The notes below the pieces were generated by a model. That model ran no database searches, had not been told where the DNA came from, and was given only the letters and a program-made list of their open reading frames with translations. A program made the position numbers and the translations under genes. Source: Thermoplasmata archaeon (GTDB taxonomy: Archaea; Thermoplasmatota; Thermoplasmata; GCA-020350865). From it: a stretch of 64,000 nucleotides of DNA. Shown here one piece after another: positions 1-64,000 of this stretch (positions within the stretch are counted from its first letter, which is position 1; each line of letters starts with the position of its first letter). The DNA is taken from assembly GCA_020348445.1 (NCBI GenBank), contig CP070751.1, positions 252,006 through 316,005 on the forward strand. The letters are read 5' to 3'.

Positions 1-352
1 TTGAAGATATACCAAAATCAAGTACGTTGCCGATGATGGAGCAAAGAACAGCTGCCTTGAATCTGTCCTTAGAGTTGTTGATCACTTCTTGGGCCTTGGG
101 AAGTAGTGAGACAGCAGTTTGGTTGCATCTATCCTTTATTGCTTTGTAAGGATCCCTTGTTCCAAGGATATCGTAGGTAGCATCGTGAACTTCTGTTGCA
201 ACCACTGCGGAACATGATTCTTTTAGGTCGTACTTACTTATAATCCTACAAACCTCATTAAGAACCTCCAAAGCCTTGGAAGGGTCGATGAGGTTGGTTT
301 CATACAATATTCTGTTGAGAAGACAGGGAACGCAACTTGGATAGATATTCAT
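1..352 (-). CDS. DUF89/ARMT1-like metal-dependent phosphatase, N-terminal part
   Basis: The gene runs off the left edge, so only the first 117 residues are visible, starting at the ATG complementary to 350-352. The N-terminus has a CVPC pair at about residues 7-10 with a following LL, and further on DPYKAIKDRCNQ and a GNVLDFG motif, the signature layout of the archaeal DUF89 family. Members of this family are metal-dependent phosphatases, proposed to remove damaged phospho-metabolites; the physiological substrate here is unknown. It reads in the same direction as nadA, which ends upstream of it with a gap of about 46 nt, so the two may be co-transcribed. Family assignment is by motif recognition; the catalytic C-terminal part lies outside the window. 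Confidence 0.8.
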   Translation of the reverse strand, partial: MNIYPSCVPCLLNRILYETNLIDPSKALEVLNEVCRIISKYDLKESCSAVVATEVHDATYDILGTRDPYKAIKDRCNQTAVSLLPKAQEVINNSKDRFKAAVLCSIIGNVLDFGISS

Positions 353-398
353 GGATAGGGGGAAAAGCAGTGGTAATTAAAAAGATTATCCTCAAAAT

Positions 399-1310
399 TT
401 AATCCTGCCTCCCAATGGCCACCATTTTGTCCAAAGGGGCCCTTGCCTTTTTAATTACTTCATCTGGTAAAATGATCCTGGGCTTTAGGTTTCTTAGGGC
501 ATCCAACGTATTCTCAAGGGTGATCTTCTTCATGCTCGGGCAAATGGCATCTGAGATAGCGTAGAAGGTCTTATCTGGATTCTCCTTCTTAAGTCTGTGA
601 ACCAGGCCTTCCTCTGTTCCGATAATAAACTCTTTTGAATCAGATGAAGCACAATGCTTGGCCATGCCCTCAGTGGAATACACAAAATCCGCGATATCTA
701 TTACATCGGGACTGCATTCAGGATGAACAAGAACCTCAGCAATGGGATAAGAGGCCTTCAGATCCTGAATCTGCGCCACTGAGATATCCTGATGAACATG
801 ACAATAACCAGGCCAGAAAATGAACTTCTTATCTGGTAAAAATCTTTGAGCATAAAGGCCGAGATTTGAATCAGGAACAAATAAAATGGTATCTTCCTCT
901 ATGGATTTGATGACCTTCACGGCATTGGCAGATGTACAGCATATATCGGTTTCGGTTTTCACCTCAGCTGTTGTATTCACATAGCTCACCACAGTTGCCT
1001 CAGGATTCTTTTTCTTTGCCATCCTCAGCCCCTCAACATCAACCATGGCTGCCATGGGGCATTTTGCCTTGGGATTTGGATGAATTATGGTTTTTTCGGG
1101 ATTCAAGATAAGGGCAGACTCGGCCATGAAGTCCACACCACAGAAGATGATGAGATCCGATTCCACCTTGGTGGCCTTAACAGCCAGGGCTAGGGAATCA
1201 CCTACAAAATCCGCGAGGTCCTGAATCGCAGGGATTTGATAGTTATGGGCCAGTATAACGGCGTTTTTTTCCTTTTTTGCGTTTATTATATCCTCCACGA
1301 TATTTGACAT
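399..1310 (-). CDS. nadA: Quinolinate synthase NadA
   Basis: NadA condenses iminoaspartate with dihydroxyacetone phosphate to quinolinate in de novo NAD synthesis and carries an oxygen-sensitive [4Fe-4S] cluster. The 303-residue length matches the short archaeal/Thermotoga-type enzyme. The three expected cluster cysteines are present: C84 in KCPMAAMVD, C170 in PGYCHVHQ and C257 in ICPSMKK. The N-terminal AHNYQ motif and the HPECS motif are also typical. An ATG at 1310 lies about 27 nt downstream of a good TATA box, which supports the start and a leaderless mRNA. No nadB or nadC is seen in the window. Identification is secure. Confidence 0.95.
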   Translation of the reverse strand: MSNIVEDIINAKKEKNAVILAHNYQIPAIQDLADFVGDSLALAVKATKVESDLIIFCGVDFMAESALILNPEKTIIHPNPKAKCPMAAMVDVEGLRMAKKKNPEATVVSYVNTTAEVKTETDICCTSANAVKVIKSIEEDTILFVPDSNLGLYAQRFLPDKKFIFWPGYCHVHQDISVAQIQDLKASYPIAEVLVHPECSPDVIDIADFVYSTEGMAKHCASSDSKEFIIGTEEGLVHRLKKENPDKTFYAISDAICPSMKKITLENTLDALRNLKPRIILPDEVIKKARAPLDKMVAIGRQD

Positions 1311-1332
1311 TAAAAGAAGGTAATCTGAGGGT

Positions 1333-1343
1333 TGTATAAAAGG
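1333..1343 (-). promoter_or_regulatory. TATA box of nadA
   Basis: Read on the minus strand this is CCTTTTATACA, centred about 27 nt before the nadA ATG. That spacing is what an archaeal TATA box needs for transcription to begin at or next to the start codon. It lies back to back with the promoter of the KaiC-family operon in a 97-bp divergent intergenic region. Confidence 0.6.
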
Positions 1344-1373
1344 TTTTTTGGACCTTTTTTATGATAACCAAAA

Positions 1374-1383
1374 CAATATATAG
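1374..1383 (+). promoter_or_regulatory. TATA box of the KaiC-family operon
   Basis: An AATATATAG-like box is centred about 28 nt upstream of the ATG at 1408. The spacing suggests a leaderless transcript for the three-gene KaiC-family operon. It shares its short intergenic region with the divergent nadA promoter, so the two could be co-regulated, although nothing in the sequence shows a common operator. Confidence 0.6.
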
Positions 1384-1407
1384 AAACGAGTGCAATAAGG
1401 GAAAAGC

Positions 1408-2184
1408 ATGCCTGAGGCTGAAGAGGAAGAATTGAACGCTGCTGGCGAAAGCAGGTGCATCACGGGCATCGATGGTCTTGATAGGATTTTAAATGGTGGG
1501 ATACCAAGGGGTAACACCGTTCTAATTACAGGAAGCTGTGGCACTGGCAAAACAACGTTGAGTTTCGAATTTCTACTTCATGGGGCAATACACGACGAAA
1601 ACAGCCTCTTTATCAGCGTGACCGAGAATTGGGAGAAACTCCTAAAGAACGTGATTCCATACGATTTTTTCGACGACTCGCTCCTTAAATCGAAAAAACT
1701 CATTATGATAGATTTGGGTGCCATTTACAGCAAATTGGGCCTTGAAAAGGCTGAGTTCACAATGGAGGACATCGACATCATTGTAAGGGCGATAGGAGAT
1801 ATCGTGCGAGAGTGGAGCATAAAAAGACTTGTAATAGATTCAATAACCTCCATTTGCTTCCAGCTGAAGACAAAGGAAAAGATCAGAGACTTCATATTGA
1901 GTTTGGGGAAGAATCTCTCGGAAGCGGGTTGTACATGCATTCTTGTTTCAGAGATATCACCAGGAGAGCAGAGCTACTCCATGTACGGTGTCGAGGAAGC
2001 CATAGCGGACGGAATTGTTCTCATGGCGAACCTCCAAAGAAGAGGTGATCTGCTCAGAACCTTGCAGGTTGTGAAGATGCGTGGGACGATGCATTCCAGG
2101 GCAAAATATGTGCTGGATCTGACATCCGTTGGCGTGCTGTTGGTTCCCCTTTTAAAAGGTGGAAGTGTCCCAGGAGGGATTTAA
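1408..2184 (+). CDS. KaiC/RAD55-family ATPase, single domain, intact P-loop
   Basis: This is a single KaiC/RecA-fold ATPase domain of 258 residues. The opening GIDGLDRILNGGIPRG is typical of the family. Walker A is intact (GSCGTGKTT, residues 42-50) and Walker B is LVIDS at 141-145. A C-terminal KMRGTMHS stretch matches the KaiC K-x-RG-x2-H segment. Where KaiC proteins carry two adjacent acidic catalytic residues after Walker A, this protein has VTENWE, with only one acidic residue at the usual pair. It heads a tight operon with two related but degenerate proteins, so it is the likely ATP-binding member of a hetero-complex. The target is unknown; archaeal relatives are usually linked to signalling or motility. 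Family assignment is firm, function is not. Confidence 0.85.
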   Translation: MPEAEEEELNAAGESRCITGIDGLDRILNGGIPRGNTVLITGSCGTGKTTLSFEFLLHGAIHDENSLFISVTENWEKLLKNVIPYDFFDDSLLKSKKLIMIDLGAIYSKLGLEKAEFTMEDIDIIVRAIGDIVREWSIKRLVIDSITSICFQLKTKEKIRDFILSLGKNLSEAGCTCILVSEISPGEQSYSMYGVEEAIADGIVLMANLQRRGDLLRTLQVVKMRGTMHSRAKYVLDLTSVGVLLVPLLKGGSVPGGI

Positions 2185-2205
2185 ACGAGTTTAGCCAGTG
2201 AGATA

Positions 2206-2754
2206 GTGGGGAAATTAAGGGATTTACCCGAATCCTCAGCAGTGGCCATGGTCATAAAAGTCGATGACTACCTGGACGCTATGAGGGGCACAATGGACGC
2301 CTTCCTCTTGGAGAAGGATCTATCAGCCATATACATAACATCCACAATCCCTTCACAATCAATAAAAAATGTTCTGACCATACTGGAAATAGAAATGAGC
2401 AGGATCTACTTTGTCGACTGCATCTCCCATATAATGATGGGAACTGCTGTTAGGTCAGAACATGTGTCATTCGTTGAAAGCCCAACCATGCTTGAAAACA
2501 TCATGCTCAAAGTCGAGTACCTTATGAGAAGTATAGAAGGTAAGAAGCTCGTTCTATTGGATTCCATCAACTCCCTTGCTATCCATAATAATACCAAGAT
2601 CCTCTCGGAATTTCTACATATTCTGGTGAACAACTTGAGGGCAAAGGAGGCATATACACTTATTCTTTCAGTAGAGGAACAGTCTTCTGAGGAGATAAGT
2701 AACATGCTCGGATTGGTATGTGACGAATCACTGAATTTTACGGAGACCAAATAG
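2206..2754 (+). CDS. KaiC-like pseudo-ATPase lacking Walker A
   Basis: The 182-residue protein has a RecA/KaiC-like pattern, with a Walker-B-like KLVLLDSINSL strand at about residues 113-123, but it has no glycine-rich P-loop and lacks the N-terminal G-x-x-LD segment. It is also shorter than its neighbours. The only usable start in this frame is GTG at 2206, 21 nt after the stop of the first KaiC-family gene. The two genes lie in the same reading frame separated by that stop, so a split gene was considered. However, the second protein has its own complete strand order around the Walker-B-like motif and does not continue the first. It probably cannot bind ATP in the canonical way and may be a structural or regulatory partner. 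Confidence 0.65.
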   Translation: MGKLRDLPESSAVAMVIKVDDYLDAMRGTMDAFLLEKDLSAIYITSTIPSQSIKNVLTILEIEMSRIYFVDCISHIMMGTAVRSEHVSFVESPTMLENIMLKVEYLMRSIEGKKLVLLDSINSLAIHNNTKILSEFLHILVNNLRAKEAYTLILSVEEQSSEEISNMLGLVCDESLNFTETK

Positions 2755-2764
2755 GTGAGCTCCC

Positions 2765-3508
2765 ATGGCAGTATACAGTACAGGTGTAAAGGTCTTGGAT
2801 GAAACCCTTGGAGGCGGCCTACCTGTGGGATTCACCGCATTGGTTTCTGGTTCCCCAGGTGCAGGAATGGAGCTTCTGGCAAAACAGTTCGCCTCAGGGG
2901 GTAAGGATACCAAGAACATAGTCTATGTGTCCACAACTGAACGAAACGAGGATGTGCTCGCCACAATGAAACGACTTGGATGGACACAGGATCTGAACAT
3001 CATCAATGTGGGCACACGCTACTATGAGAACGTACTTGCCAGGAAATTGGAGGTCAGCAAATACAGGTACGAAGGCCTTACCAGGGAAGATATCGATGCC
3101 CTCATTCACGGAGCAGAGTCTGAAAGGACTGAGAATTTTCTCAGTAATTTGACGTACGAGGTTTCCAGACTAGAGCCGCCTTTTAGACTGGTAATCGATT
3201 CATTGGATTTCTTTTTAGAGCAGCATCAACACACAGATGTGATTTCTGCTCTGAGAATGATCAAAGCCCATGTTCAGCACAGCGAAAGTGTGGCTTTCTT
3301 CACACTACAGAAGGATGTGTATGAGAAAAGAACGTACAGTGGAATAGAAGGTGTGGTTGACTGCATCATGGAATTGGATACATGGATCGAAAAGGCGGCA
3401 TTCAAACGAATCCTCGTAATCAAGAAACTTCGAAACCATCCTGAAAGAACCGGTGCCTTCCATTATACCATTGGTGATCAGGGTATAGCGATTGTTAAAT
3501 CTGTCTGA
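2765..3508 (+). CDS. KaiC-family protein with degenerate P-loop
   Basis: This 247-residue KaiC-domain protein opens with TGVKVLDETLGGGLPVG. The Walker A position reads GSPGAGMEL (residues 29-37), so the catalytic lysine and following threonine/serine of GKT are replaced by Met and Glu. The Walker-B-like RLVIDSLDFF and the C-terminal KKLRNHPE segment, corresponding to the KaiC K-x-RG-x-H loop, are recognisable. The gap to the preceding gene is 10 nt, indicating co-transcription. The fold is therefore retained while canonical nucleotide hydrolysis is unlikely. It may be a regulatory subunit of the intact ATPase encoded first in the operon. Confidence 0.75.
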   Translation: MAVYSTGVKVLDETLGGGLPVGFTALVSGSPGAGMELLAKQFASGGKDTKNIVYVSTTERNEDVLATMKRLGWTQDLNIINVGTRYYENVLARKLEVSKYRYEGLTREDIDALIHGAESERTENFLSNLTYEVSRLEPPFRLVIDSLDFFLEQHQHTDVISALRMIKAHVQHSESVAFFTLQKDVYEKRTYSGIEGVVDCIMELDTWIEKAAFKRILVIKKLRNHPERTGAFHYTIGDQGIAIVKSV

Positions 3509-3523
3509 TATCTTCTCCATAAC

Positions 3524-3532
3524 TTTTATAAC
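3524..3532 (+). promoter_or_regulatory. TATA box of galU
   Basis: TTTTATAAC is centred about 27 nt upstream of the ATG at 3555. This supports that ATG rather than an upstream start in the same frame near 3492, which would lie before the promoter and overlap the preceding gene. Confidence 0.6.
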
Positions 3533-3554
3533 TACGCAGAGATTTTCATGTAGC

Positions 3555-4406
3555 ATGAAAGTCGTAATTCCGGCTGCGGGATTGGGTACAAGACTTTTAC
3601 CTGCGACAAAGGCACAACCCAAGGAGATGCTTCCTGTTGTGGACAAACCTGCAATTCAGTATGTTGTAGAGGAAGCAGTGGCATCTGGTATCAAAGATAT
3701 CTTAATCATAACAGGAAGGGGAAAAAGGGCAATCGAGGATCATTTCGATAAATCTGTGGAACTGGAACAGATTCTTGAAAAAGGGGGCAAATCCTCGGAG
3801 TTAGAGGAGATTAAACAGATTTCAGACATGGCGAATATATTCTATATAAGACAAAAGGAGCAGCTTGGACTGGGGCACGCTGTTCTCTGCGCCAAGAACC
3901 ACATCAACGAGGAAGCCTTTGCAGTAATGCTGGGTGATGATCTGATAGTCAATGATAAACCTGCAATCAAGCAGCTGCTCGATGTTTTCGCGCGTCTGAA
4001 TTGTTCAATAGTTGCTGTAGAACCAATCCCAAAAGATAAGGTACACAGGTACGGGGTGATCAAAGGTTCACAGGTTGAAGATGGGTTATATGAAATTGAG
4101 GATATCATCGAGAAGCCCTCAAAAGAAGAGGCTCCATCCAACATAGCAACTATAGGAAGATATGTGTTTACACCGAGAATCTTCGAATGCCTTGAGAACA
4201 CGAAGCCTGGATATGGCGGTGAGATCCAGCTTACAGATGCAATCAAACTTCTTCTCTCCTCTGAAAAGGTATATGCCTATGAATTTTCGGGAACAAGATA
4301 CGATATAGGAACAAAAGAAGATTGGATTCGGGCGACTGTGGAACTGGCACTTAAACGCAAGGATCTTATGGCTAAAATCTGTCAATTTTTAGAAGAGATT
4401 GAATGA
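3555..4406 (+). CDS. galU: UTP--glucose-1-phosphate uridylyltransferase
   Basis: GalU makes UDP-glucose from UTP and glucose-1-phosphate, a precursor for surface glycans. The 283-residue protein begins MKVVIPAAGLGTRLLPATK, containing the nucleotidyltransferase G-x-G-T-R-x-L-P-x-T-K signature. It continues with PKEMLPVVDKPAIQY, the LGDD metal-binding motif, and GYGGEIQLTDA near the C-terminus. The start was set at 3555 because of the conserved N-terminus and the TATA box about 27 nt upstream. A longer reading frame from 3492 would add 21 unconserved residues. It converges with moaB, leaving only 12 nt between the stops. The large glycan locus downstream is a natural consumer of its product. 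Confidence 0.93.
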   Translation: MKVVIPAAGLGTRLLPATKAQPKEMLPVVDKPAIQYVVEEAVASGIKDILIITGRGKRAIEDHFDKSVELEQILEKGGKSSELEEIKQISDMANIFYIRQKEQLGLGHAVLCAKNHINEEAFAVMLGDDLIVNDKPAIKQLLDVFARLNCSIVAVEPIPKDKVHRYGVIKGSQVEDGLYEIEDIIEKPSKEEAPSNIATIGRYVFTPRIFECLENTKPGYGGEIQLTDAIKLLLSSEKVYAYEFSGTRYDIGTKEDWIRATVELALKRKDLMAKICQFLEEIE

Positions 4407-4418
4407 GTATGGGCTGTG

Positions 4419-4922
4419 TTATTTACTAATTTCGTAAACTATGTGCCCTAATTCAGGTAAGATCAATTTTTCCATGGCCAGTCTACATGCATTCGTGGAA
4501 CCAGGTAAGCAGAATATTATTTTCCCCTTACTTACGCCTGCAATGGCCCTGCTCAAGATTGCGGGACTGTCAACCTCCTTGTAGCTGAGGTGTCGAAACA
4601 ACTCACCGAATCCCACGAGCTCCTTTTCCAAAAAAGGCTTTAATGCTTCAATTGTCACGTCCGATTTACCTATACCTGTGCCCCCATTAAGAATAATGGC
4701 CTGTACGCCCTCTTTTTCAATTGTGTGTTCCAGAGACTGTGAGATCAGTGAGATATCGTCTGGAATAACCTCATAGTATAAAACAGTATGTCCATTACCC
4801 TCAAGAAGACTGATTATTGTTTTTCCTGAGCCATCATTTTCTTTTGTCCTTGTGGTGCTTACTGTGATCACTGCACAGTTTATGGATTTGAGTGCATGTT
4901 TTTTATGTTCTTCCACTCCCAC
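4419..4922 (-). CDS. moaB: Molybdopterin adenylyltransferase family protein MoaB
   Basis: This 167-residue MoaB/Mog-fold protein would adenylylate molybdopterin before metal insertion in molybdenum/tungsten cofactor synthesis. Diagnostic segments are VITVSTTRTKENDGSG near the N-terminus, NGGTGIGKSDVT in the middle and CLPGSTNA towards the C-terminus. It is the last gene of a five-gene Moco run and starts 4 nt after the moaC stop. No moeA, moeB or mobA is seen in the window. Confidence 0.9.
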   Translation of the reverse strand: MGVEEHKKHALKSINCAVITVSTTRTKENDGSGKTIISLLEGNGHTVLYYEVIPDDISLISQSLEHTIEKEGVQAIILNGGTGIGKSDVTIEALKPFLEKELVGFGELFRHLSYKEVDSPAILSRAIAGVSKGKIIFCLPGSTNACRLAMEKLILPELGHIVYEISK

Positions 4923-4926
4923 ATAA

Positions 4927-5361
4927 TCACAACTTCTGCTTTGATATTACCCTAATTTTACCTATATTTGTTGTGGGGTACTGACCATGTTCATCCTTTT
5001 CAAGATATTTTACCATGTCCCATATTGTGAGAAGGGCCACGGAAACACCAACCAAACTTTCCATCTCAACACCTGTGGTGTAATGGGCCGAAACCGTACA
5101 TTCGCATACAATGATATCCTCACCCAGATCAAGCGATACATCCACAGAATTTATTGGTATAGGATGGCATAATGGTATGAGATTGGGAGTATTTTTTACA
5201 GCCAGTATAGCAGATGTCTTGGCTGTGTTTAACACATCCCCCTTTTTTATGTTATTTTCTTTTATAGCGGATATCGTGTTCTTCTTCAGCTTCAGTTCAC
5301 CTTTGGCCTTGGCCATTCTAGGGGAAGCCTCCTTATCGCTTATGTCCACCATCTTTGTCAT
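4927..5361 (-). CDS. moaC: Cyclic pyranopterin monophosphate synthase MoaC
   Basis: MoaC converts the MoaA product into cyclic pyranopterin monophosphate. The 144-residue protein shows MVDISDKEASPRMA at the N-terminus, the LIPLCHPIPIN motif, and GVEMESLVGVSVALLTIWDM with the conserved MEA/MES-type stretch. Length and order match the family. It sits between moaE (2 nt upstream) and moaB (4 nt downstream), so translational coupling is likely. Confidence 0.94.
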   Translation of the reverse strand: MTKMVDISDKEASPRMAKAKGELKLKKNTISAIKENNIKKGDVLNTAKTSAILAVKNTPNLIPLCHPIPINSVDVSLDLGEDIIVCECTVSAHYTTGVEMESLVGVSVALLTIWDMVKYLEKDEHGQYPTTNIGKIRVISKQKL

Positions 5362-5363
5362 AT

Positions 5364-5813
5364 TTACTGGCCCCCTGTCCTTCCCTCACCAACCCAATAC
5401 TCCTTTTCTTCAGTGACCTCTTTCTTCCATATGGGAACGATCTTCTTAAGCTCGTCTATTGCGTACTCGCACGCAGAAAACGCCTCCTTTCTATGGGAGG
5501 CAGAAACAGCGATTAGAACGATTTTTTCTTTGGGTGTTAGGGTACCGGTTCTATGTATGATATGCATATCTTGAATGTCGTAATTTGAAAGGGCATGTGC
5601 CCTGATTTCTTCCATCTTTGAAAGGGCCATTTTATTGTAGGTTTCATATTCTAGTTGCTTAACCTCCAATAGTCCCTTATTTTGATTCGCCAAAGTATTG
5701 TCAGTTACACCTCTTACTGTTCCAATAAAGGACACCACAGCTCCCACATTCTCGTTTCTCAATCCCTCTAATATCTCGTTTACATCGAAGTCCCGCTCTC
5801 TGATTTCAATCAA
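5364..5813 (-). CDS. moaE: Molybdopterin synthase large subunit MoaE
   Basis: MoaE is the catalytic large subunit of molybdopterin synthase and works with the sulfur carrier MoaD encoded just upstream. The 149-residue protein has GAVVSFIGTVRG, LEYETYNKMA, HRTGTLTPKE, and the C-terminal VPIWKKE motif that holds the conserved catalytic lysine. The start is a TTG at 5813. A GGAGGT Shine-Dalgarno sequence that also encodes the terminal Gly-Gly of MoaD lies 6 nt before it, so the two genes are closely coupled. Confidence 0.92.
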   Translation of the reverse strand: MIEIRERDFDVNEILEGLRNENVGAVVSFIGTVRGVTDNTLANQNKGLLEVKQLEYETYNKMALSKMEEIRAHALSNYDIQDMHIIHRTGTLTPKEKIVLIAVSASHRKEAFSACEYAIDELKKIVPIWKKEVTEEKEYWVGEGRTGGQ

Positions 5814-5816
5814 TTC

Positions 5817-6062
5817 TCAACCTCCGCTCACAGGTGGCAAAAGGGCCACCTCATCCCCATCTTTTAACTTCGTGTCATAAGTTGCATATTCCCAATTTAC
5901 TGAGATCACAAGGGTTTCAGTTAACTCCCCCAATTTTGGATGCTTCTCTTTGATCACATCCAACAAAAAGGACACATCTGCCCCTTCCTTTAGCGAGATA
6001 TCAACCTCATCTATACCTATTGCCTCTTTATAACCTGCAAAGAATTTTACTTTGACATTCAG
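5817..6062 (-). CDS. moaD: Molybdopterin synthase sulfur carrier MoaD, apparent CTG start
   Basis: A small frame of 81 residues between moaA and moaE encodes a ubiquitin-fold sulfur carrier. It begins NVKVKFFAGYKEAIG, contains KLKDGDEVALLPPVSGG and ends in the C-terminal Gly-Gly that is thiocarboxylated in MoaD. No ATG, GTG or TTG is available near the conserved N-terminus. The only sensible initiator in frame is CTG at 6062-6060, preceded by a GGAGGG Shine-Dalgarno sequence 6 nt away, inside the end of moaA. The one nearby ATG is out of frame and hits a stop after three codons. Because of the start codon and size the gene is easy to miss. The identification rests on sequence, position and the Gly-Gly end. 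Confidence 0.88.
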   Translation of the reverse strand: MNVKVKFFAGYKEAIGIDEVDISLKEGADVSFLLDVIKEKHPKLGELTETLVISVNWEYATYDTKLKDGDEVALLPPVSGG

Positions 6063-6063
6063 G

Positions 6064-7005
6064 TTAAGCCCTCCAGTAAGGTTCTTTTAAGAGTATCGCT
6101 TTTTTGAACATATTCATAAGTTCTTCATCTTCAGCACCATTTCTAATGGAATCGATTATGTTTATATGATTGTCGTTTATCAGAAGGCAGGGTTTCAACT
6201 CTCCAGTTGATGTTACCCTAAGTCTTGTGCAGTTTTCACAGAATTTGGAATTGTGCATACCGCGCACGATCTCAACCTCGGCTGTGCCGTTGTTCTCAGA
6301 AGGTAAAATGTACTTCTTTCTCCGCTGCATATTTCTTTGTCTTACCTCGCAGGCCCTGTTGTTCAGTTCTTCTTCCATTTCACACAAATCAAAGTGATAC
6401 CTTTTGAAAAAAGAACTGTTAGCACCTTCGCAGGAGCTTTCGAACTCGATAAGTTGGAGAATTGCCCCAACCTTGGATGCAAACTCAATTGCCTGGGGAA
6501 TATGATGATCGTTTATTCCTTTCAGAACGACCATATTGAGTTTAACTGGAGTTAAGCCGGCATTTTGCGCTGCACAAACGCCATCTCTCACATCATCAAA
6601 CACATCGCTTTTAGTAATTCTTTGGAAGGTATTTGGCTCTGGCGCATCAAAGCTTATGTTCACCCTGTTTAATCCCGCTTTTCTTAACTCATCCGCGTAC
6701 TCACTCAAAAGGACTCCGTTTGTGGTCATTGAAACCTCTTTCATATGTTTTGCAGTCCTCCCTACAATATCTATTATGTCCCTTCGCAATAGAGGCTCTC
6801 CACCAGTGATCTTCAATTTCTCTATTCCCACTTTACTTGCTATCTCGGCGATCTTTCCGATCTCCTCGGGTTTCATGTGTCCATTTCCAATAAAATGCCC
6901 ATCCTCACCCTCATGATGGCAGTAGAAACAGTCCAGGTTGCATTGCTGGGTAACTGAAATCCGCATGTTGTTTATCTGCCTCCCGTACCTGTCGAGCATC
7001 GACAT
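6064..7005 (-). CDS. moaA: GTP 3',8-cyclase MoaA
   Basis: MoaA is the radical-SAM enzyme that starts molybdenum cofactor synthesis by rearranging GTP. The N-terminal cluster motif CNLDCFYC gives C22, C26 and C29. The C-terminal GTP-binding cluster has C256, C259 and C273 (FCENC and KPC). ITGGEPLLRRD and NISFDA are further radical-SAM/MoaA marks. The 313-residue protein ends in EPYWRA and lacks the C-terminal Gly-Gly tail seen in bacterial enzymes. It starts 27 nt after the MFS gene and runs directly into moaD. Confidence 0.94.
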   Translation of the reverse strand: MSMLDRYGRQINNMRISVTQQCNLDCFYCHHEGEDGHFIGNGHMKPEEIGKIAEIASKVGIEKLKITGGEPLLRRDIIDIVGRTAKHMKEVSMTTNGVLLSEYADELRKAGLNRVNISFDAPEPNTFQRITKSDVFDDVRDGVCAAQNAGLTPVKLNMVVLKGINDHHIPQAIEFASKVGAILQLIEFESSCEGANSSFFKRYHFDLCEMEEELNNRACEVRQRNMQRRKKYILPSENNGTAEVEIVRGMHNSKFCENCTRLRVTSTGELKPCLLINDNHINIIDSIRNGAEDEELMNMFKKAILLKEPYWRA

Positions 7006-7032
7006 GTATATTGAAGCATAACGGTTTAAAGT

Positions 7033-8313
7033 TTATGGTTTTTGATTGTCCATACGTTCTTTGGGTTCTTTTTCTGATACCACATCGTCTTTCTTTCTGA
7101 AGAAGATATAAAAGGCTGCTGTTCCAACAACATAGAGACCAGCAGTGATAAAGAATGGGAGCTGCAGGTTCATTTCGAACAAATAACCTGCAATCAATGG
7201 AGTAAGTGCCCTTGTCCCGTTGAAGCTGAAATTGACGCTGCTTAAAGTGAAGCTCCTATGCTCATCTGGCATTTGACTTAGGGAGTAGGACTGGGATACA
7301 GGCCAGGTCATATTCATGAGAATCATACGGGTCATATAAGGGATGGTAACAAAGAGAAAGTTCGGGGATACAGGAATCCCGAGCAAAGCGATTATCGCGG
7401 CAACCTGGACAGTTGTAATGGCCCTGACGCTGCCTCTTTTTTCGGCGATATTTGGCATTACCAGGTATGAAAACGCCCATATATATTGCGTGACAGACCA
7501 TAATATACCGATGTCCTCCACTCTTGTGTCGAAGCGCCATTGGAACCAGACCTGGAAAAACGGTACTATAAGGCCAGCTCCTAGACCAAATAGCGCCATT
7601 GGAATGCACAACTTAACGAGGGTGAGCTTGGGTAATTCTGGTTTATCATTGTCCTTTTGGACGTCCTCGATTGGGCCATCCTTCTCCTCGAAAGATGTTT
7701 TCTTAGTGAGAACGATGGGAACAAGCTGATACAAGGTGAAGGCAAGGCCTATGAAAAACACCAATCTATAACCGTTTTGAACTGTCACACCAAAAAAATT
7801 GCTGAGGGCCTCGGGCATGAATCCATAGAAAAGCACGGCTGAAGCAGAGGCAAGCATGCTGGCAAACATCTGAAATCCAAAAAGAAACTTACAGCGCTTC
7901 ATCTCTGTCTTCTCTGATAGAAAACTCATAAACGCGGGTATGTAAAGTGCATGACCAAAACCCCAAACTGCTGCACCTACATAGAATTCTGAAAGGGTAT
8001 TAGCTTGGATTAGCAACCATATTCCTGCAGAATATATACAAATGCCCAAGAAGATCATTTTCCTTCTTCCGAAACGGTCACCCAGATAGCCTGCCGGAAG
8101 TAGTGGCAATACCTGAAAAATACTCATGATAAATATTAGAGTTCCAATTTCTGATCTTGAATATTCAAGATGATTGACATAAAGCGTAAGCAGAAACCAG
8201 AGGGTGGCATCGCCTACAGCAGAAAGAAATGAGGCGTAAATCAGCTTCTTAGCGTCTGGTTCGAAGCCACGAAAGTCTTTGAAAAACTCCCCTACCCTGC
8301 TCGCCATGTCCAT
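7033..8313 (-). CDS. MFS transporter, substrate unknown
   Basis: The 426-residue protein is strongly hydrophobic with about 12 membrane-spanning segments. MFS motif A is present as GYLGDRFGRRKM between the second and third helices. A charged central loop near residues 205-225 separates the two six-helix halves. It is the first gene of the Moco run on the minus strand, 27 nt before moaA and 42 nt after porB. Position suggests a link to molybdenum, tungsten or pterin physiology, but its sequence gives no substrate and known molybdate importers are ABC systems. The family call is firm; the role is a guess from context. Confidence 0.8.
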   Translation of the reverse strand: MDMASRVGEFFKDFRGFEPDAKKLIYASFLSAVGDATLWFLLTLYVNHLEYSRSEIGTLIFIMSIFQVLPLLPAGYLGDRFGRRKMIFLGICIYSAGIWLLIQANTLSEFYVGAAVWGFGHALYIPAFMSFLSEKTEMKRCKFLFGFQMFASMLASASAVLFYGFMPEALSNFFGVTVQNGYRLVFFIGLAFTLYQLVPIVLTKKTSFEEKDGPIEDVQKDNDKPELPKLTLVKLCIPMALFGLGAGLIVPFFQVWFQWRFDTRVEDIGILWSVTQYIWAFSYLVMPNIAEKRGSVRAITTVQVAAIIALLGIPVSPNFLFVTIPYMTRMILMNMTWPVSQSYSLSQMPDEHRSFTLSSVNFSFNGTRALTPLIAGYLFEMNLQLPFFITAGLYVVGTAAFYIFFRKKDDVVSEKEPKERMDNQKP

Positions 8314-8355
8314 GGGGTAAAATGTAATGACTAATTAAGGTTAGCCAAGAGAAAA

Positions 8356-9252
8356 TCAAAGTGACTTCGTGAACTCCTCCTTTTTTAGAAGAAGCTCCCA
8401 CTCCTTGTCTATATCTTTTTGGAATTTTTCCACCATATCAGATGGCATGTGTTTGAATCGCCCCTGAATCTTGAGATATTCTGTGATGGGTTTCTTTTTA
8501 GGCTTCTTGGAAATATTGTAAACTCCGTTTTCCACTTCATACAGAGGAAAAGCACAGGTCTGCACCGCAAGCTTCGCAACCTCCACGGATTTTCCCGGGG
8601 GCATTCTCCATCCTGTTGGACAGGGGGCAAATACATGAATGTACTTCGGGCCTTTGATTCCTTTTGCCTTCGTCACCTTCTTAATAAGGTCCTCAGGGTA
8701 GCCAACTGAAGCTGTGGCTGTGTAGGGAATTTTATGGGCAACCATTATCTCCACCATGTTCTTCTTGGGTCCTTTCTTCCAGGCTTGTGTGTCGCCAACA
8801 GGTGTTGTGGTGGTCCATGCCCCTTCAGGGGTTCCAGAACTTCTCTGAATTCCGGTGTTCATGTAAGCTTCATTGTCATAGCAGACATAGATGAAATCAT
8901 GTCCCCTTTCAACTGCTCCGGACAGGGCCTGTATTCCAATATCAAGCGTACCTCCATCGCCTGCCCAACCAAGGACATTCACATCCTCGATTTCAAGTGC
9001 GTCTAGGGCCGCTCTTATTCCGGAGATCGAAGCACCTGTAACCTCGAAGGCGGTATTGACCATGGGAACTCGAAGGCAGGTATTTGGGAAGATACCGCTT
9101 AGAATGGCCCAGCAGCAAGCAGGAACGCTGACGATGGTTCTCTTACCAAGGCCCTTAAGAACATACCTCATGGCCAGGGCGCCTCCACAGCCAAGGCATC
9201 CCATGTGCCCAGGGATCATTAATTCCTCTTCAGGTATTGTGAGCTTTGCCAT
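8356..9252 (-). CDS. porB: Pyruvate:ferredoxin oxidoreductase beta subunit
   Basis: This is the thiamine-diphosphate-binding subunit of the 2-oxoacid oxidoreductase complex, which oxidises pyruvate to acetyl-CoA and reduces ferredoxin. The 298-residue protein has GCLGCGGALAMR with cluster cysteines, the ThDP/Mg motif GWAGDGGTLDIG, YDNEAYMNTGIQRSSGTP, and a further cysteine in the FAPCPTGW segment. The NTGIQRSSGTP segment is typical of the pyruvate-specific branch. Its start at 9252 abuts the porA stop at 9253. It is the last gene in the order porC-porD-porA-porB. Confidence 0.93.
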   Translation of the reverse strand: MAKLTIPEEELMIPGHMGCLGCGGALAMRYVLKGLGKRTIVSVPACCWAILSGIFPNTCLRVPMVNTAFEVTGASISGIRAALDALEIEDVNVLGWAGDGGTLDIGIQALSGAVERGHDFIYVCYDNEAYMNTGIQRSSGTPEGAWTTTTPVGDTQAWKKGPKKNMVEIMVAHKIPYTATASVGYPEDLIKKVTKAKGIKGPKYIHVFAPCPTGWRMPPGKSVEVAKLAVQTCAFPLYEVENGVYNISKKPKKKPITEYLKIQGRFKHMPSDMVEKFQKDIDKEWELLLKKEEFTKSL

Positions 9253-10440
9253 CTAGTCACCCCCTTCCTTTAGTTCGATCCATTCGATCTCCTGGTCAAG
9301 CTCTCCCTTGTCCTTGAGACTTATGGCATTGTTCAGAATTCCCGAAACGGTGTCTGGTGTTACATCCCTGCCTCCAATCCCAACAACATAATTCTTAATA
9401 AGTGGCTTGTCAGGAACGTTGTACAAGGCTCCCGCGGTTTCTGCAAAGAAGGCCCCGCCATAACCAAAGGAATAGCTCCTGTCAAGCACACCAATAACAT
9501 CCACGCTCTCTGCCAGCTCCCTTACCTCTTTCACTGGAAACGGTCTGAAAACCCTCAGCCTGGCCAGACCCACTTTTACTCCCTTGTCTCGATACCAATC
9601 CACAACCTCTCTAATGGTTGAGGCCATGGTACCAGCTGCAATCAAAACAACCTCTGCATCGTCGCAACGGTATGTATCTAAAAGACCGCCGTGGCTTCTT
9701 CCAAATATCTTTTTGAATTCTGCTTCAGTCTCGAGGATTTTCTCCCTAGCTTTTTCCATGGACAAGGAAATCTGGTATCTCCATTCCATGTAGAACTGAT
9801 GCGGAAAGGATAATGAGCCAAATAGATGGGGATCTTCAACATCGAACTTGTACGGCGGGTCAAATGAAGGAAGGAATTTGTCCACCTCATCCTGATCTGG
9901 AATGTCCACAGTCTCGTAGGTGTGTGATAGATAGAACGCATCCAGTGTCAGAAATGAAGGTAAAAGCACATCCCTGCTTTCTCCAACCTTATAGGCCGTG
10001 ATTATGGTATCAAGGACCTCCTGATTACTTTCACAGTAGTACTGGATCCAGCCAGTATCCCTCTGTGCCACTGAATCCAGATGATCTGCCCAAACACTCC
10101 AGGGTGGTGCCATGGCTCTGTTGACATTCGTCATCAAAACAGGGGTCCTGGCCCCAGAGGCCCAAATCAGCATCTCATGCATTAGTGTAAGCCCGTGAGC
10201 CGATGTTGCTGTAAAGGTTCTGGCTCCTGTCTGAGATGCTGTGATGCATGCCGCCATTGCAGAATGTTCGCTTTCAACCTTGATATACTGGGCTTCCATC
10301 TCTCCTGATGCCACGAACTCGGCGATTTTTTCCACAACACTTGTTTGTGGGGTAATGGGATATGCAGCTATAACTTGGGCCCTGGCCAATTTTGCACCGT
10401 AAGAGGATGCGTAGTTGCCTGTAATTACCTTTTTAACCAA
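9253..10440 (-). CDS. porA: Pyruvate:ferredoxin oxidoreductase alpha subunit
   Basis: The alpha subunit of the PorABCD complex contributes to the pyruvate and ThDP site. The 395-residue protein starts with a ..GNYASSYGAKLARAQVIAAYP segment and contains YPITPQT and the ESEHSAM motif. GLTLMHEM follows, and DRSYSFGYGG lies towards the C-terminus. It lies 19 nt after porD and directly before porB in one transcription unit. Length and motifs match archaeal PorA. Confidence 0.93.
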   Translation of the reverse strand: MVKKVITGNYASSYGAKLARAQVIAAYPITPQTSVVEKIAEFVASGEMEAQYIKVESEHSAMAACITASQTGARTFTATSAHGLTLMHEMLIWASGARTPVLMTNVNRAMAPPWSVWADHLDSVAQRDTGWIQYYCESNQEVLDTIITAYKVGESRDVLLPSFLTLDAFYLSHTYETVDIPDQDEVDKFLPSFDPPYKFDVEDPHLFGSLSFPHQFYMEWRYQISLSMEKAREKILETEAEFKKIFGRSHGGLLDTYRCDDAEVVLIAAGTMASTIREVVDWYRDKGVKVGLARLRVFRPFPVKEVRELAESVDVIGVLDRSYSFGYGGAFFAETAGALYNVPDKPLIKNYVVGIGGRDVTPDTVSGILNNAISLKDKGELDQEIEWIELKEGGD

Positions 10441-10459
10441 TTAGATGCCTCCATAAGAG

Positions 10460-10744
10460 TTAATCCTCAATTGATTCCTCCACCATCTCGATGGCCTCTT
10501 TTGGACATTCGTTGGCACAGATGGCGCAACCTTTGCAGTGATCATAATCGATCTTCGGAACCTCTTTTAATTCATCATCGACGTCAATTGCGGCTTCTGG
10601 GCAGAATTTCCAGCAGATATAGCATTTATTGCATTTTTCCTCATCCAATATCGGTTTGTAGGTCCTCCATCCGCCTGTCATGTTCACCAAAGTGGTATCC
10701 CAGGTCATGGGAACACAGGGCAGGTCCTTATAACCCTTGAACAT
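10460..10744 (-). CDS. porD: Pyruvate:ferredoxin oxidoreductase delta (ferredoxin) subunit
   Basis: This 94-residue protein carries two [4Fe-4S] ferredoxin motifs, CNKCYICWKFCP and CKGCAICANECP, which pass electrons from the catalytic subunits to ferredoxin. The N-terminal KGYKDLPCVPMTWDTT and the TGGWRTYKPILDEEKC lead-in are typical of PorD. It starts immediately after the porC stop and precedes porA. Confidence 0.93.
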   Translation of the reverse strand: MFKGYKDLPCVPMTWDTTLVNMTGGWRTYKPILDEEKCNKCYICWKFCPEAAIDVDDELKEVPKIDYDHCKGCAICANECPKEAIEMVEESIED

Positions 10745-11299
10745 CTATTCTCCCCCCATTAATACGCTTTCATAGGCCTCTTTTGCAGCCTCGGCATTTT
10801 CGTCTTTCTTGGCTGGAGCACTGTCGAGGATGCTTTCAACCAGTGATTCGATTTTTACAATCCCAGTGGCCTTGGCAAAGGCACCCAAAATGGCGGTATT
10901 CACAATCGGTGCTTCCCTGGAACCCAGGCCGTGCTTTACTGCAATTGCAGTTGCGTCCACGGTGGCGATTTTCCCTTTGATCCCATGAACCTCCTGGGGT
11001 TTTTTATCGGTGTTTATAAGGACCAAACCTCCCGCTTTTAGACCCTGTGTTACATCCACGGCCTTCAGAAGCGAGGCATCCATTACGATGACATGATCGG
11101 GCTCGTAGATCTGGGACTTTATCCTAACTGGTTTATCGTCCAATTTCGTGAATGCGGTCACTGGGGCTCCTCTTCTTTCTACTCCAAAGTATGGGAAGGC
11201 CTGAACGTCCTTGCCTTCTCTGAATGCCGCCATGGCCAGAAGATTGGAGGCAACGACGGCGCCTTGTCCTCCCCTACCGTGAAACCTAATTTCGATCAT
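10745..11299 (-). CDS. porC: Pyruvate:ferredoxin oxidoreductase gamma subunit
   Basis: The 184-residue gamma subunit opens with [21 protein letters not shown], the hallmark of the family. It continues with [17 protein letters not shown] and [16 protein letters not shown]. It is the first gene of the porCDAB operon, reading towards porD, whose start touches its stop. The ATG at 11299 is preceded by a G-run rather than a clean Shine-Dalgarno sequence. A possible TATA-like ACTATTTAGTT lies about 50 nt upstream, so a short leader is expected. Confidence 0.92.
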
Positions 11300-11310
11300 C
11301 CAGCAGTATT

Positions 11311-11330
11311 CCCCCCTTTTTCGATGGGGG
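11311..11330 (-). promoter_or_regulatory. GC hairpin in the leader of porCDAB
   Basis: In an AT-rich intergenic region, a C-run at 11311-11316 and a G-run at 11326-11330 can pair as a five-base GC stem with a nine-base T/A-rich loop. It lies 12-31 nt before the porC start, close to where transcription should begin if the ACTATTTAGTT box at 11343-11353 (minus strand) is used. It could be an operator or leader structure; chance is not excluded. Confidence 0.3.
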
Positions 11331-11533
11331 TATAGTCGAAGTAACTAAATAGTTTTCGTGTGGTAACCATTGATTGGAGGGCCAGATAAAGGTTTCTGTG
11401 GCATGGATTAAAAACCGAAAATATTCTATTCATTTATTCAGAGTAATACATTTTACATACCATTTGTAATTTAGTATATATTGGGTTCTCATATAAAGAA
11501 AAACATAGTTGTTGAAGTTTCTAACGATAATTA

Positions 11534-12274
11534 CTATTTCTTACCCATTAACATAAAACCTTTTGCCCACAAAAGATGTAACCAAGTTGCCCCCTTTGTA
11601 AAACTATTAACATGAATTCTTTCCATGAAGGGGGTAAAGCTATAGGGTCTTATTGTAACATCAGAAACACCAAGATCTCTCAATCTATTTCTAACAAAAT
11701 ATGGATTTACAGGACTTTCATCTATCTCTCCTTTCATTCGGTTTTCTTTCCAACATCTATATAAAATCCTTGGATTAGCACCATTATTAAAGTCCAAAAC
11801 AAAAATCCACCCCTTCTTTTTAAGAATTCTATTGAGTTCTTTTAAAACCTGATATTGATCATTCACATGACTTAGCGACTCTATTACGATTACACCATCA
11901 AAACTCCTATCTGGGAAATCTATCTGGGTTGCATCACCAACAATCCCTTTTATATTTCCGAGATTGAATAATTCAATGATCGCATTCATACTATCAATCT
12001 TAGTTTTCATAATATCTATACCAAGAATAGTATCAACTTCTTTGCACATATCTGCCATATAAATCTCATTTAAGCCATGCCCACACCCTATGCTGATGAC
12101 CTTTCCTTTTGGATTAGTAAAATGACATATATCTTGAATATATTGTTCAAATTTCCTAATTGTGTGGTTTTTATAATAACTCCAAAAATATTCATCAATT
12201 GAATCAGTATGCCGATTTAGTAGGGTAAAAACATCCTTTCCTCTAAGTTGATCTAATTCGTAATATGCTTTCAT
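11534..12274 (-). CDS. Class I SAM-dependent methyltransferase
   Basis: The 246-residue protein has a Rossmann methyltransferase core. Motif I is VISIGCGHGLNE at about residues 59-70, an acidic motif II follows in LGIDIMKTK, and GDATQIDFPDRSFDGVIVIESLSH matches motifs III-IV. The C-terminal part has WLHLLWAKGFMLMGKK, which may be amphipathic. The substrate is unknown. The gene is flanked by AT-rich spacers of 234 and 160 nt, in which I see no further gene, so it is probably monocistronic. It could modify a glycan or lipid, given the locus that follows, but nothing in the sequence proves this. Confidence 0.75.
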   Translation of the reverse strand: MKAYYELDQLRGKDVFTLLNRHTDSIDEYFWSYYKNHTIRKFEQYIQDICHFTNPKGKVISIGCGHGLNEIYMADMCKEVDTILGIDIMKTKIDSMNAIIELFNLGNIKGIVGDATQIDFPDRSFDGVIVIESLSHVNDQYQVLKELNRILKKKGWIFVLDFNNGANPRILYRCWKENRMKGEIDESPVNPYFVRNRLRDLGVSDVTIRPYSFTPFMERIHVNSFTKGATWLHLLWAKGFMLMGKK

Positions 12275-12404
12275 GGTTTTATCCAGCTAAAAATATCCGT
12301 ATGGTATCTATACTAAATTATCTGTCAAAATATTTGGAATTGATAATTTTAAAATCATTAAATCGGACAGAGAGAATTATTTAATATTTGTCGAATGCTC
12401 AAAA

Positions 12405-12413
12405 TATTTATAC
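12405..12413 (+). promoter_or_regulatory. TATA box of the A24 prepilin peptidase gene
   Basis: An ATATTTATAC box is centred about 26 nt upstream of the ATG at 12435, giving a probable leaderless transcript. Confidence 0.6.
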
Positions 12414-12434
12414 CCAAAGGCTTATTTAACAAAG

Positions 12435-13361
12435 ATGAGCAACACAGAAGCCACCACAATCATCGACATTTTTCGGGTAATTCTCGGTATTGCCCTTCTG
12501 TGTTTTGCATCCTATACTGATCTTAAGACTAGACGAGTAAAAAACGAGGTATGGATGCTAATGGGATTATGCGGTGCTATTTTGCTTATAATCCAGATGT
12601 TTTTTGAAAAAAAGGCCTGGGAGTACTACTTGATTTTCTTGCCAGTGGGTATTCTTTTCGGCTCCATGTTTTTCGAGCACGAGCCTCTTTACGATACCGA
12701 GAAAAAGAAGTTTAATTTCATATTGTTTGCGTTGTATATAATCGGGATTTTAGCGTTATTTTACCAAATTTATGCATTATGGGGGGAAAACTATTTCTTT
12801 CGATTGCTAATCATTCCTGTTCTGATCATATTTTTCTTTATTCTTTATCAGATGGGTGTTCTACATGGCGGGGCTGATACCAAGGCCATGATGGCAATTG
12901 CTATTTTGACGCCCTTTTACACGCATTTCTTTGGATTCCCCATCCTCCATTTCTCATCTGAGAGACTTGCAGAAGCAATGGAACTATTCTTTCCCTTTGC
13001 CTTTTTGGTCCTGATGAACTCCGTGCTTTTTGTGGTGTGGGCACTTCTGGCATTTCTTGTTCTCAACACTGCAAAAAGGGATACTGCCTTTCCAGAGATG
13101 CTCCTCGGCTACAAGATGGATATAGAGGAGGTCGGGAAAAAATTCGTATGGTCTATGGAAAGGATAGTGGATGGGGAGAGGGTTATTGTGTTATTTCCAA
13201 AGAGGCACGATAAGGATAGCCTCGAGAAACTGAAGGAAATGGGTGTAAAAAGGATATGGGTAACTCCCAAAATCCCGTTTATCGTTTTTATTATGGCTGG
13301 TTTTATAATTTCTGCATTTTTGGGAAACATATTTGCGGCGATGCTGGGGCTACTCGGCTGA
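12435..13361 (+). CDS. Archaeal type IV prepilin / preflagellin peptidase, A24 family
   Basis: A24 aspartic peptidases cleave the positively charged leader from type IV pilin-like and archaellin precursors at the inner face of the membrane. The 308-residue protein has six or more hydrophobic segments. The two catalytic aspartates are at D29 (in SYTDLKTRRVKN) and D148 (in HGGADTKAMM, the G-x-G-D-like motif). A soluble insertion at about residues 213-276 interrupts the last helices. No pilin or archaellum genes lie nearby, so the substrates are elsewhere. A shortened copy of its C-terminal half occurs about 2.1 kb downstream. It may correspond to FlaK/PibD or EppA; sequence alone does not decide. 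Confidence 0.82.
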   Translation: MSNTEATTIIDIFRVILGIALLCFASYTDLKTRRVKNEVWMLMGLCGAILLIIQMFFEKKAWEYYLIFLPVGILFGSMFFEHEPLYDTEKKKFNFILFALYIIGILALFYQIYALWGENYFFRLLIIPVLIIFFFILYQMGVLHGGADTKAMMAIAILTPFYTHFFGFPILHFSSERLAEAMELFFPFAFLVLMNSVLFVVWALLAFLVLNTAKRDTAFPEMLLGYKMDIEEVGKKFVWSMERIVDGERVIVLFPKRHDKDSLEKLKEMGVKRIWVTPKIPFIVFIMAGFIISAFLGNIFAAMLGLLG

Positions 13362-13406
13362 GAGTAACTAGTAAAAGAAAAGATTTAAAAAAATGGAGAA
13401 AAGCAT

Positions 13407-15428
13407 ATGCATGCTATTATAAGAGCGCCATATGTGCTAATAACGAAGGTCTTCACAGAGATAAAGTCCATCCTTGGGAGCTTCAGGCTCAGTATTATGG
13501 CTATTTCAAAGAGAGATTGGTTGATTATAATTTCATTATTTATTATCGTTTTATTTCCGAGGGGTCTGATGTTGGGCCGATGGACATATATTGAAGGGAC
13601 TACCTGGATTGAAAGAAGCGATAACTTCAGAGGGGGATTAATAAGTGGTAATTTTGAAGAAACTTATCAAATGACCCATCCCGGAGTAACTACGATGTGG
13701 ATTTCCACAATATTCTATTCACTAGGGGTAATAATCACTGGTAATAACCTCTCATCTGTTGATATCCTGGTAATTGAACAGATGGGCCATGTTCTTGTAG
13801 TTTCGATGTTGACAATTCTAATTTATGCTTTGTTAGTTAAAGTTTTCAATAGGACTGTTGCGATTCTCTCAATACTTTTTATTGCATTCGATCCATATCA
13901 CATATTACTATCCCGTCTCATTTATCATGAAGCCTTGGTTGCTAGTTTTCTAATGATCAGTATCCTAACAATTTATTTATATTTAAAAGATGGAAAAACC
14001 AAAGGATATCTGGTGTTATCTGGTATGTCTGCAGGTTTAGCGTTTCTTTCAAAGATAACCACGTTCCTTTTAATTCCCTTTATTCCTTTGCTCATTCTCA
14101 TTTTTCGTATGAATCTGTTTTCTAAGAGAAGGAATATAAAAAAGAAAAATATAAAGAAGGTAATAAAAGAAATTGTAATATGGATTTTATGCGCCTTTTT
14201 TATCTTTTTTGTATTATGGCCTGCTATGTGGGTATCCCCGCAAAATACGGTATCAAAGTTGGGTTCTGCCTCGGTAGGTGTAATGTCGGGTTCCCTTTAT
14301 GTATATAATGAAACACTGTCAACCCCCTCAATTTTCTATTATTTCACACGTCTACCATTTTTAATAACTCCCATCGTTCTCATTTATGCAGTTGTAACAT
14401 TCTTATATTTATTGATATCACTTAAAAAGAAAAAAAATTCATTTGGCCTGATTCCAGCATTAATTATATTGATATTTACGCTTTATTTCGTGACAATAAT
14501 GTCATTTTCACCAAAGAAAACAACATGGTATATTCTCATATATAATGTCGTTATGGATGTGGTTGCAGGTTTAGGTCTGTATTTATGTGTGGGCTATATA
14601 TTCTCAAACCTCAAGTCAATCTACACTCATCTCAACTCTTTTATAAGTAGCAAGAAAGTACAAAAAATCTTTGCATTGTCGTTAATATTTCTATCCATTA
14701 CTCCTCAAGTCTATTCATCGTTGCCATTATGTCCGTATTACTCGCTTTACCATAATCCAATAAAGGCCACCTTTTTTGGGACAGGGGAAGAGTATTATGG
14801 GGGTAATGGTGAAGGTCTTGGTGATGCCGCAAGATATCTTAACAAAAAAGAAGATGCAAGAAATTTGACAGTTGCATTAGGAGAGGGATGGGTAAGCAAC
14901 CTTGACATTTTTTTTGATGGAAACACTACAACTGTAGAAAATGCAATGTCTCCAAATACAGATTATATCATTTTTTATAGGAAACAGTATTTGAGAGGTT
15001 ATGATCCTGAGCTAGTACATAATTATATTGAAACAATGGAAGCTGAGTATATCGTGCGCATCCGAGGGATGATATTTGTTTGGATTTATCCAAGGTCTAC
15101 TATATCTTTCTCAAATAGAGATATTTCTGTTTCTAATCGGAACCCATTAGCTGGTGAAAATGTAACGATAACAGTTCTAATACAAAACTTAGGTGACGAG
15201 AGCGAAACTGCAATAGTCAGAATATATGATGGTGATCCAAACGAAGGAGGTGAAGTTCTGGCTCAAGATATTACCATTACGATAGATCCTTATAAAAGCT
15301 CTACCGTCTCCACAATTTGGAATGCCACACCTGGGCAACATAAAATATTTATCACGGCGGAGAACGTCGACCCTATAAAAGCGGTAACTTCATTCGATAA
15401 TGCTGAAATAGAACTAGATGTTAAATAA
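13407..15428 (+). CDS. GT39/ArnT-like membrane glycosyltransferase with C-terminal CARDB-like domain
   Basis: The 673-residue protein is a GT-C-fold transferase of the PMT/ArnT type. After a short hydrophilic N-terminus, about ten to twelve membrane segments run to roughly residue 440. An acidic extracytoplasmic loop after the first helix contains ERSDN. A conserved FDPYHILLSRLIYHEAL segment lies near residue 160. Such enzymes use lipid-phosphate-linked sugars on the outer face. Residues 564-673 form a beta-rich domain (STISFSNRDISVSN, NVTITVLIQNLGD, TSFDNAEIEL) resembling CARDB, an adhesion-like module not usual in this family. A TATA-like GATTTAAAA box lies about 22 nt before the ATG at 13407. 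It sits between the prepilin peptidase and its truncated copy. Confidence 0.78.
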   Translation: MHAIIRAPYVLITKVFTEIKSILGSFRLSIMAISKRDWLIIISLFIIVLFPRGLMLGRWTYIEGTTWIERSDNFRGGLISGNFEETYQMTHPGVTTMWISTIFYSLGVIITGNNLSSVDILVIEQMGHVLVVSMLTILIYALLVKVFNRTVAILSILFIAFDPYHILLSRLIYHEALVASFLMISILTIYLYLKDGKTKGYLVLSGMSAGLAFLSKITTFLLIPFIPLLILIFRMNLFSKRRNIKKKNIKKVIKEIVIWILCAFFIFFVLWPAMWVSPQNTVSKLGSASVGVMSGSLYVYNETLSTPSIFYYFTRLPFLITPIVLIYAVVTFLYLLISLKKKKNSFGLIPALIILIFTLYFVTIMSFSPKKTTWYILIYNVVMDVVAGLGLYLCVGYIFSNLKSIYTHLNSFISSKKVQKIFALSLIFLSITPQVYSSLPLCPYYSLYHNPIKATFFGTGEEYYGGNGEGLGDAARYLNKKEDARNLTVALGEGWVSNLDIFFDGNTTTVENAMSPNTDYIIFYRKQYLRGYDPELVHNYIETMEAEYIVRIRGMIFVWIYPRSTISFSNRDISVSNRNPLAGENVTITVLIQNLGDESETAIVRIYDGDPNEGGEVLAQDITITIDPYKSSTVSTIWNATPGQHKIFITAENVDPIKAVTSFDNAEIELDVK

Positions 15429-15436
15429 TCCATAAT

Positions 15437-15694
15437 TTGATGAATTTTAACTCCTATTTGATGCAATTTTATCCGAACTTTTTTGGAATTTTCATCCTTC
15501 AGTCCTCACCGGCGAGGCTTGCCGAAGCAATGGAGTTATTCTTTCCCTTTTCCTTTTTAGTCCTGATGAACTCCGTGTTCTTTGGGATATGGGTAACTCC
15601 GAAGATACCGTTTATGGTGTTTATTATGGCTGGTTTTATTATCTCAGCATTTTTGGGGAACATATTTGGGGCGATGTTTAGCCTTCTCGATTGA
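15437..15694 (+). pseudogene. Truncated, internally deleted copy of the A24 prepilin peptidase
   Basis: The 85-residue frame aligns with residues 152-199 of the intact peptidase encoded at 12435-13361 and then jumps to residues 274-308. Shared blocks include RLAEAMELFFPF, LVLMNSV, WVTPKIPF and FIMAGFIISAFLGNIF. About 74 residues are missing at the junction, and everything before residue 152, including both catalytic aspartates, is absent. DNA similarity continues past the stop codon into the trailing GAGTAAAAG-like sequence. It is therefore the remnant of a duplication rather than a functional gene. It begins 8 nt after the GT39-like gene, so that gene is flanked on both sides by peptidase-derived sequence. 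Confidence 0.85.
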
Positions 15695-15799
15695 AGGTAA
15701 TGAGTAAAAGGCAAGTTTTCGGGAAATCAAACCAGGATATCAGAAATAACCACAGGAAAAAGGTTATTTAAGATAATCTCGATAAGACGCCCGGTTCCG

Positions 15800-16765
15800 A
15801 TGAGCAACGAAGATGGGAATATAAGCTACTCAGTGGTAATACCAGTATTCAACGAGAAGCCGAACATCTTACCGTTATACAGGGAACTGAAACCAGTAAT
15901 GGAGAAAATCGGTAAGAAATATGAGATCCTGTTCATCGACGACGGAAGCAAAGATGGCACCTATTTCGTGATAAAAAGGTTGCATGACAAGGACAAGAAA
16001 GTCAAGGCTATAAGACTGAGAAAGAATTTCGGACAGACCGCGGCTATCTCTGCTGGATTCGATCATGCGAAAGGGGAAGTAATAATTACAATGGATGGGG
16101 ATTTGCAAAATGATCCCAGAGACATTCCCAGATTACTTTCAAAGCTCAACCAGGGCTATGATGTTGTATCAGGCTGGAGATATAATCGAAAGGATCCAGG
16201 ACTATCAAAAAAAATCCCCTCAAAGATATCCAATAGACTTGCCAGCAGAATGACAGGCCTAAAATTGCACGACTACGGCTGCACACTTAAGGCATACCGC
16301 AAATCAGCACTTTCGGACTTGAAACTGTATGGAGAGATGCACAGATACATCCCAGCGGTATTGCACTGGCAAGGATTTAAGGTAGCCGAAATCAAGGTAA
16401 GACATCATCCCAGGACCAAGGGCCAGACAAAATATGGTGCTAAAAGGCTTTTTCGTGGGCTATTTGACCTATTCAACTTTAAATTTTGGTCTGGATACTC
16501 CACAAGACCTCTGCACTTCTTTGGAGGCATAGGAATAGTGTCTTTTCTTGCGGGATTCTTTATTAGCCTTTATCTTGTGATATTGAGATTTCTATATAAT
16601 ACCCCATTGGAAGATAGACCCCTTCTGCTTCTGGGAGCTCTTTTCATAATATTGGGAATACAATTGATCATGTTCGGTTTCTTGGGAGAGATGATAGTCC
16701 GGGTATATTACGATAAAACCGGGAGAAAGACATACGTCCTGGCTGAAGAATTGGGGAAAGAATGA
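15800..16765 (+). CDS. GT2 glycosyltransferase, dolichyl-phosphate-sugar synthase-like
   Basis: This GT2 enzyme likely transfers a sugar from a nucleotide donor to dolichyl/polyprenyl phosphate. The 321-residue protein has SVVIPVFNEKPNI at the N-terminus, FIDDGSKDGT, the metal-binding MDGDLQNDP motif, and the R-x-R/K-x-F-like FRGLFDLFNFKFWSGYSTRP segment before two C-terminal transmembrane helices. This layout matches ArnC/DPM1-like and archaeal AglJ-type enzymes. A TTATTTAAG TATA-like box lies about 33 nt before the ATG. The following GtrA gene, 30 nt downstream, is a usual partner and may help move the lipid-linked sugar across the membrane. Confidence 0.88.
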   Translation: MSNEDGNISYSVVIPVFNEKPNILPLYRELKPVMEKIGKKYEILFIDDGSKDGTYFVIKRLHDKDKKVKAIRLRKNFGQTAAISAGFDHAKGEVIITMDGDLQNDPRDIPRLLSKLNQGYDVVSGWRYNRKDPGLSKKIPSKISNRLASRMTGLKLHDYGCTLKAYRKSALSDLKLYGEMHRYIPAVLHWQGFKVAEIKVRHHPRTKGQTKYGAKRLFRGLFDLFNFKFWSGYSTRPLHFFGGIGIVSFLAGFFISLYLVILRFLYNTPLEDRPLLLLGALFIILGIQLIMFGFLGEMIVRVYYDKTGRKTYVLAEELGKE

Positions 16766-16795
16766 CTGACCTTATCCAGAAAGCGAGGCCATCCA

Positions 16796-17284
16796 ATGAA
16801 AAAAATAATAACAGATTTTTCCAAATATACTTTGATAGGGGTAATAATATCCATAATGATAATTTTCTTTACCTGGTTATTAATTGACATTATCCATATA
16901 CATACATTTATCGCTACTGCATCTGTAGTTGTGGTCTTCCATGTAATTAAATTTCTTCTCTACAGAGGTAGCAATTTGTTCGATAGAGAAATGATGGGTA
17001 GAACTCAGTTTATATTATATACCATAATTGTTGTCTTTTCATCAATTTTACATATTCTGTTGGTTTGGTATTTAGTTGACATGGCACACTTACCCACCCT
17101 ATTCAGCGTAACTGTAGTCATTGCAGGATTGTTTGTGATGAGGTTTGTATTGTTCAAGTCTTTGCATCTGATTGGAAATAATTTAAAAAAAGAGAAGAAT
17201 CTATATAAAGATTTAAACCACAAAACATTAATATTATCATGGCCTCTTTTAATGGAAGAGAAATGGAGAAGAAAAAAGCTTTAG
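16796..17284 (+). CDS. GtrA-like membrane protein
   Basis: The 162-residue protein has four predicted transmembrane helices (about residues 11-31, 36-54, 71-93, 97-115) separated by short loops, and RFVLFKSLHLI after the last helix, the GtrA layout. GtrA proteins are thought to help translocate polyprenyl-phosphate-linked monosaccharides. The gene follows a DPM1-like GT2 by 30 nt, the usual pairing. Its 3' end overlaps the start of the hexapeptide acyltransferase gene by 46 nt in another frame. The first acyltransferase ATG could instead be the internal one at 17263, which would shorten the overlap. Confidence 0.75.
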   Translation: MKKIITDFSKYTLIGVIISIMIIFFTWLLIDIIHIHTFIATASVVVVFHVIKFLLYRGSNLFDREMMGRTQFILYTIIVVFSSILHILLVWYLVDMAHLPTLFSVTVVIAGLFVMRFVLFKSLHLIGNNLKKEKNLYKDLNHKTLILSWPLLMEEKWRRKKL

Positions 17285-17838
17285 CCCCCAATAAAACCCT
17301 CTCAGAAATAATGGCCCTTAAAAGAAAATCTATACCCTATGTAAGATATGGTCATTATTTTACAATATATGGATTAGTCAAATATATCCCCCCCCCAGTG
17401 GGAGATTTACTTAGGTACGGTGTCCTAAAATTCTATCTTAAGGGTATTTCTAAAAAAACATGGATTAAAGATGGAGTAACAATATCATATCCCGAAAATG
17501 TCTCTATAGGATCGAACTGTACACTCAACGAATTTGTATTCATAAACGGATATGGTGGAGTAGAAATCGGTAATTGGGTTCGTATTGCTCATCGAACCTC
17601 GATAATCTCTGAAGACCATGGGTATAAGCGTCGTGACATACCTATAAGTCTTCAGAAAAAAAAGGGCAAAAAAATAGTTATAGGGGACGATGTCTGGATA
17701 GGGTGTGACGTAAAAATATTGAAAGGGGTCAAGGTAGGAAAGGGCGCAGTAATTGGAGCAGGTTCAGTGGTCACAAAAGACGTACCCAATTTTGCGGTAG
17801 TGGTTGGAAATCCCGCAAAAATAATCAAGTATAGATAA
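17239..17838 (+). CDS. Hexapeptide-repeat (LbH) acyltransferase
   Basis: The 199-residue protein carries left-handed beta-helix repeats from about residue 77 onward, with segments such as VSIGSNCTLNEFVFINGYGGVEIGN (shown here only as repeat landmarks) and VIGDDVWIGCDVKILKGVKVGKG. The C-terminal GAGSVVTKDVPNFAVVVGNPAK is the classic end of maltose/galactoside/capsule O-acetyltransferases. A catalytic-type histidine is present in EDHGYKRRD. It probably O- or N-acetylates a sugar of the surface glycan. A TCTATATAAAG box at 17198-17208 lies about 36 nt upstream, so it can be transcribed on its own. A run of nine C lies in the coding sequence at 17388-17396. Confidence 0.83.
   Translation: MASFNGREMEKKKALAPNKTLSEIMALKRKSIPYVRYGHYFTIYGLVKYIPPPVGDLLRYGVLKFYLKGISKKTWIKDGVTISYPENVSIGSNCTLNEFVFINGYGGVEIGNWVRIAHRTSIISEDHGYKRRDIPISLQKKKGKKIVIGDDVWIGCDVKILKGVKVGKGAVIGAGSVVTKDVPNFAVVVGNPAKIIKYR
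17388..17396 (+). repeat. Nine-base poly-C tract inside the LbH acyltransferase gene
   Basis: Nine consecutive C encode a Pro-Pro-Pro stretch (IPPPV) at about residues 51-53. In an AT-rich genome such a homopolymer stands out, and a one-base slip would truncate the acyltransferase. Confidence 0.7.
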
Positions 17839-17881
17839 AATCAAATGAATTCCTCAATCATAAATATATTTAATCAAAAAT

Positions 17882-18679
17882 ATGAGGCGATGTTTGGTGG
17901 AGAAGAAGAAATCTTTTGATTATGTAGAAGATCATTATTTCAAATTGAAAGATCAAGAAGAAGATTTTAGAAATAACAACCTAACCGACCTATTATTGAC
18001 ATATTTAAAAGGTGGAACTGTGTTAGATATTGGTTGTGGTGTTGGATATTTTTTATCCAAAGCCGAAAAAAGATGTTCAAAAGCCTATGGCATTGAACCC
18101 AATAAGAATCTATCTCGGTTCATAAGAAAAGAATTCAACAGTTCGGTTATAATTTTTGAAATCTGGGCACAGGAATTGGACACTTTAAAAGAAAAATTTG
18201 ACAATATTACGATGATTGATGTTTTGGAACATATCGAAGAGGATGAAGAACATATAAGAACAATTTTTAATCAATTAAACGATAAAGGACGCTTCATTCT
18301 TGTGGTCCCCGCTCATAAAATCCTTTTTGGGATCAGGGATAAGAAAGCAGGGCATTATAGAAGATATGCTAAATATGAGTTGATTACAAAATTACAAAAA
18401 AATGGATTCAATATCATGAAAATAAGACATTGGAATATGATTGGTTTTTTTCCGTATTATGGGACCGAAAAAATCTTGCATAAAGAATTATCCTCTCGGA
18501 TAAGGTTTGACAAGGAGAAGGGAACAGTTAGGAAAATATTAAATTCTTTTTTTAATCTGTGGTTTAAATGCATTGAAAATAATGTCAATTTTCATTTTGG
18601 CCTTTCTTTAATAGTAGTTGCAGAGAAAAGTAATAATCTAAAAAAGACCAAAACCATAATAAGAGGGAAAGAAGATTAA
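17882..18679 (+). CDS. Class I SAM-dependent methyltransferase
   Basis: The 265-residue protein has motif I VLDIGCGVGYFLS at about residues 45-57, YGIEPNKNLS as motif II, and MIDVLEHIEEDEEH followed by GRFILVVPAHKILFG. This layout is common in methyltransferases of glycan or O-antigen loci. The C-terminal third is basic and hydrophobic. The ATG at 17882 is given, but a TATA box (AAATATATTTAA, 17862-17873) is centred only 15 nt before it. If the transcript is leaderless, translation would instead begin at TTG 17894 or GTG 17897. The substrate is unknown. Confidence 0.75.
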   Translation: MRRCLVEKKKSFDYVEDHYFKLKDQEEDFRNNNLTDLLLTYLKGGTVLDIGCGVGYFLSKAEKRCSKAYGIEPNKNLSRFIRKEFNSSVIIFEIWAQELDTLKEKFDNITMIDVLEHIEEDEEHIRTIFNQLNDKGRFILVVPAHKILFGIRDKKAGHYRRYAKYELITKLQKNGFNIMKIRHWNMIGFFPYYGTEKILHKELSSRIRFDKEKGTVRKILNSFFNLWFKCIENNVNFHFGLSLIVVAEKSNNLKKTKTIIRGKED

Positions 18680-18806
18680 TAAAAAAAAGGGTGATAGCCA
18701 AGATATTAAATTAATTCTGATATTACAATATATAATATATGGCCTCAGAACAACCCAAATATTCATAGGAAAATAAATCATTCAAATTAAATGTTTGGTG
18801 AATTAA

Positions 18807-20450
18807 ATGCCAGTAAAAATGTATAATTCCTCAAGGTTTTTTAATATATTAAAAAAATTATTAAATAAAGTCTCAATGATACCATTAAATAAAAAAGTAT
18901 TATGCATAAGGCTTCTCCTTATATCTTTTATCCTTTTAGGTGGTGGTTTGAGGTTATTCGAACTTACATCAAGACCTTTTGTGGCAGATGAGGGGATATC
19001 AACAATGGCTGCAATTGATATCTATAAAACAGGTTACCCTCCAACCACACCTGGTGATGTGGTGTATTGGAGGTCAGTATTTCATACCTCATCCATGGCA
19101 ATATTCTTTCAATTTTTAGGTATAAGTGTTTTTGTTGCAAGATTGCCAAGCGTTATTGCCGGAACGCTAACAATTTTGTTAATCTATTATTTTGGAAAGG
19201 AACTGATGAACTGGAAAGTAGGTCTTATTGCTGCATTTCTTTTATCTGTTAATACCCTAGCTATAGATTTAAGCAGGGAGGCTAGAATGTACGCATTCTT
19301 CCAATTCTTTTACCTACTATCCTTATATTTCTTTTATAAGGGTTTTGAAGTTAAAGAGGGAAAAACCCTTCGCCTTTTCAATGACAGAATAAAAATTGAG
19401 AATATAAGGCCGTTTTACATTGTTTCTTCATTTGGAGTATTCTTAATTTCATTCCTATGTCACCAAGGTACAGCTGTTTTAATACTAGGAATCATTGGTT
19501 ATGCAGTTGTGATGAGTGTAATTTTGCGTAAAAAAGATCCCACATCAGTGGTGTATTTAGATAAATACTTATTACTACTTCTACTTTCGATTATTATAAT
19601 CATAGCCGGTATTTTAATGATTACTCTTACTGATTATGGTCAAAAATTTCCTTCTTTAACATCTTATCTAAGCATCAATTTAGGGGCAATTAAAACCAGC
19701 ATTGTTTATAATGGTTTCTATTTCATCCAAAACTTTCCAATTGAATGGTGCTTTGCAACGCTCGGTTTGTTTTTGATTTTAAGAAATAGGAGAAAGAACG
19801 AGTTTTTCCTTATGCTCTCCTTTTTAGTTCCTCTAGTCTTTCAATTATTGTTTTTCCATTTCACTTTTATTGGCTATAAATATATATTCCATTTAATTCC
19901 ATTATTCATTATTCTTAGTGCCTATGGTATCTATGAGGTAGCTAGATATCTTAGAGCCTTTGAATATCTGAGAGTTCACCTAAACATTATACCTAGGCTT
20001 TTCTGCATCTTTTTATGTGTATTGATCATTTTCGCCGGCTTTTCTTATGCCTATTTTTCCACTCATAGGGGTAAGATGGCATCGCCTTATTGGCGAGAGG
20101 CCTGTGAATATGTGCTTATTAATTCCAAGAATGACACATCATTGATTGCCTCCGTTGGTATTATTCCCTATTTCTTTCTGGAATCTGATGAGTACGGGTT
20201 AAGACCGGAATATCCAGAGTATGCTCATAAAAATATCACGATCTATGACAGGCCTTATCTACATACAAGAGAGGATCTTGAAAACTTTACTAGAACACAT
20301 GATAACGGTTGGATATTGATAGATATGGATCGTTGGAATTGGGAAGAAGTTATAACCGAAGATGCAAAAATGTATCTCCAAGAAAATATGACCTATCATC
20401 CTTATAAATACCATGGATATTTGTTTATATATTCATGGGGATACGATTAG
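18807..20450 (+). CDS. GT39-like multi-pass membrane glycosyltransferase
   Basis: This 547-residue membrane protein of the PMT/ArnT superfamily starts with a basic stretch. The first helix is followed by RLFELTSRPFVADEGIST, with the acidic D-E pair typical of the first outer loop in GT-C enzymes. About ten more hydrophobic segments follow, including VARLPSVIAGTLTILLIYYFG and LSREARMYAFFQFFYLLSLYFFY. The C-terminal 130 residues form a soluble domain that faces outside. It would use lipid-phosphate sugars, consistent with the DPM1-like enzyme upstream. Donor and acceptor cannot be read from the sequence. A TATAATATATGG stretch lies about 75 nt before the ATG. Confidence 0.78.
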   Translation: MPVKMYNSSRFFNILKKLLNKVSMIPLNKKVLCIRLLLISFILLGGGLRLFELTSRPFVADEGISTMAAIDIYKTGYPPTTPGDVVYWRSVFHTSSMAIFFQFLGISVFVARLPSVIAGTLTILLIYYFGKELMNWKVGLIAAFLLSVNTLAIDLSREARMYAFFQFFYLLSLYFFYKGFEVKEGKTLRLFNDRIKIENIRPFYIVSSFGVFLISFLCHQGTAVLILGIIGYAVVMSVILRKKDPTSVVYLDKYLLLLLLSIIIIIAGILMITLTDYGQKFPSLTSYLSINLGAIKTSIVYNGFYFIQNFPIEWCFATLGLFLILRNRRKNEFFLMLSFLVPLVFQLLFFHFTFIGYKYIFHLIPLFIILSAYGIYEVARYLRAFEYLRVHLNIIPRLFCIFLCVLIIFAGFSYAYFSTHRGKMASPYWREACEYVLINSKNDTSLIASVGIIPYFFLESDEYGLRPEYPEYAHKNITIYDRPYLHTREDLENFTRTHDNGWILIDMDRWNWEEVITEDAKMYLQENMTYHPYKYHGYLFIYSWGYD

Positions 20451-20524
20451 TACCAATACAATATCTAATACATCTCATTTCTGAAGTTATATATATGGGA
20501 AGGATTATGGGGGAATAGGTGCTC

Positions 20525-21721
20525 ATGAAGATTCTGTTTCTCGCGTTGGACGTGAATATTAAAAGCAAAACCGGGGATGCTGTGCATGTCCGTGAAGAGG
20601 TTGCGTCTTTGGCGAAAATTGGGAACGAAGTAACCTTGATTGCTCCGCAAACAGATGGTCCTGAGGATGAGTTAAAATCTTTACAAAACCAAGACAATAT
20701 CAATTTGTATTTCAACAAACCCAAGAAATATTTTCGGAATCTTAAAACGGTTTTATTCTGCAGAAAAATTGCCAAAAAACACGGATCGATTATTATCTAT
20801 GAACGAAGGTTCACACCAAAGATAGGTTACACTTTGAGTAAGATATTGAGAATTCCATTGATCGTTGAGATAAATGGATTAACTGATAAGGAAGCTGAAA
20901 TCCAAAATATTGCTAAAACACGGAACATAATTCCAAAAACTCTAAGAAAGAGAATATGGAGGCATATGTTCAAATCAGTAAAGCGGGTGGTGGTGGTTTC
21001 TTTGGGATTGAAATCTGGACTCACAGAGGAATACGGTTTAAAAAAAGATAAAATAGATGTTATTTACAACGGGGCGAACACTGAACTATTCAAACCCATG
21101 GATATTGTAAAATGCAAAGAAGATCTTGAATTGAATATAAAGCATAGATATGTAGGATTTATCGGTAATCTAGCACCATGGCAAGGTGTGGAGCAGTTGA
21201 TTGAGATTGCACCGAAGGTAATTGAAAAGATCCCTGAAGCGAGATTTTTAATTGTAGGCGATGGACTAATGAGGCCTCAGTTAGAAAGTTCCACAGAGAA
21301 ATTAGGCATCAGGGATAAAGTCATTTTCACAGGATTCATTCCTTACGCAAGTGTTCCAAAGTACATAAACACGTTTGAGGTATGTGCAGCGCCCTTCAGT
21401 GGAATAGAAAGGAACGTAAAGTACAGTTTTTCTGCTATTAAACTATATGAATATATGGCATGTGGAAAACCTGTTGTGACAACTGATGTGGTGGGAATTA
21501 AAGAGGAAATTAACCAGCTTGGTTTAGGCAAGATTGTTAAGGCAGATGATACCCATGCTTTTAGGGAATCAATAATCGAAATATTAGATAATCCAGAACT
21601 TCAGATTGAATATGGAGAAAAAGCGAGAGATTGGGTATTAAAGGAGCATAGTTGGCAAAATGTGGCAGAGAGGGTTCAAAGGGTCTGTCTAAATGTGATA
21701 TCTGGTACAGCAACTATTTAA
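20525..21721 (+). CDS. GT4-family glycosyltransferase
   Basis: This GT-B-fold transferase of 398 residues starts MKILFLALDVNIKSKTGDAVHV with a glycine-containing N-terminal loop. It has NGANTELF, FIGNLAPWQGVEQLIE, FLIVGDG, and the donor-binding EX7E-like region SAIKLYEYMACGKPVVTT. A GTG two codons earlier (20519) is an alternative start. I chose the ATG because a GTTATATATATGG box is centred about 34 nt upstream. It is expected to extend a lipid-linked oligosaccharide on the cytoplasmic face. The downstream 6-dehydrogenase starts 35 nt after its stop. Confidence 0.85.
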   Translation: MKILFLALDVNIKSKTGDAVHVREEVASLAKIGNEVTLIAPQTDGPEDELKSLQNQDNINLYFNKPKKYFRNLKTVLFCRKIAKKHGSIIIYERRFTPKIGYTLSKILRIPLIVEINGLTDKEAEIQNIAKTRNIIPKTLRKRIWRHMFKSVKRVVVVSLGLKSGLTEEYGLKKDKIDVIYNGANTELFKPMDIVKCKEDLELNIKHRYVGFIGNLAPWQGVEQLIEIAPKVIEKIPEARFLIVGDGLMRPQLESSTEKLGIRDKVIFTGFIPYASVPKYINTFEVCAAPFSGIERNVKYSFSAIKLYEYMACGKPVVTTDVVGIKEEINQLGLGKIVKADDTHAFRESIIEILDNPELQIEYGEKARDWVLKEHSWQNVAERVQRVCLNVISGTATI

Positions 21722-21756
21722 TACAGGTACACGATTCTAATGGCGAGAGTTTGATT

Positions 21757-23109
21757 ATGGTTGCCTTAGAAGACCTTCTTGGAAAAATCTCCAGCGGTTC
21801 AGCAAAGGTGGGTATTATTGGCTTAGGATATGTTGGCTTACCCCTGGCCATGACAATGTCAAGGAGATTCAAAGTTGTGGGTTACGATAAATCCAGTGAA
21901 ATAATCAAGTCACTGAGTGAAGGAAAATCACCTGTAACAGATGTAAAGGACTCGCTTTTGGCTGAACGTCTGGGGGAATTCTTTTCCCCGTCAGGAAATG
22001 AACAGGATTTGGAGGATTGCGATTTTTTAATAATCTGTGTTCCGACACCTCTTGATACTGAGAAAAAACCGGATTTATCTTATATCAAATCCGCTTGCAA
22101 TGATATTAAAGAATTCTTAAAAAAAGGACAGTTTATAATACTAGAGAGCACAACATATCCTGGGACAACAGAGGAAGTAATGGTTCCCTTGCTTGAAAAA
22201 AGCGGCCTTAAAGCAGGTACTGATTTTGGAGTTGCCTACTCACCTGAGCGCGTTGATCCTGGTAATAAGAAATATTCGATAGAAAAGATACCAAAAGTTG
22301 TTGGCGGAGTCAATGAGACCTGCACTGAAATAGTAGCAAAGTTGTATGAAAGCGTTTTAGAAGTCGAGGTAATAAAGGCCAGAAATTGCAGAACAGCCGA
22401 AGCCTCGAAGATAGTTGAAAACATCTTTAGGGATGTGAACATAGCATTGGCCAATGAGCTGGCCCTTGTTTTCGAGAAGATGGACATAGATGCCTGGGAG
22501 GTTATAAAAATCGCCTCTACAAAGCCCTTTGGATTTATGCCGTTTTACCCAGGACCAGGTGTTGGTGGGCACTGCATACCAGTTGACCCATACTATCTCT
22601 CCTATCAGGCCAGAAAATATGATATCATACCACGCTTTATTGAGCTAAGCGGTGAAATAAACGATTTTATGCCTGTGCATGTAACCAATCTTTTAAGAAA
22701 TGGTTTGAAGCAGGTTAATAAGGAAATGGCAAAGGCAACAATAGCTATTCTTGGAATCACATATAAAAAAGATGTGAATGATACAAGGGAATCACCTGCC
22801 CGAATTGTTATCGAGCAGATTGTAAGCTCAGGTGGGAATGTAAAAATATTCGATCCTTTTGCCAAAGAAATCGAAACAAAACATGGAATAATCGGATCCG
22901 AAAGCAGTGCTGAGGATGCTGTAAAAGATGCTGATGCATTGGTGATCTTGGTGGATCATAGTATTTTTTCCAAGGAAATGTTATCCAATCTCATAAAAAC
23001 GATAAAAAGGCCAATAATTGTGGATTGCAAGAATATTTTAAAAGATGGCCTTGAGGGAATCTGTGAAGATGGTCTATATTTTGGAATTGGCAAGCCCAAA
23101 TTACAATAA
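21757..23109 (+). CDS. UDP-N-acetylglucosamine 6-dehydrogenase-like (WbpA/TviB type)
   Basis: This member of the UDP-glucose/GDP-mannose dehydrogenase family oxidises a UDP-sugar C6 alcohol to the uronic acid with two NAD+. It shows VGIIGLGYVGLPLA (Rossmann G-x-G-x-x-G), ICVPTPLD, ESTTYPGTTEE, AYSPERVDPGN, and the catalytic cysteine in GVGGHCIPVDPYYL. The C-terminal GITYKKDVNDTRESPA segment is also conserved. YSPERVDPGN, as opposed to CPERVLPG, favours the UDP-GlcNAc/GalNAc 6-dehydrogenase branch. The start at 21757 (450 residues) fits the conserved N-terminus; a longer frame from 21652 would overlap the preceding GT4 gene. It is one of three paralogues in the window. Confidence 0.88.
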   Translation: MVALEDLLGKISSGSAKVGIIGLGYVGLPLAMTMSRRFKVVGYDKSSEIIKSLSEGKSPVTDVKDSLLAERLGEFFSPSGNEQDLEDCDFLIICVPTPLDTEKKPDLSYIKSACNDIKEFLKKGQFIILESTTYPGTTEEVMVPLLEKSGLKAGTDFGVAYSPERVDPGNKKYSIEKIPKVVGGVNETCTEIVAKLYESVLEVEVIKARNCRTAEASKIVENIFRDVNIALANELALVFEKMDIDAWEVIKIASTKPFGFMPFYPGPGVGGHCIPVDPYYLSYQARKYDIIPRFIELSGEINDFMPVHVTNLLRNGLKQVNKEMAKATIAILGITYKKDVNDTRESPARIVIEQIVSSGGNVKIFDPFAKEIETKHGIIGSESSAEDAVKDADALVILVDHSIFSKEMLSNLIKTIKRPIIVDCKNILKDGLEGICEDGLYFGIGKPKLQ

Positions 23110-23245
23110 AAATAGATTGAATCAAAATGGTTAATTATTTGAATGTAAATCCAAAAATATGAAAATACAGGGGTGGGGCAAAAAAGAGCTTATGTAGTAA
23201 ATTGATCGATCTAGCAAACAAGAAAAAAGTTATGCCACATTTATC

Positions 23246-24601
23246 CTAGACATATCCCTTTGGCGAATCGATAATAATAAACTTCCGAATCATGTCATAA
23301 AATGTTTTGTTCTTTTGTAGCATATCTCTTGATATCCCCACTTTTCGCCCCTTCAAGGTCTTTGATATCTCATATGGGACAGAATATTTTTCAGGTAGAA
23401 ATTTCTTGGTTAAGGGATATTCTGTAAGAAAAACATCATTTGGGGGATTTCTTTTTAGCATGATTTTATCTTTATTTCGTGTGAAATCATAAATTGGATT
23501 GATTATTGGATTCTGCATCTTCTTAATATATTGATCTAAATTCTCATATTTACCAATCAACTCATCATCCAATGTGCCAGCTATCGAAATAGCATCTGCA
23601 TTGTTAATAATCTCGTCGTTGTATTTTTTTGTTAAATCAAGCTCGCTTTTTTGCATGAAATCTTCGATCAAGTGACTCTCTGGGACGATGCAAGTATTTA
23701 AATCTTTAAAAAGCGCACTCCAGGCAGAGGGTGATAACGGGTATCCCCTGCTGATATTTTCTTTAAGAGCGTTGTGAAGATGTAGCAATAACAGAGCGCC
23801 GTTTTGTTTCAGGATACGTTCGCATTCCCTTGCAAGCTGGGCCCGATTTGATACATAGTGAAACGAATCCATCATGATAATCGATGAAAAAGTATCTTTG
23901 GAAAAAGGCAGGGGGTTATTGGCATCCATACATATGAAATTCGCATCTTTCACCATTATTTTTTTAGCAAGAAATAACATGGTGTAGTTCTCATCTGCAC
24001 ATACAAGATTTTGAGGTTTGATGTGCTTTGAAAGAATAAAAGAGGCGTGACCTGCACCGCAGCCAAGATCTAAGACTCTATCGTCTTTTCTCTCTATCAT
24101 GTGGATAAATGGATAAAGAGACCAAAGGGTTTGAGATGAAAATCGATGTTTTAAATAATCACCCCATGTGTTAGGCTCCATCATGTCTATAATGTCAAAA
24201 AAAGACAGTTTATTGGTTAATTTATCGTATAATCTTCTTTTCCTCCGCCGAACTAGTGTTAAAATAGGGGAAATTGATCTTCGTAAAGGTCCTAAAGATG
24301 AAAGAAATATATGTAAATTCAATAGGGAATTTTCTATACTTTCACGTTTGAGTGGAAGGGCTTTCGCATCCTTTGGATATCCAGCCTTCATTCTCTCAAT
24401 AAGATAGGCTGTACTTGACATCCCATCGTGAGAAGAAGGTTTCTTATAAATGAGAATGCCATCTAAAATCGGATATTCGGTACAATCGCAACCCACAACA
24501 GCATCTATATATTCATTATCTATTTTGTTATATACCTTCCTCAACTCGATGGCTGAGTTGCAATCAGGGCAATGTAAAAGGTTCAATGTATCCTCTTTCA
24601 T
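23246..24601 (-). CDS. Methyltransferase with N-terminal Trm112-like zinc ribbon
   Basis: The 451-residue protein starts with a small cysteine-rich module (LHCPDCNS at about residues 9-16 and GCDCTEYPILDGILIY at about 38-53), like the Trm112p/zinc-ribbon domains found before some methyltransferases. The SAM-binding core follows with VLDLGCGAGHASFIL at about residues 174-188, NFICMDANNPLPFS, and SIIMMDSFHYVSN. A long C-terminal region of about 170 residues is unassigned. It converges with the upstream dehydrogenase across a 136-nt AT-rich spacer in which I see no gene. The substrate is probably a glycan or lipid intermediate, by position only. Confidence 0.72.
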   Translation of the reverse strand: MKEDTLNLLHCPDCNSAIELRKVYNKIDNEYIDAVVGCDCTEYPILDGILIYKKPSSHDGMSSTAYLIERMKAGYPKDAKALPLKRESIENSLLNLHIFLSSLGPLRRSISPILTLVRRRKRRLYDKLTNKLSFFDIIDMMEPNTWGDYLKHRFSSQTLWSLYPFIHMIERKDDRVLDLGCGAGHASFILSKHIKPQNLVCADENYTMLFLAKKIMVKDANFICMDANNPLPFSKDTFSSIIMMDSFHYVSNRAQLARECERILKQNGALLLLHLHNALKENISRGYPLSPSAWSALFKDLNTCIVPESHLIEDFMQKSELDLTKKYNDEIINNADAISIAGTLDDELIGKYENLDQYIKKMQNPIINPIYDFTRNKDKIMLKRNPPNDVFLTEYPLTKKFLPEKYSVPYEISKTLKGRKVGISRDMLQKNKTFYDMIRKFIIIDSPKGYV

Positions 24602-24699
24602 AACAGCTTTCTCCTAACCTTTCCTTCCCTATATATATTGTGATGCCTGATTCTCAAAAAATGAATTAGGGATTTCTAATAAAGAGATCGATTTACTCA

Positions 24700-25488
24700 T
24701 CACATCAATCTCCAGAAGCTTTCGGTATCATTGAAGTAAACACTTAAGGGAACAAGAAGATGCTCCTTGGTTTTATACCTCCTTATGCATTTTTTCTTTA
24801 CATCCTTAGTTTCCTTATCTAAAGTTATTTCCCTCAGTTTTCTTGTAGCCTTAAGAAAACGCTTTTGTTTTGCTTTTAGTTCAATACTTTTTCTTACATA
24901 CGAGACATAATAACCGTAAACAGCAAAAGGTTTTTTCATATCCTTGACAATGTCTCTAATAATCATGCCAGAGGAGCGATGATCACCATCACCATCCTTT
25001 GGATGGGTTATGTAAACCCTCTTTGGATTATATTGCGATAGGATTTTATCAATATCGCCGATAAAACTAGCCCTGCAGTAAGGAACATTTTTACTGTAAG
25101 AATTCTCGTATGCTGTAAAGTTCAATCCCGTGAAACTCGATTTAAAGGGATTGATATCTGAGTACTCATCGGAGAGAAGGATATCCGATAAAAAGTTCTC
25201 CGGGTATCCCAAAAACAATATATCATTCCCGTTTAAGCCCAATAAGTCCATAGCATCCATGGTTTTCTTCTGTCTTTTGTAGCCAAGTTCTATCATATCC
25301 TCATTTCTGGGTTCCCGATGATGTAATTTCTGCCAAGACTCCCAATCAGAATCTCCATTTGTTATAAGTACCAATTTAACGTTTCGGCCTTTTTTTATTT
25401 GGGCATATATCAAACCGGCACATCCAAGGGCTTCGTCTCCTGGATGAGGTGCAAATACAATGATATCACATTTTCTTTCCGAAGGCAT
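24700..25488 (-). CDS. PIG-L/LmbE-family deacetylase
   Basis: PIG-L enzymes remove acetyl groups from N-acetylglucosamine-containing substrates using zinc. The 262-residue protein has IVFAPHPGDEALGCAG (residues 10-25), the family H-P-x-D-E motif. A third metal ligand is expected in THPKDGDGDHRSSG near residues 163-176. LITNGD follows the first motif as usual. It is transcribed away from the next GT4 gene. A TTTAAAA box (minus strand, about 25524-25532) and a CATAAATAGG box (plus strand, about 25613-25622) occupy the 189-nt divergent spacer. It likely exposes an amino group on a glycan precursor. Confidence 0.83.
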   Translation of the reverse strand: MPSERKCDIIVFAPHPGDEALGCAGLIYAQIKKGRNVKLVLITNGDSDWESWQKLHHREPRNEDMIELGYKRQKKTMDAMDLLGLNGNDILFLGYPENFLSDILLSDEYSDINPFKSSFTGLNFTAYENSYSKNVPYCRASFIGDIDKILSQYNPKRVYITHPKDGDGDHRSSGMIIRDIVKDMKKPFAVYGYYVSYVRKSIELKAKQKRFLKATRKLREITLDKETKDVKKKCIRRYKTKEHLLVPLSVYFNDTESFWRLM

Positions 25489-25677
25489 ATTGGGTACAAA
25501 ACCCCCTTTTTAATGGTGCATTTTAAAGAAGGCTGTACGATTAACGGCATATTTAATTATATGGGAAGCCACACCAACGACATATTGATATTCGCATCCA
25601 ACATAATAATCCATAAATAGGAAAAAGCAATGTTGCCTTGATAGATGGATGCGATTTAGAAAGCAGGAGAAGAGTTC

Positions 25678-26805
25678 ATGAAAATTGCCTTGGTGACTCC
25701 GTACTATTTCCCCGTTCTTGGAGGTTACACATTAATCACTTACGGTTTATCAAAGGCATATCATGAAAAAGGGCACGAAGTTATTATTCTTACCCCCAAA
25801 TGCGATCCGTTGCACAAGAATGAAAACATAATCACATTCGATATGAGTTCATTATCGCGAAAGGATAAGTCCCAAATCCAAAAAGGCCTAAATTTCTGGG
25901 AAAGATTGTTCGGATTCAAAGAAATGACCAGCATTCAAAGGGATATGGTATTGGAGATTGAGAGGATCAAACCAGATATAGTTCATACTTTTGGAGCAAT
26001 ACAGTTTGCCTTCATTGGTACTATGAGCTCGGCAAGGAATTATCATTGGGTTCACACATTTATTACCCAGCCACCTAAAAAATTATCCTCCGTAAAGAGA
26101 ATTGTGGCCAAAAAGATTTTTTCCAGGGCCAATTTGATTACCGTAACCGCAGCAAATCAGGTAAAGGATATTAAAGAAAAAATCGGTTTGGATGTTAACA
26201 AGGCGATAAAGGTTGGTGTTGACACAACATTTTTTACACCACCTGCTCAGCTTCAAGAATCCCCCATCATTGGGACAGTATCTAACTTCGTCTGGAAGGA
26301 AAAAGTGGAGGGTTTGTTGCTGTTGATCAGGTCATTTAAAGGAGTACTTAACGCACATCCTGATACTGAACTTGAAATCGTGGGTGAAGGAGAATTTCGA
26401 AATCTTGTTGAAAAAACCATTAAAGCTCATGGATTGGAAAAGAAGGTGAAACTCCTCGGAAGAATGGAAAGAAAAGAGCTGAGTAAATTCTATCGGAGTA
26501 TTTCAGTCTATACTCATATCAGCTATCAAGATACATTGCCGCTTACGGTGCTAGAAGCGATGACATCAGGTATTCCGATCGTGGCATCAGACATAGGTGA
26601 TATGCCTAATGTTGTAACGAAAGATATTGGGATTGTTACCAACTTTAAGGAGGAGACCATCTCAAAAGCAATTTCCAAATTATTGAGTTCATATGATTTG
26701 AGATTAAAGCTAGGGAAAAATGCAAGACTCAAAGCAGAAAAGGAATTCTCCTGGCCTCATGTGGCAGATAAATATCTGACTGCATATGAGGATATACTCC
26801 GATAA
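25678..26805 (+). CDS. GT4-family glycosyltransferase
   Basis: The 375-residue GT-B transferase begins MKIALVTPYYFPVLGGYTLITYGL, with the glycine-rich donor/acceptor loop. It contains HTFGAIQFAFIG, IGTVSNFVWKEKVEGLLLLI, EIVGEGEF, and DTLPLTVLEAMTSGIPIVASDIGD, the EX7E region. An AGGAGA Shine-Dalgarno sequence lies 8 nt before the ATG, and the promoter box near 25617 predicts a leader of about 35 nt. The following FAD enzyme begins 25 nt after its stop, suggesting co-transcription. Confidence 0.86.
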   Translation: MKIALVTPYYFPVLGGYTLITYGLSKAYHEKGHEVIILTPKCDPLHKNENIITFDMSSLSRKDKSQIQKGLNFWERLFGFKEMTSIQRDMVLEIERIKPDIVHTFGAIQFAFIGTMSSARNYHWVHTFITQPPKKLSSVKRIVAKKIFSRANLITVTAANQVKDIKEKIGLDVNKAIKVGVDTTFFTPPAQLQESPIIGTVSNFVWKEKVEGLLLLIRSFKGVLNAHPDTELEIVGEGEFRNLVEKTIKAHGLEKKVKLLGRMERKELSKFYRSISVYTHISYQDTLPLTVLEAMTSGIPIVASDIGDMPNVVTKDIGIVTNFKEETISKAISKLLSSYDLRLKLGKNARLKAEKEFSWPHVADKYLTAYEDILR

Positions 26806-26830
26806 AAAAGAGAAAATTGAGGTTAAGATA

Positions 26831-28120
26831 ATGAAAAATATCGCTGTAATGGGAGCCGGTGTTACCGGTCTTTACTCATCCTTAGAACTTCTAAAAAGGG
26901 GCTACAAGGTAGTATTAATCGAGGCCAAATCCAAAGTGGGTGGAATGGCAAGAAGTGTGATAGATGAGGATTTTACCTTCGATGTTGGCTCCCATGTGAT
27001 TCATACAAATGATCCAAAATATAAAAGATTTATTTCTGATTTATTGGGTGATGATCTTCTTGAAAAAAATATAACAGCCAAAACCTATTTCGACGGGAAG
27101 TTTCACAATTTCCCGCCTATTATGAGGGATATTTTCCATTTCCGGAAAAAGAAAGCTCTTAGAATCTTTTTTGCCCTATTAAAGGGGCGGGTAAATCAAT
27201 TTAGAAGAAAGAAACCGTCCTTTGAGGAGCAGTTGATGTTCCTGGCTGGAAGGGATCTATATGAAACATATTTTGAGGGTTACACCGCCAAGTTCTGGGG
27301 AATATCGCCGAAAAACCTCTCTTCAGAATGGGTGCCAAAACGGGTGATACCACGATTCACAGGAAGGTCAGCTTTAGCAAATGAATGGCAGGCCTATCCA
27401 AAACATGGCGGTATCGAGGCTATCCCGCAAAAAATGGCAAAAAATATTGAGGAGAAAGGAGGGATAATACATCTGAACGCAAAATTGAAATCTGTACAAG
27501 AAAAAGATAACAAGGTCACTATTATTGCCATCGAGACCAATGGCGGAGAACAAAAAATAGCTTGCGATGGCGTGATATTCACAATTCCTTTACCTCTCAT
27601 TTTTGAAATATTTGGTAAGAAGTTCGATTTAAAATATCGCTCGATGATATTCGTGTTTCTCAAACTCAAAGGAACGGAAATATTACCTGATACAACCATA
27701 TGTTTTTTCCCATCGAGTAAATTGCCCTTTACGAGATTGTATGAAATGGCAAAATACAGCCCCCTAACATGTCCTGAGGGTTACACCTCGTTGGGTGTTG
27801 AAATACCGTGTTTCTATCAGGATAAATCGTGGAATAAGAAAGACGATGATACTGCCGAAGAGGTGGTAAATTATTTAGAAAATGAGAAGATAATTAAAAG
27901 AGAGAATTTGAAGGGATATATTGTACAAAAAGAACGATATTCCTATCCAATACCAACCATTGAATATTATCAGAAAATTGAAAAATTGCGGGCCTCACTA
28001 AAAATTTCTAATCTACATCTTGCTGGAAGAATGGGCTACTTCAAATATCTAGATATGTGCGATGCAATGGAGAGTGGTGAGAGAGCGGTGAACTCTCTTA
28101 TATCTTCACATGAGAAATAG
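26831..28120 (+). CDS. FAD-dependent UDP-galactopyranose-mutase-like / amine-oxidase-fold enzyme
   Basis: The 429-residue flavoprotein has the dinucleotide motif GAGVTGLYSSLELLKRGYKVVLIEA at its N-terminus (landmarks GAGVTG and IEA), then GGMARSV and FDVGSHVIHTN. The C-terminal NLHLAGRMGYFKYLDMCDAMESG carries the FAD-binding G-R-x-G-x-F-x-Y-x-x-M signature. Enzymes of this subgroup in glycan loci resemble UDP-galactopyranose mutase or protoporphyrinogen-oxidase-like desaturases. UDP-galactofuranose formation is one possibility, but the exact sugar is not established. The start at 26831 places the FAD motif five residues in; a longer frame from 26786 overlaps the preceding gene. Confidence 0.75.
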   Translation: MKNIAVMGAGVTGLYSSLELLKRGYKVVLIEAKSKVGGMARSVIDEDFTFDVGSHVIHTNDPKYKRFISDLLGDDLLEKNITAKTYFDGKFHNFPPIMRDIFHFRKKKALRIFFALLKGRVNQFRRKKPSFEEQLMFLAGRDLYETYFEGYTAKFWGISPKNLSSEWVPKRVIPRFTGRSALANEWQAYPKHGGIEAIPQKMAKNIEEKGGIIHLNAKLKSVQEKDNKVTIIAIETNGGEQKIACDGVIFTIPLPLIFEIFGKKFDLKYRSMIFVFLKLKGTEILPDTTICFFPSSKLPFTRLYEMAKYSPLTCPEGYTSLGVEIPCFYQDKSWNKKDDDTAEEVVNYLENEKIIKRENLKGYIVQKERYSYPIPTIEYYQKIEKLRASLKISNLHLAGRMGYFKYLDMCDAMESGERAVNSLISSHEK

Positions 28121-28138
28121 AACATATAAATTATAGTA

Positions 28139-29254
28139 TCATTTCTTTTGAATACAGCTTTTATATACATTTAAATATGACTCGACCATCTGGTCAAAGT
28201 TAAAATTACTTTCAACGGTGTTCCGAGCATTCTTTCCTAGGATTTTACTTGCTTCTTGGTTGTTGATACACCATACTAATTTTTCGAGGATATCCTCTAC
28301 ATTCCTTGGTTTTATAAGAAAACCATTTTGTCCATTTTCAATAACAGCGCTTATGTCCCCAACATCGCTTGCTATCACTACCATCTCACTTGCCATTGCC
28401 TCAAGCAACGCGTAGGGCAATCCCTCGGTATACGTGGGTAGAATAAAAACATCGCCCATATTATAGAACCCAGAAATATCATTTTGTTGTTGAACATTAA
28501 TTATATTTTGCTTTAGATCTAATCTTTCCACTGCCTCTAAATAACTATCTATATCTTGGTCTTTAACTAAGCCTACATTTACAAGCCGAAAATTGATAGA
28601 TTCGGACTTTTTCAGTTTGCTAAGGGCCTCAAGTAGCTCATATATGCCTTTTGTGAACGTAAGACGACCAACAAATAGAATTATAAATGAATTTTCAACA
28701 TTGTACTTCAGCCGCATTCTTTTTCTTTGTTCCTTGTCCAAGTAGTATTTAGCTATATTCACACCATTTTGTATCACTAATCCCCTTTTTTTATAGTATT
28801 TGTATGTGTCTTCGCTCACGTAAACTATTTGATCTGAAAAAGTCAGTATTACCCATTCCCCAATAATTGTGACCTGTTTCAAGGGGAATGATTTACCATA
28901 AGGAATCTTACCATGAATAGTTGTAAGGATTGGGATTCTTAGAATCTTGCCAATGATCACAATAGGTGCAAGAAGGTGATTAGATGTCTGTAAATGTAAA
29001 ACATCAATTTGCCGTGAATTTTTGAAAATAAAAAGAATCATTTTTAGTGTAAATATTAAGCTCCTCACATATCTTAGGTCGGATATTGGTATCTCAATAA
29101 TCTGCTCAGTTGAATTGTTATTTTTATCATAATCCTTGGTCAATATTACATAATCAATACCCCTTTTTTTTAAACGCTGACACAATTCTCTAATAAAAGT
29201 TCCTACACCACCAACAACTTTAGGAGAATACGGAGTAACGAAGCAAATCCTCAT
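28139..29254 (-). CDS. GT4-family glycosyltransferase
   Basis: This 371-residue GT-B transferase starts MRICFVTPYSPKVVGGVGTFIREL, with the family glycine loop. Further marks are LHLQTSNHLLAP, VIQNGVNI, FVGRLTFTKGIYELLEAL, and TEGLPYALLEAMASEMVVIASDVGD as the EX7E region. The start at 29254 follows AAGGAG by about 10 nt. A longer frame from 29314 would overlap the upstream membrane protein and adds an unconserved basic leader. It reads with the GT-C-like gene behind it, so the two may form one unit. Confidence 0.86.
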   Translation of the reverse strand: MRICFVTPYSPKVVGGVGTFIRELCQRLKKRGIDYVILTKDYDKNNNSTEQIIEIPISDLRYVRSLIFTLKMILFIFKNSRQIDVLHLQTSNHLLAPIVIIGKILRIPILTTIHGKIPYGKSFPLKQVTIIGEWVILTFSDQIVYVSEDTYKYYKKRGLVIQNGVNIAKYYLDKEQRKRMRLKYNVENSFIILFVGRLTFTKGIYELLEALSKLKKSESINFRLVNVGLVKDQDIDSYLEAVERLDLKQNIINVQQQNDISGFYNMGDVFILPTYTEGLPYALLEAMASEMVVIASDVGDISAVIENGQNGFLIKPRNVEDILEKLVWCINNQEASKILGKNARNTVESNFNFDQMVESYLNVYKSCIQKK

Positions 29255-29292
29255 TAGATTCAAACTCCTTCGTCTTTTTCTAAATTCATAAG

Positions 29293-30957
29293 CTATGGAT
29301 GATCGAAATACCATACCTCATATGCACCGTTATCGTATATTTTATATCTCGCCTCGATGGAAGATGTTAAAAACCGCGAATAATAAGACCGTGCAAAGGC
29401 CCAATATCCAGTTAACCAATTCTTATCGACTACTGAGTACTGCAATCTATATTTAATTATTAATTGGTCAGAAACATCATCACACTGGGTTTGATGAATA
29501 GTGGTCCAATCCTGTTCGACGTTACCTGCACCCTTTGCTTTATATAAAGCATCTGAACCAACAGTAATTTTATCGATGGCAATCGGGATTATTTGATAGT
29601 CCTCCTCATGAAGATAATCGTAAATGAGCTGTTCCGGTCCGTTATCAACTAAAGTGGCCCCACCTATCGGTAAGCATGATTTCCCTGATATAGCACTTAT
29701 CCTCGCAGCTTTAAGCCCGTTGTTTGCGATATAGGTATTGTTAGTGTTATACTTCACATATATTGCACAATCATAAGTTGGTTCAGTCATGGTGTAATCG
29801 GTCACCCTCCAGTGACTCCACATGTAGCTGTGAAATCCAACAGAAGCTATAAGGGCAGCAGCCATTATTGCCAAGGCAAGGCCAGTAACCTTTTTTCTTT
29901 TTAGAAATTTAAAAATTTGGAGGAAAGAATAACCCGCTAAAAGAGAAAAGAATATGAGAAAGAAATAGGATGAATATGTTCTCATGCCTATTGTTGGAAA
30001 GATAAAAATCAAAGATACAACTATAAAAACTTCGTAAAGTCCCTTGTTCTTTTTCCAAATCAGGTATGCAAATCCGATCATTGCGAACAATATCATAAAG
30101 CCTATCCTACCGATCAAGCTCACGAAAAGATTGAGTAAAAGGATGGGGATCGACCTCCCTGTAAAAAACACGGTCTCTTGATAGACCACGAGGCCTTGAG
30201 CTCCTTGAAGGGGATTGTTGCCTGAAATTAGCATACCCAAAAGAGCAACGAATATCCCCGTTATTATCAAAGGTCCCGCAATCCTGAAACTCCGATTTAA
30301 TTTCTTGGACTTTATTGTCATTGGAAGAATCTGTTTGTATAAAGCAAACATAATCACGCCGGTGAGATACGCTATTAAGATAAATATCATGAACACGCCA
30401 AGCCTATGACTGGTTCCCACTGTGAAAAGGGTGATTACGAACAGAATGTTGAGCCTGTTTATCGCAAATCCCCTGGTTTTGAGAAGAAGCAACATACAGG
30501 ACGGGGCCAGTGCTACAAACAGATTTCTTGTGGAGGCCTGCCAGAATGTCGTTCTGACGAAAACAGGGGATAAAGTGAAGGTCAATGCAGCCACAAAACA
30601 GAACAAATCATCCTTCTTTATCTCCCTTGCAAGGAAGTAGGTTCCAAAAACCCCTATAAGACCAAGGGCAATTGAGATTAAGAAAATTGAACTCTCAACA
30701 TCCAAACCGGTGCTTACTGAGACATCTGCAGCTAGGAATGGATAGGCACTTGGATAAGAAAAGGGGTATAGTCCAATATACGATAAAGGATGAAGAATCC
30801 ACTTTGCATAATGGTGCCTTGTTATCGAGTCTCCAAGTATATGGATGACAAAAGAATCTGCACCGAGTTCATGCTGAACTGTGGGGTATCTGAGCGCTAC
30901 ATTTAACGTAATTAAAAAGGAAAGTAATAGGAAGTTCACCCTTTTTGAGAATTTCAT
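29293..30957 (-). CDS. GT-C-like multi-pass membrane protein, unknown specificity
   Basis: The 554-residue protein has about 11-12 hydrophobic helices up to roughly residue 385 and a soluble C-terminal region of about 170 residues. The first outer loop contains HELGADSFVIHILGDS, reminiscent of the acidic D-x-x-x-H region of STT3/AglB and other GT-C enzymes, and PSAYPFLAADVSVSTG follows. The C-terminal domain lacks the WWDYG motif that marks oligosaccharyltransferases, so AglB is not supported. It could be an outer-face glycosyltransferase or a polymerase. A TATA box (AAATATTTAAATAG, minus strand) is centred about 28 nt before the ATG. Confidence 0.6.
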   Translation of the reverse strand: MKFSKRVNFLLLSFLITLNVALRYPTVQHELGADSFVIHILGDSITRHHYAKWILHPLSYIGLYPFSYPSAYPFLAADVSVSTGLDVESSIFLISIALGLIGVFGTYFLAREIKKDDLFCFVAALTFTLSPVFVRTTFWQASTRNLFVALAPSCMLLLLKTRGFAINRLNILFVITLFTVGTSHRLGVFMIFILIAYLTGVIMFALYKQILPMTIKSKKLNRSFRIAGPLIITGIFVALLGMLISGNNPLQGAQGLVVYQETVFFTGRSIPILLLNLFVSLIGRIGFMILFAMIGFAYLIWKKNKGLYEVFIVVSLIFIFPTIGMRTYSSYFFLIFFSLLAGYSFLQIFKFLKRKKVTGLALAIMAAALIASVGFHSYMWSHWRVTDYTMTEPTYDCAIYVKYNTNNTYIANNGLKAARISAISGKSCLPIGGATLVDNGPEQLIYDYLHEEDYQIIPIAIDKITVGSDALYKAKGAGNVEQDWTTIHQTQCDDVSDQLIIKYRLQYSVVDKNWLTGYWAFARSYYSRFLTSSIEARYKIYDNGAYEVWYFDHP

Positions 30958-31037
30958 TGATATCCCCTATATGACAGGCTATTTAAATATTTTTTAGGTG
31001 CATTATGGCCTAAGATAACCTAATTTTAAAATCTATT

Positions 31038-31790
31038 TTATAGGTTCTCGAGCTTTTTTATCAAAATCTTTTCCAAATAATGATTCATAACAAAATATTG
31101 CTTTCCATCGTCTTTATCTTGTCTAATTGGTTTATGTTTAATCTCTTTAATTTTTAAAATCACCTTGGTAAAAGCTGAACTGGTATTTTCTTGGCATTTC
31201 AATCTAATGCTTTGCAGAGAGTCTCCTTTCTCAATTTGGAATTTTTGGAGGTGTAAGATATCGCCCATATCCACTCCAGGTGAAACGAAATGTATGGTAA
31301 TACCTGTTTCCTGCCCCATTAAGATGGCCCACTTGGTTACATCCATTCCCCTGATTTTTGGGAGAATGGCATAATGGCTGTTCAACGTTCCAATTTTTGG
31401 TATATCCAATATTCTCTTTCGGATTATTCCTGTCCCCCATAATAAAATCAAGTCAGGTTGCATTTTATTAAGGATTTTAATGCATTTTTTACTATTATGG
31501 TCTCTGACATAAAAGACGGGAATTTGCAATTCTTTTGCTACTTTACTGATTCTTCTGGAAAACATTTTACTTTCTATATCCATTTCATTTCCATTATTAC
31601 CCATGATTTTTTTCAGAGTTCCCTTAAAACCATAGGTCTTCATCCCCCACTTGAATGAGTCGAAAAGGCTAGTATTGCCATATATCAAAGCCACGGGTTT
31701 GACACCCATTGCCGTTAAATCACGTAATGTTCTTTCTTTCCATGCTAGTTTATCAAACCTAGGATATCTAGAAAAAATGACGATGTTCAT
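31038..31790 (-). CDS. Formyltransferase-family protein, probable sugar N-formyltransferase
   Basis: The 250-residue protein has a formyltransferase core. The catalytic Asn-His-Asp set is recognisable in TLNSHYAILPKIRGMD and FVSPGVDMGDIL. LILLWGTGIIRK precedes it. It is shorter than methionyl-tRNA formyltransferase, lacks that enzyme's C-terminal domain, and sits in a glycan locus, so N-formylation of an amino sugar is more likely than tRNA modification. Archaea do not formylate initiator tRNA. Its ATG overlaps the stop of the preceding toroid gene (ATGA), indicating translational coupling. No sugar aminotransferase is seen nearby to make the expected amino substrate. Confidence 0.75.
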   Translation of the reverse strand: MNIVIFSRYPRFDKLAWKERTLRDLTAMGVKPVALIYGNTSLFDSFKWGMKTYGFKGTLKKIMGNNGNEMDIESKMFSRRISKVAKELQIPVFYVRDHNSKKCIKILNKMQPDLILLWGTGIIRKRILDIPKIGTLNSHYAILPKIRGMDVTKWAILMGQETGITIHFVSPGVDMGDILHLQKFQIEKGDSLQSIRLKCQENTSSAFTKVILKIKEIKHKPIRQDKDDGKQYFVMNHYLEKILIKKLENL

Positions 31791-33094
31791 GGCAGCCTTT
31801 CCTCCAGATCTTTTGTAATTTTCAGCCGCAGCATAAGAGCATCAACAAAAAATTTTGTTGCCCAGTTTGGATATTGGAAAGGTGCATATATGCCCCAGAT
31901 TGGGTGAGAGCCTGAAATGGCTCCCCTGATATCTTTAGATCGTGAATTTATATTCTGTAAATAACAAAGAAGATCTGTTGCATCCAAACCAGCATTTAGA
32001 TATCGAATATCATCTGTTAATTCATAGATTTTAAACCAAATAAAGCTGTGTTGAGCAATCCCTGTCAAGCATTCGGTATCAACTATCGGCTTCCATTTCT
32101 CGTTATAGGATGTTTGTAAAAACTTCTTAATCTCAAATTTCCTCATTAAAACCTCGCTAGTTTTTATAACAGATTCTAAATATCTGTTATCATGCAGAAT
32201 TTTATATCCTTCCAATAACCCTCTTAGGGTATAAGCAATGCCATGTGTATTACAGGTACGATAATCCTTTTCAAAACAACAATTTTCAAAATAGCCATTT
32301 TCCTTTTGTTGTGACAAAACCCATGAATAAATATCCAATGCAGTATCTAAGTAGCCTTGTTTTTGACTCAATGAATGCAATTCCAAAATCGCCCAAGCAA
32401 CCCTTGAATGATAAGTATGCAAGATATTTTGGTAGCAATGTTTTAGCCACAGGCGATCATCCTTTCTAATTTCTTCAAGAAAGTCCCCGGCTTTGGTCAA
32501 GGCCTTCATGTACTTCATATCGTTGGTTCTCTTATATGCCTCAATCCAGCCCAACATAACCATGCCAGTATTGAATATTACTGAAGGTTTCCTGCTCCTA
32601 TCTTTTATGGAGCCTTCATTTATTCCCCCATCTTTCTTTTGAATCTCAATCAACCAATCGCACATGGCGATGGCCTCATCAAAATACTTTTTTTGTGATG
32701 AAAAGTCCGAGTATTCGAAGAGTGATTTTGCTATATATCCAGTGGTTTCGGGATATGCTGGTTCCCACCCCTTGGAATATCTGAAGGCAGCAGCAGAACC
32801 TCTATAATTTGTAACCTTATGAGTCATATGCAACCACATAATTGCATGCTTGAGATTGATATCAATTGATTGATTTAATTCCGGGAATGGTAAATATTTC
32901 CTCTTTAGATTGGTCCAGGGGTCTTTAATTACCTGGTATGAAAGTCTTAATGCCCTCGCAGCAGGATTCATTATATTCTCCTTTAGTAATCCATTATGAA
33001 ATACATTTTGTTTTGGGACAAATGGCGTTGAAGTTAAAAGTAATCTTACATAAAATATTTTTCTAATCATTCTTTTAATCGGTATTTTCTCCAT
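31787..33094 (-). CDS. Alpha/alpha-toroid protein of glycan loci, function unknown
   Basis: The 435-residue protein consists of helical hairpins rich in aromatic residues, such as YPETTGYIAKSLFEYS, FNTGMVMLGWIEAYKRT, HSRVAWAILELHSL, and CNTHGIAYTLRGLLEGY. This pattern suggests an alpha/alpha toroid like squalene-cyclase-repeat proteins, N-acyl-glucosamine 2-epimerases or uronyl C5-epimerases. I cannot choose between these. The start is uncertain: an earlier TTG at 33124 lies within a TATATAATA box and is unlikely, while ATG 33094 and ATG 33070 are both possible. It is translationally coupled to the formyltransferase that follows, so the two probably act on the same sugar or glycan. Confidence 0.6.
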   Translation of the reverse strand: MEKIPIKRMIRKIFYVRLLLTSTPFVPKQNVFHNGLLKENIMNPAARALRLSYQVIKDPWTNLKRKYLPFPELNQSIDINLKHAIMWLHMTHKVTNYRGSAAAFRYSKGWEPAYPETTGYIAKSLFEYSDFSSQKKYFDEAIAMCDWLIEIQKKDGGINEGSIKDRSRKPSVIFNTGMVMLGWIEAYKRTNDMKYMKALTKAGDFLEEIRKDDRLWLKHCYQNILHTYHSRVAWAILELHSLSQKQGYLDTALDIYSWVLSQQKENGYFENCCFEKDYRTCNTHGIAYTLRGLLEGYKILHDNRYLESVIKTSEVLMRKFEIKKFLQTSYNEKWKPIVDTECLTGIAQHSFIWFKIYELTDDIRYLNAGLDATDLLCYLQNINSRSKDIRGAISGSHPIWGIYAPFQYPNWATKFFVDALMLRLKITKDLEERLP

Positions 33095-33170
33095 AAATAT
33101 TATTATATACTTTACATATCGCAAAGCAGACTAGAAAAAAGACCGTAATGCTAAATTGGAAGTAATTGAA

Positions 33171-34022
33171 ATGAAAAAAGAGAATCTTGAATCAAATATG
33201 AATGAAGATCCTGAGTATTATGGTGCAGGTTACTCGATATTCTTTAGGGAGGACAAACTGCTTTCTTACTCAGAAATATACAACTGGTGGAAATTGAAAC
33301 GCATGATATCCAAGATGATAGAAGGAGAACGATTCAGTAAAAATAGAGAATACAGTCTTTTGGATATGGGCTGCAGTAGGGGTCATGATCTCTTCAGAAT
33401 TAACAGTGAATTTAATAATTATAATCTAAAATTAGTTGGCTATGATATCATCCCACAGGACATAGAGTATGCCAACAGGATATTGAAGCAAAAAGGTTTG
33501 AAAAATATGAGTTTCAAGGTGGCAAACGCGGAAAATCCAGGTTTTGAGGACAATTCCTTCGATGTTATCACGTGCTCAGAAGTGATGGAACATCAAGAAA
33601 AACCCAAACAGGTCTTAAGGGAGTGTCATAGGATTCTCAAACCCAACGGTATTATAATAATCACAACTCCGAACATAGCTTATAATGACATGTTGCCTAA
33701 GAGGTTGAGAAAAAGATTGAAGTCAAAGGTCCATGCTCAAAGCGATCAGACGCATACGAAAAAGCACAAAGGAAAACAAAAAGAAATGCCCTATGAAAAG
33801 CACGTTTTTGTCGCGAATGTGGATGAATGGATTGATACCCTAAATAAAATCGGATTCCATGTGGAGGAACTGAAAAGGGGAAGTATCGTTTATGGTGGCC
33901 CTTTTTTTGATAGACATGTAAAACTAATGGGTTTTCTGCTGTTTTTCGATGATATATTAGACCATCTCACATATGGATATTCCTGGAATATCATAATAAA
34001 AGCAAGAAAAAGAGGCAAATAA
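33171..34022 (+). CDS. Class I SAM-dependent methyltransferase
   Basis: The 283-residue protein has motif I LLDMGCSRGHDLF at about residues 60-72, VGYDIIPQDIEYANR as motif II, ANAENPGFEDNSFDVITCSEVMEHQ, and LRECHRILKPNGIIIITTPN. The region after the core is basic with KAQSDQTHTKKHKGK-like character (about residues 190-205). ATG 33171 is preferred over TTG 33156 five codons earlier. It lies divergently from the toroid gene and upstream of the wecC-wecB pair. The target sugar is unknown. Confidence 0.78.
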   Translation: MKKENLESNMNEDPEYYGAGYSIFFREDKLLSYSEIYNWWKLKRMISKMIEGERFSKNREYSLLDMGCSRGHDLFRINSEFNNYNLKLVGYDIIPQDIEYANRILKQKGLKNMSFKVANAENPGFEDNSFDVITCSEVMEHQEKPKQVLRECHRILKPNGIIIITTPNIAYNDMLPKRLRKRLKSKVHAQSDQTHTKKHKGKQKEMPYEKHVFVANVDEWIDTLNKIGFHVEELKRGSIVYGGPFFDRHVKLMGFLLFFDDILDHLTYGYSWNIIIKARKRGK

Positions 34023-34099
34023 TACTTAAATATCATGAATCATTTCAATTGCATAATAACTTGGAAATGAAGATGTAAAAAAACAGTCTCGTGGATATT

Positions 34100-35356
34100 A
34101 TGGACAAGAAAATTTGCATCATGGGTCTTGGCTATATAGGTTTACCTACAGCCAGCATGTTCGCAACCCACGGTTATAACGTCATAGGAGTTGACGTAAA
34201 CGAGAAAATCATAAAAAGTATGACCAATGGAACCATCCATATAAAGGAGCCTGGTCTTGAGACCATAGCCCTTGCCGCATTGAATTCCAAACGACTTACA
34301 GTAAAAACAGATCCTGAGCCAGCTGATGTGTTCATAATTTGCGTTCCTACCCCTATCGATGAAAACACAAAGAAATCGGATCTAAGCTATGTGAAATCGG
34401 CCTGCGAGAGCATTCTTCCCTATCTTCAGAAGGGCAACCTGGTTATATTGGAATCAACGGTACCGCCCCTGACAACTAAAAACATATTGATACCGATTCT
34501 TGCCAAAAGCAAACTTGTGGTGGGTGAAGACATATTTATTGCATACTGCCCTGAGAGGGTTCTACCCGGTAAGATTCTAACAGAGCTCGTTAAAAATGAT
34601 AGAATCATCGGTGGTTTTAATCTAAAATCGGCCCAAACTGCAAAAAAGCTGTACAAATCCTTTGTAGAAGGTGAAATCCATCTTACAGATTGCACAACTG
34701 CCGAGATGGTTAAGCTTATGGAGAACACCTTCAGGGATGTGAACATTGCACTGGCCAATGAATTTATGAAGGTATCAGAACATGTGGGAACCGATGTTTG
34801 GGAGGCCATGTCCCTGGCAAATAAGCATCCACGGGTCAATTTTCACGACCCGGGGCCCGGAGTTGGAGGGCATTGCATTGCAATTGACCCTTGGTTCCTA
34901 GTTGATGCTGATAGGGAGGATACTGAACTTATTCAAATCGCCCGAAGGATCAATGATGACATGCCAAAGTATATAGTAGAGATCGTTGAAAAAGAACTTG
35001 AGGGTGTTGATAAACCGATTATAACCATATTTGGGGTGGCCTACAAGGGAAATGTTGGCGACACCCGCAAGTCCCCTGCAATAGACATCATCTCAATTTT
35101 AAAGGAAAAAGGCCACGAAGTAAGGATATATGATCCTCTAGTTGAGGAATTTGATCACAGACTTTCTCCTCTTTTTGAAGCCGTGGAAGATTCAGATTGC
35201 ATACTTGTACTTGCAGATCATAGGATCTTCAACACCTTGGATTTGAAAGAAATATTTTCGAAGATGAGAGGCAAGAAGGTCATTGATACAAAAAATTGCC
35301 TCTCAAAAAGTTGGAAAAATACCGGCTTTGATTTAAGGATTTTAGGAAATGGATAA
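34100..35356 (+). CDS. wecC: UDP-N-acetyl-D-mannosaminuronate dehydrogenase
   Basis: WecC oxidises UDP-ManNAc to UDP-ManNAcA. The 418-residue protein begins MDKKICIMGLGYIGLPTASMF and contains VPTPIDENTKKSDL, ESTVPPLTT, and YCPERVLPGKI, the CPERVLPG form typical of this branch. The catalytic cysteine is in GVGGHCIAIDPWFL. A GTG three codons earlier (34091) is a possible alternative start. Its stop overlaps the wecB start (TAATG), so the two-step conversion UDP-GlcNAc to UDP-ManNAc to UDP-ManNAcA is encoded as a coupled pair. This makes the assignment the most secure of the three dehydrogenases. Confidence 0.92.
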   Translation: MDKKICIMGLGYIGLPTASMFATHGYNVIGVDVNEKIIKSMTNGTIHIKEPGLETIALAALNSKRLTVKTDPEPADVFIICVPTPIDENTKKSDLSYVKSACESILPYLQKGNLVILESTVPPLTTKNILIPILAKSKLVVGEDIFIAYCPERVLPGKILTELVKNDRIIGGFNLKSAQTAKKLYKSFVEGEIHLTDCTTAEMVKLMENTFRDVNIALANEFMKVSEHVGTDVWEAMSLANKHPRVNFHDPGPGVGGHCIAIDPWFLVDADREDTELIQIARRINDDMPKYIVEIVEKELEGVDKPIITIFGVAYKGNVGDTRKSPAIDIISILKEKGHEVRIYDPLVEEFDHRLSPLFEAVEDSDCILVLADHRIFNTLDLKEIFSKMRGKKVIDTKNCLSKSWKNTGFDLRILGNG

Positions 35357-36450
35357 TGATGAACATATGCATTGTTGTGGGCACACGCCCTGAGATTATC
35401 AAAATGTCTCCTATTGTAAGGGAATGTGAAAAAAGACAACTAAATTATTTTATGATTCACACCAATCAACATTATTCCTACAATATGGACAGGATATTTT
35501 TTGAGGAGCTGCAGTTGGCTGAGCCAAAATACAATCTGGAAGTGGGCTCTGGAACCCATGGAGCTCAAACTGGAAAGATGCTAATTGAACTGGAAAAGAT
35601 AATATCAAAAGAGATGCCCGATATCGTACTGGTTGAGGGTGATACCAATACCATCTTGGCGGCCTCACTTTGTGCATCAAAATTACACATCGACGTGGGC
35701 CATGTGGAAGCCGGCTTAAGAAGTTTCGATAGGGCCATGCCCGAGGAGCTTAACAGGTTATTGGCAGATCATCTTTCAACATTCTTGTTCGCCCCAACAA
35801 AGATCTCGAAAGGAAATCTGACAAATGAAGGCATTCCTGAAAATAAAATATTCGTAGTAGGTAACACGATCGTTGATGCAACATTGCGACATCTGAAAAT
35901 CGCCCAATCCAAATCCAAGATCATGGAGAAACTGAATCTTATTGAATCAGGATATCTTTTACTAACGCTGCACCGCCAGGAAAACGTTGATGATAAAGAT
36001 AGATTGGAAAAAATAGTAACGTCCATCGAGGAAATTGTAAAGGATTTTAAATTACCAATTTTATATCCAATCCATCCAAGATCAGATAAGATGATTAAGA
36101 AATTTGGACTGAAGGAGAGACTAGAGTCAAATTCAAAAATAAGATTAATTGAGCCTGTGGGTTACCTGGATTTTCTTGTTTTAGAAAAAAATGCAAAACT
36201 GGTCCTTACAGATTCTGGAGGAGTCCAGGAAGAGACCTGTATAATGAATGTCCCGTGTGTCACATTGCGCTATAATACCGAAAGACCAGAAACCGTGGAA
36301 GTTGGGAAGAATGTGATAGTAGGGGTGGAAACAAAGGATGTTTTAGAGGGTGTACAGGAGATGATAAACAAAGAATTGGGCCCTGAGAATCCTTTTGGGG
36401 ACGGAAGGACAGGTGAAAAAATAGTGGATATTTTAGTAGAATCGTATTAA
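35356..36450 (+). CDS. wecB: UDP-N-acetylglucosamine 2-epimerase (non-hydrolysing)
   Basis: WecB interconverts UDP-GlcNAc and UDP-ManNAc. The 364-residue protein starts with ICIVVGTRPEIIKMSP and has VEGDTNTILAA, HVEAGLRSFDRAMPEELNR, VGNTIVDA, PIHPRS, and LTDSGGVQEET followed by RYNTERPETVEVG, a complete family signature. The start overlaps the wecC stop by one base. It converges with the next GT4 gene and overlaps its 3' end by 4 nt. Confidence 0.95.
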   Translation: MMNICIVVGTRPEIIKMSPIVRECEKRQLNYFMIHTNQHYSYNMDRIFFEELQLAEPKYNLEVGSGTHGAQTGKMLIELEKIISKEMPDIVLVEGDTNTILAASLCASKLHIDVGHVEAGLRSFDRAMPEELNRLLADHLSTFLFAPTKISKGNLTNEGIPENKIFVVGNTIVDATLRHLKIAQSKSKIMEKLNLIESGYLLLTLHRQENVDDKDRLEKIVTSIEEIVKDFKLPILYPIHPRSDKMIKKFGLKERLESNSKIRLIEPVGYLDFLVLEKNAKLVLTDSGGVQEETCIMNVPCVTLRYNTERPETVEVGKNVIVGVETKDVLEGVQEMINKELGPENPFGDGRTGEKIVDILVESY

Positions 36451-37619
36451 ATTACACCGGCCAATTCATTATGCATTTTCATAATCCTTTTTACCATTGC
36501 ATTGGACGAATATCTCTCTGCTACTTCTCTTCTATCAGCTTTATATTCGTCTGACATCTTTAAGGCTGAAGTTAACTTGTTTTTATAATCTTCTTTGCTT
36601 CTGTTTTTCAAAAGAAAACCGATTCTTTCGGATGTTACAACATTACCAATATCCCCTACATCGGTGGAAACCACGGGAAGGCCGCAGGCTAAGGCCTCCA
36701 GTAGTATGGTTGGCAGGCCCTCAGTATACGAGGCCATGGCCAAAACATCTGCACAATTCAGTATATTTGGCACATCTTCATGGGGCAAGGTTCTCAAAAA
36801 GTGTACATTTTTCACCCTTAAGCTTGATATCAATTCCCGAAGGCGCCCTTCCTCCTCCCCCTGCCCGACCAAAACCAAATCCACATCAGGCACTTCTTTA
36901 TTTAAATCCAAAAAAGCCCTTATAATTAGATCGATACCCTTTACCTTGGAGAAACGCCCGACATAGAGAATGATTTTGTGATCTTGATTCAAACCTAATC
37001 TGTTACGAAGATCTTTTTTACCGGCTTTTATATCAAATTCATCGACGTTTATAGGAATTGGGATGGTAATGATCTTCTCTTTTTCCTTTGGGTATTTGTT
37101 TGCGTAGAATTCTTCATCTTTCTTGCTCACAGTCACTATCTTATCCACATTAGGAAGGATAAGATGCTCTAATATCAAATAGATATATCCTTTAATTTTT
37201 GACTTGAGACCTTTTCCAGTGAGATATCCTTTTGAAGCTGCACCATGAAAATAAAGGACGATCTTACCTTTCTTAGATGGGAATAGAAATGGTATGGCAA
37301 AATCCAATCGTTGAATGTGAAGGACATTTTGAGCCAAAAAGGTATCTTTCTTTCTTTTATAGAGGGCAAGTATGAATTTAAATGTCTGGGGAAATAGGAA
37401 GCGGTCTTTTTTCTTCTCATATACGACTAAAGGTAAAAAACGGATGTTACTTCTGATGTTTTTGTTAACATTTTCGATAGTTGTATATCCGCAGAGCATA
37501 ACCCTTTCGGTTTTGTTTACAGAATTTAAAAAATTCATTACATAATTTTGAGTGCCACTGATTTTCGAATCAAAAGGATTTATAGGTCCAATGAAAATCA
37601 TGTTATCAGTATTATTCAT
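36447..37619 (-). CDS. GT4-family glycosyltransferase
   Basis: The 390-residue GT-B transferase has an N-terminal INPFDSKISGTQNYVMNFL, LYFHGAASKGYLTGKG, TIPIPINVDEFD, LYVGRFSKVKGIDLIIRAF, VLVGQGEEEGRL, and YTEGLPTILLEALACGLPVVSTDVGD as the EX7E region. It is convergent with wecB and overlaps it by four bases at the 3' end. A gap of 72 nt separates it from the upstream GT2 stop on the same strand, so it may be the last gene of a minus-strand run that begins with the GNAT gene. Confidence 0.86.
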   Translation of the reverse strand: MNNTDNMIFIGPINPFDSKISGTQNYVMNFLNSVNKTERVMLCGYTTIENVNKNIRSNIRFLPLVVYEKKKDRFLFPQTFKFILALYKRKKDTFLAQNVLHIQRLDFAIPFLFPSKKGKIVLYFHGAASKGYLTGKGLKSKIKGYIYLILEHLILPNVDKIVTVSKKDEEFYANKYPKEKEKIITIPIPINVDEFDIKAGKKDLRNRLGLNQDHKIILYVGRFSKVKGIDLIIRAFLDLNKEVPDVDLVLVGQGEEEGRLRELISSLRVKNVHFLRTLPHEDVPNILNCADVLAMASYTEGLPTILLEALACGLPVVSTDVGDIGNVVTSERIGFLLKNRSKEDYKNKLTSALKMSDEYKADRREVAERYSSNAMVKRIMKMHNELAGVI

Positions 37620-37691
37620 ATTACGAATCGAACAACTTTAAAGATATATTAATTTACCTATGTTTTTTTTATTGGATCTTATTTAAAAAGA

Positions 37692-38642
37692 CTAGATTGG
37701 ATGAGAAAACATTCTCTCGAAGAATCCGAACCAGATTCCCACCATATGTGCCAATTGTTTAAATGTGTGAATAACTGAAAAAGTCAACACGCTAATTTTT
37801 AGTGTATTTTGTGGTATTTTCATTCCAATGTTTACATATGAGAAAAACAAAGTAAACAACTGAAGAAAGGCGATATAAGCCACAATTGGAATTATAAAGG
37901 ACAATCCTATCAGGACGCAAAATAAAGGAATATAAAACACTTTAATATAGAACATGATGCCAATCATCCTCCTGTGCTTCAAATATGAAAGAGGATAACT
38001 TTTTCCATAGGTGAACCATTTTTTAAAGATTCCTTTTAATGTGCTTGGATTATGATGGTATATATATAAACTGTCATCGTAAAGGATTTTGTATCCTTTT
38101 CCAATGATTCTAAATCCCAATTCTGTATCTTGTCCTCTAACAAAATCTTCATCAAATTTTATCTCATCAAGTATCCTTCTAATAAACATGATCCCAGAGG
38201 CGTTTAATACCTTAACGTAAGCCCGTTTTACAATGCTGGGTGTTCCATAAGAAAGAGCATCCAAAGCCCTCCCAACATTACTCTTTTTCATACTTCGTAA
38301 CGGGCCCCTTGCACATACTACATTTTCATCTGTTTCCTTTAATGCCTGGATAGCCCGTAAAGCCCAGTCTTTTGGAAGATATGCATCTGCATCAACAAAG
38401 GCAATATAATTTCCCCTGGCAACTGTCAATCCTCGATTCCTAGCAGCGCCAGCCCCTTTTTTCTTTTCTAAAAGAATTTTTACTGGAAATTTTTCAATGA
38501 CAGACCGTGTGTTATCTGTGGAACAGTTATCTACCACTATGACTTCCTTTTTACAGGATTGTGCCAATATTGATTCAAGGCTTTTACCTATGGTTTTTTC
38601 ATTGTTGTAGGCAGGAACAATAAAGGATACCAGATCTTCCAT
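37692..38642 (-). CDS. GT2-family glycosyltransferase with C-terminal membrane segments
   Basis: The 316-residue protein has the GT-A fold marks VSFIVPAYNNEKTIGKSLES, VVDNCSTDNT, GAGAARNRGL and the metal-binding AFVDADAYLP. GQDTELGFRI gives the catalytic-base E-D-like region. Two hydrophobic helices follow at about residues 225-268. It lies 10 nt downstream of a GT4 gene on the same strand and is probably co-transcribed. Donor and acceptor are not determined. Confidence 0.84.
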   Translation of the reverse strand: MEDLVSFIVPAYNNEKTIGKSLESILAQSCKKEVIVVDNCSTDNTRSVIEKFPVKILLEKKKGAGAARNRGLTVARGNYIAFVDADAYLPKDWALRAIQALKETDENVVCARGPLRSMKKSNVGRALDALSYGTPSIVKRAYVKVLNASGIMFIRRILDEIKFDEDFVRGQDTELGFRIIGKGYKILYDDSLYIYHHNPSTLKGIFKKWFTYGKSYPLSYLKHRRMIGIMFYIKVFYIPLFCVLIGLSFIIPIVAYIAFLQLFTLFFSYVNIGMKIPQNTLKISVLTFSVIHTFKQLAHMVGIWFGFFERMFSHPI

Positions 38643-38652
38643 TATTTTTCAC

Positions 38653-39861
38653 CTAAATATTTTCGTATAGGGTTTGCAATCTGATTTTCATGACATCCCA
38701 GTTATGCTCTTCATATACCTTGCGGGCCTGATTTACAAACGTTTTTGCCTCATCCTTATTGTGATAAATCCATTTTATCTTTTCAGCCAATTCCTTGTGG
38801 TTCTGTGACTCGTAATATATTGCACCATCTTCGCCCAAAAGGGTGTAAATTCCCTTTAACCTGCACGAAATTATGGGAATATCTGCCATGGAGTACTCAA
38901 AAACCTTATTTGGCATGGCAAGTTCGGTCATTGGGTTTTTTACATAAGATACAACTCCAAAATCGGCCAGTTCCATGTAACTTGCCACATCTTCGCCAGG
39001 GAGCTGCCCGCCAAAGTACACATTTTCAAAAATACCCAGGTCTTGAGCCAAGCTCTTCAGTTCATTTACGTATTTTTCACCCTGTCCATATATATGACCA
39101 AAGACTATGAAAAATATATTTGGGATATCCTTTTTCACAATTGACATAGCTTTAAGGATAACCTCTAAATTTCTCTCGTAATTTATACCACCCACATAAA
39201 CGGTAATGAATTTGGAATCTAGCTGGAATTTTTCCAAAAAATCTGTTAAATCTTTCTTTACAAAAAGCTTTTCATTAGGGGTATTCATTATCACTGTGAT
39301 TTTCTCTTTTGGAATCCCGCGGTTTACTAGAACATCCTTTCTCACATCATTTACAGTGATGACATAATTTGCAAATCCGGAACTAATTTTTTCTAAGAAA
39401 CACACAAATTTCACAAACCGTGAGTCCATTCTCTTGTTGAATCGTGCGGCATATATCTCTGGCATGACCTCATGAAGATCCAATACGATTTTCTTACCTT
39501 TGAACTTTTGAATTACGGCAACAAACACGAGAAAGTCGGGTAAAGAATGTACATGAACAACATCGAATTTCTTTTTCCTATCCAATGAATTCAATTTCAT
39601 GAACACCTGAAAGAAGAAAGATAGATAATGATAGAAATATCTTAAGTAGCCCCCTCTTTTATGGGTCAAAGAGACCCGGTGAATCCCAACACCTTTGAAC
39701 GAATCAGATTTCTTGTCCCCTTCCTCTTTTAAGCAGATCACATCGACTGAATGGTCTTTCTCCAATAGAGCTTCTGCAGCACGCCTAACCCTGGGGTCAA
39801 AGGGATAGAATGAATAGACAGGCATGCAAACAGACTTTTTTGGGGACCTATTTTTTACCAT
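38653..39861 (-). CDS. GT4-family glycosyltransferase
   Basis: The 402-residue transferase starts MVKNRSPKKSVCMPVYSFYPFD, then PRVRRAAEALL, VVHVHSLPDFLVFVAVI, LDLHEVMPEIYAARF, ITVIMNTPNEKLF, VYVGGINYERNLEVIL and MPNKVFEYSMADIPIISC. It is clearly paralogous to the GT4 gene at 43979-45163, sharing the LDLHE-MPEI, DPRVRR and NKVFEY-like blocks. The start at 39861 overlaps the end of the polysaccharide deacetylase gene by 14 nt. A longer frame from 39921 would overlap it by 74 nt and lacks conservation. Confidence 0.84.
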   Translation of the reverse strand: MVKNRSPKKSVCMPVYSFYPFDPRVRRAAEALLEKDHSVDVICLKEEGDKKSDSFKGVGIHRVSLTHKRGGYLRYFYHYLSFFFQVFMKLNSLDRKKKFDVVHVHSLPDFLVFVAVIQKFKGKKIVLDLHEVMPEIYAARFNKRMDSRFVKFVCFLEKISSGFANYVITVNDVRKDVLVNRGIPKEKITVIMNTPNEKLFVKKDLTDFLEKFQLDSKFITVYVGGINYERNLEVILKAMSIVKKDIPNIFFIVFGHIYGQGEKYVNELKSLAQDLGIFENVYFGGQLPGEDVASYMELADFGVVSYVKNPMTELAMPNKVFEYSMADIPIISCRLKGIYTLLGEDGAIYYESQNHKELAEKIKWIYHNKDEAKTFVNQARKVYEEHNWDVMKIRLQTLYENI

Positions 39862-40681
39862 GATATTTTTCGCCCTCCAGAATATCTTGGAATAAGATGA
39901 ATCTGCTTTTACTATCAACATAATCCAGGAACTTTTCTAAACATGATAGCGCTTTTACTCCTCGATTTCTTTTATGCCTTTTGGGCAATCCCTCCCAAAG
40001 ACGAATCTCATCCATTTCCATTACTTCCCATGGATGCATATAGAATACCACTGGATCAAAGAAATGAGAAGACATGTTAAAGAGGTAATTAACCTCTTTT
40101 GCTCCAAAGGTTCTTAATGCGGACATGGTAAGGGGAACAACAAAGGCGGAAATTGGAACCTCCAGTATTTTTGAGTCACCTTTTTTGAAAAGGTTGTTTT
40201 TGGATGGGTGGTATGGCTTTCTTGCAGCAAAAAACGCCCTTAAATTGTTACCCACACCCATTCCAAAATCGAACCGCATTGAGGTAACAGAACTGTCACT
40301 TTCGTATCCAAGTTCCTCCAAAACATTGATGGTAATATGATTGGCCTTGGCAAAGGGAGCCCGAAAGACCTTTACATCCTGACCCGTAATATTCATTAAT
40401 ATCTCCGAGCTTTTGATGATCCTTTTCTTTTGTTCATGGGCTTTCATATCCACGAAATTCTCTGAGGTATCAAGTCCATGGGAATACCCGTGGCAACCAA
40501 TTTCATGTCCCTCTAAATGTATTTTCTTGATGATATCTTCATTTTCTTCGGCAAATTTACCTGCGACAAAGAAAACTGCCTTAAGCCCCCTCTTATCAAA
40601 TATATTTAAAAACCTCTCTATTCCGACTTCACTTCCAGGAAAGTGGTCCACATCAACAGATATAATCGTGCTTATAGTCAT
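39848..40681 (-). CDS. Polysaccharide deacetylase (NodB-homology, CE4-like)
   Basis: CE4-type enzymes remove N-acetyl groups from amino sugars in polymers or lipid-linked precursors. The 277-residue protein has SVDVDHFPG near the N-terminus with the metal-binding Asp pair, AVFFVAGKFAEEN, the GCHGYSHGLD motif with two His, and VFRAPFAK. The C-terminal FYMHPWEVM is another family landmark. An ATG at 40681 preceded by AAAGGA was chosen; ATG at 40726 is an alternative that adds 15 residues. It belongs to a minus-strand run with the GNAT gene upstream and two glycosyltransferases downstream. Confidence 0.85.
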   Translation of the reverse strand: MTISTIISVDVDHFPGSEVGIERFLNIFDKRGLKAVFFVAGKFAEENEDIIKKIHLEGHEIGCHGYSHGLDTSENFVDMKAHEQKKRIIKSSEILMNITGQDVKVFRAPFAKANHITINVLEELGYESDSSVTSMRFDFGMGVGNNLRAFFAARKPYHPSKNNLFKKGDSKILEVPISAFVVPLTMSALRTFGAKEVNYLFNMSSHFFDPVVFYMHPWEVMEMDEIRLWEGLPKRHKRNRGVKALSCLEKFLDYVDSKSRFILFQDILEGEKYHGKK

Positions 40682-40737
40682 TTTAGCCGATCCTTTTCTG
40701 AGCAGTTTGGGGAAAGATCCCATCAATTACCCATGAA

Positions 40738-41808
40738 TTATACGACATCAGTATCTCCCCAGGTAATGAACCAATTGGCAGGCTCCTTTACAAATTCCAA
40801 GTTCAACTCCTCTGACAGGGGATAGATGATAAAGGGCTCCTCTTTTGGATTTAAATTCTTAGGACAGGTTATAAAACCGCATTTTTTTAATATTTTGTAA
40901 TAGTCACTAGATTTTGGAATTGAACATGCCATAAGATCAACTCCCTCTTGTTGCAAATCCTCCATCGCCTTGAGTATTAATGCATGGACCGCTTCCTTTT
41001 GATTTGGTGAGGCTAGTAAGTCTACTATGGCACCATTATTAAGACCAAATTTTTCCAAAATCCTCACAACCACCCAAGCAAGCAGTATATTATCTTTCTC
41101 GGCCACAAAAATCTTATAATGTTTTTCAGGGCATTGAGTATATCTCCAATTCAAATAGGTACTATCACGCCTTAGGATTATGTCATGGGCTGCTTGAGCC
41201 TCTTTCCAGAGATCATCAGTTCTTGAATCAAATTGGGTTATCGTTTTAATAACCATATCATCATAATGCGGTCTTTTTGGTCTATAAAATACCTTGAATG
41301 CAGCTCTTCCTGCCAAATTCGCAAAAAAAACCAATATCCTGTTTGAAAACATTTTTTGGGAAACTTTTTTAAAATCCACAGGCCTGATCATTACATGCAA
41401 TGAAAAAATCTCAAAGCATTTAAGTTTCCTGTGACCTGGCAGAGCATTTTCATTTGGAAATCCGTACACAATATCGATACCCTCTTTTTTGGACTCAGAC
41501 AACATCTTTTGCCCCAGGGTTACGAATATGCCCTGTCGTCCATATTTTGGGTGAGTCACCCCTTCTACTTCTAAAGAGGCCAATATTTCCGATTCATGGA
41601 TCTTAATTTTCCTTTTTAAGGATGCAAGGTGGCCAACAATGTTGGATTCGTCTACCGCTAAGAGTATCTTAGACCCTTCGGGATTACCTTTAAATTCCCA
41701 ATACCAATACGATAAGCTCCTGTTGATTTTATATACAAAATTTAACAACGTATTGATCTTATCTTCGTCCCCGTCCTCATAATTCCTTATTAACCAGTTC
41801 TTATTCAT
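40738..41808 (-). CDS. GNAT-family N-acetyltransferase, two-domain
   Basis: The 356-residue protein contains an N-terminal GNAT domain, with RNYEDGDEDKINTLLN and the acetyl-CoA loop in VTHPKYGRQGIFVTLGQKML (the R-Q-G-x-x-x-x-L motif). A second GNAT-like half is seen in the C-terminal portion (LNWRYTQCPEKHYKIFVAE, LASPNQKEAVHALI). Proteins of this build accompany polysaccharide deacetylases in glycan loci. The substrate may be an exposed sugar amine, for instance one produced by the deacetylase next to it. The ATG at 41808 begins MNKNWLIRNYE; one three codons earlier is equally possible. Confidence 0.75.
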   Translation of the reverse strand: MNKNWLIRNYEDGDEDKINTLLNFVYKINRSLSYWYWEFKGNPEGSKILLAVDESNIVGHLASLKRKIKIHESEILASLEVEGVTHPKYGRQGIFVTLGQKMLSESKKEGIDIVYGFPNENALPGHRKLKCFEIFSLHVMIRPVDFKKVSQKMFSNRILVFFANLAGRAAFKVFYRPKRPHYDDMVIKTITQFDSRTDDLWKEAQAAHDIILRRDSTYLNWRYTQCPEKHYKIFVAEKDNILLAWVVVRILEKFGLNNGAIVDLLASPNQKEAVHALILKAMEDLQQEGVDLMACSIPKSSDYYKILKKCGFITCPKNLNPKEEPFIIYPLSEELNLEFVKEPANWFITWGDTDVV

Positions 41809-42066
41809 TAATTGCAACTCCGAATTCGAAATTCATTCTAAATTTCTATGGATTCCACAATCGAATTAATTTTCAAATTCACAAGCAATCTCATCGAATA
41901 GAATTGATATGATATTTTGATGGTATTTTAGTTTTTCCTTCTTTATTTTATTTTAGGAACCTATATTCTATATCATTTTCTTGGCTTTTAGCCTAATGAT
42001 CCTTATTATCCTATTTGATATTCAATTCATTATAAAAGGAAAAGTTTATAAGCGCATGATTGTAAT

Positions 42067-42891
42067 TTGAGTTATTTAATTATTGTAAATTTGAGGATTG
42101 CACTGGTTAATAATCACAATCGATGGTATAGCGGGATATTGATGATGAAAAAATCAACCAAATCGATCTCTGCCAATAGATTTGATGAAGCGCAAGAGGC
42201 AGAACAAAATTATTGGCGGCGTAGGGAAGAAGAGATCATATCAGATAAATTTCGACGACAAAAACGACATGAAGCCCTTACAATTCTAAATGAGTTACGA
42301 GAAGTAACTGGTAATGGGCATTTAAAGAACGTACTCGAGATAGGTGGAGCAGGGGACCCCATCCTCGAATATTATTATGCAGGTCATGGTGTTGTGTTAG
42401 ATCCTCTCGCCAAATTCTTTAAGACCGAGCTTTTCCCGATGCAATTGAAATCAGTAGAATATTATTGCGGTATAGGTGAACATTTGCCCTTTAAATCCAA
42501 CTCATTTGATGGTGTGTTATTATACAATTGCATTGATCATGGCCTCGCCCCTTTTGATATACTTAGTGAAAGTAAAAGGGTGCTTCGGCGTGGAGGGGCT
42601 TTGCACTTACTGGTTGACACCTACTCTTTGATCTCTAATACATATCGAATGATGGTGGAGCAGGTTCTCCCCATGCGAAGAGTCGACGAGCATCCTCATG
42701 GCCTGAGATTCAATGTAATAGAAAAATACCTCAAAGATATAGGATTTGTTGAGGTTATCAGTGGTCATGATGAGCATCCGTATTCCCAAAATCTGAATAA
42801 ACCTCCGGTATCTACAAAAAGATTCATAAAAGACATGGTTCGTTGTCATCGCAAATTAAGGGCATTCTACAGACTGGAAGATATGAATTAA
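42067..42891 (+). CDS. Class I SAM-dependent methyltransferase
   Basis: The 274-residue frame has motif I VLEIGGAGDPILEYY at about residues 92-106, VVLDPLAK as motif II, GIGEHLPFKSNSFDGVLLYNCIDHG, and SESKRVLRRGGALHLLVD. The start is uncertain. A TTTATAAG TATA box at 42043-42050 is about 21 nt before the TTG at 42067, compatible with a leaderless TTG start. ATG 42142 or 42145 is an alternative that removes 25-26 unconserved residues. The preceding 249-nt spacer is AT-rich and holds no other gene I can see. The substrate is unknown. Confidence 0.72.
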   Translation: MSYLIIVNLRIALVNNHNRWYSGILMMKKSTKSISANRFDEAQEAEQNYWRRREEEIISDKFRRQKRHEALTILNELREVTGNGHLKNVLEIGGAGDPILEYYYAGHGVVLDPLAKFFKTELFPMQLKSVEYYCGIGEHLPFKSNSFDGVLLYNCIDHGLAPFDILSESKRVLRRGGALHLLVDTYSLISNTYRMMVEQVLPMRRVDEHPHGLRFNVIEKYLKDIGFVEVISGHDEHPYSQNLNKPPVSTKRFIKDMVRCHRKLRAFYRLEDMN

Positions 42892-42977
42892 ATGGAGTAT
42901 GTTCCGAAAATGAGTCATTCAACCTATACCAAAAGCCAATGACCTGATATTTTAAACAAATCATTTCACAGGATAAT

Positions 42978-42986
42978 CTATAAATA
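42978..42986 (+). promoter_or_regulatory. TATA box of the first GPT gene
   Basis: TCTATAAATA is centred about 26 nt upstream of the ATG at 43008, again predicting a leaderless mRNA. Confidence 0.55.
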
Positions 42987-43007
42987 TCAAAATAATAATG
43001 CGAAAGC

Positions 43008-43985
43008 ATGGATAGTTTTACCATACAGGTATCCTTTTTATCTGGTTTAATCGCTCTTGTCACCAGTATTATCATCACGAAAAAATTGATTCCGATTTTG
43101 AGAAAACAAAAAATCTTAAGTCCTGATATGAACAAGAAAGACAGGCCTTTAATACCAGAGATGGGGGGTATCGGTGTAATCTTTGCATTTTTTCTTGCAA
43201 TGAATTTTTCTCTTTTTTGGATCTCAACATTGGATTCTCGGCTTTTGGCAATGGTATTATTCACCATTATGGGAGTTGCTTTTGTGGGTATAATGGACGA
43301 TTTACTGGACCTCCATCAACTTACAAAGACGGTTTTACCTTTTGTTATTGCCATACCTTTGGGTATCTATTTACATGATGAAGCCCTCACACTACCTTTA
43401 TTTGGCAGTGTTTCTATGGGATTTTGGATGGTTATTTTGATACCCTTGGGTATAACCACGGCAACAAATCTTACAAACATCTTGGAGGGATTCAACGGTC
43501 TGGGAGCGGGATTGGGTATTATCATGACCACAACGCTCATAATCATCTCGTTCGTTACTGAAAAATTAGACGGATTATTCCTGTTAATACCACTTCTTGG
43601 GGCGTTAATTGGTTTTTATTATTACAATAGATTTCCAAGCAAGATCTTCCCAGGAGATACGCTTTTATTCTTTCAAGGAGCAACAATAGGTTGTGCTGCC
43701 ATTATTGGAAATCTAAAAACAATAGCGGCAATACTTTTTTTACCGTTGTTGGTGGAATTTATACTGAAGGCCAGGGGGAAATTTCCCGCAGAAAATCATG
43801 GGATTATTAAAGATGACGGTACCTTAACTTATGATGGAAAGGTACATTCCCTAAGTCATTTATTAATGAAATATTTCAAGGTAACGGAAAAACAACTGGT
43901 AACTATACTTTGGATGGTGGAGGCTATATTGTGTGTGGTAATGATATCAATAACATACTGGCTGGGACCAGAGTATGCATGGTAG
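43008..43985 (+). CDS. UDP-GlcNAc-type:polyprenyl-phosphate sugar-1-phosphate transferase (GPT/MraY family)
   Basis: GPT/MraY-family enzymes start glycan assembly by moving a sugar-1-phosphate from UDP-sugar to dolichyl or undecaprenyl phosphate. The 325-residue membrane protein has about ten helices. Landmarks are PEMGGIGVIFAFF, the DDLLDL motif after GIMD, NLTNILEGFNGLGAGLGI, FPSKIFPGDTLLFFQGA, and a soluble loop with ARGKFPAENHGI. In an archaeon without murein genes, an N-glycan or polysaccharide initiator (AglH-like) is likely. It shares these motifs with the paralogue at 48860-49822. Its stop overlaps the start of the next GT4 gene by 7 nt. Confidence 0.85.
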   Translation: MDSFTIQVSFLSGLIALVTSIIITKKLIPILRKQKILSPDMNKKDRPLIPEMGGIGVIFAFFLAMNFSLFWISTLDSRLLAMVLFTIMGVAFVGIMDDLLDLHQLTKTVLPFVIAIPLGIYLHDEALTLPLFGSVSMGFWMVILIPLGITTATNLTNILEGFNGLGAGLGIIMTTTLIIISFVTEKLDGLFLLIPLLGALIGFYYYNRFPSKIFPGDTLLFFQGATIGCAAIIGNLKTIAAILFLPLLVEFILKARGKFPAENHGIIKDDGTLTYDGKVHSLSHLLMKYFKVTEKQLVTILWMVEAILCVVMISITYWLGPEYAW

Positions 43986-45163
43986 TATATTCCTATTATC
44001 CTATGGATCAGAGGGTTAGAAGGGAAGCAGAGAGTCTCAGCAAAAGCGGAGCCATCATTCATGTGATTTGTTTGAGAAATGAGAATGAAACTAAATTTGG
44101 AATTTACAATAATATTCATGTTTATAGGGTTCCTCTTGGGTTAAGAAGAAACGTTGGGTTTTTACAATATTTCTTCAGATATTTAATATTTCTAATCTTA
44201 TCAACATCCGCTCTTGTTAGATTGTTTGCCAAACATAAATATAAAGTTGTACATGTCCACTCTATTCCAGATTATCTCGTGTTTTGTGCAGTCGTTCCAA
44301 AATTATTTAAAGTAAAGATCATCTTAGACCTTCACGAGCTCATGCCTGAAATTTTTGCTACGAAGTTCGATATTTCCATGGACTCAAAAAGGGTAGGCCT
44401 TGTAAAATTTTTGGAAAGGACAAGCGTCCGTTTTTCAGATTTTATAATCACAACAAGTCAAATAAGAAAAAAGACACTCTCACTAAGAACACAAAAGAAG
44501 GATATTGCCATTATCATGAACCTTCCTCAAAAAGATTTCTTTAAAACTCGTGACATGAGGGATTTTATCGAGAAAAATGGCCTAAGAGAATCATTTATTA
44601 TTATTTACGTGGGCGGTTTATATCCAGAAAGGGAATTGGATGTTGTTATTAAAGCCATGAAATATATTGAAGTAAAAATCCCGAACATTAAGTTCGTCAT
44701 CTGCGGTACGGGAGGAGATGAATATGTTGCTTCATTGCATGATCTTATAAAAGATTTAAATCTTGAAAAGAAGGTATTGTTCGTGGGATATGTCCCTCAG
44801 GATGATGTTTTAAATTATATCGATTTATCAGATGTTGCAATTTGCCCATATAGATTTTATCCAAAGCTAGGAGATGTTTTGGACGGGGTCAGTTCTACAA
44901 AAGTATTTGAATATCTCCTAGTTCCGAAACCTGTTATTGTATCCAATACGTCTGCAACAAATGAAGAATTCAAAGATTTGGTATCTTTTTATGAAAGTGG
45001 TGATCACAAGAATTTAGGAGATAGATTATATGAAGTGTATAAAAACGGAGATGAATTCAATAAAATGGCAAAGAAGGCACAGGAGGTATTATTTAAAAGA
45101 TATGATCCTGAGAAGAATGAACAAAAATTCTTAGAAATTTACAAGAACCTAATTACAAGATGA
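43979..45163 (+). CDS. GT4-family glycosyltransferase
   Basis: This 394-residue transferase begins MVVYSYYPMDQRVRREAESL and has VVHVHSIPDYLVFCAVV, LDLHELMPEIFATKF, IIMNLPQKDFF, IYVGGLYPERELDVVI and STKVFEYLLVPKPVIVS. It is a paralogue of the GT4 protein encoded at 38653-39861. The ATG at 43979 overlaps the stop of the GPT gene, so the second sugar may be added by this enzyme directly after lipid loading. A longer frame from 43910 would lie inside the GPT gene. Confidence 0.85.
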   Translation: MVVYSYYPMDQRVRREAESLSKSGAIIHVICLRNENETKFGIYNNIHVYRVPLGLRRNVGFLQYFFRYLIFLILSTSALVRLFAKHKYKVVHVHSIPDYLVFCAVVPKLFKVKIILDLHELMPEIFATKFDISMDSKRVGLVKFLERTSVRFSDFIITTSQIRKKTLSLRTQKKDIAIIMNLPQKDFFKTRDMRDFIEKNGLRESFIIIYVGGLYPERELDVVIKAMKYIEVKIPNIKFVICGTGGDEYVASLHDLIKDLNLEKKVLFVGYVPQDDVLNYIDLSDVAICPYRFYPKLGDVLDGVSSTKVFEYLLVPKPVIVSNTSATNEEFKDLVSFYESGDHKNLGDRLYEVYKNGDEFNKMAKKAQEVLFKRYDPEKNEQKFLEIYKNLITR

Positions 45164-45179
45164 GAAAGGTGCAAGCGTC

Positions 45180-45833
45180 ATGAACAAAGAAAAACAGCAA
45201 TCAGATTTTTGGGATGATTACAGCGAAGATTTCGATGCTATCTATTCACATGAAAAATCTAAATTTAACAATCTATTGGATAAGGTATTTCGGCAGGATA
45301 TGTACGAGCGTTTTCAATTTACTATTGAAGAATCCCAGCCCATAAGTGATAGAACCATTCTTGATGTGGGGTGTGGCCCTGGTTACTATTCCCTGGCCTA
45401 TGCAAGGCAAGGAGCAAAGAAGGTCATTGGTATCGATTATTCTGAGAAAATGATTAGATTAGCCAATGAACGTATGAAGAAGGAAAATCTGGGTGGCAAT
45501 TGTCAGTTTCTAGTCGAAGATATAAAGGATTACAATCCAGATTTAAAGTTCGACATTTCAGTGGCCATCGGGTTGTTTGACTATATTAAGGATCCTTTAC
45601 CATATTTAATTAAAATGCGGGAGTTAACAAATGAAAAAATAATTCTTACATTTCCAAGGTTGTATACCTGGCGTGTCCCTATAAGAAAAATCAGGCTAAT
45701 GATAAAGAAATTGGATGTATATTTCTATTCAAAAGGTAGGTTGAAGATATTATTAGAATCTGCAGGCCTTAAAAAATACAAAATTGTTGACATAGGCAAA
45801 TTGCACTGTGTAGTTGTTTTCATAGATAAATGA
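45180..45833 (+). CDS. Class I SAM-dependent methyltransferase
   Basis: The 217-residue methyltransferase has motif I ILDVGCGPGYYSLAYA at about residues 60-75, VIGIDYSEKMIRLANER as motif II, FLVEDIKDYNP and ISVAIGLFDYIKDP. N-terminal FWDDYSEDFDAIYSH is common in small sugar or lipid methyltransferases. It starts 16 nt after the GT4 stop, with an AGAAAGG stretch upstream of its ATG, and is probably co-transcribed with GPT and GT4. The substrate is unknown. Confidence 0.8.
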   Translation: MNKEKQQSDFWDDYSEDFDAIYSHEKSKFNNLLDKVFRQDMYERFQFTIEESQPISDRTILDVGCGPGYYSLAYARQGAKKVIGIDYSEKMIRLANERMKKENLGGNCQFLVEDIKDYNPDLKFDISVAIGLFDYIKDPLPYLIKMRELTNEKIILTFPRLYTWRVPIRKIRLMIKKLDVYFYSKGRLKILLESAGLKKYKIVDIGKLHCVVVFIDK

Positions 45834-45892
45834 TATTTTTATCAAAAGAAATTATTAACTAAACAATTAAATATCACTAAAACCTACCAACG

Positions 45893-46882
45893 GTGAAGCA
45901 AATGCTCAATGTTGGCGTGATTGGCATAGGCATGATGGGTCAAAACCATGCAAGGGTATATTCTGAGATAGCAAATTTGGTGGGTCTTGCTGATCAGAAC
46001 GAGAAGGTACTAAGACGGTTTTCTAAGAGGTTCAAAGTTAGAGGATATGAAGATTACAATGAATTACTTGAAAGTCCAGATTTGGACGCAGTAAGTGTTT
46101 GCACTCCCACCACAACCCATTTTAAGATAGTAAATGATGCCATCTCAGCCAAAAAACATGTTCTAGTTGAAAAGCCCATGGGTGGTGAATTGGAAAAGGC
46201 AAATAAGCTCGTTGCCAATGCTAAAAAAAAGGGCGTGGTTCTGGCTGTGGGTTATATCGAGAGATACAATCCAATCGTGGGATTCACCAAGAGCCTGATT
46301 GAAAAGGGGCAGTTCGGTGATGTGATATCGATTTCCTCAAGAAGGGTCAGCTCGTTCCCTTCGAGAATCAAGGATGTGGGTGTTATTTTAGATTTAGGCA
46401 TACATGATATTGATGTGATCAGGTATCTATTAGGTTCCAAAGTCAAAAGTGTTTATTCCCTGGCAGGCAAACCCAATGAGGCCGAATTCGAGGATCATGC
46501 CAACATACTTCTCGAATTCGAAAACGAGGTACTTGCCCATGTGGAGGTAAATTGGCTCACACCCATGAAGGTAAGACGCGTTTCGTTAACATGCTCCAAG
46601 AACTTCGTAGAGATGGATTACATCAACCAGATCCTGCAGGTTTCCTCATCCACAATAAAGAAAATCGACTACGGCAACCTTTACAGGATTCCCCAGGAGT
46701 ACTCAGAAAGAAAAATCCAAATAGAGAGAAGCGAACCCTTAAAAAATGAGCTTACAGATTTCTTAAGTGCAATAGAATTTGATAGGGAGCCCCTGGTATC
46801 GGGAGAGGAAGGGGTTGAGACCTTAAAAATCGCCCATGCAGCCATAAGATCATCGGTAAGCGGTAAAAAAGTCACAATCTAA
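45893..46882 (+). CDS. Gfo/Idh/MocA-family oxidoreductase, possible UDP-sugar 3-dehydrogenase
   Basis: The 329-residue protein has a Rossmann N-terminus (NVGVIGIGMMGQNHARVY) and CTPTTTHFKIV. The family EKP motif occurs in HVLVEKPMGGELE, followed by AVGYIERYNP, and ILDLGIHDIDVIRYLLG carries the conserved His/Asp region. Such proteins oxidise sugars at C3 and, next to UDP-GlcNAc 6-dehydrogenases, often make 3-keto-UDP-GlcNAc or its uronic acid (WlbA/WbpB-like). The specific substrate is inferred from context. GTG at 45893 is given; ATG 45902 is an alternative. A TTAAATATC box lies about 23 nt upstream. Confidence 0.78.
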   Translation: MKQMLNVGVIGIGMMGQNHARVYSEIANLVGLADQNEKVLRRFSKRFKVRGYEDYNELLESPDLDAVSVCTPTTTHFKIVNDAISAKKHVLVEKPMGGELEKANKLVANAKKKGVVLAVGYIERYNPIVGFTKSLIEKGQFGDVISISSRRVSSFPSRIKDVGVILDLGIHDIDVIRYLLGSKVKSVYSLAGKPNEAEFEDHANILLEFENEVLAHVEVNWLTPMKVRRVSLTCSKNFVEMDYINQILQVSSSTIKKIDYGNLYRIPQEYSERKIQIERSEPLKNELTDFLSAIEFDREPLVSGEEGVETLKIAHAAIRSSVSGKKVTI

Positions 46883-46981
46883 TTTCTTTTATCTAAATAC
46901 TGTGCAAAGACCAGCATCAGGCAAATATAAAAATAGTTTTATTGCAATGTGGTTTGATAAGAGGTAAAGGAGGTAAATAAC

Positions 46982-47539
46982 ATGGCTGGAGTGAAAATAA
47001 AAACCATAAATGCTCAAAAACTGGCTTATCTTGAACATACAGGAGATTACAGCAGTATACCCTATGGCCAGTACTTTGATAAGCTTTATGCATGGGCAAA
47101 GGAAAAGAAAGTTCGTCCAGGATTCAAACCTCTGGGTATATTCCATGATAATCCTGAAAAAACGCCACCCGAGCAGTGCAGAAGCGAGATCGCTATTCCC
47201 ATTATTGGGGATGCAGAGTCTGATGAAGAAATAAAAGTTAAGGAGCTTCCGGAAATGGAGGTTGCGGTAATCAAGCACAAGGGTTCCTCTGAGGAGTACC
47301 AGAACACCTACAAAACCTTGGGAGAATGGATAATCCAAAACGGTTATGAATGGGCAGGACCCTGCATGGAGGTGTACACAAAGAAGCCCAAGGTGAAAGG
47401 CGAGCAAACCATCATGTACGCCACGATTCAGGCCCCAGTTAAGAAAAAAGAGCCATTGCTTAGGAAATTGGCGGACAAGGAAGAATCAACAGAATCAAAA
47501 ACCGAGGAATCAGAAGACGAGCCAAAGGACGAGGAATAA
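46982..47539 (+). CDS. GyrI-like small-molecule-binding domain protein with acidic tail
   Basis: The 185-residue protein carries a GyrI/SOUL-like effector-binding fold, seen in KIKTINAQKLAYLEHTGDYSSI, GIFHDNPEKTPPEQCRSEIAIPI, and ELPEMEVAVIKHKGSSEEY, with the C-terminal ACMEVY-like PCMEVYTKK. It lacks a DNA-binding AraC domain. The last 30 residues are highly charged and acidic (DKEESTESKTEESEDEPKDEE-like, about 20 Glu/Asp/Ser/Lys residues). An AAAGGAGG Shine-Dalgarno sequence lies 8 nt before the ATG and an AATATAAAAA box lies about 54 nt upstream. Its ligand is unknown; it may bind a cytotoxic or signalling small molecule. Confidence 0.78.
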   Translation: MAGVKIKTINAQKLAYLEHTGDYSSIPYGQYFDKLYAWAKEKKVRPGFKPLGIFHDNPEKTPPEQCRSEIAIPIIGDAESDEEIKVKELPEMEVAVIKHKGSSEEYQNTYKTLGEWIIQNGYEWAGPCMEVYTKKPKVKGEQTIMYATIQAPVKKKEPLLRKLADKEESTESKTEESEDEPKDEE

Positions 47540-47546
47540 AAGGTTA

Positions 47547-48845
47547 CTATTTACCAATTCCAAAATAAACAAATCCCATCTTGATGCATTCATCTTTATC
47601 AAACATGTTTCTTCCATCAACGATAATAGGATTTCTCATCAATTTCTTGATATGATCGAGTTTTAGATTCTGATAAGCAGAATGCGCAGTTACCAAAACG
47701 AGGCAGTCCGAACTAGCAAGAGCCTCATCCAAATTATCAGACATCTCAACGTCCTCAAAATCCTTGACAAAAGGATCATGGGCTCTTATCTTCGCCCCTT
47801 TGTTTTTCAATTCATTTATTATTGTTTGTGCAGGAGAATTTCTTGTATCATCCGAGTCTGCAAGATATGCAACACCAAGAATCGAGATCACGGCATCTTG
47901 CATTTTCAATTGTGCTTCTGAAAGTGCGGATTCAGTTAGTTCCACCATATGATGGGGCATAAAATCGTTGATGTTCCTTGCCAGGGCAATTAACTTGGGC
48001 GAAAGTTTATTTTTCACTCCGTAAGCTAAAAGCCACGAATCCTTGGGTAAACAATGGCCTCCAACTCCCGCGCCAGGAATATGCATGTCCCTGAAAGGAC
48101 ATTTGTTCACCAAATCCTTGACCTCGTATGCATTCATACCAAGTTTTTCGCATATCTGTGCTATCTCATTTGCAAAGGCGATTTGAACGTCTCTGTAAGC
48201 ATTTTCCGCGGTCTTTACTATCTCTGCAGTGAGTGAGTCTGTTGGAAATAGCTCCCCTTCCACGATATTGCTGTACAATTCAACTGCCATGTTGGCACTC
48301 TCTTCGTTGATTCCCCCCACAACCCTGTCGTATTCTTTGATGTTTTGAAGCAATCTACCTGGCATCACCCTCTCAGGGCAGTTCGCGAGATAGAAATCTT
48401 TACCTGCAGTCAATCCCGATTCCTCCTCTAGAATCGGTTTTACAATTTTATCCATGGTCGTGGGGGCAATAGTGGATTCTATCACCACAAGTGTACCTTT
48501 CGAGAGGTTTTTTCCTATATCCTTTAAGGCGGATTCAAGAGAGGAATAGTTAGGTTCCATCTTTTGGGTGTCAAAGGGCGTCTGTACAGAGATAAGAATC
48601 GCATATGCATCTTTGCACACAGAGAAATTTTGGGTTGCAGAGAGCTTCTTTTTGGAAACTTGCTCTGCAAGCAATTCCTGAAGATGGGGCTCCTTACCCT
48701 TTATCGGAGATTCGCCCTGGTTTATCATATCAACCTTTGGCTTTGAGCGATTGATACCGATGACATTAAATCCCTTTTTAGCAAAAGCGCAGGCAACAGG
48801 GATGCCAACATATCCCATACCCACCACAACGATTTTCCTATCCAT
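47547..48845 (-). CDS. UDP-N-acetyl-D-mannosaminuronate/UDP-sugar 6-dehydrogenase, third paralogue
   Basis: The 432-residue protein is a WecC-like UDP-sugar dehydrogenase. It has IVVVGMGYVGIPVACAFA, VQTPFDTQK, ESTIAPTTMDK, NCPERVMPGRLL, and the catalytic cysteine in GVGGHCLPKDSWLLAYG. The PKDSW in place of the IDPW/VDPY found in the other two suggests a distinct substrate. The start at 48845 is preferred; a longer frame from 48902 would overlap the GPT gene upstream, which ends at 48860. The two minus-strand genes are 14 nt apart and probably form one unit. Confidence 0.86.
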   Translation of the reverse strand: MDRKIVVVGMGYVGIPVACAFAKKGFNVIGINRSKPKVDMINQGESPIKGKEPHLQELLAEQVSKKKLSATQNFSVCKDAYAILISVQTPFDTQKMEPNYSSLESALKDIGKNLSKGTLVVIESTIAPTTMDKIVKPILEEESGLTAGKDFYLANCPERVMPGRLLQNIKEYDRVVGGINEESANMAVELYSNIVEGELFPTDSLTAEIVKTAENAYRDVQIAFANEIAQICEKLGMNAYEVKDLVNKCPFRDMHIPGAGVGGHCLPKDSWLLAYGVKNKLSPKLIALARNINDFMPHHMVELTESALSEAQLKMQDAVISILGVAYLADSDDTRNSPAQTIINELKNKGAKIRAHDPFVKDFEDVEMSDNLDEALASSDCLVLVTAHSAYQNLKLDHIKKLMRNPIIVDGRNMFDKDECIKMGFVYFGIGK

Positions 48846-48859
48846 AATAAACTCCTCCG

Positions 48860-49822
48860 TCACAGGATTTCCACAACCGCCAATAAACCCACGATAAGGC
48901 AAAGTAATGCTTCAATGCCCCAAATTAACCAGACCAAGTGCTTTTCCTTGATCCTTTTTTTCTTCATTACTAAATGGGTCAGCGATTCCGATCTTTTTGA
49001 ATATGATAAGAATCCCTCCTTATCTGGAGTACCGTAATTCTCGCTTTGAAAATGGCCTCTGAGTTTCAGGAAGAATTCTATTATCATAGGTATGAACAAA
49101 AGAGCCCCTATTGTCTTCATGTCACCTATTATTGCGGCGCAGGCAATTGTGGCGCCCATAAAAAGGGTGAGAGTGTCACCGGGGAAGATTTTTGATGGAA
49201 AGCGATTGAACCAGAGAAATGCAAAAAGAGCACCAAGAAGCGGAAACAGCAGCATCAGCGAGTCCGTGGCTTCAAATGAAAAAGAGATTATTATCAATGT
49301 TAAGGTGATTATTATTCCCAGGCCTGCACCAAGACCATTGAAACCTTCGAGCATGTTACCAGCATTTGCAGCGCATGTCACGCCAAAGGGGGCAATCAGA
49401 ACCATCAAAACCCCAAAATCCACTGTTATGAAAACAAAAGACATTGTGGTTTTGTCGGCAGTATACACCCCCACAGGTATGGCAAACAAAAAGGGGATTA
49501 CTGCCTTGAGCCTCTGTCTTATACTGAAGAGATCATCCATAATGCCGGTAAGCGCGGCTCCCACTACAGCCAAAAGTGGGGCTGCCAGAATAGGGAAGTC
49601 GTCATTGTCGAAAATCTTGTTGATCACAAGTAGCGTTGAAACCCCTGCAATGAAGCCTATAACTACTGCCAATCCGCCCATCTCGGGAATTTTCGGCTTG
49701 TCAAATTTGTTATGATCAACACCTACAAGCCCGCTCTCTGTTAATTTCTTGATGAGCCAGGGTACGGTTATGATGGTTGTTATAAATGATACAATTAAAG
49801 AAATGATCAATATTTCCGGCAT
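48860..49822 (-). CDS. GPT/MraY-family polyprenyl-phosphate sugar-1-phosphate transferase, second copy
   Basis: This 320-residue membrane protein has the same landmarks as the copy at 43008-43985: PEMGGLAVVIGFI, GIMDDLFSIRQRL, GNMLEGFNGLGAGLGIIIT, WFNRFPSKIFPGDTLTLFMGA and a LRGHFQSENYG loop near the end. Two paralogues in one locus suggest two lipid-linked glycans or two different first sugars. It is followed 14 nt later by a UDP-sugar dehydrogenase gene on the same strand, so the pair may supply and load the same sugar. Confidence 0.86.
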   Translation of the reverse strand: MPEILIISLIVSFITTIITVPWLIKKLTESGLVGVDHNKFDKPKIPEMGGLAVVIGFIAGVSTLLVINKIFDNDDFPILAAPLLAVVGAALTGIMDDLFSIRQRLKAVIPFLFAIPVGVYTADKTTMSFVFITVDFGVLMVLIAPFGVTCAANAGNMLEGFNGLGAGLGIIITLTLIIISFSFEATDSLMLLFPLLGALFAFLWFNRFPSKIFPGDTLTLFMGATIACAAIIGDMKTIGALLFIPMIIEFFLKLRGHFQSENYGTPDKEGFLSYSKRSESLTHLVMKKKRIKEKHLVWLIWGIEALLCLIVGLLAVVEIL

Positions 49823-49954
49823 GCCTCTCTAGCCAAGTGAACTAACTAATTCCCTAAAAAGTTTTTCTTTTGAATATCCATTTTCAGAAGTTCAAATCTT
49901 CGGATAAATCAGGGAATAGGTTCGATATCTCGATTTTAAGTGAAAAAAAATGGT

Positions 49955-52237
49955 TTACGTAATCTCTTTTTTATTACGTGCCATCTTCCTTGTCATAATG
50001 TATCCCAAAATCAATAAAATCAATATTGCAGATGCCACCAGGGCCCAAGGAATCCCCTCCTCCTTTTTAGGAGGTTTTTTCCCGAGTTCTACGTACTCCA
50101 CAGCTTCAAGATCATAGAGGTTTACTGTCATTTCCATTTCATTTCCATCGTAATCAGAACTGGGGGTACCAAATCTAAGGGGTGCGATCATTGAATTTTC
50201 TTGGCTGAAGTCTATGAAATTCCCTTCACCGTCCAAATCCCCCCAAACAAGCTGCACTGATATGGAATATTCTATCCTCAGTTCCACGTAGCTGTTATCC
50301 CGAAGTGGATTTTGGAATTTGAAGCCCTGTCCAACTATTCCGAAGGCCCAAAGCGCATCAGTTGTGGAAGAGTCCACCTCGAGTTCTTCGTGTCGGGTGC
50401 CTGAGAGCTCGGGGCTCATATCGCCGTTATAATCAACGGAACCATCGTTGTCGAAGTCGATTGTAAAGGAGATATCTCCAGCTGACATTGTAGAGGCGTC
50501 CACTGGATCGTAAGCGAGGTCCACAATTACCCTTTTTACACCCGCTGGGACGAACACGTTCTTGGTTTGATTAACTGTTGTAATAGATATTCCATTTTGA
50601 TCGATATACCTGCTGTATTCACCGTCCCACTGGGTATAAAGGACATTGGTGGATTCTGACAGATTCACCTCAACCATCATATTCTCGAAGCTTCTAAGGG
50701 CATCGGCCACGGTGATATCCTTCTCGGGGTACATTTTTCTGAGTCGTTCCAAAGTCAAGGCCACCCCCACAGCCTTCTCCACGTTAACTATTCCATAACC
50801 CTGGCAGTAGTCCATGGGCCTTCCGTCCATACCTGTGATGTTATCTTGGGCTGGAACACCTGTCTCTTCAGAGGGCTCAAGATAAGTGGCAGTAGCTTCC
50901 ATTATCCATTCGATTTCGTGTATTCTCGTCTTAGGATTCTCCCACCAACTTGCATCTTCACCGCTATAATCCTCATGTCTCTCGCTTATTGTAAGAGACG
51001 GGGCAGCCTGCCACAAAAGTGCTACCAATCCAGCAACATGGGGCGTGGACATGGAGGTGCCGCTTATGGCCAAGTAGTACGGATTGGGATTGCCGCCGAC
51101 CTTTGATCCAGCGCTGATTAAAGTTCTCCTTGCATGGGCACTCCATATGCTTCTACCAGGTGCCCCTATATCAGGATAGGTGTGGTTTTGCCCGATATAA
51201 CCTTTGGAGCTGAAGTCAGTCACAGCTGAGCCGTCTCTTTCATAAGCAGCGCACATTATTGCAACTGGTGTGTTGCCCTGGGGGCTGGTAAGTCCCTGCT
51301 CTCCTTGCGGATCATCTCTTCCATGATTTCCAGCAGACCATGTAGAAACCACGTTATTATCGAAGGCAAGCATCTCTATAACCTGGGTTAGCGGCGATTC
51401 GGGATCGTATAAGCCATGTTCCTGATCCTCCACATGCCAACTGTTGGTGGCGAGCCTGATGTTGTTAGGATTTGCATTGGGACGTGAATTGTCGTACACC
51501 CATTCGAGGCTTATTAGATAATCTGCTACAGTGGGATCAACCAAAGTGAGTCCAATTAAATTGGCACCAGGAGCCACACCTCTTCTGGCCCCTGCAGAAG
51601 CGTCACCGTTTCCTGCCACAGTGCCTGCGACGTGCGTCCCGTGCCCGTAGTCAAAATCCGTGTTTTCCATCTCTACCCAGGCATAACCTCCGTCTCGATT
51701 GAGAAATAGATTCATGATGGTCTTTTCCCCGTAATCCAGATCAGGATGTCCCGCGTCGATACCGGTATCAACCACGACAGCCGTGACTCCGGACCCATCG
51801 ATAAACGTGTGTTTGGACGAGCCATTGACCTCACGGTTCCATGCACTTGGTGCGTCGATTACAGATAGCGACAGCTCCATGTCAAGTTCTATCTCACTAT
51901 TGAAATCTATTCTGCTTGCACGGTTATAGCTACTTAGGGTCTTAATTGAATCCACTTTTCCTCTTAAATAGACCGCGGGTATCACATGATAGGTATAAAG
52001 GATATCAATATCCAATGCATTTATCAAATCAATATCCTTCTCCTTAACCTCCCCTTGAAATTGAACTATGACCTCCATTTCATCTGTGGGAGATAGTCTT
52101 TTAATTTCACGGAGGGCAGAAGGTGCAAAGACATCTTCTCGTATACTGGAATCACCATAAATAACAGGTGTTGAGGGTAAAATGATCATTAATACGATAA
52201 TAAAGCAAATCTCAAACCCCCTTGATATTTTATGCAT
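49955..52237 (-). CDS. Membrane-anchored subtilisin-like serine protease (S8)
   Basis: The 760-residue protein has an N-terminal signal segment (about residues 8-27), then an inhibitor-like propeptide region (EMEVIVQFQGEVKEKD). The S8 catalytic domain has D157 in VVVDTG, H202 in GHGTHVAG and S395 in SGTSMSTPHVAG, with N304 in SAGNHG as the oxyanion residue. The beta-rich C-terminal region resembles subtilase-associated domains, with SFTIDFDNDGSVDYNGD. A C-terminal transmembrane helix (about residues 733-751) is followed by a short basic tail. It would act outside the cell, anchored in the membrane. A TATATTG-like box is centred about 25 nt before the ATG. Confidence 0.9.
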   Translation of the reverse strand: MHKISRGFEICFIIVLMIILPSTPVIYGDSSIREDVFAPSALREIKRLSPTDEMEVIVQFQGEVKEKDIDLINALDIDILYTYHVIPAVYLRGKVDSIKTLSSYNRASRIDFNSEIELDMELSLSVIDAPSAWNREVNGSSKHTFIDGSGVTAVVVDTGIDAGHPDLDYGEKTIMNLFLNRDGGYAWVEMENTDFDYGHGTHVAGTVAGNGDASAGARRGVAPGANLIGLTLVDPTVADYLISLEWVYDNSRPNANPNNIRLATNSWHVEDQEHGLYDPESPLTQVIEMLAFDNNVVSTWSAGNHGRDDPQGEQGLTSPQGNTPVAIMCAAYERDGSAVTDFSSKGYIGQNHTYPDIGAPGRSIWSAHARRTLISAGSKVGGNPNPYYLAISGTSMSTPHVAGLVALLWQAAPSLTISERHEDYSGEDASWWENPKTRIHEIEWIMEATATYLEPSEETGVPAQDNITGMDGRPMDYCQGYGIVNVEKAVGVALTLERLRKMYPEKDITVADALRSFENMMVEVNLSESTNVLYTQWDGEYSRYIDQNGISITTVNQTKNVFVPAGVKRVIVDLAYDPVDASTMSAGDISFTIDFDNDGSVDYNGDMSPELSGTRHEELEVDSSTTDALWAFGIVGQGFKFQNPLRDNSYVELRIEYSISVQLVWGDLDGEGNFIDFSQENSMIAPLRFGTPSSDYDGNEMEMTVNLYDLEAVEYVELGKKPPKKEEGIPWALVASAILILLILGYIMTRKMARNKKEIT

Positions 52238-52312
52238 TTTCCAAACACCGCAAATTACAATATAACATTCCCGATATATATATTTCTTTGAAATAAAGGC
52301 AGATTGGACCCC

Positions 52313-53248
52313 TTAAAGGCTTCCCAACATCTCCGAGAATGCCTCAAGCCTCAACTTAACCTGCTTTGTTGTTTTTTTTGGCATGTCACCTTGAATCGTG
52401 AGGAACGGGTAGTTCAGATTCTTTCTAAATATATCGTCCTCAAGAAGGTGATGACATGCAAATTGAGTGTAATGGATTATGCCATCCACCCTTCTTCTTT
52501 TAAGTTCTTTTTCGAGGAATTTTAGCCTGAAATCCAGATTTCTGGCAAAGGTATAGTTGCAATAACTTTTTGCAAGTTCGTCGATATTCACCCCTGAAAG
52601 CCTTACAAATTCATAGGGCAGTTCATCGTAAACCACATGAAGCCCAAGCGATGCCAGATTCTCATGAAAATCAGGGTATATGGGAGGCACACCCAAAAGG
52701 GCTATCCTACTTAAGAAGTCGATATCCTCCTCCTTTACATTCTCAAGCAGCCTTTCAAATTCTGAAATGTCCCCTCTAAGATCGCTTGCTGAGACCATGA
52801 TCTCGAATGCCTTTTCTGCGGAAATCTTTCCAGCAATCCTTTTATCGTCGATCTCTAGAATCTTCTTTTTGATTTCCTTTACTTCCTTGAACGCTTTGTG
52901 TTCTTTTATTCCCCCCAAAAAGACGGTGAGCTCCTCCAACTGATCTTTGAGATAATCAGAGTCATCATCAAAAGGATAGAATAAAAAGAAGGTGGGAAGC
53001 CCTTTCATTTCCACCTTTTGCCCGTCGACGAGAGCATTGTGACAATCACCTCCTGCCACAACCACCAGATACTCAAGTGCAAGCTCATTTTTCAGTATCA
53101 TGTCCCTCCAGATGGCGGTCCAAGCACACAGCTTATTTGATGGCTGCAGATTCGATAGAGGTACGAAATTGTTGATATCACAGGGTTTTTTTCCACAGGC
53201 AAATATCAGCTCAGGTGGAATTAAGGCGGTGATGCCTACTTTTGTCAT
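52313..53248 (-). CDS. 2-Hydroxyacyl-CoA dehydratase / benzoyl-CoA reductase subunit-like protein (HgdB/BcrB type)
   Basis: Proteins of this family carry a [4Fe-4S] cluster and take part in radical dehydration or benzoyl-CoA-type reduction. The 311-residue protein has cysteines at ELIFACGKKPCDIN, NKLCAWTAIWRD and TQFACHHLLEDD, consistent with cluster ligands. GGDCHNALVDGQ and GVPPIYPDF are typical of the family. Only one subunit is present, with no partner and no activator ATPase (HgdC-like) in this window. An earlier start at 53311 would lie upstream of a CGATAAATATCG promoter-like box, so ATG 53248 with AGGAAGG before it is preferred. Confidence 0.78.
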   Translation of the reverse strand: MTKVGITALIPPELIFACGKKPCDINNFVPLSNLQPSNKLCAWTAIWRDMILKNELALEYLVVVAGGDCHNALVDGQKVEMKGLPTFFLFYPFDDDSDYLKDQLEELTVFLGGIKEHKAFKEVKEIKKKILEIDDKRIAGKISAEKAFEIMVSASDLRGDISEFERLLENVKEEDIDFLSRIALLGVPPIYPDFHENLASLGLHVVYDELPYEFVRLSGVNIDELAKSYCNYTFARNLDFRLKFLEKELKRRRVDGIIHYTQFACHHLLEDDIFRKNLNYPFLTIQGDMPKKTTKQVKLRLEAFSEMLGSL

Positions 53249-53402
53249 TTTACTTTCCTTCCTGTCAGGGTGGAGAACAAAGACGAATCCGATATTTATC
53301 GTTTTTGACAAACACTTTTAATAGGAATAAGCCCATGTATCTAATACTATTGTGAGCTCAACACAGATGTCTGATTAAAGAGAATATAAAGGGGAGGATC
53401 AA

Positions 53403-53780
53403 ATGAAGGAATTCAAGATTCAGGTAAAACACCAACCAGGAGAATTGGCAAAGGTAACAGAAACACTTGCGGCAAGAGCAGTCAACATTAAGGCAATAGC
53501 CAGTGAAGCTTTGGGGGAGGACGCCTTCCTTAGGGTTGTGACCAATGATGTTAATACAACCACGAAAGCACTGAAAGAATCAGGGACAAAATATGTGCAG
53601 AACGATTTACTGACATTGTCGCTTATAGACAGGCCAGGAGAGTTGGCCAAGGTGGCCAAAAAACTGGGCAAGGCCAAGATAAACATAGAATCCATCTATA
53701 TTTTGGGCCAAAAGGAGGGCAAAACAGAAGTGGCTTTGGTCGTGGATGATATGAAGAAGGCAAGCAACCTTCTTGGTTAA
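53403..53780 (+). CDS. Two-ACT-domain regulatory protein
   Basis: The 125-residue protein is made of two tandem ACT domains, each starting with an amino-acid-binding-like turn: KHQPGELAKVTETLAARAVNIKAI and DRPGELAKVAKKLGKAKINIESI (landmarks PGELAKV and NI-I). ACT domains bind amino acids and control metabolic enzymes. It has no fused enzyme. A GGGGAGG Shine-Dalgarno sequence lies about 6 nt before the ATG. It is probably a stand-alone allosteric partner; the ligand is unknown. Confidence 0.85.
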   Translation: MKEFKIQVKHQPGELAKVTETLAARAVNIKAIASEALGEDAFLRVVTNDVNTTTKALKESGTKYVQNDLLTLSLIDRPGELAKVAKKLGKAKINIESIYILGQKEGKTEVALVVDDMKKASNLLG

Positions 53781-53863
53781 GTCCGCCCTCTCGCGAAAAT
53801 CCCTTCACATGGTAAGATACCTTTGAAATACTGTATTTCCAGGTTCTCACAAGAGGCCTTTTT

Positions 53864-54883
53864 ATGCATCTTTCAGATTTCGATTATCAGCTACCTACGC
53901 ACTTAATAGCACAAAGACCTGCGGAACCAAGGGACTCCTCAAGGCTAATGGTCATGCAAAGGGACATAATCGAGCATAAGAAATTTCGGGATTTAAAGGA
54001 TTATTTAGATCGTGGAGACATTTTGATTCTCAACGATTCAAAGGTTTTGCCTGCCAGAATTTTCGGAAAAAAAGTGACAGGCGGGAAGGTGGAAGTTCTT
54101 TTAGTTACTAAAGAAGATGAATCTACTTGGGAATGCCTAATAAAAGGTAAAAACATAAAGGAAAATACACGCCTTTTTTTCGGGGATAATGAATTGGTAG
54201 GGAAAATAATGGAGAGAATCGAGGGAGGAAGATATAGGATAGAATTTGAAGCACAAAAAGATCTAGGGGAAATATTAAAGAGAATCGGAAAAATGCCAAC
54301 CCCGCCTTACATAAAGGAGTTACTTTTGGATCAGGACAGATACCAGACTGTGTACGGTAAAGAAAATGGTTCAATTGCCGCGCCTACGGCGGGTCTGCAT
54401 TTTACTGAAGATTTTCTAGCACAGCTTCGCGAAAAGGGAGTGGTTATTACCCCTCTCACCCTCCATGTCAGTGTGGGAACGTTTCTTCCCGTAAAGGTGA
54501 AATACATAAGGGAACACAAGATGGAACCTGAACTTTTTGAAATAGATAACAAAACTGCAAAAACCATAAATTCAGCAAGGGAAGACAAGAAGAAAATAAT
54601 TGCAGTTGGCACCACCACATTAAAGGCTCTTGAGAGTGCCTGCGATGATAATGGTAGAATTTCCGAAACAAAAGGAGAAAGCGATCTGTTTATTTATCCT
54701 GGCTACGAATTCAAGTTCAAATTGGATGGCCTTCTCACAAATTTTCATCTTCCTAAATCCACGCTTATTATGCTCGTTTCAGCTTTTGCAGGAAAGGATA
54801 CTATACTGGATTCTTATAACGTTGCCATAGAACATTCGTACAGATTCTACAGCTTTGGAGACGCCATGTTGATATTAAAGTGA
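53864..54883 (+). CDS. queA: S-adenosylmethionine:tRNA ribosyltransferase-isomerase QueA
   Basis: QueA adds the epoxycyclopentane ring from SAM to preQ1 already placed in tRNA, the penultimate step of queuosine synthesis in bacteria. The 339-residue protein has LSDFDYQLPTHLIAQRP, RDSSRLMV, LILNDSKVLPARIFG, APTAGLHFTEDF, LHVSVGTFLPV, and NFHLPKSTLIMLVSAFAG, the full family signature and normal length. It overlaps the tgt frame (GTGA at 54880-54883), so the two are coupled. It is not a standard archaeal gene, since archaea normally make archaeosine instead. Family assignment is secure. Confidence 0.95.
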   Translation: MHLSDFDYQLPTHLIAQRPAEPRDSSRLMVMQRDIIEHKKFRDLKDYLDRGDILILNDSKVLPARIFGKKVTGGKVEVLLVTKEDESTWECLIKGKNIKENTRLFFGDNELVGKIMERIEGGRYRIEFEAQKDLGEILKRIGKMPTPPYIKELLLDQDRYQTVYGKENGSIAAPTAGLHFTEDFLAQLREKGVVITPLTLHVSVGTFLPVKVKYIREHKMEPELFEIDNKTAKTINSAREDKKKIIAVGTTTLKALESACDDNGRISETKGESDLFIYPGYEFKFKLDGLLTNFHLPKSTLIMLVSAFAGKDTILDSYNVAIEHSYRFYSFGDAMLILK

Positions 54884-54888
54884 TTATA

Positions 54889-55989
54889 ATGTTCGAAATT
54901 GAATATGAGGACGAAAAGTCAGAGGCAAGGGCAGGAACATTAACCGTCAACAATAGAATCTTCGAAACTCCTGGATTCCTACCTGTTGCCACAAAGGCAG
55001 ATGTAAAGCTCATCTCCCCTGATGAGTTACAGGAGATCGGAGCTTCGGGAGTCATCACAAACGCCCTTGTTCTTTTCCTAAGACCGGGCCTTGAGGTAGT
55101 TGAAGCAGCAGGCGACATTCACAAGTTCATGTCATGGGACGGTATCGTCTTCTCGGACAGCGGCGGCTTTCAGATGCTCAACTCCGACTTTCTTGTGAAG
55201 GTCACAGAAGAACTAGTAACATTTAAATCACCATTTACAGGTTCCATACTTGATTTTTCCCCAGAATTATGCGTTGAAATCCAGATGCGGTTAGGTTCTG
55301 ATATTGCCATGGTACTTGACGACTGCCCTTCATATGGAAGCAGTTACGATGATATCTTAGCATCGACAAAACGAACCCTTTTCTGGGCAAAGAGATTTAG
55401 AGATTCCCATAAAAACCAGTCCCAGGAAGTCTTTGGAATTGTCCAGGGCGGGGTGTTTAAGGATTTGAGGGATAATTGTGCAGAGAGTCTTGTAAAAATG
55501 GATTTTGACGGATACGCGATCGGGGGGCTTTGCATCGGTGAGCCCAAGGATGTGATGCACGAGGTAATCCAGAAAACGACACCTCTTTTACCTCCCCAAA
55601 AACCCAGGTATTTAATGGGTGTGGGTTCCCCGGAGGACATGCTCAAGGCAATATCATGCGGGGTTGACATCTTTGATTCTGTTTTTCCCACAAGAAACGC
55701 CAGGCACAACACTGTGTACACCAAGAACGGAAAGGTGAATTTGGGTAAGGAGAAGTTCAACTCGGATATTGGGCCTATTGATGAAGGATGCAAGTGCTAC
55801 ACCTGCAGCAAGTTTTCACTGTCCTATGTAAATCATCTACTTCGGGAGTACGAGTACTTTGGCATGCGGTTGGCAACCATACACAACCTGCATTTTCTCG
55901 TGAATCTGATGAAGGAGGCAAGAGAGGCCATTTTAGAGGGAAGGTTCGAGGGATTTAAAGGGGAATTTCTACAAAATTATAAATTTTAA
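54889..55989 (+). CDS. tgt: Bacterial-type tRNA-guanine transglycosylase
   Basis: TGT exchanges guanine for preQ1 (or preQ0) in tRNA. The 366-residue protein is bacterial in layout: FSDSGGFQM, VLDDCPSYG (the binding-pocket Asp-x-Cys), GIVQGG, GGLCIGEPK, DSVFPTRNARHN with the nucleophile Asp, and the zinc motif CKCYTCSKF with a distal His in ATIHNLHF. It lacks the C-terminal PUA domain and length (about 500-600 residues) of archaeal TgtA. ATG at 54889 was chosen over GTG 54880. It is coupled to queA. Confidence 0.94.
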   Translation: MFEIEYEDEKSEARAGTLTVNNRIFETPGFLPVATKADVKLISPDELQEIGASGVITNALVLFLRPGLEVVEAAGDIHKFMSWDGIVFSDSGGFQMLNSDFLVKVTEELVTFKSPFTGSILDFSPELCVEIQMRLGSDIAMVLDDCPSYGSSYDDILASTKRTLFWAKRFRDSHKNQSQEVFGIVQGGVFKDLRDNCAESLVKMDFDGYAIGGLCIGEPKDVMHEVIQKTTPLLPPQKPRYLMGVGSPEDMLKAISCGVDIFDSVFPTRNARHNTVYTKNGKVNLGKEKFNSDIGPIDEGCKCYTCSKFSLSYVNHLLREYEYFGMRLATIHNLHFLVNLMKEAREAILEGRFEGFKGEFLQNYKF

Positions 55990-56062
55990 TTGTCCGATTC
56001 CTTTTGAAAGTAAAAAAACAGATTAATTAGCCTGCACACCGAAAGAAATTCCAAATACCCAA

Positions 56063-56073
56063 AAATATTTAAA
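56063..56073 (+). promoter_or_regulatory. TATA-like box before the giant surface-protein gene
   Basis: AAATATTTAAA precedes the giant gene by about 98 nt. A second box, AAATATATG, lies at 56090-56098. Either would give a leader of roughly 40-75 nt, unlike the leaderless genes elsewhere in the window. Confidence 0.4.
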
Positions 56074-56099
56074 GAGATACCATTACCGAAAAATATATG

Positions 56100-56116
56100 C
56101 CATCAAATTCTGATGG
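56100..56116 (+). promoter_or_regulatory. Leader hairpin before the giant surface-protein gene
   Basis: CCATCA and TGATGG form a perfect six-base stem with a five-base loop, about 50 nt before the ATG and just after the second TATA-like box. It may be a 5' leader structure that stabilises or controls a highly expressed surface-protein mRNA. The short stem could occur by chance. Confidence 0.3.
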
Positions 56117-56165
56117 GGACTCATCCATTCTATCTTAATAAAAGGTAGATAAAGGAGGGATTGTC

Positions 56166-59100
56166 ATGGAAAAAGTAAGAAAGAAGAGTTTTAATGGCAG
56201 ATTTAAAAAAGGAATAACCACGGTGTTTATCACCATATTTTTAGTGTCTTCGATGTTTGTACCTTTGGATATGATGCAGGAAGCAAAAGCACATACAGGA
56301 GACAAGATCAGGTCTCCAATGACGACAACGCCACCAACAATAGATGGAAATTTCACTCCTGGGGAATGGAACGATGCGGTAATGATCGATCTCACCACAA
56401 TTCCTGGAAATATGGTGGGCTCATATATGTATGTCATGAACAACGACACTTGTCTTTTCATTCTTTACGATGCTTTCGGTGATAATACCAATGATCCCAT
56501 GGATGGCACGGCTGCGGGATTTGACACCAATCACGATGGAGTAAACGGCCCAAATGATGGTGATGATGATTACTTTTACTTTGGCGGCCCCATGGTAGGC
56601 GAGGGACATTATGATTATAACATGCTTATTATGGATTGGCAGGAGCATTGCTCTCCGTTTTCAGATCCTGGCCTCGCCGCGGCCATGGGATTCAACACAA
56701 CACCCAACAGTGGCAGCGATCACAGAATATATGAATGGTCAATACCCTTGGATCAACTCGATGCATCTCTTGGAGACATTATAGGTTTTGCAGCGGGCTG
56801 TCAATTAATGCCAGGCGTTTATGATGCCGATTCAGGCAACTATGACCAGTGGCCAGTGAATCTACCCCCAATTCCCCTGGATCAATACGGCAATTTAATT
56901 ATAGGAGGCCCATACAACGTTGACATAAAACCAGAAAAACAGACAAAATATGGCCTTGCAGGGCAGGAAACCTCATATAAGTTAAGGATAAACAATACCG
57001 GAATCAACCCTGACATTTTTGACCTCACATACCTTTCATCTCTAGGGTGGAGTGTAACGTTTTACGATGCCAGTTGGAATCCGCTGGTTGATAACGGAGG
57101 TGGCCCTGAGGTGGATACTGGATCCGTAGCAGCGAAAACTTCGGTTGTCATCCATGCTAACATCTCTGTTCCCCTTTTAGCAAATCCTGGTGACATCGAT
57201 ATCACGATAATACAGGGCAATTCATCCGGTGATCCCACTGTTAACGACACCACCAGCTTGAGAACGCAGGTGGTATACAATATAGACTGGTTCGATGGTT
57301 TCGAAGCTGGTTGGGATGCATGGACAGCGCAGGTCATTAGACCGAGTTTCCCCTCTCCAACAATATGGGAGATAGGCGATCCCAGTGGAACAGGACCCGG
57401 CACAGCTTTCAATTACACCAACTGCTCCGGAACCAATATTAATGATGCTTATTACATGAATGCAGACATCTGTTTAATTTCACCCTATGTCCAGCTTGGA
57501 TCAGGATATCAAATATTATCGTTCTATCAATGGTATTATATGGATACAATGGGTGACGATGGCGGTTTCGTGGAGATATCAGTAAATGACAATCCCTGGG
57601 TACAGATCTGGCCAGATATAGAGTATCCATGGGTTGGTGGATATCTAGGTGGTTATAATACTGATGGCTACTCGGGAATAAGCAGTGGCTGGGAATATGA
57701 TGAGTACGATTTAAGCCCATATGCAAACCAGGTCGTACGGGTGAGGTTCCACTTTGCAGCAAGCGACTGGCATGGTGGGGACGACGGATGGTATATTGAT
57801 GATGTTTTTATGGGCAGCCCGCCACCTTACAGACTCGATCTTGAACCAGATTACCAGATAGGAACCGGCAATGCAGGCACAGATGTGAGTTATGTTCTAA
57901 CAGTTACAAATAATGGAGCCGACGATGACGCATACGATCTAAGTAGCGGAGGCACATGGGGCGTGACCATAAGGGATATAACAGATACATGGGATATTTT
58001 CAGCATCTTCGTTGCCAGTGGCAACAGTGCTGACTTCATTGCTAAAGTGACAATACCGGGTTTAGCTTCTCCCGGAGATTTCGATGTTTCCTCCATCAAA
58101 GCCTCTTCCCAGAACGATACCTCAAAGAGTGAAAAGGCTGAGGTTGAAACCAATGTCCCTGAGATACCTCCTTGGTTCGATGATATGGAATTTGGGCCTG
58201 GATGGTGGAAAAATCAAACAGACGGTGATGGCACTGAATGGCAATTGGGAGACCCCTCACTTGGAGCATACGGTCCTCCTAAATCCTATTCACCAATTAA
58301 CTGCTGGGGAACGAACATAGCTTCCAACTACACAATTGGCGGGGAGTGCAATCTTACCACAGCCTATATTGACCTTACATGGGCAGCAAATGCAAATCTA
58401 TCTTTCTGGCACTGGTACGATATAAATGGTTTTTGGACTGATGGTGGATGGGTGGAGGTCAGTGACGATTACGGCAGCACCTGGATACCCATCGAACCTT
58501 TGGGAGGTTACCCCGACATAAATGATTGGGGAATCCCTTGTTATGCAGGAAGCAGCGTTAAGTGGATCAGGGCAGACTTCGACCTCTCTGATTATACAGG
58601 TTCCGTGATACAGCTTCGGTTCCACTTCCTAGATGCCGACTGGGACGGTGTGGAGCGTGCGGGATGGTACGTAGATGACATAATGATATATGCTTCTAAG
58701 TACGGAGTCGATATAGAACCTAATTCCTTTGGCTTTGGGGATGCCGGGGATACTGTCGAGTACATCCTTACCGTGACGAACACAGGTGATTTGGATGATT
58801 CGTTTACTCTTTCAGTTTCCGGAAATACTTGGCCCACCACGATATATGATTCTACTGGAACTTTTGTCATTACCAACACTGGTTTCTTGGGAGCTAATAA
58901 CAGTATCGACATAATGATAAAGGTCGATATACCGATAGGAGCTAACCCGGGAGACTTCGACATTTCCAAAATCACGGCAACATCAGACAACGATACTGGG
59001 ATGTTTGCCAGTGTAAGGCTGGATACTAACTATCCGGTTATGCCACTGTGGTTCGACGATATGGAGTCAGGGAAAGGAGGGTGGCGGCCATGGAACAACA

Positions 59101-62100
59101 ATCGAGGCACTTCATGGCAGCTGGGCAATCCTTCTGGTTTTGGACCGGGTTCAGCCTATTCATTGCCTAACTGCTGGGGCACGAATTTAGTGACCGACTA
59201 CACAACTTCCGCGGAAGCGACATTAAGAATGCCATATTTGGATCTGAGGCTGGCTCAGGAAGCTAATTTGACATTCATGCACTGGTATGATATAAACGGT
59301 GTTTGGAATGATGGAGGTTGGGTGGAGGTGAGCCTTGATAATGGCCAAACATGGATGAGGATATATCCTGAGGGCGGTTATCCTGATATCGATGGCAATT
59401 GGTTTGATGGTTGCTATGCCGGGACAACAGCGGCCTGGACAAAAGCTGAATTCAATCTTACAGCCTTCGTGGGAAATATCATACTCATTCGTTTCAGGCT
59501 CTATGATTACATGTGGGACGGTCCCATGGAGGGAGCCGGCTGGTACATCGACGATGTCAATGTATCAGCTACTTATCTTGCCTATGGCGTTGACCTGACC
59601 CCTGATATAGATTCTATAATCGCCTCTGACGGAACAAGTGTTCTTTATCTTATGACAGCAACCAACATGGGAACCGCAGGTCCAGACACATTCAATCTAA
59701 ACTACCTGGCTATGCTTGGATGGTCGGCGGCATTCTATGATCTTTCAATGACTCCGATAACATCCGTAGGTCCCATTGACACCAGCAATTCAATGGATTT
59801 CTATGTGAATGTGACCATACCAATAGGAGAATTACCTGGAACCATTGAAAGGACCATAGTGATAGCAACCTCGCAAAACGATTCATCCTTCCCTCCAGCC
59901 GATGACAATTCATTTCTGTTCACACAGGTCCTTGCACCGATACTATTTGTAGATGATGATGGTGGTATAGACACAGAGGCCAATTTCACTACAGCCTTAG
60001 ATGATGGAGGTTATAGTTATAATGTGTGGAATTACCAGGTACTTGGCGAATTGAGTTTAAGTGATCTTCAACAACATGAAGTTATTATATGGGGAACTGG
60101 GAACACAGAAGATGATTTGACAGAGGGAACACTTACACCCACAGACAGGATGAACCTCGGTAATTATTTGGATGGCGGTGGTCGCCTTTATCTCTCAAGT
60201 AGCCTTGCAGGTGCGGACGCAGTAAACTATTGGAGTGGAACCGATTTCTGGTTGTCATGGTACCAGACCTATCTGCACTCCGACTTTGTTGATATTTTTG
60301 GAGGCCCCTCTACCATTAATGGAGTAACTTCGGATCCCATTAGCGATGGATTGAATTACAACCTCTACCAAGGAGATTACAATCCAAACCTCATGCAGGT
60401 TTGGACTCACCACAACCCCGTAAATGATGGAATAACGTTTTTCACTGAACCCTGGCCTTCGAATGTTGCTACAAGAGCCGATACCGGGACCAACAGGGTC
60501 GTCTATACTGGATTCGATTTCTCTGCAGTTGACGGGGTCGCAAACAGGGCAACTTTAATGGACAGGATTCTCAAGTGGTTGCTTTTCGGTGACTTGCCCT
60601 ATGTAATCGAGACCGATCCCACCCATGGAGCCAGCGGAATTGTAGTTGATCAAGATGTGGTTGTAATCTACTCCGAGAGTATGAACACGAGTGTGGAACC
60701 AACGTTATCGCAGGTTGGAGGCCCTGATCCAGGTGGATGGACGTTCTCGGGATGGTCCACAACCTACATTACAGACGACACGGCTACCTGGACCCACAAC
60801 AGCTGGTCACCCAGCCAGACTGTCAATATGAGCGTTTCAGGCGGCGAAGACTTAGAGGGGAATTCAGCATCTGAATATCTGTTCAACTTCACTATTGTCG
60901 CATCAGCTGATCCGTGGGCTTTTGCCACAGGACCCACATCAACTGGAACGAACGCGACTTTGCCGCAAATAACATACAATTTCGGTAACAGTCCCACGAA
61001 CGTGCAGATATATTGGAGCAATGATGGCGGCAGCACCTGGAACATGTGGGGTTCAGATAATTCCGTGGACGGTTCATGGACCCCAGGCAGTCCATTATCA
61101 ACGTCAGGTACATACTATTGGTCAGCCAGGGCAATGGGTGGTTCAAGCGAACCTCCACCTAGTGGGCCTGGAGACATCGAGGCAGGCCCATACGTTCTTG
61201 ATATCGATGCACCCACGATATTTTCCACAGATCCTGTAGATGGGGCAACAGATGTGAGCACTGCCGCAGGGACTTATGTTATCGAATTCAGTGAGCCCAT
61301 GAGTTTGACAGGTACAGATCCACTTTCAAATCTTCCGGGTATAATGTGGACCTGGGATTCTTCAGGTCTCTGGCTCAATGGAACATATACTGTTCTTTCA
61401 TCAAGTACAACTTATTACGTGAACCTAACAGACCGGGGATTCATAGATGCAGCGGGCAACCATCTAACAGGGGACATGTACAAGAATTTCACAACCATGT
61501 CAGTTCCCTGGGCCACTGCAACTGGTCCCACATCCTCAGGCACCAATGTTTCAACCCCCACGATCACATATGATCAAACCGACGGTCCCACGAGTGTGGA
61601 GATATACTGGAGTGATAATGGAGGCACCACTTGGAACCTGTGGGGTACCGACTCAAGTGTAGACGGCTCCTGGTCACCAGGCAGTCCATTACCCGCCTCT
61701 GGAACATACTATTGGAGTGCGAGAGCAATAGGCCCTCCAAGTGAATCGGTTCCAATTGATTTCGGAGATATCGAGGCTGGCACTTATGTTCTTGATATAG
61801 ATTCGCCCACGATTATTTCCACAACTCCTTTGGATGAGGCAACAGGTGTAAGTACTGCAGCAGGAACTTATATTATCGAATTCATTGAACCCATGGCCTT
61901 GACTGGAACAGACCCACTTTCGGATCTTCCGGGAGTCTCTTGGAGCTGGGATCCCTTGGGCCTATGGCTTAACGGGACATATACTGCTCTTTCTCCCGGT
62001 ACAACCTACTATGTCAATCTTACGGACCTAGGATTTACTGATGCGTATGGTAATCACCTTACAGGTGATATGTACAAGAATTTCACAACCACCTCTGATC

Positions 62101-64000
62101 CTTGGGCAACTGCAACAGGTCCCACATCCTCAGGCACCAATGATACCACCCCCACCATTACTTACGATCAAGGCAACGGCCCGACGAGTGTAGAGATATA
62201 CTGGAGTGATGATGGCGGTGCGTCTTGGAATCTGTGGGGTACCGACACAAGCGTTGACGGCTCTTGGACACCAGGCAGCCCATTACCTGCCTCCGGAACG
62301 TACTACTGGAGTGCAAGAGCAATAGGTATTCCAAATGAAACGATTCCAAGTGGTGTAGGGGATATCGAGGCAGACTTTTATGTTCTTGATATAGATGGAC
62401 CGACGACATTCTCTACGACACCAGCAGATGGGGCAACAGGTGTTGACATCGCCGCGGGAACGTACGTTATCCAATTTAGCGAGCCAATGACCCTGGTGGG
62501 TACGCCTGATACCAATTTATCCATCATATCATGGATTTGGGATCCATCAGGTCTCTGGCTCAACGGGACTTATACAGGACTCATCTCTGGTGCGACATAC
62601 TATGTCAATTTAACAGATTTAGGATTTACAGATGCGTATGGTAACCACCTCACAGGTGATATGTACAAGAATTTCACAACAGCGGTAGGTGTCACAACTG
62701 CCAATGCAACAGGCCCCATAGGAGGCCCAACAAATGTCGCGGCAATCACGATTATCTACACCACAGCAGGAGGTCCGGCGACAGTGGATCTTTACTACAC
62801 AATGAACACAACCGGACCATACATCTGGACATTAATCGGTACCGATATTTCAGTTGATGGCAATTTTGATTGGACAATACCAGCAGATGGATCATATGGT
62901 TGGCTCGCTGTCTCACCAGACGAGCCGGCGCCTACATCTTCTGATGCACCCGAGGCCTTCTGGTACATTTACGACGGCACACCACCTGAGGTCGTTAGCA
63001 CTGATCCCGTAAACATGACAACTTCGATTTCAGTAGGCCAAGATATTGTGATCACCTTCAACGAGACAATGAACAACGTTACCTTCACTTACACCATAGA
63101 GCCGAGCATAACAGGGCTCTTAGAAGTGTGGAGCGGCGGCAATACTATTTTAACTATCTCCCATGATGACTTCCCAACAGGAACAAGAATCTGGGTGAAC
63201 ATATCAGTAGCAACCGACCTTGCAGGCAATAATTTGAGACCACGGCCGTACTGGTTCTACTTTGACACAGACAATTCTGCCACTGTGACAGGTCCAATCA
63301 CAGTCACCCCAACAAATGATGACACGGTAACTATCACATACACTACTACAGGCAATCCGATCAGTGTTGATCTCTATTACACAACAAATTTGACTGCACC
63401 ATATACCTGGACATTCATGGGCACCGATGACACCCCTGAAAATGGCTTTGGATGGCTCTTAGCTGTGGATGGCTCTTATGGTTGGTTTGCAAATTCCACT
63501 GATGAACTTCCACCCACATCAACAGATGCTCCAGAGGCATCGTACTACATCTATGATGGCACACCACCTGAGGTGGAAAGTACAATCCCTGCAAACAAAT
63601 CCACTGGTGTTCCAATTAACCAGGATATCGTGATTACATTTAACGAGACCATGGATATAGTCACTTTTACATACCAAATTGAACCAACTGTTACGGGCCT
63701 TATAGACACATGGAGTGCATTAAACTCGATTTTGACAATCTCTCATGATGACTTTGCACTTGATACCAGGTATTGGGTGAACATTACATATGCTAGGGAC
63801 TTGGCTGGTAACTTTCTAGACCCATATCCCTTACCCTACTCCATCTACTTCGATACTGCAACAACAGGGGCAGAGGCAACTGGTCCTGTAGGCGGCCCAA
63901 CCAATGTATCTGATATCACGATCACCTACAATACAATTGGGGGACCTTCGAGAGTCTACCTTTGGTACACCACAAATACAACTGCACCCTACACATGGAT
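56166..64000 (+). CDS. Giant secreted multi-domain surface protein, N-terminal 2,611 residues
   Basis: The frame is open from ATG 56166, with GGAGGG 6-7 nt upstream, to the window end. A basic N-terminus and hydrophobic stretch (residues about 17-42) form a signal peptide. Domains in order: CBM9/DOMON-like (about 50-250, TIDGNFTPGEWNDA); NEW3/CARDB-like beta domains (about 250-369, 556-663, 846-955, 1140-1255). These alternate with three MAM/jelly-roll-like modules (about 374-555, 665-843, 958-1135) marked by WFDDME, CWGTN and GWYIDD. Then come a GATase/ThuA-like segment (about 1259-1475, ILFVDDDGGIDTE), a Big_5-like domain, and Ig/Big_5-like repeats from about 1587. Many N-x-S/T sequons are present. 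It probably forms a surface layer, adhesin or sugar-binding fibre. Confidence 0.85.
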   Translation, partial: MEKVRKKSFNGRFKKGITTVFITIFLVSSMFVPLDMMQEAKAHTGDKIRSPMTTTPPTIDGNFTPGEWNDAVMIDLTTIPGNMVGSYMYVMNNDTCLFILYDAFGDNTNDPMDGTAAGFDTNHDGVNGPNDGDDDYFYFGGPMVGEGHYDYNMLIMDWQEHCSPFSDPGLAAAMGFNTTPNSGSDHRIYEWSIPLDQLDASLGDIIGFAAGCQLMPGVYDADSGNYDQWPVNLPPIPLDQYGNLIIGGPYNVDIKPEKQTKYGLAGQETSYKLRINNTGINPDIFDLTYLSSLGWSVTFYDASWNPLVDNGGGPEVDTGSVAAKTSVVIHANISVPLLANPGDIDITIIQGNSSGDPTVNDTTSLRTQVVYNIDWFDGFEAGWDAWTAQVIRPSFPSPTIWEIGDPSGTGPGTAFNYTNCSGTNINDAYYMNADICLISPYVQLGSGYQILSFYQWYYMDTMGDDGGFVEISVNDNPWVQIWPDIEYPWVGGYLGGYNTDGYSGISSGWEYDEYDLSPYANQVVRVRFHFAASDWHGGDDGWYIDDVFMGSPPPYRLDLEPDYQIGTGNAGTDVSYVLTVTNNGADDDAYDLSSGGTWGVTIRDITDTWDIFSIFVASGNSADFIAKVTIPGLASPGDFDVSSIKASSQNDTSKSEKAEVETNVPEIPPWFDDMEFGPGWWKNQTDGDGTEWQLGDPSLGAYGPPKSYSPINCWGTNIASNYTIGGECNLTTAYIDLTWAANANLSFWHWYDINGFWTDGGWVEVSDDYGSTWIPIEPLGGYPDINDWGIPCYAGSSVKWIRADFDLSDYTGSVIQLRFHFLDADWDGVERAGWYVDDIMIYASKYGVDIEPNSFGFGDAGDTVEYILTVTNTGDLDDSFTLSVSGNTWPTTIYDSTGTFVITNTGFLGANNSIDIMIKVDIPIGANPGDFDISKITATSDNDTGMFASVRLDTNYPVMPLWFDDMESGKGGWRPWNNNRGTSWQLGNPSGFGPGSAYSLPNCWGTNLVTDYTTSAEATLRMPYLDLRLAQEANLTFMHWYDINGVWNDGGWVEVSLDNGQTWMRIYPEGGYPDIDGNWFDGCYAGTTAAWTKAEFNLTAFVGNIILIRFRLYDYMWDGPMEGAGWYIDDVNVSATYLAYGVDLTPDIDSIIASDGTSVLYLMTATNMGTAGPDTFNLNYLAMLGWSAAFYDLSMTPITSVGPIDTSNSMDFYVNVTIPIGELPGTIERTIVIATSQNDSSFPPADDNSFLFTQVLAPILFVDDDGGIDTEANFTTALDDGGYSYNVWNYQVLGELSLSDLQQHEVIIWGTGNTEDDLTEGTLTPTDRMNLGNYLDGGGRLYLSSSLAGADAVNYWSGTDFWLSWYQTYLHSDFVDIFGGPSTINGVTSDPISDGLNYNLYQGDYNPNLMQVWTHHNPVNDGITFFTEPWPSNVATRADTGTNRVVYTGFDFSAVDGVANRATLMDRILKWLLFGDLPYVIETDPTHGASGIVVDQDVVVIYSESMNTSVEPTLSQVGGPDPGGWTFSGWSTTYITDDTATWTHNSWSPSQTVNMSVSGGEDLEGNSASEYLFNFTIVASADPWAFATGPTSTGTNATLPQITYNFGNSPTNVQIYWSNDGGSTWNMWGSDNSVDGSWTPGSPLSTSGTYYWSARAMGGSSEPPPSGPGDIEAGPYVLDIDAPTIFSTDPVDGATDVSTAAGTYVIEFSEPMSLTGTDPLSNLPGIMWTWDSSGLWLNGTYTVLSSSTTYYVNLTDRGFIDAAGNHLTGDMYKNFTTMSVPWATATGPTSSGTNVSTPTITYDQTDGPTSVEIYWSDNGGTTWNLWGTDSSVDGSWSPGSPLPASGTYYWSARAIGPPSESVPIDFGDIEAGTYVLDIDSPTIISTTPLDEATGVSTAAGTYIIEFIEPMALTGTDPLSDLPGVSWSWDPLGLWLNGTYTALSPGTTYYVNLTDLGFTDAYGNHLTGDMYKNFTTTSDPWATATGPTSSGTNDTTPTITYDQGNGPTSVEIYWSDDGGASWNLWGTDTSVDGSWTPGSPLPASGTYYWSARAIGIPNETIPSGVGDIEADFYVLDIDGPTTFSTTPADGATGVDIAAGTYVIQFSEPMTLVGTPDTNLSIISWIWDPSGLWLNGTYTGLISGATYYVNLTDLGFTDAYGNHLTGDMYKNFTTAVGVTTANATGPIGGPTNVAAITIIYTTAGGPATVDLYYTMNTTGPYIWTLIGTDISVDGNFDWTIPADGSYGWLAVSPDEPAPTSSDAPEAFWYIYDGTPPEVVSTDPVNMTTSISVGQDIVITFNETMNNVTFTYTIEPSITGLLEVWSGGNTILTISHDDFPTGTRIWVNISVATDLAGNNLRPRPYWFYFDTDNSATVTGPITVTPTNDDTVTITYTTTGNPISVDLYYTTNLTAPYTWTFMGTDDTPENGFGWLLAVDGSYGWFANSTDELPPTSTDAPEASYYIYDGTPPEVESTIPANKSTGVPINQDIVITFNETMDIVTFTYQIEPTVTGLIDTWSALNSILTISHDDFALDTRYWVNITYARDLAGNFLDPYPLPYSIYFDTATTGAEATGPVGGPTNVSDITITYNTIGGPSRVYLWYTTNTTAPYTW
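60924..64000 (+). repeat. Tandem 198-residue repeats in the giant surface protein
   Basis: Units begin at the ATGP motif at 60924, 61518, 62112 and 62706, each exactly 594 bases apart. Diverged units follow at 63285 (579 bases later) and 63876 (591 bases later). Each unit combines a fibronectin-like half with YWSxDGGxxW and YYWSARA marks in units 1-3 and a Big_5-like half ending TGDMYKNFTT. Near-identical DNA blocks recur between units 1 to 3, for example around GATATGTACAAGAATTTCAC, which implies recent duplication or gene conversion. The array continues past the window edge. Confidence 0.85.

What the first reader, a model, noticed from the sequence alone, without database searches (positions are those of the whole stretch)
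53864..55989. Bacterial-type queuosine pair queA-tgt in an archaeal genome
Seen: a full-length QueA and a PUA-less, bacterial-layout TGT overlap on the plus strand among otherwise archaeal genes with archaeal promoters. Known: archaea typically use a larger TgtA to place preQ0 at position 15 for archaeosine, and QueA is a bacterial queuosine enzyme. Inference: this lineage may make queuosine or epoxyqueuosine at position 34 in addition to or instead of archaeosine, probably after gene transfer from bacteria. No preQ1 synthesis genes are in the window.
Basis: partly seen in the sequence, partly recalled or inferred. Interest (0 to 1): 0.65.

Follow-up and report, generated by a model that had tools for sequence, protein, structure and literature searches.

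The report
Queuosine-making genes in an archaeon
This archaeon carries intact-looking genes for queuosine, a tRNA modification usually credited to bacteria, alongside the normal archaeal archaeosine genes; close relatives share them, so they are a long-standing archaeal trait rather than contamination or a fresh bacterial import.

Summary
The window encodes a full QueA (53864-54883 +) and, directly after it, a PUA-less tRNA-guanine transglycosylase of the position-34 type (54880-55989 +). The genome is a Thermoplasmatota MAG (class Thermoplasmata, inferred). It also encodes QueH, QueC-QueE, the archaeal TgtA and ArcS, and tRNAs for all four GUN anticodons. So it has the tools for archaeosine at position 15 and, by inference, queuosine at position 34.

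QueA exceeds the family cut-off in 58 of 390 same-phylum genomes. The Tgt tree separates 24 archaeal from 25 bacterial rows (SH-aLRT 99.9); for QueA an archaeal clade is not rejected. Codon use is ordinary. A same-genus genome keeps the gene order. An ancient transfer remains possible. Queuosine genes were already reported in 34 archaeal genomes (PMC8204110), so the kind is not new.

Two details look new. QueF (makes preQ1) and the YhhQ transporter (imports it) never co-occur among 20 queuosine-gene-bearing relatives; this order has neither, nor QueT, so its preQ1 source is unknown. A tandem-ACT gene lies directly upstream of queA-tgt in five QueF-less genomes. No tRNA chemistry has been measured.

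The parts
53403..53780 (+). Tandem-ACT-domain protein, 125 aa, first gene of a likely ACT-queA-tgt operon; role inferred as small-molecule sensor or regulator
   Evidence: Pfam ACT, two stretches; adjacent to queA in G000, G001, G015, G034 and G025 at 54-89% identity; looser homologues elsewhere, not tied to queA
53864..54883 (+). [quoted passage not shown]
   Evidence: NF001140, TIGR00113 and PF02547 over cut-off; full-length match to solved bacterial QueA structures 1yy3 and 1vky
54880..55989 (+). tgt, position-34-type tRNA-guanine transglycosylase, 369 aa (homologues start at ATG 54889)
   Evidence: TIGR00430 over cut-off, TIGR00432 far below; Asp93, Cys149 and Ile219 (equivalents of Z. mobilis Asp102, Cys158, Val233), Asp266 nucleophile and Zn motif present; best PDB match 2ash
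52313..53311 (-). HGD-D-family Fe-S reductase-like gene, divergent from the operon; probably not part of the pathway
   Evidence: PF06050; next to the operon only in this genus; only weak similarity to double-cubane protein 6eno

Best explanation
The locus is the tRNA-modifying part of an archaeal queuosine pathway. The cell makes preQ0 for archaeosine (QueE-QueC, then TgtA and ArcS at position 15). Separately, the small Tgt exchanges G34 for preQ1 in tRNAs with GUN anticodons, QueA adds the epoxycyclopentane ring from SAM, and QueH reduces epoxyqueuosine to queuosine. In this order preQ1 is probably imported or made by an unidentified protein, because QueF, YhhQ and QueT are not found. Gene content and active-site residues are shown; the chemistry, the position-34 target and the preQ1 source are inferred.
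For: Both proteins pass equivalog cut-offs. The Tgt pocket has Cys149 at the Cys158 site and Ile219 at the Val233 site; in Z. mobilis Tgt these positions govern preQ1 affinity and room for queuine (PMC3660597). QueH is encoded and matches T. maritima QueH structures at 2e-33 with its cysteine motifs largely aligned. Across 60 relatives QueA and QueH co-occur (18 both, 1 QueA only, 1 QueH only, Fisher p 4e-13), and QueF (13) and YhhQ (3) occur only in that set. TgtA and ArcS exceed their cut-offs, and QueC has a QueE-like neighbour. tRNAs Tyr GTA, Asn GTT, Asp GTC and His GTG are encoded.
Against: No preQ1 source is identified in this genome or in the other two of its order. No tRNA mass spectrometry exists. 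QueH, QueC, TgtA and ArcS lie elsewhere on a scaffold apparently joined with 100-N spacers, so their link to this window rests on binning (completeness 81.7%, contamination 3.8%). QueD was not searched.
Confidence: 0.82

Rival explanations
1. The pair is bacterial contamination or a chimeric join.
For: The source is a MAG scaffold with N spacers elsewhere.
Against: The 64 kb window has no N; the order HGD-D, ACT, queA is conserved in another genome of the genus; codon use is typical; the proteins fall among archaeal rows.
Confidence: 0.02
2. The genes came recently from a bacterium into this lineage alone.
For: QueA and this Tgt type are otherwise mainly bacterial; one same-phylum QueA row (G369) falls on the bacterial side of the tree, so separate transfers do happen.
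Against: 58 of 390 same-phylum genomes have QueA over cut-off; Tgt splits archaea from bacteria at 99.9; an archaeal QueA clade is not rejected, p-AU 0.75; the nearest rows of the window's QueA and Tgt are archaeal.
Confidence: 0.05
3. The pathway ends at preQ1 or epoxyqueuosine, or is a vestige without substrate in this order.
For: No QueF, YhhQ or QueT in the three genomes of the order.
Against: QueA, Tgt and QueH are all intact with conserved motifs; decay would be expected if no substrate were available.
Confidence: 0.1

Closest known systems
Queuosine genes QueA-QueH-Tgt in DPANN and Methanosarcinales archaea (PMC8204110)
   Same: Same three enzyme families in archaeal genomes, with queA and tgt close together
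   Different: That report names DPANN and Methanosarcinales; here the genes are spread over Thermoplasmatota, QueH lies far from queA-tgt, and a tandem-ACT gene precedes queA in QueF-less genomes
Bacterial queA-tgt gene pair (Bacillota)
   Same: Same order queA then tgt, usually close spacing, about 50% (QueA) and 45% (Tgt) identity
   Different: Archaeal Tgt rows form a separate side of the tree; the cell also has TgtA and ArcS
Archaeal archaeosine pathway (TgtA, ArcS)
   Same: Shares preQ0 and the transglycosylase fold; encoded in the same genome
   Different: The window Tgt lacks PUA and C2 domains and scores far below the TgtA cut-off

Membership tests
QueA | Full-length match over equivalog cut-off | tested here: met
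   NF001140 443 bits vs 324, TIGR00113 403 vs 267
QueA | Transfers the ribosyl group of SAM to preQ1-tRNA | not testable with these tools
   Needs enzyme assay
Position-34 Tgt (bTGT) | TIGR00430 over cut-off, no PUA domain | tested here: met
   442 bits vs 306.75; Pfam shows TGT domain only
Position-34 Tgt (bTGT) | Catalytic Asp pair, Zn motif, Cys at site 158 and a bulky residue at site 233 | tested here: met
   Asp93, Asp266, CKCYTC and downstream His, Cys149, Ile219
TgtA (archaeosine Tgt) | TIGR00432 over cut-off with C2 and PUA domains | tested here: not met
   146 bits vs 350, domains absent; the true TgtA is elsewhere, 575 bits
Queuosine pathway | Epoxyqueuosine reductase present (QueG or QueH) | tested here: met
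   QueH at G000:C1:5095080-5095595
Queuosine pathway | Source of preQ1: QueF or a known transporter | tested here: not met
   No QueF even at E 10 with a class profile; no YhhQ or QueT
Queuosine pathway | tRNAs with GUN anticodons | tested here: met
   Tyr, Asn, Asp, His found
Queuosine pathway | Q or oQ present at position 34 of tRNA | not testable with these tools
   Needs LC-MS

The most novel reading that the evidence does not exclude
This Thermoplasmatota order supplies preQ1 by an unknown route, either a new preQ0 reductase that replaces QueF or a new transporter family, and the tandem-ACT protein encoded with queA-tgt senses a pathway metabolite.
Probability: 0.3. Interest if true: 0.62.

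Novelty: new member of a known kind. Interest (0 to 1): 0.47.

Why it matters
Papers as late as 2026 (PMC13329287) place queuosine in Bacteria and Eukarya and archaeosine in Archaea. A widespread set of queuosine genes in archaea that also make archaeosine would mean one cell runs two deazaguanine tRNA modifications from one precursor. The complementary pattern of QueF and YhhQ, and their joint absence here, point to a missing preQ1 supplier.

Tried and rejected
HGD-D gene as a nitrile reductase replacing QueF: it is adjacent only in this genus, absent from the contig holding queA in G002, and only weakly like the double-cubane protein; kept as a low-probability idea. A queA pseudogene in the sister genome G001: the gene is cut by a run of 100 N, so it is an assembly gap. 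Rooting or dating the transfer: not possible with this bacterial sample, which is mostly Bacillota. PMC10966956 review: not held. Promoter and terminator scan: at chance level, and made for bacterial promoters.

Full report
Observation. ORF 53864-54883 (+) is a full-length QueA and ORF 54880-55989 (+) a position-34-type Tgt by curated equivalog cut-offs and Pfam. Both align end to end with solved bacterial enzymes. The Tgt scores 146 bits against the TgtA model, whose cut-off is 350, and carries no PUA domain. The predicted 4-nt overlap depends on a GTG start; homologues begin at ATG 54889.

Where it lies. The window is G000:C1:252006-316005 of a 5.16 Mb, 81.7% complete assembly. The genome's relatives include single-contig genomes of 1,486,778 and 1,437,090 bp; from my own knowledge the first is the size of Aciduliprofundum boonei, so the class is taken to be Thermoplasmata and the phylum Thermoplasmatota. 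No tool named the record. The '1 contig' assembly holds 100-N runs (16S gene in L001), so it is probably scaffolded; the window itself has no N. In G001, same genus, the neighbouring genes, ACT and queA follow in the same order until a 100-N gap inside queA. Codon use of both genes is typical of the window. Contamination is therefore very unlikely.

Rest of the pathway. QueH is at C1:5095080-5095595 and matches T. maritima QueH with its cysteine motifs largely aligned. QueC lies at 2724760-2725401 with a QueE-like radical SAM gene beside it. TgtA (3874866, 575 bits) and ArcS (4429695, 489 bits) both exceed their cut-offs. tRNAs with anticodons GTA, GTT, GTC and GTG are present. The Tgt pocket has Cys149 and Ile219 at the sites of Z. 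mobilis Cys158 and Val233; PMC3660597 shows these sites govern preQ1 affinity and room for queuine. The expected substrate is thus preQ1, not queuine. This is inference from residues.

Distribution. In 60 relatives, QueA (true type) and QueH co-occur: 18 both, 1 QueA only, 1 QueH only, 40 neither, Fisher p 4e-13. Genomes are related, so the p-value overstates independence. QueF is found over its cut-off in 13 of these 20 and in none of the other 40; YhhQ in 3 of the 20, close to queA-tgt, and in none of the others. The two never co-occur. Four of the 20 have neither: G000, G001, G002 (the whole sampled order) and G054, whose genus mate has QueF. QueT was found in none of the 60. A profile made from class QueF sequences finds none in the six QueF-less genomes tested at E up to 10 while finding G014's at 8e-41. 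In the phylum, 58 of 390 genomes exceed the QueA cut-off.

ACT gene. A 125-aa tandem-ACT protein (53403-53780 +) is directly upstream of queA in G000, G001, G015, G034 and G025, all QueF-less, at 54-89% identity; no homologue was found beside queA in the QueF-bearing genomes fetched here. Looser ACT homologues occur in class genomes without queA, so the family is not specific to queuosine. Its role as a sensor is a guess from the domain.

Origin. Quick maximum-likelihood trees were made. For Tgt, 24 archaeal rows (23 same-phylum, Methanoperedens) stand against 25 bacterial rows with SH-aLRT 99.9. For QueA, most archaeal rows lie apart from a bacterial group (97), with one same-phylum row (G369) on the bacterial side; with four long-branch rows removed, holding all archaeal rows together is not rejected and gave a higher likelihood than the free search (p-AU 0.75). 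The bacterial sample is mainly Bacillota plus a few other phyla, so an ancient transfer cannot be excluded or dated. A recent, lineage-specific transfer is not supported.

Literature. PMC8204110 reported complete or partial queuosine pathways in 34 archaeal genomes, DPANN and Methanosarcinales being named. No held paper ties queuosine to Aciduliprofundum or Methanoperedens. Four held papers contain both 'queuosine' and 'Thermoplasmata'; the two I opened do not describe this. PMC11130926 states that many organisms predicted to salvage precursors lack known transporters, which fits the gap seen here.

Verdict. A real and probably functional archaeal queuosine pathway, an extension of a known phenomenon, with an unsolved preQ1 source and a recurrent ACT-queA-tgt arrangement as the parts worth following.

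Noticed in passing
G000:C1:4640571-4643566 (L319:4571-7567): Dense array of 19 tRNA genes in 3 kb, with an HNH-like ORF, resembling a viral tRNA island; it holds Tyr, Asn, Asp and His GUN tRNAs.
   Followed up: partly
L017, L018, L020-L022, L025 and others (families f9, f10, f17, f21, f23): A divergent QueA-like family (25-30% identity, some in 548-783 aa frames) in genomes of the class without the position-34-type tgt; plasmids of Salmonella, Bacteroides and Sinorhizobium carry distant QueA-like genes too. Function unknown.
   Followed up: no
L001:1696-1795 and L027:1734-1833: Runs of 100 N in G000 and G001: the 'single contig' genomes appear to be scaffolded pieces, cutting the 16S gene in one and queA in the other.
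   Followed up: partly
L187:8310-10535: In G004 a 741-aa ORF with no Pfam match sits between queA and tgt.
   Followed up: no
L082-L091: QueF in this class comes in two sequence types, PEFTCLCP and DELTALCPKTGLPDF, about 38% identical.
   Followed up: no
window 12000-46000: A lower-GC stretch (31-41%) with sugar-transfer and methyltransferase-type genes between flanks mostly of 41-48%.
   Followed up: no
window 56166-64000 (+): A giant, probably surface-exposed protein with MAM-like domains starts after tgt and runs off the window.
   Followed up: no
L200 and L201 (G002): Two QueH loci in G002, one full length and one cut by a contig end.
   Followed up: no
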